In this document: one piece after another, positions 1 to 33,793 of the stretch | How positions within the stretch are numbered: position 1 is the stretch's first letter | Layout: each line of letters begins with the position of its first letter | Source of the DNA: Syntrophaceae bacterium | GTDB taxonomy: Bacteria; Desulfobacterota; Syntrophia; Syntrophales; Smithellaceae | Reading direction: 5' to 3' | Assembly (NCBI GenBank): GCA_016927935.1 | Contig: JAFGLS010000020.1 | Coordinates: forward strand, 1-33,793 | Length of the DNA: 33,793 nucleotides | Made by a program: the position numbers and the translations under genes | The notes under the pieces: model-generated | What the model was told of the DNA's origin: nothing | Databases searched by the model: none | Seen by the model: only the letters and a program-made list of their open reading frames with translations

Positions 1-358
1 AAATTCAGGAACATCGTGAACTGAATTTTGTAAGTCGTAGTGACACACGCTAAGAGCAAGCGTAGCGTAGCTCGAAGCGCCTGTGGAACTATCCATTAAC
101 CTGTGGTTACTGGAAATTATCCAATCCTCAATTTATCGGGATTGGAAATCAATGAAACTCGCCAAGATCGAGGCGGAAGTTGAATTGTCATTTCCACGAG
201 AGCGGATAGGGATATCCCCGAGGCGAATAACCTAAATACCCTGAATGACACCATGGGGCCACTATAAGCCGAGGGGGATAAATGTGGGTCTAATGCCCCG
301 CCCCTTAGAGCGTAGTTCCTTTGGATATCCCACTGCTTGCGGCGGGGTTGTTCATTAT
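1..358 (+). repeat. Modular hairpin repeat, copy R1
   Basis: Gene-free stretch filled by a composite of inverted repeats. Visible arms are 1-8/21-28 (AAATTCAG/CTGAATTT), 47-52/63-68 (ACGCTA/TAGCGT), 121-127/139-145 (CCAATCC/GGATTGG), a long imperfect stem 144-195, 213-219/274-280 (TATCCCC/GGGGATA) and 296-302/341-347 (CCCCGCC/GGCGGGG). The segment 221-270 is a core, and it recurs at 14774-14805, 19199-19233 and 28850-28900. The segment 281-358 recurs inverted at 14691-14765 and, shortened, at 33665-33710. A minus-strand open frame crosses it, but it follows the repeat and has no homologous gene features, so it is not called. The left edge is cut by the window. The repeat call is firm; its function is unknown. 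Confidence 0.85.
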
Positions 359-432
359 GTTTTCTGTATTGATAAACCATCGCATTTATAATATGGCAAC
401 AAATCAGAACAGTTCTATAAAGGAACGGTAAG

Positions 433-1101
433 ATGGAATTAATAGAAGCAATGCTTCAGCGCAAAAGTATTCGGGCTTTTACGGACAAGGCTGTACCGAA
501 AGAAACAGTCATGGAAATTTTGAATATTGCCTGCCGGGCGCCATCGGCCATGAACACTCAGCCCTGGGAATTTATTGTGGTCACTGGCAAGAAATTGGAT
601 AAGTTGAGAGCCGTTATTGTGGAAAAGCTAAAAAATGGCGCACCCATTGCGCCTGATCACCTGGTGGTAAGCTGGCCCAATGAAGGTATTTACAAACAGC
701 GCCAGATAACTCTCGCCAAACAGTTATTCAAAGCCATGGACATTCCCCGTGAAGATAAGGGAAAACGCGCTTGGTGGCTGGAGCGCGGTTTCCGCTTCTT
801 TGATGCTCCGGCAGCAATTATTATCACAACTGACAGAATTTTGGGTGAAGTAGGACCGTTACTTGATCTGGGTGCTGTGATGCAGAACATCTGCCTAGCT
901 GCCCTGCAGTTTGGCCTGGGCACTTGCATCGAGGATCAGGGCATTTTATATCCGGAAGTCTTTCGCGAACAAATGGGCATCCCTCAGACAAAACGTCTGA
1001 TGATTGCCATCGCCATTGGGTATCCGGACCTAGATTTTCCCGCCAATCAAATTCTCTCTGAGCGTGAGTTGGCGGAAAACCTGACCACCTGGCTGGAATA
1101 A
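433..1101 (+). CDS. Nitroreductase family protein
   Basis: FMN-dependent oxidoreductase of the nitroreductase fold, 222 aa, expected to be cytosolic and dimeric and to use NAD(P)H to reduce nitro, quinone or flavin substrates. The N-terminal FMN-phosphate motif R10-K-S-I-R14 is present, followed by PSAMNTQPWEF (37-47), and a C-terminal GLGTC (161-165) with a GYPD turn (196-199), all typical of the family. A ribosome-binding site AGGAACGG ends a few bases before the ATG. It lies just downstream of repeat R1 and 20 bp upstream of a secreted TPR gene. The substrate cannot be told from sequence; homologues range from NfsA/NfsB-like enzymes to dehalogenases. The family call is secure. Confidence 0.9.
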   Translation: MELIEAMLQRKSIRAFTDKAVPKETVMEILNIACRAPSAMNTQPWEFIVVTGKKLDKLRAVIVEKLKNGAPIAPDHLVVSWPNEGIYKQRQITLAKQLFKAMDIPREDKGKRAWWLERGFRFFDAPAAIIITTDRILGEVGPLLDLGAVMQNICLAALQFGLGTCIEDQGILYPEVFREQMGIPQTKRLMIAIAIGYPDLDFPANQILSERELAENLTTWLE

Positions 1102-1121
1102 TCAATTAATTGTAAAAAATA

Positions 1122-1781
1122 ATGACAATAATTAAAAACATAAAATTGAACGTTATACGTAATTTTACAGTTTCCCTGTTTCTTTTTCTAAGCCTTTTTT
1201 GTTCTCCGGCAATGGGCGAGACGGCATTGGACTGGTGCAATAAGGCCAATGCCTTGTCGGATGGCCGGAAATATACCGACCCATTGAAGGCCATTGAATA
1301 TCTGAACAATGCCCTCAAACTTGAAACGGATAACGCCGAAACGTATTACAACAGGGGGGTTGCCTATGATAATCTTGGCCAGTATCAGCCGGCTATCAAG
1401 GATTATAGTCAAGCTATACGCCTGAAGCCGGACTATGCCGAGGCTTTTTGCAATAGAGGAACAATCAACAACGCCATCGGTCAGTATAAGCGAGCCCTGG
1501 AAGATTTTAATGAAGCCATCCGCCTTAATCCAAACGATGCCGAGGCATACCTCGGGCGGGGTTTCGCCTGCGATAAACTGGGGCAGTACCATCGGGCAAT
1601 TGAGAACTACAGCAAGGCCATCGGACTGAAACCTTACTATACCCGAGCCTACAACAACAGAGGGGCTTGTTGTTTTTCCCTGGGCAAAAACACCCAGGGC
1701 TGTTTAGACGCGCAAAAGGCGTGCGCATTGGGGGACTGCAAATTATTTGATACGGCTAAAAAAAAGAGGCTCTGCCGTTGA
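1122..1781 (+). CDS. Secreted tetratricopeptide repeat protein with Cys-rich tail
   Basis: 219 aa. Residues 1-32 form a signal peptide with a hydrophobic core at 16-30 and a likely cleavage near PAMG-E. At least three consecutive TPR units follow (about 72-105, 106-139, 140-173), each with the YxNRG...LGQY..A...Y..AI pattern. The C-terminal 40 residues hold six cysteines (183, 184, 194, 201, 206, 218), possibly disulfide-bonded in the periplasm. Proteins of this layout usually act as protein-binding scaffolds; no specific partner can be named. The ATG lies 20 bp after the nitroreductase stop without a clear Shine-Dalgarno, so it may be co-transcribed and translationally coupled. Confidence 0.8.
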   Translation: MTIIKNIKLNVIRNFTVSLFLFLSLFCSPAMGETALDWCNKANALSDGRKYTDPLKAIEYLNNALKLETDNAETYYNRGVAYDNLGQYQPAIKDYSQAIRLKPDYAEAFCNRGTINNAIGQYKRALEDFNEAIRLNPNDAEAYLGRGFACDKLGQYHRAIENYSKAIGLKPYYTRAYNNRGACCFSLGKNTQGCLDAQKACALGDCKLFDTAKKKRLCR

Positions 1782-1922
1782 TTTAATAAAGTTGTTTAAG
1801 AAGGATTTTTTCACGCCATTCCTATAAGCAACAACATTTTTATTGTCCATTCCGCAGAATTAAGGCTTAACATACAGAACAAATTGATTTCATTTATCAT
1901 ATTAAAAACATCATATTTTTTG

Positions 1923-1949
1923 TTGACAAACTTCCCATAATAATTTAAT
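1923..1949 (+). promoter_or_regulatory. Candidate promoter of the Rrf2-Hdr operon
   Basis: A perfect -35 hexamer TTGACA (1923-1928) is followed by TTTAAT (1944-1949), a 5/6 match to -10, with a slightly short 15-bp spacer. It sits 46-72 bp upstream of the Rrf2 start in an AT-rich gap. This is a pattern match only; no transcription start is known. Confidence 0.45.
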
Positions 1950-1970
1950 GGCTACCAAAACGATAGCAAT
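1948..1970 (+). promoter_or_regulatory. Candidate Rrf2 operator (inverted repeat)
   Basis: An imperfect inverted repeat with half-sites ATGGCTACC (1948-1956) and, on the other strand, ATTGCTATC (1970-1962); 7 of 9 positions match around a GCTA-N9-TAGC heart. It overlaps the end of the candidate -10 box and lies 25 bp before the Rrf2 ATG, a natural place for autorepression. Rrf2 regulators of the IscR/NsrR/RirA type bind dyads of this size. The assignment is inference from position and symmetry. Confidence 0.4.
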
Positions 1971-1994
1971 TCAATCATTAATTTGAGTGGTGTC

Positions 1995-2462
1995 ATGAAA
2001 CTTTCCACAAGAACACGGTATGGAGTCAGATTGATGGCCGAACTGGCCGTTAATAACGGTAGGGGGCCTGTATATCTGAAAGACATTGCCCGTTCACAGA
2101 ACATTTCTGAAAAATATTTGAGTTTGATTATTATACCCCTCAGAAAGAATGGCTTCGTTAATTCAGTTAGGGGAGCCCATGGCGGGTATAAAATCGCCAA
2201 AGATCCATCACAGATTAATCTAAAGGAGATATTAGACCTGCTGGAAAAAGACTGCTCTCTTGTAAAATGCATCAGTGAGCCATCCACATGCCCGAGAGTG
2301 CCCATCTGCGCAAGTCATGACATCTGGGCAATTATCGGCGGCAAAATTGCCGATATTCTGAATTCGATCACACTGGATACACTGGTAAAGATGACCCATG
2401 AAAAAGAGAAAAAAGCAGGGGCGTATAACATTTTGAACACAACAGAAAATTTACAGTATTAA
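1995..2462 (+). CDS. Rrf2 family transcriptional regulator, probable Fe-S sensor
   Basis: Winged-helix regulator of the Rrf2 family (IscR/NsrR/RirA relatives), 155 aa. The start is taken at ATG 1995 because it gives the family N-terminus MKLSTRTRYG; an in-frame TTG at 1983 would add four residues. The wing motif GAHGGY is present. Counting from the TTG, cysteines at 91, 96, 103 and 109 plus His112 form a cluster like the one that holds a [2Fe-2S] or [4Fe-4S] centre in sensing members. The gene ends 12 bp before the first Hdr-like gene and shares its direction, so it most likely controls that operon in response to iron-sulfur, redox or NO status. Its exact signal cannot be read from the sequence. 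Confidence 0.87.
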   Translation: MKLSTRTRYGVRLMAELAVNNGRGPVYLKDIARSQNISEKYLSLIIIPLRKNGFVNSVRGAHGGYKIAKDPSQINLKEILDLLEKDCSLVKCISEPSTCPRVPICASHDIWAIIGGKIADILNSITLDTLVKMTHEKEKKAGAYNILNTTENLQY

Positions 2463-2474
2463 TGGGAGTATGAT

Positions 2475-3434
2475 ATGAAACATCAAAGTCCGTCTAGCGG
2501 AATTAAAAAAACTTCCGGAATAAGTTCCTGGAATGAAATAAATCGTAACCTCAATCAACTATCAGATGAGGAAATCATAAATTTATATTATCAGCTTCGC
2601 GATGAATGCAGCGGTACCGGTAAAATTTCTCACTTTCCCAATATCAAATATCTTTATGCGACGCCTTTTGAAAGGGAAAAGGATCGCCGTGAACAGCAAC
2701 AATGGCAGAAAAAACAGAAAGTCATTTCCGAAGTTATTGACTGGTATCGTAAAGCAAAAAACAAATCCTGCGTCTGGTGGCTGGAAAATCACGTCATTGC
2801 CAAACATTCCGCATCAAGCTGCATGAATTGCGGCGCCTGTACAGCTCTCTGTCCAGCGGCGGAATTTTATGACTTCAGCCCGCGGGAAATCATGACGATA
2901 ATACAGGAAAAAAATGAAGATTCCATAATCGGATTATTGAAGTCGGAGACAATCTGGTACTGTCATCAGTGCGGTTCCTGCAAGACAAAATGCCCGCGGC
3001 AGAACAGTCCTTTCGGCATGATTTCTTCCTTAAGACAATTAAGCCAGATCAAGGGATATCACATCGAAAGCGTTCGCGGCAGACAGCAATACTTTGGACG
3101 TCATTTGTGGGGCGGCAATCTCTGGAACAGAGCCTGCACCCTATACTTCAGAAACGCAATTCCTGATACTCATCAGGATTTCGGTCCCCGGTTCGAAACG
3201 TATTTTAACCGACAGGATGAATTTATGAAGCAGGTGGGGGCTCATCCGGATATGGAAGGTCCGTTCTCCGGTCGTAAGGTTCATCCTGAAACCTTGAAGG
3301 AACTAAGAAAATTATGGATAGCCGGCGGAGCGGTATTTTTCTGGTCGCTCATTGAAGAGGCAGCCCGAAGGCAGGCAAAAGAGATGAATCTGTCCATTGA
3401 TGAATATCACAACAAAGTAAAAACAGAAGGCTGA
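2475..3434 (+). CDS. HdrC-like 2x[4Fe-4S] protein
   Basis: 319 aa, soluble, electron-carrying subunit related to heterodisulfide reductase HdrC. Two complete ferredoxin-type motifs are visible: C116-C119-C122-C126 and C163-C166-C169-C173, each CxxCxxCxxxC and each suited to a [4Fe-4S] cluster. A basic, helical N-terminal 110 residues and a C-terminal extension of about 125 residues flank the clusters, so it is clearly longer than methanogen HdrC (about 190 aa). No membrane helix of QmoC or DsrM type is present. A GGGAG site precedes the ATG. The next gene, HdrB-like, starts 6 bp later, which implies a joint complex. The role as electron relay is inferred from the family; the physiological donor is unknown. 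Confidence 0.8.
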   Translation: MKHQSPSSGIKKTSGISSWNEINRNLNQLSDEEIINLYYQLRDECSGTGKISHFPNIKYLYATPFEREKDRREQQQWQKKQKVISEVIDWYRKAKNKSCVWWLENHVIAKHSASSCMNCGACTALCPAAEFYDFSPREIMTIIQEKNEDSIIGLLKSETIWYCHQCGSCKTKCPRQNSPFGMISSLRQLSQIKGYHIESVRGRQQYFGRHLWGGNLWNRACTLYFRNAIPDTHQDFGPRFETYFNRQDEFMKQVGAHPDMEGPFSGRKVHPETLKELRKLWIAGGAVFFWSLIEEAARRQAKEMNLSIDEYHNKVKTEG

Positions 3435-3440
3435 GAATCA

Positions 3441-4478
3441 ATGGTGAATTACAATAAAAAAGGCCGCCAGCAGCTTTGGGAAAAGTATTCCAAAGGTATT
3501 CCGGACGATAACTATTTTCTTACTTTCAGTTGCATTTTAGGCAGTTTTTATCCTGCTTCGGAAACAATGGTCCCCAGACTTTACGATCAATTGAATATTA
3601 ACTGGAAGACGCAATTCGAATCAAAATCAGGATGGTCCTGTTGCACGGCGATCGGCTACCATGGCGATATCATGCCGATTGAATCCACTCTATTGACGGT
3701 GGCCAGGCTCTGGTCAATTGCCCAGGAATCAGGAATGCAGGTTGTTACACCGACTTGTGTGACGTCATTCGGCACTTACTGCGAATGCAAGGATATTCTT
3801 GAGCACGAACCTGACCTGAGAAAAAAAATTAAAAAATTATTGAAGGAAACCTGCGGTCGTAATTTTGAACTTCCGGAATATCTCGTTCATGTGAGCGACA
3901 TCTATTACCATCATCGCGAACACATCAAAAAACATTTCAAGTACAGTTTAACAGAGATTAATACAGGCCGTCCTCTTCAGGTGGTGGATCATGTTGGCTG
4001 TCACTACAACAAGTTGTTTCCGGAAAAACAGACAATCGGCGGTTCCGAATATTGCGACGTACTTGCCGGTATGGTGCGGTCTTGGGGGGGAGAAAATATT
4101 GACTATCCGGAACGCCGTCACTGCTGCGGTATGGGATTCAGGCAATGCATGATTCCGCCAAACCGCGGAGCAACACTTTCCAATGTATACAAAAAGATAA
4201 GAAGCATGGCGCCTTTCTATCCCGATCTGATCGTTACCAACTGCCCCGGCTGTGAGGTTTTTCTGGATAAGGAACAGTGGGCAATTTTTGAATTGACCGG
4301 TAATAAATATTTCATTCCCGTTCTTACCTATCAGGAACTGGCCGGTTTGCTTTTAGGATGGGACCCTTATGACATAGTGGGTATAGATTCGCATACCGTC
4401 CCCGTTGAACCTTTGCTGGATAAAATTGGCATTACTTATGAAAAAGAAAAATCAATGCACGTAGAAAATTATAAATAA
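3441..4478 (+). CDS. HdrB-like CCG-domain protein
   Basis: 345 aa, resembles the HdrB catalytic subunit of heterodisulfide reductase, with two CCG (cysteine-rich) domains that in known members bind non-cubane [4Fe-4S] clusters. The second domain is complete: C187, C228-C229, C268-x-x-C271. The first has C31, C67-C68 and C106, but Thr103 stands where the first Cys of the final CxxC should be, so that site may hold no cluster or a different one. It is placed 6 bp after the HdrC-like gene and 4 bp before the HdrA-like gene. In the family this subunit carries out disulfide or thiol chemistry; the substrate here is unknown, and genuine CoM-CoB chemistry is not expected in a bacterium. Confidence 0.8.
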   Translation: MVNYNKKGRQQLWEKYSKGIPDDNYFLTFSCILGSFYPASETMVPRLYDQLNINWKTQFESKSGWSCCTAIGYHGDIMPIESTLLTVARLWSIAQESGMQVVTPTCVTSFGTYCECKDILEHEPDLRKKIKKLLKETCGRNFELPEYLVHVSDIYYHHREHIKKHFKYSLTEINTGRPLQVVDHVGCHYNKLFPEKQTIGGSEYCDVLAGMVRSWGGENIDYPERRHCCGMGFRQCMIPPNRGATLSNVYKKIRSMAPFYPDLIVTNCPGCEVFLDKEQWAIFELTGNKYFIPVLTYQELAGLLLGWDPYDIVGIDSHTVPVEPLLDKIGITYEKEKSMHVENYK

Positions 4479-4482
4479 AAAC

Positions 4483-5535
4483 ATGGATAAAAAAACAACC
4501 AATAGTAAGGTACTGATAATCGGCGGCGGAGTAACAGGCCTGTCAACCGCTGTTAATCTGGATATGCTGGGAATCGATTCAATAATTATCGAAAAAACTT
4601 CTGAGATGGGCGGGAAGGTAAAAGAATACTCCAGGATATTTCCGGATTTTCGCAGTGGAAAAAATATTATCCAAGAGCTTATTGACAAAGTTAAGCAATC
4701 ATCGCGCATCAAACCTGTTGTTTCCACATTCATTACGTCGGTAGAAAGAATAAACGGAACGTATTCTGTTCTCGCATCAAATAATAAAAAATATAATGTC
4801 AGGGCCATTATCCTTGCCTGCGGCTTTGAAGTCTTTAACGCACGGCTTCAGGAAGAATATGGTTATGGTGTTTACCCTAATGTCATTAATTCATTAGAGT
4901 TGGAATCCATGCTGAGTGCCGATGAAGAAGGGATATTGCTGAGACCATCTGACGGAAAACCGGCCAAAAGAATGGCAATTGTCTTTTGCGTCGGTTCACG
5001 AAGCAAGCGGCTGGGTAATCCATATTGCTCAAGAATATGCTGTTCATACAGCACGAAACAGGCTATTGAAATAATGGAAAGGATTCCCGATGCAAGCGTA
5101 ACCTGTTTCTATATAGACATCAGAACCTATGACCGTGGTTTTGAAGAAATGTATCAATACGCGCAGGAATTGGGCGTCAAATATGTCCGTGGACGCGTAT
5201 CCGAATGCAGTGCCCTGCCCAATGGAGACATTCATGTTCGGGCTGAAAACACACTGTTGGGCAACCCGGTTCAGGGAATATTTGACATTGTTTCATTATC
5301 GGTGGGCATGATGCCATGCGCCGATGCCGATAATCTGGCAAAACTTTTGAGTATTGAACGCAGCGAGGATGGTTTTTTTACAAGAAAAGATAGTTTTCTT
5401 TCGCCGCATGACACGGTTAGGGAAGGCATTTTTCTTGCCGGCAGTTTAACAGGTCTAAAACCGATAAAAGACTGCCTTTTAGAAGGCATGTCCGTAAGCA
5501 GCAGAATTACCGCTTATCTCGGTAAAAACAAATAA
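4483..5535 (+). CDS. Short HdrA-like FAD oxidoreductase
   Basis: 350 aa flavoprotein of the HdrA/thioredoxin-reductase-like fold. The dinucleotide motif GGGVTGLSTA near residue 14 binds FAD, and the HdrA-specific segments VFCVGSRS, CSRICC (cluster-binding cysteines) and FYIDIRTYDRGFEEMY are present. It lacks the N- and C-terminal ferredoxin domains of methanogen HdrA (about 650 aa), so it matches the compact HdrA of the sulfur-oxidiser sHdr complex more than a bifurcating HdrA. QmoA is also compact, but QmoB and membrane QmoC are missing here. It sits between the HdrB-like and fused HdrC-HdrB-like genes with gaps of 4 and 8 bp. It probably links the two thiol-active modules electronically. 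Confidence 0.82.
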   Translation: MDKKTTNSKVLIIGGGVTGLSTAVNLDMLGIDSIIIEKTSEMGGKVKEYSRIFPDFRSGKNIIQELIDKVKQSSRIKPVVSTFITSVERINGTYSVLASNNKKYNVRAIILACGFEVFNARLQEEYGYGVYPNVINSLELESMLSADEEGILLRPSDGKPAKRMAIVFCVGSRSKRLGNPYCSRICCSYSTKQAIEIMERIPDASVTCFYIDIRTYDRGFEEMYQYAQELGVKYVRGRVSECSALPNGDIHVRAENTLLGNPVQGIFDIVSLSVGMMPCADADNLAKLLSIERSEDGFFTRKDSFLSPHDTVREGIFLAGSLTGLKPIKDCLLEGMSVSSRITAYLGKNK

Positions 5536-5543
5536 TAATTACA

Positions 5544-6812
5544 ATGAATCACAGAGAAATAACAAACATTGATTACGGTTTCAGATTAAACGGCAATCCC
5601 ATTCTTTTTTACAAAGACCGGTCGCTTGCAGCCGATGAATCAACACATCAGATGGAAAAAGCTCTGCGGCAATTGAGCATGGAATATTATGTTTTCGACC
5701 GTTGCCTGCAGTGCGGAATTTGTTCCAGTTCCTGCCCTTTTAGTATGCTGAAGATTGACGAACATTTCTCGCCGCGCACATTTATCCAAAAAACACGTCT
5801 GGGATTGCTTGACCTGGATAAGGAAGAACTTTGGACTTGCACTAATTGTGGAAGTTGTCAGATGGTGTGCCCTTTTGAAATCAAACTCCCGGAAGTAATG
5901 GCACAATTGCGGCATCTGGTTGTGGAACAGGGCGCCGGTCATGTACCTTTGTCCATCAAAAGTTCGACTTCATCAATAGCATCATGCGGCAATCCCTGGA
6001 GGGAAGAAACCGCGACAAGAACAAAATGGCTCAGGGAAAATGGAATAACTCAAGACACTTCCGATAACAAAAAGTCCATTCACATTTTTTTGGGCTGCCT
6101 TGCCGGATATGATCGGAGAGCGCACAAAACAGCTGAAGCGGCAATGCACATTCTTAAAATAGCCGGTATCCACTTTAAAATCCTGGCCGACGATGAAGTC
6201 TGCTGCGGGGATACCGCATGCCGGGTGGGAGATTTTTCCACAGCGAAAAGAGTTAAAAAGATTAATGAAGAAAATTTTTTAAGAAACAATATTGAAAAAC
6301 TGTATGTATTATCTCCCCATTGTTTCAGTACATTTAAAGATCTTTTCAGTTCAAAAGAGATGAAAAATATCAAAACAGCACCTCTTATCGAACTTATTCA
6401 TCAGCTATTCAGAAGCAGAACAATCAAGGTAAACGGCAATATAGAAAAAAAAGTTACATTTCATGACCCGTGTTTCTTCAGTAAACATCTGGACATTATT
6501 GACCAGCCACGGGAAATTCTTCAGGAGATTCCGGGAATTGAATTTGTAGAGATGGAACACTACGGAAAGAAAAGTTTATGCTGCGGCGGCGGGGGCGGCG
6601 GTATCTGGAGGGATGTAAAAAAAGGCGAACGCCTGTCGGAAGTCCGCCTGGATGAGGCTATCGCAGTTGGTGCACAAATAGTTGTCACCAATTGTCCCTA
6701 TTGTCTGTCAATGCTGGAGGATGCCAGACAAGGGGACGAAAAATACAAATTTTTGGAAATTATGGATATTTTTGAATTAATCAGGAAAGGAATGAACTAT
6801 GAAAATAATTGA
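5544..6812 (+). CDS. Fused HdrC-HdrB (HdrD-like) Fe-S protein
   Basis: 422 aa. The N-terminal HdrC part has two ferredoxin motifs, C54-C57-C60-C64 and C99-C102-C105-C109. The C-terminal HdrB part has two CCG domains: C185, C220-C221, C260 (Ser257 replaces the first Cys of the last pair) and C310, C346-C347, C384-x-x-C387. The second is complete and followed by a Gly run (348-353). The C-to-B fusion is known from HdrD, GlpC and other respiratory (Fe-S) proteins. It has no membrane span. It follows the HdrA-like gene by 8 bp and overlaps the amidohydrolase gene by 14 bp. In this operon it would be the second thiol/disulfide-active module, giving a C1-B1-A-C2B2 set. Confidence 0.82.
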   Translation: MNHREITNIDYGFRLNGNPILFYKDRSLAADESTHQMEKALRQLSMEYYVFDRCLQCGICSSSCPFSMLKIDEHFSPRTFIQKTRLGLLDLDKEELWTCTNCGSCQMVCPFEIKLPEVMAQLRHLVVEQGAGHVPLSIKSSTSSIASCGNPWREETATRTKWLRENGITQDTSDNKKSIHIFLGCLAGYDRRAHKTAEAAMHILKIAGIHFKILADDEVCCGDTACRVGDFSTAKRVKKINEENFLRNNIEKLYVLSPHCFSTFKDLFSSKEMKNIKTAPLIELIHQLFRSRTIKVNGNIEKKVTFHDPCFFSKHLDIIDQPREILQEIPGIEFVEMEHYGKKSLCCGGGGGGIWRDVKKGERLSEVRLDEAIAVGAQIVVTNCPYCLSMLEDARQGDEKYKFLEIMDIFELIRKGMNYENN

Positions 6813-7623
6813 TTCCAGAGTGCGCCTGCGCACAGAACAGTGTCTTAAGATTTTAACTGATGAAAACAAGAACTGTTATAGTGAATACGTTCATCTGTAC
6901 AAAATGAAATCACGCCTCAGTCCTCTACCGGTGAAAGAGCTGATAGAAATTGCCGCAAGCAACAATATAGAACAGATGATGGCTTACGGTATTTCGACGG
7001 AAGAAAACGAGCATATTCTAAATATAGCTCGACAATTTAAAGAAATTATTCCTATCGCCGGTATCAGTATCGGAAAGGGAATTCGCCACGCTCTGCGTGA
7101 CATCGGGAAGTATTGCGATGAAGGTACAGCCGCGATATTCATGTCACCTTTTGATTTAAACCACGCCCTCAACGACCGTCTTCTTTACCCTCTATACGGG
7201 ATGTGTGAATTAATAAAAAAACCGGTGATTATTCATGGCTCAATACATTATTGGAGGGGAGCATATATGTGGCACGGCCAACCACAGTACATAGATGAAA
7301 TTGCAGTTGATTTTCCGGAGCTGAAAATTATTGTTTCCCACGGCGGAAATGGTTTTGGTCCTTCCATTCTTGCTGTTGCCCAGCGGCATCCGAACGTTTA
7401 CCTGGAATTCAGCGCTCTTAATCCGTCTTACATGGCCCCGGAATTTCTTTATGCTGCCAATACCTACCTGAAAAACAAGTGTATTTTCGGCACCGATTAT
7501 CCGCTTGTTGATTTTAAGGTGGCTATCGCGCGCTGGGAAAAAATACTGCGTGAAAATGTTAAAGAATTATTTTTCCGCCAGAATGTACTGGATGCTTTAT
7601 ATAAAGCACCAGATGCTTTTTAA
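6799..7623 (+). CDS. Amidohydrolase-2 fold protein with altered metal site
   Basis: 274 aa TIM-barrel protein of the amidohydrolase/ACMSD-like superfamily. The usual first metal motif HxH after strand 1 is replaced by Arg (IDSRVRLR, R7 and R9), while the later ligands are kept: H146 in IIHGS, H181 in SHGGNG, and D233 in GTDYP. With HxH missing, the normal mononuclear Zn site is incomplete, so the protein may use another metal geometry, bind substrate without hydrolysis, or serve a non-hydrolytic role such as decarboxylation. The 14-bp overlap with the fused Hdr gene means obligate co-expression, so its substrate is probably what connects to the Hdr-like complex. The reaction is unknown. Confidence 0.75.
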   Translation: MKIIDSRVRLRTEQCLKILTDENKNCYSEYVHLYKMKSRLSPLPVKELIEIAASNNIEQMMAYGISTEENEHILNIARQFKEIIPIAGISIGKGIRHALRDIGKYCDEGTAAIFMSPFDLNHALNDRLLYPLYGMCELIKKPVIIHGSIHYWRGAYMWHGQPQYIDEIAVDFPELKIIVSHGGNGFGPSILAVAQRHPNVYLEFSALNPSYMAPEFLYAANTYLKNKCIFGTDYPLVDFKVAIARWEKILRENVKELFFRQNVLDALYKAPDAF

Positions 7624-7647
7624 AAGAATAATCAAGGAGGTATGAAC

Positions 7648-8139
7648 ATGGAATCGGGAAAGTTTTGCGACATAGCGGATGATTTTCAACATGGCAAAAA
7701 TTTTAAATGCGGATCGTTTGTTAAAATCGAAAATAATGTTGTTGTAGGTGATGATGTAACCATAGAAAATTATGTTCTGTTAAAAAAAGGTACAAGAATA
7801 GGCAATAATGTTTATGTAGACAGCTATTTCAGGTCTTCCGGAAATAACAAAATTGGAAGCAATGTTACATTGCGATTTGGCAGCACCATTGCCAGAGAAG
7901 TAACCGTGGAAGACGATGTATTTATATCTCCAAATGTTATGACCATTTATTCACGCCATACGGGTGAGAAAATCGGCGGCACTGTGATCGGCAAAGGAAC
8001 CCATGTTGGCACTGCCGCAGTCCTTGGACCTGGAGTTAAAATCGCCCCCAATTCTGTAATCGGAACTCAGTCATACGTCAGTAAGGATATAACCGAAGCA
8101 GGTATATATGCCGGAGTACCGGCAGTTAAGAAAAAATAG
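7648..8139 (+). CDS. Hexapeptide-repeat (left-handed beta-helix) acyltransferase
   Basis: 163 aa built almost entirely of [LIV]-G-x4 hexapeptide turns (for example VVVGDD, TRIGNN, NKIGSN, TVIGKG), ending in the xAT-type IYAGVPAVKKK tail. Such trimeric enzymes transfer acetyl or other acyl groups from CoA or ACP to sugars or amino groups; some relatives (gamma-carbonic anhydrases) do not. The start is set at ATG 7648 because AGGAGG (7635-7640) lies 7 bp from it, but only 1 bp from the upstream in-frame ATG at 7642. It is the last gene of the Hdr-like operon, 24 bp after the amidohydrolase. The acceptor is unknown; its association with the operon is by position and a strong ribosome-binding site. 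Confidence 0.78.
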   Translation: MESGKFCDIADDFQHGKNFKCGSFVKIENNVVVGDDVTIENYVLLKKGTRIGNNVYVDSYFRSSGNNKIGSNVTLRFGSTIAREVTVEDDVFISPNVMTIYSRHTGEKIGGTVIGKGTHVGTAAVLGPGVKIAPNSVIGTQSYVSKDITEAGIYAGVPAVKKK

Positions 8140-8473
8140 GGATCAAATGTCATGAGTTAATATAAATAAAAAATAATGAAGTTAATATACTTTCAGGATA
8201 AATTATTATTTTCATACATAATGTGGAGATGCCCCGCTTGAATTCCCATAATTTTTAACAAGGTTATTGTCTGCGGTCACTGAAGCATACAGCATTTATA
8301 CAAAATAAGGTTTTTTTCTTCTTTCCAAAATTAGTTTTAAAAAGTCGTCGGATACTTAAGAAATTAAACAATATTAATAAATATTAATCAATATTAATGT
8401 ACATTAAAATATTTCTTGACTTTTATTTAAAATTAGTGCCTTATGGAATGCAAGTGAGGTTTCGCTTTAATCT
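8140..8473. other. AT-rich intergenic region before the pilus cluster
   Basis: A 334-bp gap without a credible gene, RNA gene or clear terminator. The left two thirds are AT-rich sequence in which I see no strong structure. The right third holds the 10-bp-phased repeats (8361-8410) and a possible -35 box TTGACT at 8416-8421 with no convincing -10. It most likely carries the promoter of the XRE-ftsB-like-pil cluster. Confidence 0.6.
8361..8410 (+). repeat. Five 10-bp phased AT-rich direct repeats
   Basis: Five consecutive decamers: AAATTAAACA, ATATTAATAA, ATATTAATCA, ATATTAATGT, ACATTAAAAT. The three central units share ATATTAAT exactly; the outer two match at 7-8 positions. The 10-bp period equals about one DNA helical turn, so the units face one side of the helix. 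They end 5 bp before a TTGACT -35-like box and 63 bp before the XRE gene. They could be an intrinsically bent UP-type element or an array of protein-binding sites. Confidence 0.7.
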
Positions 8474-8671
8474 ATGATAGATAATATAAAGAAAAATCAC
8501 GTGAAAAAATTTCGAGAAACAATTCCCCTGAGTATATCCGAATTGGCAAGAAAAGCGGGACTGACTCCTCAAACAATTTCCAAAATGGAAAAGGGATTGT
8601 CCACAAGAAAGAATTCGGAACTGAAAGTAGCTAAGGCGCTGCAGAAAACATACGAAGAAGTGTTCCCCTGA
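8474..8671 (+). CDS. Small XRE-family helix-turn-helix protein
   Basis: 65 aa, essentially a single Cro/C1-type HTH: ISELARKAGL-TPQTISKMEKG is the helix-turn-helix, and VAKAL...YEEVF closes the domain. Such small proteins act as DNA-binding repressors or accessory regulators. No good Shine-Dalgarno is visible before the ATG, which suggests low expression or a leader start. It lies 63 bp downstream of the phased repeats and 56 bp upstream of an FtsB/DivIC-like gene that heads the pilus genes, so it may regulate its own operon. Its target is not known. Confidence 0.78.
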   Translation: MIDNIKKNHVKKFRETIPLSISELARKAGLTPQTISKMEKGLSTRKNSELKVAKALQKTYEEVFP

Positions 8672-8727
8672 TAAGGGAGAAGCATTTTGGGCTTACTCTT
8701 TAATTTTAGGAGAAAGCTTAATTCTAA

Positions 8728-8997
8728 ATGAAGATTATAGGCAGATTATTAATTTTGTTTTTGTTTTTAATGTCTCTTTTGATTACGTTTGGCAACCGAG
8801 GTATTATTGATAATTATTTTATGAGCAAAAGGCTGTCCGAATTGAAAATGCAAAATAAAGAAATAATAACGGAAAATAATGAATTAAAAAATAAAATATT
8901 TTTATTGCATAATGATATTAATTACATAGAAATGATAGCCCGCAATGAGTTAGGAATGGTGAAAAAAGGAGATATTGTTTACAGGTGGGCAAAATAA
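8728..8997 (+). CDS. FtsB/DivIC-like septum formation initiator protein
   Basis: 89 aa with the layout of FtsB/DivIC division proteins: an N-terminal transmembrane helix (about 5-22), a coiled coil rich in Glu/Lys/Asn (about 32-62), then the family signature YIEMIARNELGMVKKGDIVYRW. In known systems FtsB forms a complex with FtsL and FtsQ at the septum and activates peptidoglycan synthesis. AGGAGA lies 14 bp before the ATG, a rather long spacing. It precedes pilM by 35 bp. In many bacteria this family is next to enolase or other genes, so its placement before the pilus genes is notable. Confidence 0.8.
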   Translation: MKIIGRLLILFLFLMSLLITFGNRGIIDNYFMSKRLSELKMQNKEIITENNELKNKIFLLHNDINYIEMIARNELGMVKKGDIVYRWAK

Positions 8998-9032
8998 AAA
9001 CTAAGATTTAACAAAATGATTATGGTGTTTTA

Positions 9033-10118
9033 ATGCTTGATTTGAAAGAAATATTTTCCGGGAAAAAAATGCTTGTCGGCTTGGATATCGGTTCAAGCTC
9101 CATAAAATTAGCGGAAGTCATAAGCAGTGCCAAAGGACATTATCTTAACCGTTTTTGTGAAGTTCCCTTAACCAAAGGCACGATTATTGACGGCATCCTG
9201 GCTGATGCCAACACTCTATCTTCAAAAATCAAGGAGATTTTTAAACTTGCCAAATGCGGTCGCAAAGGGATAGTAACTTCCCTTGCGGGAAATTCCGTCA
9301 TTATAAAAAAAGTTACTTTAGAGCGAATGAACGAATCGGAATTGCGTGATTTAATTCATGATGAAGCAGGAAAGTATTTGCCCTTTGATAATATGGATGA
9401 TGTAAATTATGATTTTCAGATTCTAGGTGAGAATAACTACAATCCCAATCAGATTGATATTGTCATCGTTGCGGCCAAAAAAGAAATCGTCAACAGTTAT
9501 ATGGATGCGGCAACTGCCGCTGGGCAGAATATCGAAATTGTAGATGTTGCTCCATTTGTCCTGGAAACCTTATACGGGGTCAATTACGAATTTGACAATG
9601 AGGAAATTGTTGTACTTATCAATATAGGAGCAAGTACCACGGGCATTAATGTAGTTAAAGGCGGCACGTCCGTCTTTACCAGGGATTTTGCCCTGGCCGG
9701 CAATTCAATAACTGAAGCTGTCCAAGAAAAATACAAATCGGCAACTTTTGAAGACGCGGAAAAATTAAAGGTAGAAGGCCTTTCTCAAGGCAGTGAAGGA
9801 GATATTCTGGATTTAAAAAATAATATCCTTCAATTTGCCCAGCCTATCTGTATGGAAATTGAAAGATCAATTGACTATTTTCGCTCAACTTTTGGTGGAG
9901 AAGACATCAAACAGATATTGCTTGCCGGAGGATCGGCCAGAATTCCCAATCTGGCAAAACATTTATCGGAAATGCTTAATGTCAAAACAGAGATAATAGA
10001 TCCATTTTTAAAAATTAATTACAACAAAAGAAATATTGACGCAAAAAATTTAGAAAATATTAAACCTGTTGCGGCAACAGCAATAGGTCTAGGATTAAGG
10101 AAAATAGGCGACAAATGA
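9033..10118 (+). CDS. pilM: Type IV pilus assembly protein PilM
   Basis: 361 aa actin-like ATPase of the PilM/FtsA class. It shows the phosphate-1 motif VGLDIGSSSIKLAEV (15-29), phosphate-2 region LINIGASTTGINVV (195-208) and adenosine motif LLAGGSARIPNL (296-307). PilM sits on the inner face of the cytoplasmic membrane and binds the N-terminal tail of PilN, linking the cytoplasmic motors to the alignment complex. The length matches the family (about 350 aa). The gene overlaps pilN by 4 bp (ATGA), a sign of coupled translation, and begins the canonical pilMNOPQ order. Confidence 0.95.
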   Translation: MLDLKEIFSGKKMLVGLDIGSSSIKLAEVISSAKGHYLNRFCEVPLTKGTIIDGILADANTLSSKIKEIFKLAKCGRKGIVTSLAGNSVIIKKVTLERMNESELRDLIHDEAGKYLPFDNMDDVNYDFQILGENNYNPNQIDIVIVAAKKEIVNSYMDAATAAGQNIEIVDVAPFVLETLYGVNYEFDNEEIVVLINIGASTTGINVVKGGTSVFTRDFALAGNSITEAVQEKYKSATFEDAEKLKVEGLSQGSEGDILDLKNNILQFAQPICMEIERSIDYFRSTFGGEDIKQILLAGGSARIPNLAKHLSEMLNVKTEIIDPFLKINYNKRNIDAKNLENIKPVAATAIGLGLRKIGDK

Positions 10119-10663
10119 TTAAAATTAATCTTTTACCATATCGGGAGAAAGAAAAAAAAGATACCTTTTCCAGGCAAATATTTATTGCTGCTGGTTCATT
10201 TGTCATTTTTATTCTAATACTTATTTGGATAACTATTTGGATACAATCTTCTATTAGTGACCTGGAAAATCAGATAAAAGAATCGGAATCTTTAATTGCC
10301 GATTTGGATAAAAAAATAGGAGATGTAGAAAAATTTAAAAAAGACAAACAGGAACTTGAACTGAAAATAGGAATAATTGATACATTGGAAGAGAACCGTT
10401 TGGCTCCGGTGAAAACACTGGACAATCTGGCTTTGCTCGTTCCTTCCAAGGATATCTGGCTTTTGAGGATAACCCAAAAAGATAAAAATATTAATATTGA
10501 AGGAATTGGCAGAAACCCTATAGTGGTAGCTAATTTTATGAAAACAGTAGAACAATTTAAGGCGATAAAGTCAGTTAATTTGATAGCTTCAAAAAAGACT
10601 GAAATAAAAGGAATTACCTTACAGCAATTTACTTTTGCCTGTGTTTTAGAGAAGGGATTTTAA
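10115..10663 (+). CDS. pilN: Type IV pilus inner-membrane protein PilN
   Basis: 182 aa. It starts with the conserved cytoplasmic PilM-binding motif INLLPYR (3-10), followed by one transmembrane helix (about 25-45), a coiled coil (about 47-75) and a periplasmic ferredoxin-like fold. PilN forms heterodimers with PilO in the inner-membrane alignment complex. It is encoded between pilM (4-bp overlap) and pilO (3-bp gap), as in other bacteria. No abnormality is seen. Confidence 0.93.
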   Translation: MIKINLLPYREKEKKDTFSRQIFIAAGSFVIFILILIWITIWIQSSISDLENQIKESESLIADLDKKIGDVEKFKKDKQELELKIGIIDTLEENRLAPVKTLDNLALLVPSKDIWLLRITQKDKNINIEGIGRNPIVVANFMKTVEQFKAIKSVNLIASKKTEIKGITLQQFTFACVLEKGF

Positions 10664-10666
10664 TAT

Positions 10667-11368
10667 ATGGCCATAGATTTAAATACCATAAAAAAAATGC
10701 CCCTTAAGATGAAGATCGTGGTTATTTTTCTAGGATTTTTATTAATTTCTTATTTATATTATTTTTCTTTCCTAAATTCATCTTTAAATAAAAAAAGCTC
10801 TCTAACTACAAAACTTTCAGAGATGCAGGATAAAATTAAACAACAAGAAAAGATTGCTAACCAACTAAAATCTTATATGGACTCTGTTAAAGCCCTACAG
10901 GCAAATTACAAGATAGCCTTACAAAAGCTTCCCAACCAGCGGGAAATACCCAATCTTTTTCATTCGGTAGCAGAAGCAGGCAAGGATGCCGGAATAGATT
11001 TTGTATTATTTGCACCCCAGGCATCAACCCCCAAAGGGGTGGATAAACCACCGCCCGCAACACCAAAAGCAGCGGCATTATTAAAACCTTCCGACCAGCG
11101 CGGACAGGCACCGGCACAGCCGGCCGGAGGAAGAAAAGCCGCTGCTGCCCCCCCTGAACCTTTTTATGAGGAGATACCTGTACAAGTAGCAGTTGTGGGC
11201 ACTTATCAGAATATTTTATATTTCTTTGACAAGGTAGCTAAGCTACCTCGAATAGTTAATATTTCTAATATTTCAATTGGTGACAGAAAGGAATTAAAAG
11301 ATAAAGACCATTTTGTTCTTACTGCATCTTTTACGATAAAAACATACATGTTTATTGATAAAAAATAA
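10667..11368 (+). CDS. pilO: Type IV pilus inner-membrane protein PilO
   Basis: 233 aa. A short cytoplasmic tail and one transmembrane helix (about 16-34) are followed by a coiled coil (about 38-78) and the periplasmic PilO fold, split by a Pro/Ala-rich insert at about 117-167. The insert is low complexity and probably disordered. PilO pairs with PilN and contacts PilP. It is preceded by pilN (3 bp) and followed by pilP (20 bp). The insert is the only unusual part. Confidence 0.92.
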   Translation: MAIDLNTIKKMPLKMKIVVIFLGFLLISYLYYFSFLNSSLNKKSSLTTKLSEMQDKIKQQEKIANQLKSYMDSVKALQANYKIALQKLPNQREIPNLFHSVAEAGKDAGIDFVLFAPQASTPKGVDKPPPATPKAAALLKPSDQRGQAPAQPAGGRKAAAAPPEPFYEEIPVQVAVVGTYQNILYFFDKVAKLPRIVNISNISIGDRKELKDKDHFVLTASFTIKTYMFIDKK

Positions 11369-11388
11369 AAAACGAGTGAAAAACCGAA

Positions 11389-12063
11389 ATGAAAAAAACA
11401 AAACTCATTCTTCTTAACACTCTTATAATTGTCTTTACATCAGCATTTTTTTCTCTTGCCGCTGAAGTAAAAAATGTTTCGGTCCCGACTCCTGCTGTTT
11501 CAACAAAAGTGGTTCCCGCTTCAACAAATGTTCCTGTTGTCAGTCAACCCCCGTCTGCCCCTGCAGCTACAAATACTCCTGTTACCGGTCAAATCCAACC
11601 TGTTCCTGCTCCAAACGCTCCTGTTGTCGGTCAAATACCATCTGCTCCGGCGGCGACAAACGTTCCTGCCCCTAGTGCAACAACCCAGCCTGCTGCCACA
11701 TTAAGCTCACGTGATAACTATTATTATAATCCATCGGGGAAACCCGATCCTTTTCTTCCATTCATAAAGATAGAAACTGCTAAACAAAAAATAGAAAAGG
11801 CTAAAAAGAAAGCGCCTCTTTCCATTTTCCCTTTACAAAGAGCTGAAACAACTGCCTACAGGGTAGTCGGAATTGTCGGCAATAAAGACCGCAGGGTGGC
11901 AATAGCTCAAGATGCCGCAAAAAAGTTCTATCCTTTATTGGTAGGAACGCGAATTGGATTACGCAATGGTAAGGTAGCGGAAATTTTGGCCGACCGAGTC
12001 ATTGTGGAAGAATATGAGAATAATAAAAAATCAAGAGTAATTTTAAAACTGCGCAAAAATTAA
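11389..12063 (+). CDS. pilP: Type IV pilus assembly protein PilP
   Basis: 224 aa. A signal peptide (1-25, cleavage near SLAA-E) without a lipobox cysteine is followed by a Pro/Ala/Thr-rich linker (about 30-105) and then the PilP domain, with its hallmark DPFLPF (about 118-124) and a beta-rich C-terminus (about 150-222). PilP bridges the PilN/PilO complex to the PilQ secretin; the long disordered linker fits a span across the periplasm. Many PilPs are lipoproteins; this one appears secreted or membrane-anchored through its leader only. The neighbours are pilO and pilQ. Confidence 0.9.
   Translation: MKKTKLILLNTLIIVFTSAFFSLAAEVKNVSVPTPAVSTKVVPASTNVPVVSQPPSAPAATNTPVTGQIQPVPAPNAPVVGQIPSAPAATNVPAPSATTQPAATLSSRDNYYYNPSGKPDPFLPFIKIETAKQKIEKAKKKAPLSIFPLQRAETTAYRVVGIVGNKDRRVAIAQDAAKKFYPLLVGTRIGLRNGKVAEILADRVIVEEYENNKKSRVILKLRKN
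11530..11661 (+). repeat. Imperfect 42-45 bp coding repeats in pilP
   Basis: Three units within the PilP linker encode VPVVSQPPSAPAATN (11530-11574), TPVTGQIQPVPAPN (11575-11616) and APVVGQIPSAPAATN (11617-11661). They keep the frame and the pattern xPVxxQ-Pro/Ala-N. Unit number probably varies between strains and sets the linker length. Confidence 0.75.
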
Positions 12064-12077
12064 TATGAGGTAAAGTC

Positions 12078-13844
12078 ATGAAAAAAAATTTCCCAAAAAT
12101 ATTTATTGCATTGGCGATTATGGCATGTATTTTTACATATGTAATGGGAGATTCCTCTGCAGAATCCCAAGATCCTGGAAATAAAGGAGAAGCAGCTTCT
12201 TCCACGGGAATGCTGGAAAATGTCTTGCTGGCCAAATTGCCCGGCAAGGAAAGGGTTCATCTTGTTGTTTCCAGACAGCCTGAACGGCCTCCTGACGTCA
12301 AAAACAAGGTCAACGGAAGTTATCTGATAAAACTTGAAGATATTGATGTACTGGACAACCTCTGCCGTACCATAGGAGAGGGGGAACTGGACAACATCAC
12401 CAAAGTTGTTCCTTCACGACAATTAATAAATGGTAAAAACGGAGTTTATATAAATATTTACGCCAATAAGGTTGTTCCTTATTCCATAAGACAGGAAGGG
12501 CAGGACATATTAATTGATTTTAACGTCTCCGGCCTGGATCTGAGAAAAACAGGTGTCTCTGGAAAAGCAGTCGCAAAAGTCAGTGCTGAGAAAGAAAAAA
12601 CCGACATTCTCAAGAAAGATGAAGATCTGGACGCCCTTTTAAAACAAGTCGAGACAAAAAAACCAACGGAAAGGATAGTATCTCTTGATTTTCAGGACGC
12701 TGATATAAAAAGTGTTTTCCGTCTCATGGCTGAATACGGAAATGTCAGTATCATTACCAGTGATGAAGTCAAAGGCAATATTACCCTGGCTATGAAAAAT
12801 GTTCCCTGGACGAAAGCCCTGGAAACCATACTAGATGTCAACAGTCTGACCAAAAGAGAAGAAGGGAATATCATTATAGTGTCAACAAGAGACAGAAAGA
12901 AAAAAGATGACGACGCCAAACTGAAAGAAATAGCGGACGAAAAAAAGAAAAGAGAAGAAGAACGGCTGAATCTTGCGGACAAGGGTATGCTGAAGCAGAT
13001 AATGATTGAAGCAAAAATTGTCGAGGCAACTGAAGGATTTGTCAGAAATCTGGGCATTCAGTGGGGTTTTGGCACTTATCAGAGTCCACATATCAGTGGT
13101 AGTCGATATGGAGTTGGCGTTTTAGGCGGCAGTAGTACAGCAACAGCAAATCAACAATCGCTAGATTATCCATCTCAAATCGGAATTGTAAAGAGTGGTG
13201 GTGCAGGAGCTTTAACTACAGCTGCGGTAAATTTTCCTGCGGCTTTGTCATCGCCGGCCATTGGCCTTGTTTTCGGCGGGGCAACCGGTTTTATAGAGGC
13301 GCAGATTGCCGCGCTGGAAAATAACAATCAAGGCAAAATAATCTCCTCACCAAAGGTTGTCACAATGGAGGGCATCACGGCCAGTATTAAACAGGGAGAC
13401 GAGGTTCCTTATATAACACCGGCATCCGGCACATCGCCCGCAACCGTCGCCTTCAAGGAAGCTCTTTTGAAACTGGATGTAACGCCTAAATTAACTCCGG
13501 AGGGGAAAATTTCCATGAAAATCAAGGCCAGCAATGATACCCCGGACTGGTCTAAAGCCGCCTTAAATCCACAAGGCAATCCTCCCATTGTCAAGAGTGA
13601 AGTTGATTCAACGGTTGTCATTAATGACGGAGAAACGATTGTAATAGGTGGAATTCTAAAGTCAACTGATACGAAAAGCACCAGCGGCTGGCCCTGGCTC
13701 CAGAAAATTCCTGTTCTGGGCTGGTTGTTTAAGAAAGAGGATATAAACAGGGAAAAAAGACAACTGTTGATCTTTGTAACGCCGAAGGTATTGCAGAACG
13801 ACTACAAAGGTGAGAACCAGGAAAGCCTGATAAAAAACAATTGA
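12078..13844 (+). CDS. pilQ: Type IV pilus secretin PilQ
   Basis: 588 aa outer-membrane secretin that forms the pilus exit pore. A signal peptide (about 1-29) is followed by one AMIN domain (about 45-150, peptidoglycan binding), a secretin N-terminal STN domain (199-270, opening IVSLDFQDADIKSVFRLM), a highly charged Lys/Glu stretch (271-300), and the secretin beta-barrel domain (about 305-580) with KIISSPKVVTMEG and the C-terminal VPVLGWLFKKE-like segment (KIPVLGWLFKKED). It is somewhat shorter than PilQ with two or three AMIN domains (around 700 aa). It closes the pilMNOPQ set, 14 bp after pilP; a TPR lipoprotein, probably its pilotin, follows. Confidence 0.95.
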   Translation: MKKNFPKIFIALAIMACIFTYVMGDSSAESQDPGNKGEAASSTGMLENVLLAKLPGKERVHLVVSRQPERPPDVKNKVNGSYLIKLEDIDVLDNLCRTIGEGELDNITKVVPSRQLINGKNGVYINIYANKVVPYSIRQEGQDILIDFNVSGLDLRKTGVSGKAVAKVSAEKEKTDILKKDEDLDALLKQVETKKPTERIVSLDFQDADIKSVFRLMAEYGNVSIITSDEVKGNITLAMKNVPWTKALETILDVNSLTKREEGNIIIVSTRDRKKKDDDAKLKEIADEKKKREEERLNLADKGMLKQIMIEAKIVEATEGFVRNLGIQWGFGTYQSPHISGSRYGVGVLGGSSTATANQQSLDYPSQIGIVKSGGAGALTTAAVNFPAALSSPAIGLVFGGATGFIEAQIAALENNNQGKIISSPKVVTMEGITASIKQGDEVPYITPASGTSPATVAFKEALLKLDVTPKLTPEGKISMKIKASNDTPDWSKAALNPQGNPPIVKSEVDSTVVINDGETIVIGGILKSTDTKSTSGWPWLQKIPVLGWLFKKEDINREKRQLLIFVTPKVLQNDYKGENQESLIKNN

Positions 13845-13895
13845 AACACCAAAGAATCCTCGTTTTTTATTGAAACCCGATTCCCCTATTTTAAA

Positions 13896-14678
13896 ATGGT
13901 TTTTAATAAGATGAGACTGATAGTAAATAGAGCTGCTTTAACATTTATTTTTCTGGCAATAATTCTTTGTTCATCCTGCACCTACACACCATGGCACAGG
14001 GAACAAGCGGAAATATTCTTGAACAAAGGTATCTCCTATTTACAAATCGGGCAGTTCCACAGCGCCTTAAAAGAACTGCTGGAATCCGAAAAGTACTATT
14101 CCGGCAACCCCAAAGTCCATTATTATTTAGGCATAGCTTACCACGGCAAAGGCTTGCAAGATGAGGCCATCGAGGAATTTAAAGAGGCAATATTTCTTGA
14201 TGAAAATTATTCCGAAGCGCATAACTATCTGGGAACGTTGTATGCGGAAAGAAGACTATGGAATAAAGCGATCGAGGAATATGAAAAGGCGGTCAGCAAT
14301 TATCTGTATGATACGCCTTCCCTGTCTCTTTATAATATGGCCTGGGCATATTATTCCAAAAGGGACTATGGAAAAGCCCTTGCTAAATATCAGGAAGTGC
14401 TCGATATAGATCCGATGACCAGGTTGCGTCCGCAGATTGAAAAAAACATCGGTCTTATTTATTTTGATCAGAACAATTGCGCTGAAGCCATAAAATATTT
14501 AAAAAAATCCGTTGAACTGAACTCTTTTCTTTTTGATGCTTATTTTCATTTAGGCGAATGCTATTTAAAAATTAAAGACAATGGTAACGCGAGAATTGCT
14601 TTCCAAAACGTTATTCAGTTATCACCTGATTCATCTTTTGGTCAAAGGGCCAAAAATTATCTGCAATTATTAAGGTAA
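13896..14678 (+). CDS. TPR lipoprotein, probable PilF/PilW-type pilotin
   Basis: 260 aa. The N-terminus has a hydrophobic leader ending in LCSSC, an acceptable lipobox with Cys at about residue 28, so an exported lipoprotein is likely. About six TPR units fill the rest, with the pattern GxxYxxxGxxxxAIxxxxxAL. PilF/PilW (TPR pilotins) help PilQ assemble in the outer membrane, and the position directly after pilQ supports this role. The start at ATG 13896 is chosen; ATG 13911 is also possible, and neither has a clear Shine-Dalgarno. The family is certain; the pilotin function is inferred from context. Confidence 0.75.
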   Translation: MVFNKMRLIVNRAALTFIFLAIILCSSCTYTPWHREQAEIFLNKGISYLQIGQFHSALKELLESEKYYSGNPKVHYYLGIAYHGKGLQDEAIEEFKEAIFLDENYSEAHNYLGTLYAERRLWNKAIEEYEKAVSNYLYDTPSLSLYNMAWAYYSKRDYGKALAKYQEVLDIDPMTRLRPQIEKNIGLIYFDQNNCAEAIKYLKKSVELNSFLFDAYFHLGECYLKIKDNGNARIAFQNVIQLSPDSSFGQRAKNYLQLLR

Positions 14679-14690
14679 ACGTTTCATATT

Positions 14691-14916
14691 AATGAACAAA
14701 CCCCGCCGCAACGGGGTATCCAAACGAATTTGCGCCCCAAGGGGCGGGGAATTAGATCCACATTTATCCCACTCGGCCTATAGTGACCTTTAGGTTATTC
14801 GCCTCGGGGATAATTCGATCATCAAATTTCAGTGCACTCCGTTTCTGAAATTTGGGTCTCATTAAAAAATCTATGAATTCTTGACACACCACATCGGCTG
14901 TGTTACGTAGCGCGAA
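14691..14916 (-). repeat. Modular hairpin repeat, copy R2
   Basis: Inverted relative to R1 for most of its length. Arms: 14701-14707/14743-14749 (CCCCGCC/GGCGGGG), 14764-14770/14807-14813 (TTATCCC/GGGATAA, surrounding the core), 14823-14832/14845-14854 (CAAATTTCAG/CTGAAATTTG). The core lacks 20 bp relative to R1 (the part equal to 237-256 there). The block 14882-14916 has the same flanks as 41-76 of R1 (TGACACAC and CGTAGCKCGAA) but a different inner stem, and here it has the same strand orientation as in R1. The stems after pilus gene 14678 could also serve as transcription stop; no U-tract makes this convincing. Confidence 0.83.
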
Positions 14917-14945
14917 ATTGTATCTTTAATTTAGCTTGCTGAAAT

Positions 14946-15632
14946 ATGGAAATAAAAAATTTTAGCGAAAACCACAACTATTTTCTGCGCCAAGCAGAGG
15001 AAAATCTACGACACAATAATTTTACTGAAGCGTTAAATCTTTCCGCAGAACAATTGCGGACTTTTCCCGATGACGCCGATGCCCTTGGAATTTATTGTGA
15101 AGCACTGATTGGTATGGGTAAGCTTGAAGATCTCCGTGAATCACTAAATAAAGTAGCAGAAATCATTTCCAGGCTTAACCTTATTCATGAACGCGCAGGT
15201 GATGCATGCCGTGAAAATGGTTTCCATAATGAAGCTGCTTCCTGTTATGAAAGATTTTTATCTCTGCGTCCTGATGCCGAGAAAGCCGTCGAAATGATTG
15301 GAAAAATAGCTTTTCTGGAACAGCAGGACACTTCCCCCTCCGCTATTGATCCTGAGGATGAAAACCATGGACACCAACAGGACTTTTTTACCGTGACAAT
15401 GGCTAAATTGTACATTGAACAGGGGCATTTTCATGATGCGGAAATAATTCTTGAGGAAATAATAAAAAGAGAGCCTGAAAACAGACAAGCCCTGACCATG
15501 CTCAGCGAGCTAAAACAATCGCCTGTTTTGCAATCACAGGAAGAAACCGAATCTTTTAAAAGAGATAACCTTATTATAACCCTTTCGTCCTGGCTCAAAA
15601 ACATTGAAAGGTTAAAGATTAATGGCGCATAA
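14946..15632 (+). CDS. TPR-containing protein of unknown function
   Basis: 228 aa, no signal peptide or membrane helix, so probably cytosolic. Degenerate TPR units are visible at about 12-45, 80-112 and 146-180 (for example AKLYIEQGHFHDAEIILEEI). A charged linker at about 128-142 separates them. It overlaps the downstream peptidase gene by 11 bp, so the two are co-translated. TPR proteins act as protein-binding platforms; I cannot name the partner. A TTGACA at 14881-14886 in repeat R2 might be its -35 box, but no matching -10 is clear. Confidence 0.7.
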   Translation: MEIKNFSENHNYFLRQAEENLRHNNFTEALNLSAEQLRTFPDDADALGIYCEALIGMGKLEDLRESLNKVAEIISRLNLIHERAGDACRENGFHNEAASCYERFLSLRPDAEKAVEMIGKIAFLEQQDTSPSAIDPEDENHGHQQDFFTVTMAKLYIEQGHFHDAEIILEEIIKREPENRQALTMLSELKQSPVLQSQEETESFKRDNLIITLSSWLKNIERLKINGA

Positions 15633-16707
15633 AACTAACAATCCGTCCACAAGAATATCCGGCCTTCTGGAAACCTTTCCTTCCTGCAAAATTGACAGTC
15701 TGATTTTTTTCAACATGAGCAACATCCGCTACCTCTCGGGATTTACCGGCTCTGAAGGTGTTCTTTTTGTCGGTTGCAGTCAGGTAATTTTATTTATTGA
15801 CGGCCGTTATACTCTTCAGGCCGCTCAGGAAACAAAGGGAATTAAGATAGTAGAATGCACGGACAAGATTGAAGCAGTTGGCAGGATTATAAAAAATAGT
15901 AAATTAAAGCGCGTCGGGTTTGAAGCGGATTCAATTACACTGAGCATGTATAATCAATTGACGAAACTTGTTCAGAAAGAGATTTTAGTTGCTTTAAGCG
16001 ATGAGTTGAGAATGTTGAGAGCTTGTAAAGATGATTCGGAAATAGCCATGATGAAAAAAGCTGCACAAATTTCTTCATCCGCCGTTCGTTCTGTCATAAA
16101 CCTTGCAAAGACAGGATGGAAAGAGAAGGAACTGGCCTGGCAGTTGGAATTGGAAGCGAGAAAAAACGGTGCTGATGGAGTGGCTTTTGAAACCATTGTT
16201 GCCGCCGGCGAGCATTCATCTCTCCCTCATGCGCGTCCGAGCGACAAAAAAATAAAAAAGGGAGATTTTGTTGTCATTGATTTTGGAGTCAAATATAAAG
16301 GGTACTGCTCGGATGAGACATGCACAATTGCTTTCGGAAAATTGACAGACAGACAAAAAAATGCTTATCAGATGGTTAAAGATGCTCATGAACGCGCCCT
16401 GGATATGGTTGCGGCAAATATCCCTGCCGCTGAGATAGACAAATGCACGCGCAGTATTTTTGGTAAAAAATATACCCGGTATTTTGTGCACGGCACGGGA
16501 CATGGAGTTGGCCTGGAAGTTCATGAGGCTCCGCGTCTGTTTTCAAAATCAGTTGATATTTTAAAGCCGCGAATGGTGATAACCATTGAACCCGGTTTGT
16601 ATATTCCGGGACTTTGGGGAATAAGAATAGAGGACACTGTACTGCTGAAAGAAAATAGTTGCGAAAAGCTCACAAAAATGGATAAAAGGCTTACCATTTT
16701 AGAATAA
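15622..16707 (+). CDS. Xaa-Pro aminopeptidase (M24B family)
   Basis: 361 aa metallopeptidase that removes N-terminal residues before proline or splits Xaa-Pro dipeptides. The creatinase N-domain is residues 1-130 and the pita-bread catalytic domain 135-361. All five dinuclear-metal ligands are seen: D220, D231, H294, E323, E337, within IDFGV, CSDETC, HGTGHGVG, IEPG and IRIEDT. The protein lacks the longer N-domain of E. coli PepP (441 aa) and fits the PepQ/YpdF-like size class. It is encoded 11 bp inside the end of the TPR gene and 19 bp before gcvH. In many deltaproteobacteria this peptidase precedes efp/acc genes; here lipoyl genes follow instead. Confidence 0.92.
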   Translation: MAHKTNNPSTRISGLLETFPSCKIDSLIFFNMSNIRYLSGFTGSEGVLFVGCSQVILFIDGRYTLQAAQETKGIKIVECTDKIEAVGRIIKNSKLKRVGFEADSITLSMYNQLTKLVQKEILVALSDELRMLRACKDDSEIAMMKKAAQISSSAVRSVINLAKTGWKEKELAWQLELEARKNGADGVAFETIVAAGEHSSLPHARPSDKKIKKGDFVVIDFGVKYKGYCSDETCTIAFGKLTDRQKNAYQMVKDAHERALDMVAANIPAAEIDKCTRSIFGKKYTRYFVHGTGHGVGLEVHEAPRLFSKSVDILKPRMVITIEPGLYIPGLWGIRIEDTVLLKENSCEKLTKMDKRLTILE

Positions 16708-16726
16708 AGAAAGAGGTTTTTTCATC

Positions 16727-17122
16727 ATGAAGGATTTTCCGGAAGATATAATTTACAGTTGTGAACACATATGGGTAAAAGTTGACGGGAATATGGCTAC
16801 GATAGGCATCACCGATTATGCCCAAGAAAGACTTGGTGATATTCTTTCCGTTGAGTTTATTGAAAATGATACTTATGTGGAGCGTGACGAAACATTCGGC
16901 TCCATCGAATCTGTTAAAGAAGTTGTGGATTTGATTTCTCCTGTCAGTGGAACGATTATAGTCATCAATGAGGACATTCTTGATGATGTCAGTGTAATTA
17001 ACAGAGATCCTTACGATACAGGTTGGTTAGTTGTTATAGAAATGGATAATTTGGAGCAACTGCAGGATCTTCTTGCCGCATCCAACTACCATGACTTTAT
17101 AACACAGGAAGAAAGCGAATGA
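16727..17122 (+). CDS. gcvH: Glycine cleavage H-like lipoyl carrier protein
   Basis: 131 aa, the size of GcvH. The lipoylation site K64 is in SIESVKEVVDLISPVSG, the family signature, and the sandwich-barrel fold is kept to the C-terminal NLEQL. The protein would carry lipoate on K64 and swing between partner enzymes. No gcvT, gcvP or lpd is present in the window, so it may serve a glycine cleavage system encoded elsewhere, act as an assembly intermediate for lipoate on other enzymes, or be an LbpA-type carrier of an Hdr-like system. The next gene, a lipoyl/octanoyl transferase, starts 10 bp later. Confidence 0.85.
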   Translation: MKDFPEDIIYSCEHIWVKVDGNMATIGITDYAQERLGDILSVEFIENDTYVERDETFGSIESVKEVVDLISPVSGTIIVINEDILDDVSVINRDPYDTGWLVVIEMDNLEQLQDLLAASNYHDFITQEESE

Positions 17123-17131
17123 GCTTTTTCT

Positions 17132-17962
17132 ATGGTCTGGAGATTGCTTGATTTTCAAAATTATAATATTTTTGAAAACATGGCCATAGATGAGGCTGTT
17201 TTTTATGAAACTATAAAAAACAAAAAACAGCCCACCATAAGATTTTATTCTTCAACTCCGGCAGCAGTTACTATCGGTTATTTTCAGAATGCGAAAAAGG
17301 AGTTAAATATTGGAGAATGCCGCGCGGGAGGAATTGATATTACTCGCAGAATTACAGGCGGACAGGCGGTTTTTCATTTTAATGAAATGACATATTCAGT
17401 AACAGCGGCAGAACAGGAAAAAATTTTCCCCGCTGATATTACGGGAACTTACAAAATAATAGGCAAATGCATTGCTAGAGGCCTGAACTATTTAAGAATA
17501 GAGGCGGGACTCGCTGAAAAAGGCCGTACCCTAAAGAAAGAAGATATAAACTCCTGCTGTTTTTTTACTCCTTCGAAAAACGAGCTTCTGGTTAATGGCC
17601 GTAAGATTTGTGGTAGCGCTCAGGTGAGAAGAAGAGGAGGATTTTTACAACACGGATTACTACTTTTGGATTTCGATCCGGAAAAAACTGCCGGGTTCCT
17701 CCTGCCGAACTATATGCCCAAACTTTTGGAAAAATTCAAGAAAACGGTGACATCGGTTAATGAAGAGCTTGCTCATTCTGTTGAAATAAAGGAAATTTTA
17801 TCAAAATTAAAAAAAGGATTCATTGAAGAACTGGAAATAGATTTACAGGAAGAAAGCTTGACTCCGGCGGAAGAAAAACTGAAAAATGTATTGATGAAAA
17901 AATATATGGACTCTGACTGGAATATAGAGAGGAAAAAATATTTTAAAGCAGGCCGATTATGA
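17132..17962 (+). CDS. LplA/LipM-family lipoyl or octanoyl transferase
   Basis: 276 aa member of the biotin/lipoate ligase fold. It shows RRITGGQAVFH (72-82) for acyl-substrate binding, and K158 within GRKICGSAQ, the catalytic-lysine motif of the family. The pair C142-C143 followed by F before that motif resembles the CF of LipM, where a Cys carries the octanoyl group. It may therefore be a LipM-type octanoyltransferase to GcvH or an LplA ligase using free lipoate plus ATP. It is encoded 10 bp after gcvH, the likely acceptor, and overlaps hisC by 4 bp (ATGA). A clear Shine-Dalgarno is missing, so translation is probably coupled. The exact enzyme activity is undecided. Confidence 0.8.
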   Translation: MVWRLLDFQNYNIFENMAIDEAVFYETIKNKKQPTIRFYSSTPAAVTIGYFQNAKKELNIGECRAGGIDITRRITGGQAVFHFNEMTYSVTAAEQEKIFPADITGTYKIIGKCIARGLNYLRIEAGLAEKGRTLKKEDINSCCFFTPSKNELLVNGRKICGSAQVRRRGGFLQHGLLLLDFDPEKTAGFLLPNYMPKLLEKFKKTVTSVNEELAHSVEIKEILSKLKKGFIEELEIDLQEESLTPAEEKLKNVLMKKYMDSDWNIERKKYFKAGRL

Positions 17963-19032
17963 AAATTCAGGAACTGGTGGCAAAAAATATTTTTAAACAA
18001 AGCGGCTACATTGCATCGGAGAAGACTTGCATAATAAAGATGGATGCCAATGAAAATCCTTTCACAATTCAAGAACCTCTGAAAAAAGTCCTGCGCAAAA
18101 AAATGCTTGAAGTAGATTTAAACCGATATCCGGCCGCCGGATCTCCTGATCTGCGCAAAAGATACGCCAAATATTTCGGTGTAAAAGAAAATATGATTAT
18201 GCTGGGCAACGGTTCCGACGAACTGATTCAAATTCTCTGCATGACGCTGAAAGGCCGGATTAAAGGCGTGTTGGTTCCCGTTCCTACCTTTTCTATGTAT
18301 AAAATAATCGCGGTTAACACAGGCAATAGAGTTGTCGAAGTTCCTCTGGATAAAAAATTTGATCTTGATGTTAAAGCAGTTACCGACAGGATAAAAAATG
18401 ATTTTCCCGCTTTAATTTTTCTTAGTTCCCCCAACAGTCCCACTGGTAATCTTTTCAGCCGGGCAAAAATAGAAATTATCATTAAAAAAACTCCCGGTGT
18501 TGTCGTGATTGACGAGGCATACGGAACTTTTTCAGGCCAAAGTCTTATATCCCTGCTGAAAAGGTATGACAATGTGATTTTTCTAAAGACACTGTCCAAG
18601 TTGGGAATGGCCTCCATTCGAATAGGTTTTTTAATCGGCAATCCAAATATCATCGCCCAGTTGGATAAGGTAAGATTACCCTATAATATCAATTCCTTAT
18701 CCCAAATAGCGGCCGGTTTTTTTCTGGACTATGAAGAAGAATTTTCTAAACAAATCAAAGAGATAATTCAAAGACGCGAGGAGCTTTACACCGGCTTAAA
18801 GCAAATAAAATGGATTAAAACATATTCCTCCCGTGCTAATTTTATTTTTTTTAGTTGCGCTTTTGATTCCAATCACATATATAGCAGACTCCTTGCGAAA
18901 GGGATTGCTGTAAAAAATCTAAGCATTTTGCCGCTGATACCCAATTGTATGAGGATCACAGTCGGCACTAAAAAAGAAAACGAGGCTTTAATTAAAGCAC
19001 TGAAAAGCATTACGCCAAAACAAGGAGCGTGA
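17959..19032 (+). CDS. hisC: Histidinol-phosphate aminotransferase
   Basis: 357 aa, PLP-dependent fold type I aminotransferase. It contains DANENP (29-34), GNGSDELI (83-90), SSPNSPTGN (156-164), DEAY (185-188), and the PLP lysine K214 in TLSK followed by R221. These are the HisC hallmarks; the enzyme converts imidazole acetol phosphate and glutamate to histidinol phosphate, the seventh step of histidine synthesis. The other his genes are not nearby, and some HisC homologues act on Phe/Tyr or cobalamin precursors, so the substrate is not fully certain. It overlaps the transferase gene by 4 bp and is followed by a strong terminator. Confidence 0.87.
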   Translation: MKIQELVAKNIFKQSGYIASEKTCIIKMDANENPFTIQEPLKKVLRKKMLEVDLNRYPAAGSPDLRKRYAKYFGVKENMIMLGNGSDELIQILCMTLKGRIKGVLVPVPTFSMYKIIAVNTGNRVVEVPLDKKFDLDVKAVTDRIKNDFPALIFLSSPNSPTGNLFSRAKIEIIIKKTPGVVVIDEAYGTFSGQSLISLLKRYDNVIFLKTLSKLGMASIRIGFLIGNPNIIAQLDKVRLPYNINSLSQIAAGFFLDYEEEFSKQIKEIIQRREELYTGLKQIKWIKTYSSRANFIFFSCAFDSNHIYSRLLAKGIAVKNLSILPLIPNCMRITVGTKKENEALIKALKSITPKQGA

Positions 19033-19052
19033 TTTAAAATTAATTGAACATT

Positions 19053-19099
19053 AAAGGGTGGATTACGACAGCAATTTTCTGTCGTACTGCCCTTTTTTT
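19053..19099 (+). terminator. Rho-independent terminator after hisC
   Basis: Inner arms ACGACAG/CTGTCGT around a short loop (CAATTTT) and outer arms AAAGGG/CCCTTT (19053-19058 and 19090-19095), followed by a run of seven T ending at 19099. It is 20 bp downstream of the hisC stop and ends the unit 14946-19032. Confidence 0.9.
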
Positions 19100-19106
19100 G
19101 TGAAAC

Positions 19107-19250
19107 TCCGATTCTATAAGCGAAGCGCAATGGAATCGGTTAGTTGAACAATCCCCGAAGCGCAGCGGAGCGGGATAATTAGAAGTTAAGGAGTGTAGTA
19201 CCCTGAAGGGCACCATGGGGTCACTATAGGCGACGTGGGATTTGATAACA
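19107..19250 (+). repeat. Modular hairpin repeat, copy R3
   Basis: Orientation as R1. The core 19199-19233 (TACCCTGAAGGGCACCATGG and onwards) differs from R1 only at a few positions. Outer arms AATCCC (19150-19155) and GGGATT (19237-19242) surround it. An additional hairpin, CCGATTC/GAATCGG at about 19108-19140, lies to the left. It fills the space between the hisC terminator and rpsU. A minus-strand open frame across it is a by-product of the repeat. Confidence 0.8.
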
Positions 19251-19290
19251 TAAGGAAAAACAATCAATAATAAAACAAGGAGGATTAAAT

Positions 19291-19482
19291 TTGGAAGTAA
19301 AGGTAATTGATAATGATGTGGAAAAAGCTTTAAAAATTTTGAAGAACAAGCTGTCAAAAAGCGGTCTCTTTAAGGAATTGAAAGTCCGCCGCGCCTATGA
19401 AAAGCCTTCGGTAAAACAGAAAAGAAAAACGATCGAAGCCCAGCGCCGTTTGGCCAAGGTTCAAAGACGCCACAGGTATTAA
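19291..19482 (+). CDS. rpsU: 30S ribosomal protein S21
   Basis: 63 aa, lysine/arginine rich, with the S21 pattern: N-terminal VKVIDNDVEKALKILKNK, central KELKVRRAYEKPSVKRK-like region, and basic tail RRLAKVQRRHRY. S21 sits in the 30S platform near the anti-Shine-Dalgarno and supports initiation. The start is TTG at 19291, decided by the ideal AAGGAGG (19278-19284) 6-7 bp before it; no ATG or GTG fits. It follows repeat R3 and precedes a LOG gene by 62 bp. Confidence 0.92.
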   Translation: MEVKVIDNDVEKALKILKNKLSKSGLFKELKVRRAYEKPSVKQKRKTIEAQRRLAKVQRRHRY

Positions 19483-19544
19483 AACAAACATCTTGTTATC
19501 ACATTTAATTTTTATCTCTGCTTAAGAAGGGGGATTATCACCTC

Positions 19545-20198
19545 ATGGAAGAAAAGCAATACTTAATTGATTCATTATCCATTAATGAATCGTGGAGAGT
19601 GTTTCGTATTATGGCTGAAATTGTTGAGGGTGTTGAAGCTCTTTCTAAAATTGATAACGCCGTCACTTTTTTCGGTTCCGCCAGAGTAAAACCCGATGAC
19701 ATTTACTATCAAAAAACCGAATTTCTGGCCCGGCTTCTCGTTCAAAACGGGTTTAACGTTATTACCGGTGGCGGACCGGGAATTATGGAGGCAGCCAATA
19801 AAGGCGCCAGTGAAGCGGGCGGCAAGTCGGTAGGAATGAACATTAAGCTGCCGTATGAACAAAGGCCCAATGCCTACTCTAATATACATCTTGAATACAA
19901 ATACTTCTTTGTCCGCAAGGTGATGTTTGTCAAATACGCAGTTGCTTATGTGATAATGCCGGGCGGCTTTGGCACGATGGATGAATTTTTTGAAGCACTT
20001 ACCTTAATTCAGACAAAGAAAATTAAGCCCTTCCCCCTGATTCTGATGGGAAGAGAATACTGGCAAGGATTAATAGACTGGTTGAAAAATAAGATGATTA
20101 CAGAAGGTAAAATTGATCCTGCTGATATGGAACTGATTCAAGTAGTTGATGAACCAGAAGAAGCAGTTAAACTCATTAAGAAATACGTTTTAGTATAA
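19545..20198 (+). CDS. LOG family protein (TIGR00730 Rossmann fold)
   Basis: 217 aa. Both family signatures are present: GGGPGIMEAANKGA (75-88) and PGGFGTMDE (139-147). In plants and several bacteria such proteins are cytokinin riboside 5'-monophosphate phosphoribohydrolases that cut nucleotide 5'-monophosphates into base and ribose 5-phosphate; older annotation as lysine decarboxylase is wrong. Cytosolic, probably dimeric. It starts at ATG 19545 after a GGGGG purine site and lies between rpsU and holA, 24 bp before the latter. The physiological substrate is unknown. Confidence 0.88.
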   Translation: MEEKQYLIDSLSINESWRVFRIMAEIVEGVEALSKIDNAVTFFGSARVKPDDIYYQKTEFLARLLVQNGFNVITGGGPGIMEAANKGASEAGGKSVGMNIKLPYEQRPNAYSNIHLEYKYFFVRKVMFVKYAVAYVIMPGGFGTMDEFFEALTLIQTKKIKPFPLILMGREYWQGLIDWLKNKMITEGKIDPADMELIQVVDEPEEAVKLIKKYVLV

Positions 20199-20222
20199 TT
20201 CTCAATATTAGCCTTTGCAGTT

Positions 20223-21572
20223 ATGGAAAAAATCTTCGCCAATCTGAAAAAGGGCATTATTGCGCCCTGCTACCTTCTTTACGGGGAAGAAGAATATCTT
20301 ATAAATGAAACTCTCAACAAAATTTTAGACACAATTATACCTGAAGCTGATCGGGATTTCGGTCTCTTTTATCTGGATGGCGAAAACATTGACATGGAAA
20401 GCTTGACTGATGATCTTCGTACGCCTTCTCTTCTGGGCAACAAAAAAGTAATCGTCATCAAAGACACGACGATTTTTACCTCCCGAGAAAATTTGGCTAA
20501 ACTCATCGAAAAGATTCGCAGCACCATGGATGACAATCCGGACAGAGCAGCAAAGTATTTTCTGACTTTCCTGAATAACACCGGTTTTTCCATAGAAGAT
20601 TTGCAGGGCGCCGGCTGGCGGAAAATTACCGATGAAAAATGGAGTGAAATCGTCAGGGGAGATACAGGAGAAGACCGCGAAAAATGGCTGCCGCGTATTC
20701 TGGAAATATGCCAGGCATCTGGACTGACTGATAATTCAGTTACCGATAAAACAGAAAAGCTGGAAGAAATTTTAAAAACGGGTTTGCCCGAGGGAAACTG
20801 CCTGATTTTCACGGCTGAGACCGTAGATAAAAGAAAAAAAATATACAAAATTATTGAAGCAGCCGGTGTTACTAAGCATTTCGGCGAGGTCAAAAAAGAG
20901 CAAGTGCGAGCAGAAATACTTCAGAAGGAATCTGAGAAATTACTCAAGAAGTACGGTAAGAAAATGTCGCCGGCTGCCTTGGTCGCTCTGGGCAGGAAAA
21001 CAGGATTTGATTTCTGGCGTTCAATTTCAGAACTTGAAAAGCTTATTTCCTTTGTTGGTGATAGCGAACTTATTGACAAAGATGATGTTGACGAAGCTGT
21101 CGGCAGAACAAAAGAAGATAACATTTTCACTTTAACCAACGCCCTTGGTGAAAAAAATCAACTTGCCGCCATTGACTCTCTGCAAAATCTTTTGGATCAG
21201 GGAGTTCATCACCTGATGATAATGACAATGATTTCCAGGGAAATCAGACTGCTTTTGCAGGCCAGAGTTCTGGTTGATTCCGGGAAACTGCCCAAGTTCA
21301 ATGATAGTATAGAATACGGCTGGTTTCAAAGTGTTCTTTATCCGGCATTCAGTAAATTGAACACAGCATCAGCAAAACACGAAGGCCTTATTTTCACTCA
21401 GCATCCTTTTTCTGTTTATAACGCCATGCGCAACTGTTTATACTTCACAACAGCGCACCTGATTGATCTGATGGAAGAACTCCTCAATCTGGAGCTAGCA
21501 TTAAAAACATCCGGCACTTCCAATCCTAAATTATTGCTGGAAAATTATTTGATCAAAGCCTGCACTAATTAA
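20223..21572 (+). CDS. holA: DNA polymerase III subunit delta, with inserted segment
   Basis: 449 aa. The N-terminal PCYLLYGEEEYLINE (15-29) is the HolA signature, with domain I-II AAA-like folds, and the C-terminal helical collar starts near EDNIFTLTNALG (about 300). HolA opens the beta-clamp in the clamp loader. It is about 100 aa longer than the usual 340; the extra stretch, about 95-195, is charged and helical and lies in domain I before LIFTAETVDKR. It shows no sign of frameshift or stop. It is convergent with the HcyBio gene, with a hairpin between. Confidence 0.85.
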   Translation: MEKIFANLKKGIIAPCYLLYGEEEYLINETLNKILDTIIPEADRDFGLFYLDGENIDMESLTDDLRTPSLLGNKKVIVIKDTTIFTSRENLAKLIEKIRSTMDDNPDRAAKYFLTFLNNTGFSIEDLQGAGWRKITDEKWSEIVRGDTGEDREKWLPRILEICQASGLTDNSVTDKTEKLEEILKTGLPEGNCLIFTAETVDKRKKIYKIIEAAGVTKHFGEVKKEQVRAEILQKESEKLLKKYGKKMSPAALVALGRKTGFDFWRSISELEKLISFVGDSELIDKDDVDEAVGRTKEDNIFTLTNALGEKNQLAAIDSLQNLLDQGVHHLMIMTMISREIRLLLQARVLVDSGKLPKFNDSIEYGWFQSVLYPAFSKLNTASAKHEGLIFTQHPFSVYNAMRNCLYFTTAHLIDLMEELLNLELALKTSGTSNPKLLLENYLIKACTN

Positions 21573-21606
21573 AGGGTAGCAATTATAGATATTCTGACAA
21601 AAGACA

Positions 21607-21648
21607 GGCTTAATGCATAAAATTAAGGTTTGTTTCCCGCATTAAGCC
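21607..21648. terminator. Hairpin between convergent genes
   Basis: Perfect 10-bp arms GGCTTAATGC (21607-21616) and GCATTAAGCC (21639-21648) with a 22-nt loop. It lies between holA (plus) and the HcyBio gene (minus), so it can serve both directions. The following T runs are short on either strand, so the terminator call is moderate. Confidence 0.55.
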
Positions 21649-21664
21649 CAAACTTATAATTAGT

Positions 21665-22834
21665 TTAAACTGAAGGTAAATTTTGCTGCGGTTCGCCCAG
21701 AATAAACCGGCCACTTTGAATCCACTCTTTTAATTCATTGGCAATTTGCCTGGCCTTAAAATAACTGGATAGAGGCGCTGTAACAACTTTTTTGCCGTTT
21801 ATTATAATAGTCCCACCGCGCAAATCTTTGTAATTCACCTCTGCCAGGGGCTTAGGATTGCCTTTGGGATAATCCATGCTGTAATCGTAAACCTGAGTAA
21901 AAATATCTTCGTCCTTCACTGAGGTAAAAAGAGCCATCTCTTCATCAAGAATAGGAATAGGAATTCCTATGCCAACAAACAAAGAGACCCCATATCCTAA
22001 AAAGCTCGCTCCGGTTAACCATTGAGGCTTCATTTCTTTAAGGTTACCAATAACTGCAATTGTACCTGCTCCCTGCTTGGGAACTCCCTTCACCGTACGG
22101 GGAACGTTGGGATTATGCTGTGTGCCCGGCCAGGCGATAAAACCCTGCGTTCCTCCCAAAAATATGCGCGTACCAATACCTATCGTCCGATAATAGGGAT
22201 CGTTAAATAAAGGACTCAATTGTGCCGAGGTAGAATAAGCAGCATTAGCCATCTGCGGACGAAGCATTCCCATATAAGTATAAATCGTCCTGTCCGACAG
22301 ATTAACCGCGCAATTATAATTCTGGTACGCATTGCGCGGATTGAACAAAATAGCGTTCTGCAAATCTTTTATCGTTATATTTTTTTCAAATTTTCTCGCC
22401 GGGTAACAATCGGTGCCATAGCCTTCTGCACGCAGCTTGACGACATTGCCGGACACGAGATCCTCGATAACATGACCGCCTCCGTAATTGAATTCTCCAG
22501 GATAAACGCTGTTGAGCGGGTCATTTTCTACAACTTCCGTAGCTCCGATATAACAATCCACAGCGGCAATTCCGCCATAAGCCGGGACATCATTGAGCCA
22601 CACCTTGGACGCCCGAATGCGGGGCGAAGTATGACCAAAATTGAGAAAAACCCCCGAGGAACACATCGGACCGAATGTTCCGGTAGTAACAACATCTATT
22701 TTACGGGCTGCCTCGACTTCGCCATGCCGCTCAACAACGTCGATCATCTCTTCCGCCGTGACGACAACAACACGCCCTTCTTTTATCTTTTCGTTTATTT
22801 CTCTTAATGTTTTCTGAACTTTGAATTTTTTCAT
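21665..22834 (-). CDS. HcyBio (DUF39) homocysteine biosynthesis protein
   Basis: 389 aa, Pfam DUF39/HcyBio family. In methanogens a DUF39 protein (MA1821) works with a ferredoxin-domain partner to form homocysteine from aspartate semialdehyde using sulfide, replacing the usual O-acylhomoserine route; the activity is named L-aspartate semialdehyde sulfurtransferase. Recognised by GTFGPMCSSGVFLNFGH (52-68) with Cys58, and GYGTDCYPARKF (138-149) with Cys143, plus Cys94. The C-terminus has no CBS or ferredoxin domain, and no partner gene follows. It is the last gene on the minus strand, 82 bp after dut. Confidence 0.85.
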   Translation of the reverse strand: MKKFKVQKTLREINEKIKEGRVVVVTAEEMIDVVERHGEVEAARKIDVVTTGTFGPMCSSGVFLNFGHTSPRIRASKVWLNDVPAYGGIAAVDCYIGATEVVENDPLNSVYPGEFNYGGGHVIEDLVSGNVVKLRAEGYGTDCYPARKFEKNITIKDLQNAILFNPRNAYQNYNCAVNLSDRTIYTYMGMLRPQMANAAYSTSAQLSPLFNDPYYRTIGIGTRIFLGGTQGFIAWPGTQHNPNVPRTVKGVPKQGAGTIAVIGNLKEMKPQWLTGASFLGYGVSLFVGIGIPIPILDEEMALFTSVKDEDIFTQVYDYSMDYPKGNPKPLAEVNYKDLRGGTIIINGKKVVTAPLSSYFKARQIANELKEWIQSGRFILGEPQQNLPSV

Positions 22835-22916
22835 ATTTAAATTTCAGTATTTCAAATAATTATGGGTTTTTCATACCACTGTTTGACTCCAATTGCAAAA
22901 TTTAAGAAGTTTATTT

Positions 22917-23360
22917 TCAGGTATGACCGAATCCGCCACCGCCTCTGACAGTGCTCTTCAATTCTGAAGTTTCCACCCAGTCCACCCGAAAAATCTTCTG
23001 CACAACCATCTGAGCCAGACGCATTCCTCTTTTAACAACAAACGGTTTTTCACTGAGGTTGATAACAATCAATCCTATTTCGCCGCGATAATCGGAGTCA
23101 ATAGTACCGGGTGAATTAAGCAGAGTTATGCCATTTTTAAAAGCCAGACCGCTGCGCGGCCTTATTTGCGCTTCATAGCCTTCGGGTAATGCCACGGCTA
23201 TGCCCGTTGCAATCTTTTTTATCTGACCCGGCATAATAATTTCTTCTGCCCTAACAGCGGCAAATACATCCATTCCGGCTGCCTGATCAGTCATATATTG
23301 AGGAAGAGGAATATCGTCATTACCGGGAAGTTTCTGAATACAAACTTTTACTTTTTTCAT
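22917..23360 (-). CDS. dut: dUTP diphosphatase
   Basis: 147 aa, homotrimeric dUTPase that splits dUTP to dUMP and PPi and keeps uracil out of DNA. Motif 1 AAGMDVFA (27-34), motif 2 RPRSGLA (68-74), motif 3 GTIDSDYRGE (85-94) with catalytic Asp88, motif 4 RLAQMVV (114-120), and motif 5 GGGGFGHT at the extreme C-terminus (140-147). Motif 5 normally reads GFGS/T, so His replaces Ser. It follows pnp by 123 bp and is read in the same direction. Confidence 0.93.
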   Translation of the reverse strand: MKKVKVCIQKLPGNDDIPLPQYMTDQAAGMDVFAAVRAEEIIMPGQIKKIATGIAVALPEGYEAQIRPRSGLAFKNGITLLNSPGTIDSDYRGEIGLIVINLSEKPFVVKRGMRLAQMVVQKIFRVDWVETSELKSTVRGGGGFGHT

Positions 23361-23483
23361 TTTTCAGCCAGTAATTTCTATTTATCTTTTTAAAAATTAA
23401 GATATTTGCTTAAAGAAATCTGCTTTGCATTCATTAAATCCATGAACGCGAAATGAGTTTTTTCGAATAACCTCAACCAAGAA

Positions 23484-25604
23484 TTATTTTATTTCCGCGC
23501 CCAGAGCTTCTTTCCGGCTGAGGCGAATTTTGCCCGACTTGTCAATTTCCAGAACTTTTACCACAACTTCGTCACCTTCCTTCAATACGTCGGTAACCCT
23601 GTTGATTCTTTCTTTAGCTATCTGTGATATATGCAGAAGACCTTCCGTTCCCGGCAAAATTTCCACAAACGCTCCAAAATCAACGATCTTTTTGACCGTG
23701 CCGCGATAAATTTTCCCAACTTCCGCTTCTTCAGTCAGCCATTTCACCATTGCCACCGCGCGTGCCGCAGCTTCTGCGTCGGAGGAAGCAATAGTTACAG
23801 TCCCGTCATCTTCCACGTCAATAGTGACGCCGGTTTCATTGATAATCTGACGTATGTTCTTGCCGCCGGAACCAATAACATTTCTAACCTGATCTTCTTT
23901 TACTTTAACTGTTGTAATACGGGGAGCATACTGTGATATATCCGCTCTGGGAGCGGCCAAAGTTTCACGGATTTTGCCGATTATATGCATGCGCCCCTCT
24001 TTAGCCTGCGCTAAGGCCTTGCGCAGAATATCTTCAGTCAGCCCGTCAATTTTAATATCCATCTGCATGGCAGTCACACCTTTTTCTGTGCCGCATACCT
24101 TGAAATCCATGTCACCGGCATGATCTTCGTCACCTAAAATGTCGGATAGAATAACGACTTCATTACCTTCTTTGAGAAGCCCCATTGCAATGCCGGCAAC
24201 TATATTCTTTACCGGCACACCGCCATCCATTAAGCACAAAATGCCACCGCAAACAGTAGCCATGGAGGATGAGCCGTTGGACGACAATATTTCCGAAACA
24301 ATCCTGATGGTATAGGGAAATTCTTCTGGTGCTGGCAACACAGGCACCAGCGCCTTACGAGCCAAAGCGCCATGGCCGATTTCTCTCCTACCGGGACTGC
24401 GCAGTGATTTCGCTTCACCAACGCTGTAAGGTGGAAAATTATAATGAAGCATGAAGGTCCTAATTTCCTCTCCGCTCACATAATCCATACGCTGCTCATC
24501 AGCGGAAGTTCCCAGAGTCATTGCAGCCAAAGCCTGTGTCTCCCCCCTGTTAAAGAGAGCTGACCCGTGAGCACGTGGCAATACACCAACTTCTGAACTT
24601 ATTGGACGAATATCGGTTGAGGAACGACCATCAATTCTCTTTTTTTGCTGAACAATCATGTCGCGCAGGATACGTGATTCGATGTGTTCTATTATCGTCA
24701 CAACTTTTTTGCATAGATCTGCATCCTCTCCACCAATATTTTTTATGACCGACTCGCGAACTTCTCTTAGTTTGCTATGGCGCTCCAACTTACGCGGCAT
24801 ACTGTAACCTTCTTTCAACCCTGAAATGGATTCTGCATGCACACGGTCAACAAGTTCTTCGTCCAGCACCGGTTCTTCAATCGGCCTTTTGGTTTTGCCA
24901 ATTGCCGCCAGAATCTGATCCTGCAAATCAATAACCGGCCGGATAGAATCCAGCCCGAACTTAATGGCATCAACAATTATATCTTCAGGAACTTCTTTAG
25001 CTTCACCTTCCAGCATAACAAGTTCCACATCATATGGGCTACCTGATTTGCCCGGTAATACTTTTCGTCCCACGAGGAAAAGACTCATTTCACTTTCCTT
25101 CATTCTTTCCGTCGAGGCATTACAGACAAAATCGCCACTAATCCGGCCAACACGCACGCCGGCTATCGGCCCCTTAAATGGGATGTCCGATATGCCCAGA
25201 GCGGCAGATGCGCCGACCATTGAAGCGACTTCCGCATCGTTTTCCTTGTCCATGGACAAAAGCGTTGCCACCAACTGTGTTTCCGAAAAATATCCTTTGG
25301 GAAATAACGGACGGATAGCGCGATCAATTATCCGCGATGTAAGAATTTCTCTTTCATTAGGACGACCTTCACGTTTGAAAAAGCCGCCGGGAATTTTCCC
25401 CGCTGCAAACGTCATCTCCTGATAATCTACAGTCAAAGGCAGAAAATCAGTTCCTTCCCTAATACTTTTTGACGACACCGCCGTAACCAATACAACAGTA
25501 TCGCCATAGTAAACCAGTATTGATCCATCGGCTTGCGCGGCAACATAATTGGCTTTCAAGGAAATATTCCGCCCGGCGAAATCTGCACTGAATACATTAC
25601 TCAT
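23484..25604 (-). CDS. pnp: Polyribonucleotide nucleotidyltransferase
   Basis: 706 aa. PNPase degrades RNA 3' to 5' by phosphorolysis and forms part of degradosomes. It has two RNase PH domains (about 1-215 and 290-540), a KH domain with RNVIGSGGKNIRQII (about 555-615), and an S1 domain opening GKIYRGTVKKIVDFGAFVEI (about 618-690). The open frame could begin 20 codons earlier, but ATG 25604 gives the family start MSNVFSADFAGR and has GGAGGA 8 bp upstream. A long hairpin separates it from rpsO, as in the classical RNase III-regulated rpsO-pnp operon. Confidence 0.96.
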   Translation of the reverse strand: MSNVFSADFAGRNISLKANYVAAQADGSILVYYGDTVVLVTAVSSKSIREGTDFLPLTVDYQEMTFAAGKIPGGFFKREGRPNEREILTSRIIDRAIRPLFPKGYFSETQLVATLLSMDKENDAEVASMVGASAALGISDIPFKGPIAGVRVGRISGDFVCNASTERMKESEMSLFLVGRKVLPGKSGSPYDVELVMLEGEAKEVPEDIIVDAIKFGLDSIRPVIDLQDQILAAIGKTKRPIEEPVLDEELVDRVHAESISGLKEGYSMPRKLERHSKLREVRESVIKNIGGEDADLCKKVVTIIEHIESRILRDMIVQQKKRIDGRSSTDIRPISSEVGVLPRAHGSALFNRGETQALAAMTLGTSADEQRMDYVSGEEIRTFMLHYNFPPYSVGEAKSLRSPGRREIGHGALARKALVPVLPAPEEFPYTIRIVSEILSSNGSSSMATVCGGILCLMDGGVPVKNIVAGIAMGLLKEGNEVVILSDILGDEDHAGDMDFKVCGTEKGVTAMQMDIKIDGLTEDILRKALAQAKEGRMHIIGKIRETLAAPRADISQYAPRITTVKVKEDQVRNVIGSGGKNIRQIINETGVTIDVEDDGTVTIASSDAEAAARAVAMVKWLTEEAEVGKIYRGTVKKIVDFGAFVEILPGTEGLLHISQIAKERINRVTDVLKEGDEVVVKVLEIDKSGKIRLSRKEALGAEIK

Positions 25605-25646
25605 TAATTTTCCTCCATTTTGTTTATAAGTGCTGGTATTGTCAAT

Positions 25647-25731
25647 TTCAAGGGCGAAACGCATAAGAAAATAACCGCAGACTTATCAGATGTTCGCTAC
25701 GGTCAGGTTTTTTATGCCTTCCGCCCTTGAA
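25647..25731 (-). promoter_or_regulatory. rpsO-pnp intergenic hairpin (pnp leader)
   Basis: Perfect 10-bp outer arms TTCAAGGGCG (25647-25656) and CGCCCTTGAA (25722-25731), with a second paired region inside (GCATAA 25661-25666 with TTATGC 25712-25717). On the coding strand it begins 8 bp after the rpsO stop and ends 43 bp before the pnp ATG. In enterobacteria the same place holds the RNase III stem-loop used for pnp autoregulation; the same function is inferred here. Confidence 0.7.
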
Positions 25732-25738
25732 TGATTCT

Positions 25739-26005
25739 TTATTTTCTCAAATTCAGGCGTTTTATAACACTTCTGTATCTTTCTATGTTATTTTCTTTAA
25801 TGTAATTGAGAAGCCTTCTTCTCTGACCAACCAGCTTGAGCAGACCGCGGCGCGAATGATGATCTTTTTTATGCGCCTTAAAGTGCTCCGTTAAATAATC
25901 TATTCTAGCACTCAAAAGAGCTATTTGGACTTCGGGAGAACCCGTATCCTTTTCATGCAACCGATAATCATTAATTAGCACTTTCCTTTTTTCCGAACTT
26001 AACAC
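25739..26005 (-). CDS. rpsO: 30S ribosomal protein S15
   Basis: 88 aa, exactly the family length. Four helices, with [20 protein letters not shown] (22-41), the [12 protein letters not shown] loop (43-56) and LLNYI...IERY at the end. S15 binds 16S rRNA helices 20-22. The start codon is GTG at 26005, with AGGAGG 7 bp upstream. It stands between truB (62-bp gap) and pnp. Confidence 0.97.
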
Positions 26006-26067
26006 GCTTTTCCCTCCTTTTTATAATTTCGTAATTTTTAAAATATTTTTTATTTTTAACTTCTTCA

Positions 26068-27000
26068 CTAATAGTTAAACACCCTGACAATCCTTGCTGC
26101 CTGAGTTTTCTCATCCAAATGGGAAAGATTATCAACCGAAGCAAGCATTTCCGCAACCGCCAAAAGGCACCCCCTACTGATAAACTTTACCATATCTCCA
26201 GCTTTAAGCAAGGGAAGATCATATTTCCTGAGCATTTCTACAGAAGGCTGCCAGCCATGGCGAAGTTTTGCGGCACAATTATCTCTTAACTCAATTGTGT
26301 GCAGTAATGGTAAAAGATTGGTCATGGGCAATATTTTTTTAACAAGTTCTTTTTTCTTATCGCCAAATGAATAATCACTCAAGACAACAGCCATATCCTC
26401 CGAAAAAATTCCGTTTTTAACCCGGCGCAGTTCGCATAAACACGCTCCTGTTTCCAACACATCGCCAATATCTGAACAGAGTTTCCTTATATAAGTTCCC
26501 TTGGAGCAGACAACTCGGAAGGTAACTTTGGGAAAAGATATATTTTCAACAAAAATACTGTGAATTATTACATCCCGCGGTTTTAAATCCATAAAAACAC
26601 CGCTTCTTGCCCATTTGTATAAAGGCCTGCCATTATATTTGACAGCGGAATAAGCGGGAGGAACTTGTTTTATTTTTCCAGTCATACTAAATATTACAGA
26701 TCTTATTGCTTCTTCAGAAACAAAATTATCGGATTGACTGATAATTTTTCCTTCAGTATCCATAGTATCGGTTTTAATGCCTAACAGTATTGTAGCCAGG
26801 TATTCTTTATCTTCACCGGCAAAAAAACCAGCCAGTTTGGTGGCTTCATTCAGACAAATCGGAAGCACTCCTGTAGCCAGAGGATCAAGCGTCCCCGTGT
26901 GACCTGCTTTTTTTATTCCTAATATTTTTCTTACTTCACTGACAACATCATGCGAAGTCTTTCCCGCCGGTTTGTCTATTACGATAACTCCGTTTATCAT
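26068..27000 (-). CDS. truB: tRNA pseudouridine(55) synthase TruB
   Basis: 310 aa. The N-terminal GVIVIDKPAGKTSHDVV (4-20) and the catalytic motif GHTGTLDPLATGVL (33-46) with Asp39 identify TruB, which makes psi55 in the T-loop of most tRNAs. VPPAYSAVK and GTYIRKLCSDIG motifs follow, then a C-terminal PUA-like region. The gene starts 5 bp after the nrnA-like gene and precedes rpsO. Length is typical. Confidence 0.96.
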   Translation of the reverse strand: MINGVIVIDKPAGKTSHDVVSEVRKILGIKKAGHTGTLDPLATGVLPICLNEATKLAGFFAGEDKEYLATILLGIKTDTMDTEGKIISQSDNFVSEEAIRSVIFSMTGKIKQVPPAYSAVKYNGRPLYKWARSGVFMDLKPRDVIIHSIFVENISFPKVTFRVVCSKGTYIRKLCSDIGDVLETGACLCELRRVKNGIFSEDMAVVLSDYSFGDKKKELVKKILPMTNLLPLLHTIELRDNCAAKLRHGWQPSVEMLRKYDLPLLKAGDMVKFISRGCLLAVAEMLASVDNLSHLDEKTQAARIVRVFNY

Positions 27001-27005
27001 AAACT

Positions 27006-27956
27006 TTAAAGTTCCCTTACCGCCTCAATAACCTGCAATTTTATTGTTTCAATATCACCTTTTATCCAACAGGAAGAAGCGTGAATATGCCCCCCCCCAC
27101 CGAATTTCTTGGCTACCTTTTCCACATTAACCTTAGCTTTGGAACGAAGGCTGAGTTTGAAATGATCTTTACCTCTTTGTGTATAAAGCACTGATACTTC
27201 AATTCCTCTGACCGTACGTGGAATATCAACAAAACCTTCAGTGTGTTCCCAGGATGCCCCTGTTTCCATTAAATCTTTCTGCGTAACAACCATGGATCCC
27301 ACTTTGCTTTCTAGATCCAGAGACAAAGTCGATAGAGTTTTAGCCAAAAGTTTGAGCCTTGCCGGAGAATCGCTTTCATAAATGTTTTCCGCTATCCGCT
27401 GTGGATTAGCGCCTTCACCTACCAGAATCCCCGCAGCTAAAAACGTTTCTTTTGTAGTGCTTGAGTAACGGAAGCTGCCCGTATCGGTTATTATTGCCGC
27501 GTACAAATTAGTGCAGATATCTTTTGTCATTTTAAAGCGCATTTCCTGCATCAAGCGGAAAACCAATTCACCCGTTGAACTGGCTTTTTTATCTAACATT
27601 TTTAAAAAACAAAAACCGTCATTCGAAACATGGTGATCAATATTTATGAGCTTTTCAATTTTTCCTATTTTTTCCGCTTCTTCACCGACTCTTGTTAAAT
27701 CACTGCAATCGAGAATAAAACATGTGTCATAATGTTCAAAATCACTTATATTATGTACTATATTATGCGCTGCCGGCAGAAACTGGTAGCGTTCTGGAGT
27801 ATGATCCTTATTATAAACGACCGCCTTTTTATCCATGTCTTTCAACATAAGATAAACGGCGAGTTCCGAACCCAAAGCATCTCCATCCAGCCTCACATGA
27901 GAGGTAATTAAGAAGTTCTTTCCTTCATTTATTGCTTTGATAATTTCACTAATCAT
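27006..27956 (-). CDS. nrnA: DHH-family oligoribonuclease/pAp phosphatase (NrnA-like)
   Basis: 316 aa DHH/DHHA1 protein. It degrades nanoRNA and dephosphorylates pAp in characterised relatives. DHH-domain metal ligands are visible: H20, D24, D26, D83 and the motif NIDHHVSN (105-112). The DHHA1 motif GGGGHIHASS lies near residue 287. The Gly codons there form an uninterrupted run of nine G on the coding strand (27090-27098). The gene overlaps rbfA by 8 bp and is followed by truB after 5 bp, the usual order in this operon. Confidence 0.93.
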   Translation of the reverse strand: MISEIIKAINEGKNFLITSHVRLDGDALGSELAVYLMLKDMDKKAVVYNKDHTPERYQFLPAAHNIVHNISDFEHYDTCFILDCSDLTRVGEEAEKIGKIEKLINIDHHVSNDGFCFLKMLDKKASSTGELVFRLMQEMRFKMTKDICTNLYAAIITDTGSFRYSSTTKETFLAAGILVGEGANPQRIAENIYESDSPARLKLLAKTLSTLSLDLESKVGSMVVTQKDLMETGASWEHTEGFVDIPRTVRGIEVSVLYTQRGKDHFKLSLRSKAKVNVEKVAKKFGGGGHIHASSCWIKGDIETIKLQVIEAVREL

Positions 27957-28308
27957 CCTTATTTTCCTGTTCAGCTATCTGAGCCAATATTTTTTCAATC
28001 CGGTTGCCATAGCCAAAAGATGTGTCATAAATAAAAGTCAGTTCCGGAACATAACGCAGTTGCAATTTTTTGCCCAATTCGCGCCTTATAAAACCGGAGG
28101 CCTGAGTTAATCCGGCTTTTATTTCATCCGAACAATCATCTTTCCCCATTTCTACAAAATAAATTTTGGCGTTGCGCAAATCATCCGTTATTTTTACTGA
28201 TGTTACGGTAATTGAATGCAGACGCGGATCTTTTACTTCCTTATTTATAATTTCATACATATCCGCCCTGATTAATTCGGCAACTCTGTCCGCTCTTTTA
28301 AAGCTCAT
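27949..28308 (-). CDS. rbfA: 30S ribosome-binding factor RbfA
   Basis: 119 aa single KH-like domain, within family length. Typical features are RADRVAELIRADMYEII (4-20), VKDPRL (26-31), ITVTSVKITDDLRNAKIY (34-50) and ELTFIYDTS near residue 88. RbfA helps 16S rRNA 5' end processing and cold growth. It overlaps the DUF503 gene by 11 bp and the nrnA-like gene by 8 bp, so expression is tightly coupled. Confidence 0.95.
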   Translation of the reverse strand: MSFKRADRVAELIRADMYEIINKEVKDPRLHSITVTSVKITDDLRNAKIYFVEMGKDDCSDEIKAGLTQASGFIRRELGKKLQLRYVPELTFIYDTSFGYGNRIEKILAQIAEQENKDD

Positions 28309-28636
28309 CGTATTTGTTTACTTCCCTGTCTCCTGCTTCCATAAAGCTGGAAACAACCATTATTTCTGTTTTGGTGTCTAAAATTTCGGCAACTTGCAGT
28401 TTGTCAATAAATCTCAGTAAATGATCAACTTTGCCGTTAATGTAGCGCGAATTGTTACCCACGACCGCGAAAGCTATTTCAGCAAATTTATAACTATCAA
28501 GGTTTCCGGTTTCCGCAATAGAAACATTGAACTCATTTTGAGTGCGTTTCAAAATTCTGTTCAAAACGCTTCTCTTATTTTTCAAAGAACCGCTTTCCGG
28601 AATTCTCAAATTGATGATTCCATATCCAACAACCAT
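28298..28636 (-). CDS. DUF503 family protein
   Basis: 112 aa. The open frame reaches 28696, but ATG 28636 gives the family start MVVGYGIINLRIPES and has AGGAC 7 bp upstream, so it is preferred. The hallmark ESGSLKNKRSVL and a ferredoxin-like alternation of strands are seen. DUF503 (YlxP) genes are regularly found between infB and rbfA and are thought to act in ribosome or RNA metabolism, but no biochemical role is established. Repeat R4 separates it from infB. Confidence 0.88.
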   Translation of the reverse strand: MVVGYGIINLRIPESGSLKNKRSVLNRILKRTQNEFNVSIAETGNLDSYKFAEIAFAVVGNNSRYINGKVDHLLRFIDKLQVAEILDTKTEIMVVSSFMEAGDREVNKYDEL

Positions 28637-28676
28637 AAAAAGTGTCCTGAAAATTTCATAATTTCGAAAAACCACA

Positions 28677-28714
28677 GGTTTAATACCCCAAAACAAGCTG
28701 CGGGGTATTAAACC
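28677..28714 (-). terminator. 13-bp hairpin upstream of DUF503 (possible attenuator)
   Basis: Perfect arms GGTTTAATACCCC (28677-28689) and GGGGTATTAAACC (28702-28714) with a 12-nt loop. In the direction of transcription (minus) it is followed by TGTGGTTTTTCG, a short U-run, 40 bp before the DUF503 start. It may weaken read-through from infB or protect the 3' end of the upstream message. It is also the outermost stem of repeat R4. Confidence 0.6.
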
Positions 28715-28922
28715 CTCCGCTTCTCAGGATTGTTCCCAATAGCCTTTAAATACTATTGGATAACTCGACTAACAAACTTTAATGTGCCTACCGTACCTTT
28801 AAGTTGTTAGCTTTTAAAGTTTGAGTCTCATTACAACCTACCAATTCCGTTGCACCTATAGTGACCCCATGGTGCCCTTCAGGACATTTAGGTTATTCGC
28901 TTTCGGAATTGGAGTTTCAACA
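28677..28922 (-). repeat. Modular hairpin repeat, copy R4 (inside infB operon)
   Basis: About 245 bp between DUF503 and infB. Arms: 28736-28742/28753-28759 (CCAATAG/CTATTGG), 28774-28782/28814-28822 (AAACTTTAA/TTAAAGTTT), 28841-28849/28904-28912 (CCAATTCCG/CGGAATTGG, surrounding the core), and GCACC/GGTGC (28852-28856/28871-28875) within the core. The core 28850-28900 matches R1 and R3 in reverse orientation. The remaining gene-free part of this gap (28637-28676, 28923-28957) shows no other feature. Confidence 0.83.
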
Positions 28923-28957
28923 ACCAAAAATTATTTTTTCTCAATCTTACGAATGAA

Positions 28958-31639
28958 TTAGCGTTTTTCAACATTCTGTTCTAATTTCTTTTCCAGTTTT
29001 TCCATAAGATAAGCTTCAATTATATCGCCTGGATGAATATCATTAAATCCTTCTATGCCTATTCCACATTCAAAGCCTGCCTGCACTTCCCTGGCATCGT
29101 CTTTAAAGCGTTTCAGAGATAAAATTTTACCGTCGAAAATAACAACGCTATCGCGCAACAGTTTCATATTATTGCTGCGCATTATCTTCCCGTCAGTAAC
29201 GTAACAGCCGGCAATTGTACCAACTTTGGGAACTTTGAAAAGTTCGCGGACTTCAGCTCTTCCCTGAACCACTTCCTTGTATTCCGGCTCTAAAAGCCCT
29301 TCCATGGCCGCACGCACATCAGTGATAACATTGTAAATAATGTCGTAAAGTTTAATTTCTACGCCTTCCTGCTGGGCAACATCAACAACCCGCGCATCCG
29401 GCCTTACATTAAATCCGATAATAATTGCCTCTGAAGCGGCTGCAAGCATCACATCAGTTTCGCTTATAGCACCAGTGGAACTGTGGATAATTTTTAGTTT
29501 TATATCATCTGTCGAAAGCCTGGTTAAAGCATCTGAAATCGCCTCTATCGATCCTTGAACGTCTGCTTTGATAATGACATTGCACTCTTTTACACCTTCT
29601 TTTATTCTCTGATAAAGTTGTTCCAGCGTAACTTTAGAGAGAGAAGAAAGCTCTTTTTCTCTTGCTTTTCTGGTCCAGTAATCGGCAATATCACGCGCTT
29701 TTTTTTCGTCTTCTACACAGAAAAATTCTACTCCTGTCTGTGGCACACTGCAAAAGCCGATTACTTCAACCGGCATAGAAGGTTCTGCTTCCTTGATGCG
29801 TTTGCCCTGATCATTAATTAAAGCCCGCACACGGCCAAATTCTGTTTTAGAAACAAAGGAGTCTCCTTCCCTTAATGTACCTTCCTGAATTAAAACAGTT
29901 GCTACAGGACCTCGTCCACGATCCAGCTTAGCCTCGATAATTGTTCCGCGAACAGGACGATTGGGATCAGCTTTTAACTCCATAACATCAGCCTGCAACA
30001 AAATCATTTCCAACAATTCTTCAATATTGATTTTCTTTTTAGCCGAAACTTCACAGAAAATCGTTTCACCTCCCCACTGTTCGGATAAAAGACCATGTTC
30101 GGATAGAGATTTTTTTATTTTCTCGGGATTAGCGCCTGGCTTATCAATTTTGTTTATTGCCACGATAATAGGTACGCCAGCAACCTTGGCGTGATTTATG
30201 GCTTCGATTGTTTGATTCATTACACCATCATCCGCTGCCACAATCAATACAACTATGTCAGTTACCTGTGCTCCGCGTGCCCGCATCGCCGTAAATGCCT
30301 CATGCCCGGGAGTATCCAGAAATACTATATCCCGTCCTTTTATCTTAACGTGATAAGCACCAATGGCCTGGGTTATTCCTCCTGTTTCACCGTCAGTAAT
30401 GTTAGTCTGTCTGATAGCATCCAAAAGAGATGTTTTGCCATGATCGACATGACCCATAATTGTAACAACCGGTGCACGCGGCTTGAGATTTTCGGGACTG
30501 GACGGAATTTTTAATATGGATTCGTCAAACTCCACTTCCGCAGGCTCCACTTGAAAACTGAATTCACCAGCAACAAGGCTGGCAGTATCGTAATCTATTG
30601 CTTGATTGATCGTCGCCATAAAATCCATAGACATTAGTTTATTGATTATTTCACTTACCTTAATGCCCATTCTTTTGGCCAGTTCACCAACTGTAATTTT
30701 CTCTCCAATTTTGATGCGTCTTTTAATCGCCTTGGGAACAGTAATCTCTGTTTTCTTCATTTTTAACGGAGCGGCTTTTTTAGCATCCCGCCACTTGGTA
30801 AAAACAACTTCCTGATCATCTTCCTCTCTTTTGAGTCTTTTTTCTATTTTCCTCTCTAAAATCTTTTTAGTTGGTATTTTCCTCTCTTCTTCAATGAAAA
30901 CCTCAACGCGGTATTTGCCTTTTTTCTTTGGCTTTTCCACAGGCGGGATAAATATTCTTTCACCTGGTTTCAGCGGTGCCTGGGGAGGAAGTGCCTTGCC
31001 TGCTTCAGGCTTGACAATTTTATGCTTGGTAATTATTGTCGGTTTTACAGAAACTATCGTCTTTTTTATTTTTCCAGGAATAGCAACTGGTGCTTTTTCT
31101 GTTTCTCCTTTGTGAATTTTTTCAACAGCAGGAAATTCCCCTGCCATGACTTCAGCCGACGTTGCCTTTATTTCAGTTTTTGATATTTTCGTTTTGGGAA
31201 GAGCAGCATCAACTAACTGCTTTTCATCTTTTTTTACTGCTTTAACCTTGGATATTCTTTCAGCAAGCTTCTCCGCGGAAACTACGGCGGGCTTTTCCTT
31301 TTTAATCTTTTCAGCTTCAGCCGGAAGTGCTTTTGTAGGTTTCTCTTTGGCGGGTTCTTGTTCCGAAAGTTTTGTTTCCTGTTGAGGAATTTCTTCAGGT
31401 TGTTTTTCCACGGCGGTAATGACAGTACGGCGTCTAATTACCGTTGTTTTTATTCTTTGCTCCACAACTTCGCGAAGTTCACCAGCCGTCAGCTCTTTTT
31501 TCGCCCTTTCCACTTCACCCTCATCCAGAGATGCGGAAGCCGATTTGACCGAGATGCCAATTTTTTCCAAACGAGCTATCAGAACCTTGCTTTCCAGGCC
31601 AAGTTCTTTGGCTAATTCATGAACCCGCTTTTTAGGCAT
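28958..31639 (-). CDS. infB: Translation initiation factor IF-2
   Basis: 893 aa. GTPase that brings fMet-tRNA to the 30S subunit. IF2-N domains at about 1-50 and 313-365 enclose a long Lys/Glu/Pro/Ala-rich linker (about 75-300). The G domain has GHVDHGKT (396-403), DTPGHEAF (442-449) and NKID (496-499), followed by domains II, III and IV. The start is ATG 31639 ([13 protein letters not shown]) with GGAGA 10 bp upstream; an in-frame TTG two codons earlier is less likely. It follows nusA by 26 bp without the ylxR gene often found between them. Confidence 0.96.
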
Positions 31640-31665
31640 GCACAAAAATCTCCATACAGAATTTC

Positions 31666-32949
31666 CTAATTTTCAGACTTTGAATCACTCTTACTACCGG
31701 CAATTTCCTCGTTTAAAATTTTACCAGCCATTTCAATCCACTGATGGGCTGTCTTTTCACCTATACCAGGAATTTGAGACAACAATTCCGGCTCAGTCGT
31801 GGCAATCATGGCTATACTTTTAATGCCTTTATTGAAGAGTTTCTCAGCCATAGCCGGACCGATCCCCGTAATTTTTGTCAGATCATTTTGTTCCTCTTTT
31901 CCTTCCTCCTGAGCCTGAGCCATAGTTTCACTCTTCATATCAATATTCCATCCCGTAAGCTTTACCGCCAGTCGAACATTCTGCCCGTTCTTGCCGATAG
32001 CCAGAGAAAGTTGATCATCAGGAACAATCACTGTCATCGTATGGTTTTCATCATCAATAAATATCCTGTTTACCTTGGCGGGAGATAAAGCACTACTTAC
32101 GTATTTGGCTACATCATCACTATAGGGAATAATATCAATTTTTTCGCCCCGCAACTCCTGCACTACACTTTGCACACGCGATCCTCTCATGCCCACGCAG
32201 GCTCCTACCGGATCAATATCCTTATCTTTTGACTTAACTGCGATTTTCCCTCTTTTACCCGGCTCTCGGGCTACATTGATAATATCAATAAGTCCTTCCG
32301 AAATTTCAGGAACTTCCACCTCAAAAAGAGCTTTTAAAAATGCCGGATGAGTGCGGGAAAGAACAATCTGCAATCCTTTGGTACTCTTTTTCACTTCAAC
32401 AATATAAGCGCGAATCCTTTCGCCACGTTTATAAGTTTCACGATGAACCTGCTCTGCCGGGGGTACAATGCCTTCCGCTCGTCCCAGATTGACTACAATA
32501 TTACCGTTTTCAAACCTCTGGACAAAGCCGTTGACCAGCTCACCCTTTCTATCTTTGTACTCATCATAAATATTTTCGCACTCGGCGTCTTTGACCCGCT
32601 GAATAATTATCTGTTTGGCCAGTTGTACGGCAATACGACCAAAGGCGCTTGTTTCAATTTTCATTCCCAAACTGTCACCCGGTTCTGCTCCTTCATCAAG
32701 AGTCCTTCTGGCTTCCTCTTTGGAAATTTGTGTTTCTGGGTGCAAAACCTTGTCCACAACGGTTTTAAACTGAAAAACTTCTACTTCCCCTGTCTCGTCA
32801 TTGTAATGAGCTTCTATTTCCACATTTTGTCCGAACTTTTTACTTGCAGCAGTGAGCATTGCCGCTTCCAAGGTATCAATGATAATTTCCTTACTTATAC
32901 CTCTGTCCTTACCCATCTGCTCGATCAGACGTTTAAGTTCTGGCAACAT
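31666..32949 (-). CDS. nusA: Transcription termination/antitermination factor NusA
   Basis: 427 aa. The N-terminal RNA-polymerase-binding domain (1-125) is followed by S1 (about 135-200), KH1 and KH2 (about 230-345, with [10 protein letters not shown] and [12 protein letters not shown]), and a C-terminal pair of helix-hairpin-helix motifs (about 360-415, [12 protein letters not shown] and [12 protein letters not shown]). The full acidic AR1/AR2 repeats of E. coli are absent, as in many bacteria. GGGAGG sits 9 bp before the ATG. It lies between rimP and infB, a conserved order. Confidence 0.96.
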
Positions 32950-33003
32950 TTAAAAATTCCTCCCTTTTCTTTGCTGACATATTAGAATTTCAGCACCCTG
33001 GCA

Positions 33004-33489
33004 TTAATTCCCTTTCATTTTTCCTTCATTTGCAAGGTTAGCTTTTATAACATCCTGCCTCGGAATCCGATAAACCTTTCCTAATACCTCCACCAAAACA
33101 AATTTCCGGTTTTCCTCTTCAATATAATCCAACAAAATGCCGTGAAAATTTTTACTTCCCTCAATCTTAAAGGCCGTTTTAATGTTCACTCTGAAGTTTT
33201 TGTATTTTAAAAAATCCTCATCACGCGATATAGGCCTGTCGAACCCTGGTGAAGAAACCTCCAGCGTGTAAGAACCGTTAATTATTTCACGAATATCAAA
33301 AATATCGCCTAGCTGATTGCTGATGCTGGTACAATCATCAAGAGTTATTCCACCTTCCTTATCCAAAAAAAGCCGGATAATCCAACGCGTATGCATTTTT
33401 ATGCATTCCACATGGATCAATTCCATTCCTTCAGAAGCAACAACCGGCTCAGCTAACTGCCGGATTTTTTCTTTCACATCAAAATTCAT
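33004..33489 (-). CDS. rimP: Ribosome maturation factor RimP
   Basis: 161 aa, standard RimP length. The N-terminal domain shows LAEPVVASEGMELIHVE and the central part LDKEGGITLDDCTSISNQL, then the signature SYTLEVSSPGFDRPI (about 88-102) and a C-terminal SH3-like domain. RimP is needed for 30S maturation. It is the first gene of the minus-strand operon; a hairpin with a U-tract ends 12 bp upstream of its ATG and the ribosome-binding site is weak. Confidence 0.94.
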   Translation of the reverse strand: MNFDVKEKIRQLAEPVVASEGMELIHVECIKMHTRWIIRLFLDKEGGITLDDCTSISNQLGDIFDIREIINGSYTLEVSSPGFDRPISRDEDFLKYKNFRVNIKTAFKIEGSKNFHGILLDYIEEENRKFVLVEVLGKVYRIPRQDVIKANLANEGKMKGN

Positions 33490-33501
33490 AAAAGCTCAAA
33501 A

Positions 33502-33526
33502 ATAAAAAAGTGGGCACGGGCCCACT
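33502..33526 (-). terminator. Terminator-like hairpin in the rimP leader
   Basis: Perfect 7-bp arms AGTGGGC (33509-33515) and GCCCACT (33520-33526) with loop ACGG. In the rimP direction the stem is followed at once by a U-rich tract (TTTTTTATT). It lies directly before rimP, so it either ends upstream transcription or attenuates the rimP-nusA-infB operon. Confidence 0.75.
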
Positions 33527-33620
33527 CATCAATACTACACTATCGATGGTTTGCGGGTTTTGCTATCACATAACCGGAAACAAAGCAAGCAAAAAGATTA
33601 AGGTAGATTAGATCCTTCCC
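33527..33620. other. Upstream region of the rimP operon
   Basis: About 95 bp without a gene. It should contain the minus-strand promoter of the rimP operon, but I see no clear hexamer pair and no tRNA or other structural RNA. Confidence 0.5.
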
Positions 33621-33710
33621 ATTATTCCCCTTGTGCTTCGCACAGGGGATAATTTCCAATTTCGAATGAACAACCCCGCCGCAAGCAGCGGGGAATTAGA
33701 CCCACATTTA
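33621..33710 (-). repeat. Modular hairpin repeat, copy R5 (partial)
   Basis: A strong hairpin ATTATTCCCC...GGGGATAAT (33621-33630/33645-33653) is followed by the module 33665-33710, equal to the end module of R1 (281-358) and R2 in reverse but shortened in the middle; arms CCCCGC/GCGGGG at 33674-33679/33688-33693. The match stops at 33710, where the insertion sequence begins; the core expected next is not in the window. Confidence 0.78.
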
Positions 33711-33793
33711 GGTACAAACTGGTAAGATAGTTTACAAAACAGACCGGGTACATGGTTTACACTATACGGCAAGGAGGAGATTCTATGCCGTGG
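33711..33793 (+). mobile_element. Left end of an IS481-like insertion sequence (partial)
   Basis: Similarity to repeats R1/R2 breaks off after CCCACATTTA (33710). What follows has spaced copies of AGTTTACA/GGTTTACA, a purine-rich AAGGAGGAG ribosome-binding site and an ATG opening with Met-Pro-Trp, the usual start of IS481-family transposases. The terminal inverted repeat partner and the rest lie beyond the window. The family call rests on these few signals. Confidence 0.55.
33785..33793 (+). CDS. Transposase start (3 codons, runs off window)
   Basis: ATG CCG TGG after AGGAGG at 33773-33778, 6 bp from the ATG. Met-Pro-Trp is a common opening of IS481-type DDE transposases. Only three codons are visible, so the identification is tentative. 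Confidence 0.4.

Follow-up and report, generated by a model that had tools for sequence, protein, structure and literature searches.

The DNA analysed here (the window) is a 33,793-nucleotide stretch from the genome of a Syntrophaceae bacterium, in which a gene for an Rrf2-family regulator is followed on the same strand by genes for two Hdr-type C/B sets, a compact HdrA, an amidohydrolase-fold protein (AMH) and a hexapeptide acyltransferase (HEX) (Table 1). The Rrf2 gene ends 12 bp before C1, and from C1 to HEX the successive genes are set apart by 6, 4 and 8 bp, a 14-bp overlap (the start of AMH lying within C2B2) and 18 bp, such that all seven constitute a single tight operon spanning 1995-8139. 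Open reading frames, spacing and Pfam/NCBIfam matches were thus in agreement with a sequence-only reading that had described a tight C1-B1-A-C2B2 operon with amidohydrolase-like and acyltransferase genes, and the order C1-B1-A-C2B2-AMH recurs in other genomes, hence it is not due to chance. The start of the Rrf2 gene was placed at the ATG at 1995, which yields the usual Rrf2 N-terminus MKLSTRTRYG, in preference to the listed TTG at 1983. Scans for promoters (31 versus 25.7 +/- 4.8 expected) and terminators (11 versus 9.8 +/- 2.7 expected) were unconvincing, as was the search for inverted repeats upstream of Rrf2. The operon contains no gene for Etf, for a free-standing ferredoxin, or for a hydrogenase or formate dehydrogenase.

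Table 1. Genes of the operon and the evidence for their assignment
Feature	Position	Strand	Evidence
Rrf2-family regulator	1995-2462	+	PF02082 119.1 bits, TIGR00738 126.8 bits, translation
C1, HdrC-type subunit	2475-3434	+	Pfam/NCBIfam: two 4Fe-4S sites
B1, sHdr-type HdrB	3441-4478	+	Pfam/NCBIfam: CCG
A, compact HdrA	4483-5535	+	HdrA core NF040770
C2B2, fused HdrC-HdrB	5544-6812	+	4Fe-4S plus two CCG stretches
AMH, Amidohydro_2-fold protein	6799-7623	+	Amidohydro_2
HEX, hexapeptide acyltransferase, left-handed beta-helix	7642-8139	+	Hexapep

True orthologues of C1 were identified in four of 155 genomes of the class, including that of the window, and in none of the 16 other genomes of the genus, with a further copy of the unit in one of 46 genomes from another class of the phylum (G277). 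The order C1-B1-A-C2B2-AMH was found in G085, G112 and G277, the second of these having B1 and A separated by an additional gene, whilst in G096 the contig follows C1-B1 and ends inside A. This patchy spread, which takes in a second class, fits horizontal spread. AMH lies beside the Hdr genes, after C2B2, in all three relative loci that reach past C2B2, and its absence there, raised beforehand as grounds for abandoning the association, was not observed. The amino acid identities of AMH to the orthologues of G085, G112 and G277 (79, 65 and 70%) match those of B1 (79, 62 and 65%) and A (76, 61 and 64%), and since AMH is both present in these relatives and as conserved as B1 and A, the core unit comprises five genes. 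Relative to G085, dN was 0.13-0.22 for B1, A, C2B2 and AMH with dS of about 1.8-2.7 or saturated, indicating purifying selection on these four genes.

The two outer genes of the operon are less constant. A hexapeptide acyltransferase directly follows AMH in the window and in two of the three relatives (33-39% identity), and none does so in G277; HEX is a variable, weakly conserved member and not part of the core. The six-gene unit proposed from the sequence therefore goes too far and holds for its first five genes. The proposed link to Rrf2 stands for the window, no such gene having been seen next to the copies in relatives. The regulator has four cysteines, three of them arranged as C-x6-C-x5-C, a candidate for the three cluster ligands of Fe-S-sensing Rrf2 regulators (IscR-like), and it scores below the equivalog cut-offs of both IscR and CymR.

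Amongst the Hdr subunits, C1 has two [4Fe-4S] motifs and a conserved N-terminal extension of ~110 residues that is missing from the C1 proteins of G399 and Picosynechococcus. In B1 the second CCG motif is complete, and the first reads C, CC and C plus one additional conserved Cys, instead of CxxC. Phylogenetic analysis split the B1 of this family, together with the B1 proteins of G399 and Picosynechococcus, from two canonical-type HdrB rows (100/100), the order inside the group being undecided; judged from the B1 sequences, the unit falls on the sHdr side. The A protein (350 aa) comprises an FAD domain and a cysteine-rich cluster region, has no ferredoxin domains and covers the flavin part only of HdrA models, scoring 276.8 bits against NF040770 (cut-off 1100), of which it spans just a part, whilst it aligns along its length (residues 9-337) with an sHdrA of known structure (6tjr). 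In a small tree of 12 rows the HdrA of this family formed its own clade (100/99) separate from canonical HdrA (100/99), with deep forks undecided; a firm placement inside a known characterised complex, which the earlier reading had named as grounds for refutation, was thus not observed. C2B2, a single fused protein in the window as in G085, G112 and G277, carries two [4Fe-4S] motifs, a complete second CCG motif and a first CCG motif of four Cys that lacks the last. Structures predicted from four-sequence alignments were too poor to use for either C1 (mean pLDDT 39.8) or AMH (51.9).

The active site of AMH departs from that of its fold family. In all four orthologues the HxH of the first strand gives way to R7-x-R9, the same alignment columns being occupied by H in four cousins with HxH, and H146, H181 and D233, the His, His and Asp of later strands, are kept in all four. 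'Amidohydrolase-like' is consequently apt for the Amidohydro_2 fold of this protein and not for its metal motif. HxH is also absent from two AMH cousins of the Syntrophus order (G038 and G042), so its loss is not peculiar to this AMH, whilst another two cousins (G180) occur in catabolic-looking contexts with no C1 match.

In all four relatives (G085, G112, G277 and G096) the unit lies among surface-polysaccharide genes, with neighbours that differ from one to the next; the window copy has no sugar genes beside it and stands outside any polysaccharide locus. The evidence of context thus comes from four relatives, all by sequence. One sugar gene was common to several of these contexts, a Gfo/Idh-hexapeptide fusion pointing to a UDP-diacetamido-uronate-type pathway. 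It occurs in the genome of the window (C93, 65%) and in three of the four unit-bearing genomes of the class (G000, G085 and G096; not G112), but as 56 of the 155 class genomes have one, it was treated as background and a specific pairing with that pathway was rejected. None of the papers retrieved on Hdr, Syntrophales, surface polysaccharides, amidohydrolases or sulfonated sugars, few of them from subscription journals, presented such a unit in its title or excerpted abstract.

The explanation that we favour, at somewhat short of even confidence and from sequence comparison, is that the unit, patchy in its distribution, encodes a soluble thiol-disulfide oxidoreductase with flavin and Fe-S centres that serves to tailor the sugar coat. 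The A subunit would shuttle two electrons from one CCG (non-cubane cluster) site to the other, or exchange them between NAD(P)H and one such site, and this path would make the complex an oxidoreductase of the thiol/disulfide type, or of another sulfur-bond type, and not a ferredoxin-coupled bifurcating Hdr. In the relatives, the context suggests that the complex may act in the tailoring of an activated sugar, probably an acidic one, or of the acyl group that it bears, in surface-polysaccharide synthesis. AMH, with Arg in place of metal-binding His, could provide acid-base handling of an anionic intermediate without the usual metal site, and the product might be finished by interchangeable hexapeptide acyltransferases; in the window, Rrf2 may match this Fe-S-rich operon to the redox state or to the supply of Fe-S. 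More tentative still is the fuller proposal of an Hdr complex in biosynthesis, which would perform a redox step, linked to thiol/disulfide or to sulfite, either on a sugar itself or on the carrier of a sugar substituent for surface polysaccharide, with the altered-active-site amidohydrolase-fold enzyme as its dedicated partner.

An unlikely, though the best-surviving, alternative is that the unit represents a branch of sHdr chemistry that converts carrier sulfane sulfur to sulfite, for energy, detoxification or a sulfonated surface sugar. The grouping of B1 with those of G399 and Picosynechococcus and the end-to-end alignment of A with 6tjr would suit this, as would the YeiH-type protein (PF03601) encoded between B1 and A in G112, given that a role in sulfite export has been proposed for YeiH in Hyphomicrobium, an sHdr organism; this gene was, however, found in just one of the three full relative loci. 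The genome of the window also encodes a GcvH-like and a lipoate-ligase-like protein at 16727-17962, 8.6 kb from the unit and distinct from the GcvT-GcvH genes, which lie on C168. However, that GcvH exceeds the cut-offs for ordinary GcvH and contains a single Cys, near its N-terminus, whereas LbpA proteins are described as having two conserved Cys that GcvH lacks, and the pair was therefore not accepted as an LbpA system. Nor, in the loci retrieved from the four relatives, was a GcvH- or LplA-like gene detected close to the unit (tblastn, 1e-3), or a GcvH-like match in 12 loci searched. The missing 'hyp' gene and the fusion of C2 and B2 also argue against an sHdr branch, as does an unsystematic look at the clusters, in which no sulfonate-making or sulfur-carrier genes were recognised. 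A link to sulfite reductase (Dsr) was rejected, with no NIR_SIR match in the genome of the window (90.9% complete, 5.0% contamination).

It is improbable that the polysaccharide context is incidental, variable loci having gathered foreign cassettes, with AMH and Hdr sharing a role unrelated to sugars. The patchy distribution and the solitary window copy would accord with this, together with an orphan B1 paralogue (77%) elsewhere in the same genome, where no sugar gene was recognised across the 14 kb inspected, the lack of HEX directly after AMH in G277 and the catabolic-looking surroundings of the G180 cousins; against it, the relatives' polysaccharide loci have different neighbours in all four cases, and the acyltransferase recurs directly downstream in two of three relatives as well as in the window. 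Equally doubtful is a syntroph energy module exchanging electrons between NAD(P)H, thiols and Fe-S carriers, its polysaccharide location being coincidental, for although Syntrophus-order genomes have other Hdr-type genes (12 CCG matches in that of the window, including a set at C165 that combines a full-length HdrA and an HdrCB-like protein) and the window copy lies outside a polysaccharide locus with its own Rrf2, the unit is far rarer in class and genus than a core energy enzyme would be, its operon has no dehydrogenase, hydrogenase or Etf partner, and all four relatives share the polysaccharide context.

Hdr-like complexes act in methanogenesis, sulfur oxidation and syntrophic electron transfer. 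If the favoured role in sugar-coat tailoring is true, it would bring Hdr chemistry into the building of the cell surface, beyond methane, sulfur and syntrophic energy metabolism, and would point to an undescribed sugar modification. Even without a sugar role, the unit stands next to sHdr and canonical Hdr as a clear branch open to testing, in which the HdrC extension and the changed candidate HdrB cluster ligands offer a handle on the ligands that set disulfide versus sulfane-sulfur chemistry. For genomes that bear the unit, hdr genes alone are insufficient for the label 'sulfur oxidiser'.

The sHdr complex has the order hdrC1B1A-hyp-hdrC2B2 with lbpA, according to PMC6067878 and PMC10332631. 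The present unit resembles it in its C1-B1-A order, compact HdrA without ferredoxin domains, type of B1 and second HdrC and HdrB. It differs in its fused C2B2, the absence of hyp and of LbpA beside the unit, the C1 extension, the extra Cys in B1, the AMH partner and the polysaccharide context in relatives, which bears out the sequence-only view of a soluble Hdr-like complex unlike sHdr and linked to an amidohydrolase-fold protein. With methanogen-type HdrABC (5odc, 8rvu and 9sfi) it shares HdrB and HdrC domains and an HdrA core about 42-43% identical over ~230-247 residues, but its A lacks ferredoxin domains and belongs to a separate HdrA clade, there are two B/C sets, and neither a hydrogenase nor a formate partner accompanies it. 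Canonical HdrB has two complete five-Cys CCG sites; here the second is complete in both B1 and B2, and the first has four Cys plus the conserved extra in B1, and four in B2. A tblastn search of plasmids with B1 retrieved one record from Picosynechococcus and three from Acidithiobacillus ferrooxidans (29.5%); of the latter, the one examined held a lone B1-like gene with gcvH ~2 kb off and no sHdr cluster, and was set aside as an sHdr reference. The cluster on the plasmid of Picosynechococcus sp. PCC 7003 (NZ_CP016476.1) has the same C1-B1-A order (identities of 40, 42 and 40%) but separate C2 and B2, to the latter of which the present C2B2 is weakly similar, a further FAD protein, a short C1 and no AMH or HEX match. 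The best matches of C2B2, which have the same architecture, are fused HdrC-HdrB proteins of the TfrB/GlpC/DsrK type and the iron-sulfur-binding reductase 9ojn, yet it scores under the curated cut-offs of TfrB/GlpC/DsrK-type models and here constitutes one arm of an HdrA complex. Finally, AMH has in common with Amidohydro_2 proteins such as 3irs and 3cjp the fold family, as assigned by sequence, and the H146, H181 and D233 columns, whilst all four orthologues have R-x-R in place of HxH.

Domain searches concurred with the sequence-only reading of an Hdr-like gene set, C1-B1-A-C2B2, accompanied by genes for an amidohydrolase-like protein (AMH) and a hexapeptide acyltransferase (HEX), and that observation was confirmed. 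The window is one contig (C212, 33,793 bp) out of 239 in a 3.38 Mb genome (90.9% complete, 5.0% contamination). The Rrf2 regulator gene, separated from C1 by 12 bp, encodes a protein whose C-x6-C-x5-C motif points to regulation by redox state or Fe-S, though for the window genome alone. Elsewhere in the window, a further GcvH-like gene, whose product has a single Cys at the N-terminus and none at the C-terminus, is followed by a lipoate-ligase-like gene (16727-17962), the pair being separate from the GcvT-GcvH genes on contig C168, and a minus-strand gene (21665-22834) of this bacterial genome encodes a protein matching methanogenesis marker 16 (TIGR03287, 134.4 bits; cut-off 363.95).

Genes of the Hdr-like locus in the window
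Feature	Position	Strand	Basis
Rrf2 regulator	1995-2462	plus	ORF
C1	2475-3434	plus	ORF and domain search: dicluster 4Fe-4S
B1	3441-4478	plus	ORF and domain search: CCG
A	4483-5535	plus	ORF and domain search: HdrA core
C2B2	5544-6812	plus	ORF and domain search: 4Fe-4S plus two CCG stretches
AMH	6799-7623	plus	ORF and domain search: Amidohydro_2
HEX	7642-8139	plus	ORF and domain search: Hexapep

The core of the unit is five genes, C1-B1-A-C2B2-AMH. This order was kept in the relatives G085 (C1 split across two contig ends) and G277, and in G112 with one additional membrane-protein gene separating B1 from A, a YeiH-type insert (PF03601; L070 8519-10084, G112:C152) found in this one relative only; in a fourth relative, G096, the contig stops within A. 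The refuting case of an amidohydrolase missing beside the Hdr genes in relatives did not arise, as AMH followed C2B2 in G085, G112 and G277 (the G096 contig ending earlier). The two genes overlap by 14 bp in both the window and G085, by 4 bp in G277, and are 22 bp apart in G112. Identities to the window in G085, G112 and G277, respectively, were 79, 65 and 70% for AMH, 79, 62 and 65% for B1, 76, 61 and 64% for A, and 68, 47 and 50% for C2B2; among 60 relatives (a set without the four relatives' loci), no AMH match above 37% identity was retrieved outside the window genome. In a codon comparison of the window with G085, B1, A, C2B2 and AMH had dN of 0.13-0.22 and dS that was either 1.8-2.7 or saturated; for HEX, dN was 0.67. 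HEX identity to the window was 39% (G085) and 33.5% (G112), orthology being unsure because hexapeptide proteins resemble one another via repeats, and the gene 3' of AMH in G277 had no Pfam match. The earlier interpretation was partly supported: an Hdr-like unit with an AMH partner stood, but HEX proved a weakly conserved member and the Rrf2 link was seen in the window only.

The unit is rare and patchy, as judged with C1 as marker. At E 1e-40, C1 was detected in 4 of 155 class genomes, the window genome among them, and in none of 16 other genomes of the window's genus. At E 1e-22, it was retrieved from three of 395 phylum genomes drawn (that of the window, G277 and G399, the last being more distant), the same three being recovered with B1 at E 1e-30; the class of G277 yielded C1 in one of 46 genomes, and these counts are not additive since the genome sets overlap. 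A scan of named genomes with short exact patterns, which detects close relatives only, returned Syntrophus sp. PtaU1.Bin005, whose locus corresponds to G096:C73; G096 and the window genome belong to the same order.

The unit sits amid surface-polysaccharide genes in each of the four relatives; a few of these neighbours (e.g. the flippase of G085) were assigned by eye and not through a domain search. Upstream are a UDP-sugar dehydrogenase and a Gfo/Idh-hexapeptide fusion in G096, Gfo/Idh-hexapeptide and heparinase-like genes in G085, DegT, Gfo/Idh and acyltransferase genes in G277, and NeuB/cytidylyltransferase and GT28-like genes in G112. Downstream, G085 encodes HEX, a flippase, an acyltransferase, PIG-L, Wzy_C and FdtA, G277 a MaoC-like protein and a flippase, and G112 a polysaccharide deacetylase, with RmlD/DegT and Polysacc_synt_2 more distant on the same contig. 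The Gfo/Idh-hexapeptide fusion occurs widely, in 56 of 155 class genomes, so weight falls on the overall polysaccharide context and not on that gene. The window copy is the exception, its 5' neighbours being nitroreductase and TPR genes, and its 3' side comprising a helix-turn-helix gene, then a secretin region and, farther on, the PNPase, TruB, RbfA, IF-2, NusA and RimP genes. This would appear to be an Hdr-like unit with an unexpected surface-polysaccharide link, seen in four relatives only, none an isolate with known chemistry.

An N-terminal extension of approximately 110 residues was found in C1 of the window, G096, G112 and G277, and the match of the G085 fragment begins at residue 17, inside this region; against solved structures, the extension gave no match (best E 0.79). 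The second CCG motif of B1 is complete and the first comprises C, CC and C, with CVTSFGxx(C/L)EC at the CxxC position; the last Cys of that stretch and the CC pair were present in 6/6 rows (five family members and an orphan paralogue). The orphan (L088 6049-7113; G000:C211, match 20051-21079), also in the window genome, is 77% identical to window B1 and 84% to G085 B1, had no adjoining C1, A or C2B2 match, and has a small thioesterase-like ORF directly 3'. C2B2 has a complete second CCG motif and a first missing its last Cys, its best matches being the TfrB model (score below cut-off) and 9ojn. AMH carries Arg at both HxH positions, columns correctly aligned because four HxH-bearing cousins show His there, and retains H146, H181 and D233. 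Any special meaning of this loss is weakened, since cousins without Hdr in G038 and G042 likewise lack HxH, with different residues at those positions. Two cousins in G180, a genome giving no C1 match in the phylum draw (395 genomes, E 1e-22), retain R7 and R11, not R9, and lie near TRAP-type substrate-binding protein and AtuA genes.

Cofactor motifs, gene order, co-conservation and context are directly supported. A would serve as a flavin hub, with electrons passing via C1 and C2 to the CCG centres of B1 and B2, and, there being no ferredoxin domains and no partner dehydrogenase, the simplest role of the complex would be that of a two-electron thiol/disulfide-type oxidoreductase. Less certainly, the substrate may be part of surface-polysaccharide synthesis, AMH might dispense with the usual metal site and process an anionic intermediate, and the product could be acylated by enzymes of the HEX type. 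A version with sulfite as the product stays plausible through the YeiH-type protein of G112, YeiH having been proposed as a sulfite exporter in an sHdr (sulfur-oxidising Hdr-like) organism. A branch of sHdr chemistry, taking carrier-bound sulfane sulfur to sulfite, is rather unlikely. Less probable still, to a similar degree, are a syntroph energy-metabolism module with a coincidental polysaccharide location, and joint action of AMH and the Hdr complex in a non-sugar process, the polysaccharide context being incidental. No published description of the unit was found, judged by titles and abstract text; the comparison literature comprised PMC10332631, PMC12423496, PMC11582611, PMC12880088 and PMC6067878.

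In a 12-row tree of the shared HdrA core, the five family members formed one clade (100/99) and canonical HdrA another (100/99), with G399 and a Picosynechococcus plasmid as a third group (88/85), solved sHdrA (6tjr) on a long branch and deep forks unresolved; the refuting case of HdrA grouping firmly within a known complex was not observed. In the B1 tree (10 rows), a split with 100/100 support put two canonical-type HdrB rows on one side and the family, G399 and Picosynechococcus on the other, the forks within this latter group being unresolved. By B1, then, the unit falls on the broad sHdr-like side, but it was not placed within a characterised complex. A lone 446-aa B1-like gene, neighboured by hemerythrin and DUF2249 genes, lies ~2 kb from gcvH on Acidithiobacillus ferrooxidans plasmid NZ_AP025161.1 (L113 787-4490). 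The G399 locus (G399:C92; L079 3578-13342) is a different Hdr-like arrangement, in which C1-B1-A-C2 precedes genes for a CCG protein of 608 aa, a fused 4Fe-4S/NrfD protein and a molybdopterin oxidoreductase. The Picosynechococcus plasmid (NZ_CP016476.1; L077 13113-18853) carries C1-B1-A-C2-B2 and an FAD protein, an sHdr-like set in a cyanobacterium. In contrast to the family, C1 of both sets is without the N-terminal extension, and their B1 has neither the last Cys nor the CC pair. A aligned with 6tjr over almost its full length, and also with two stretches of methanogen HdrA.
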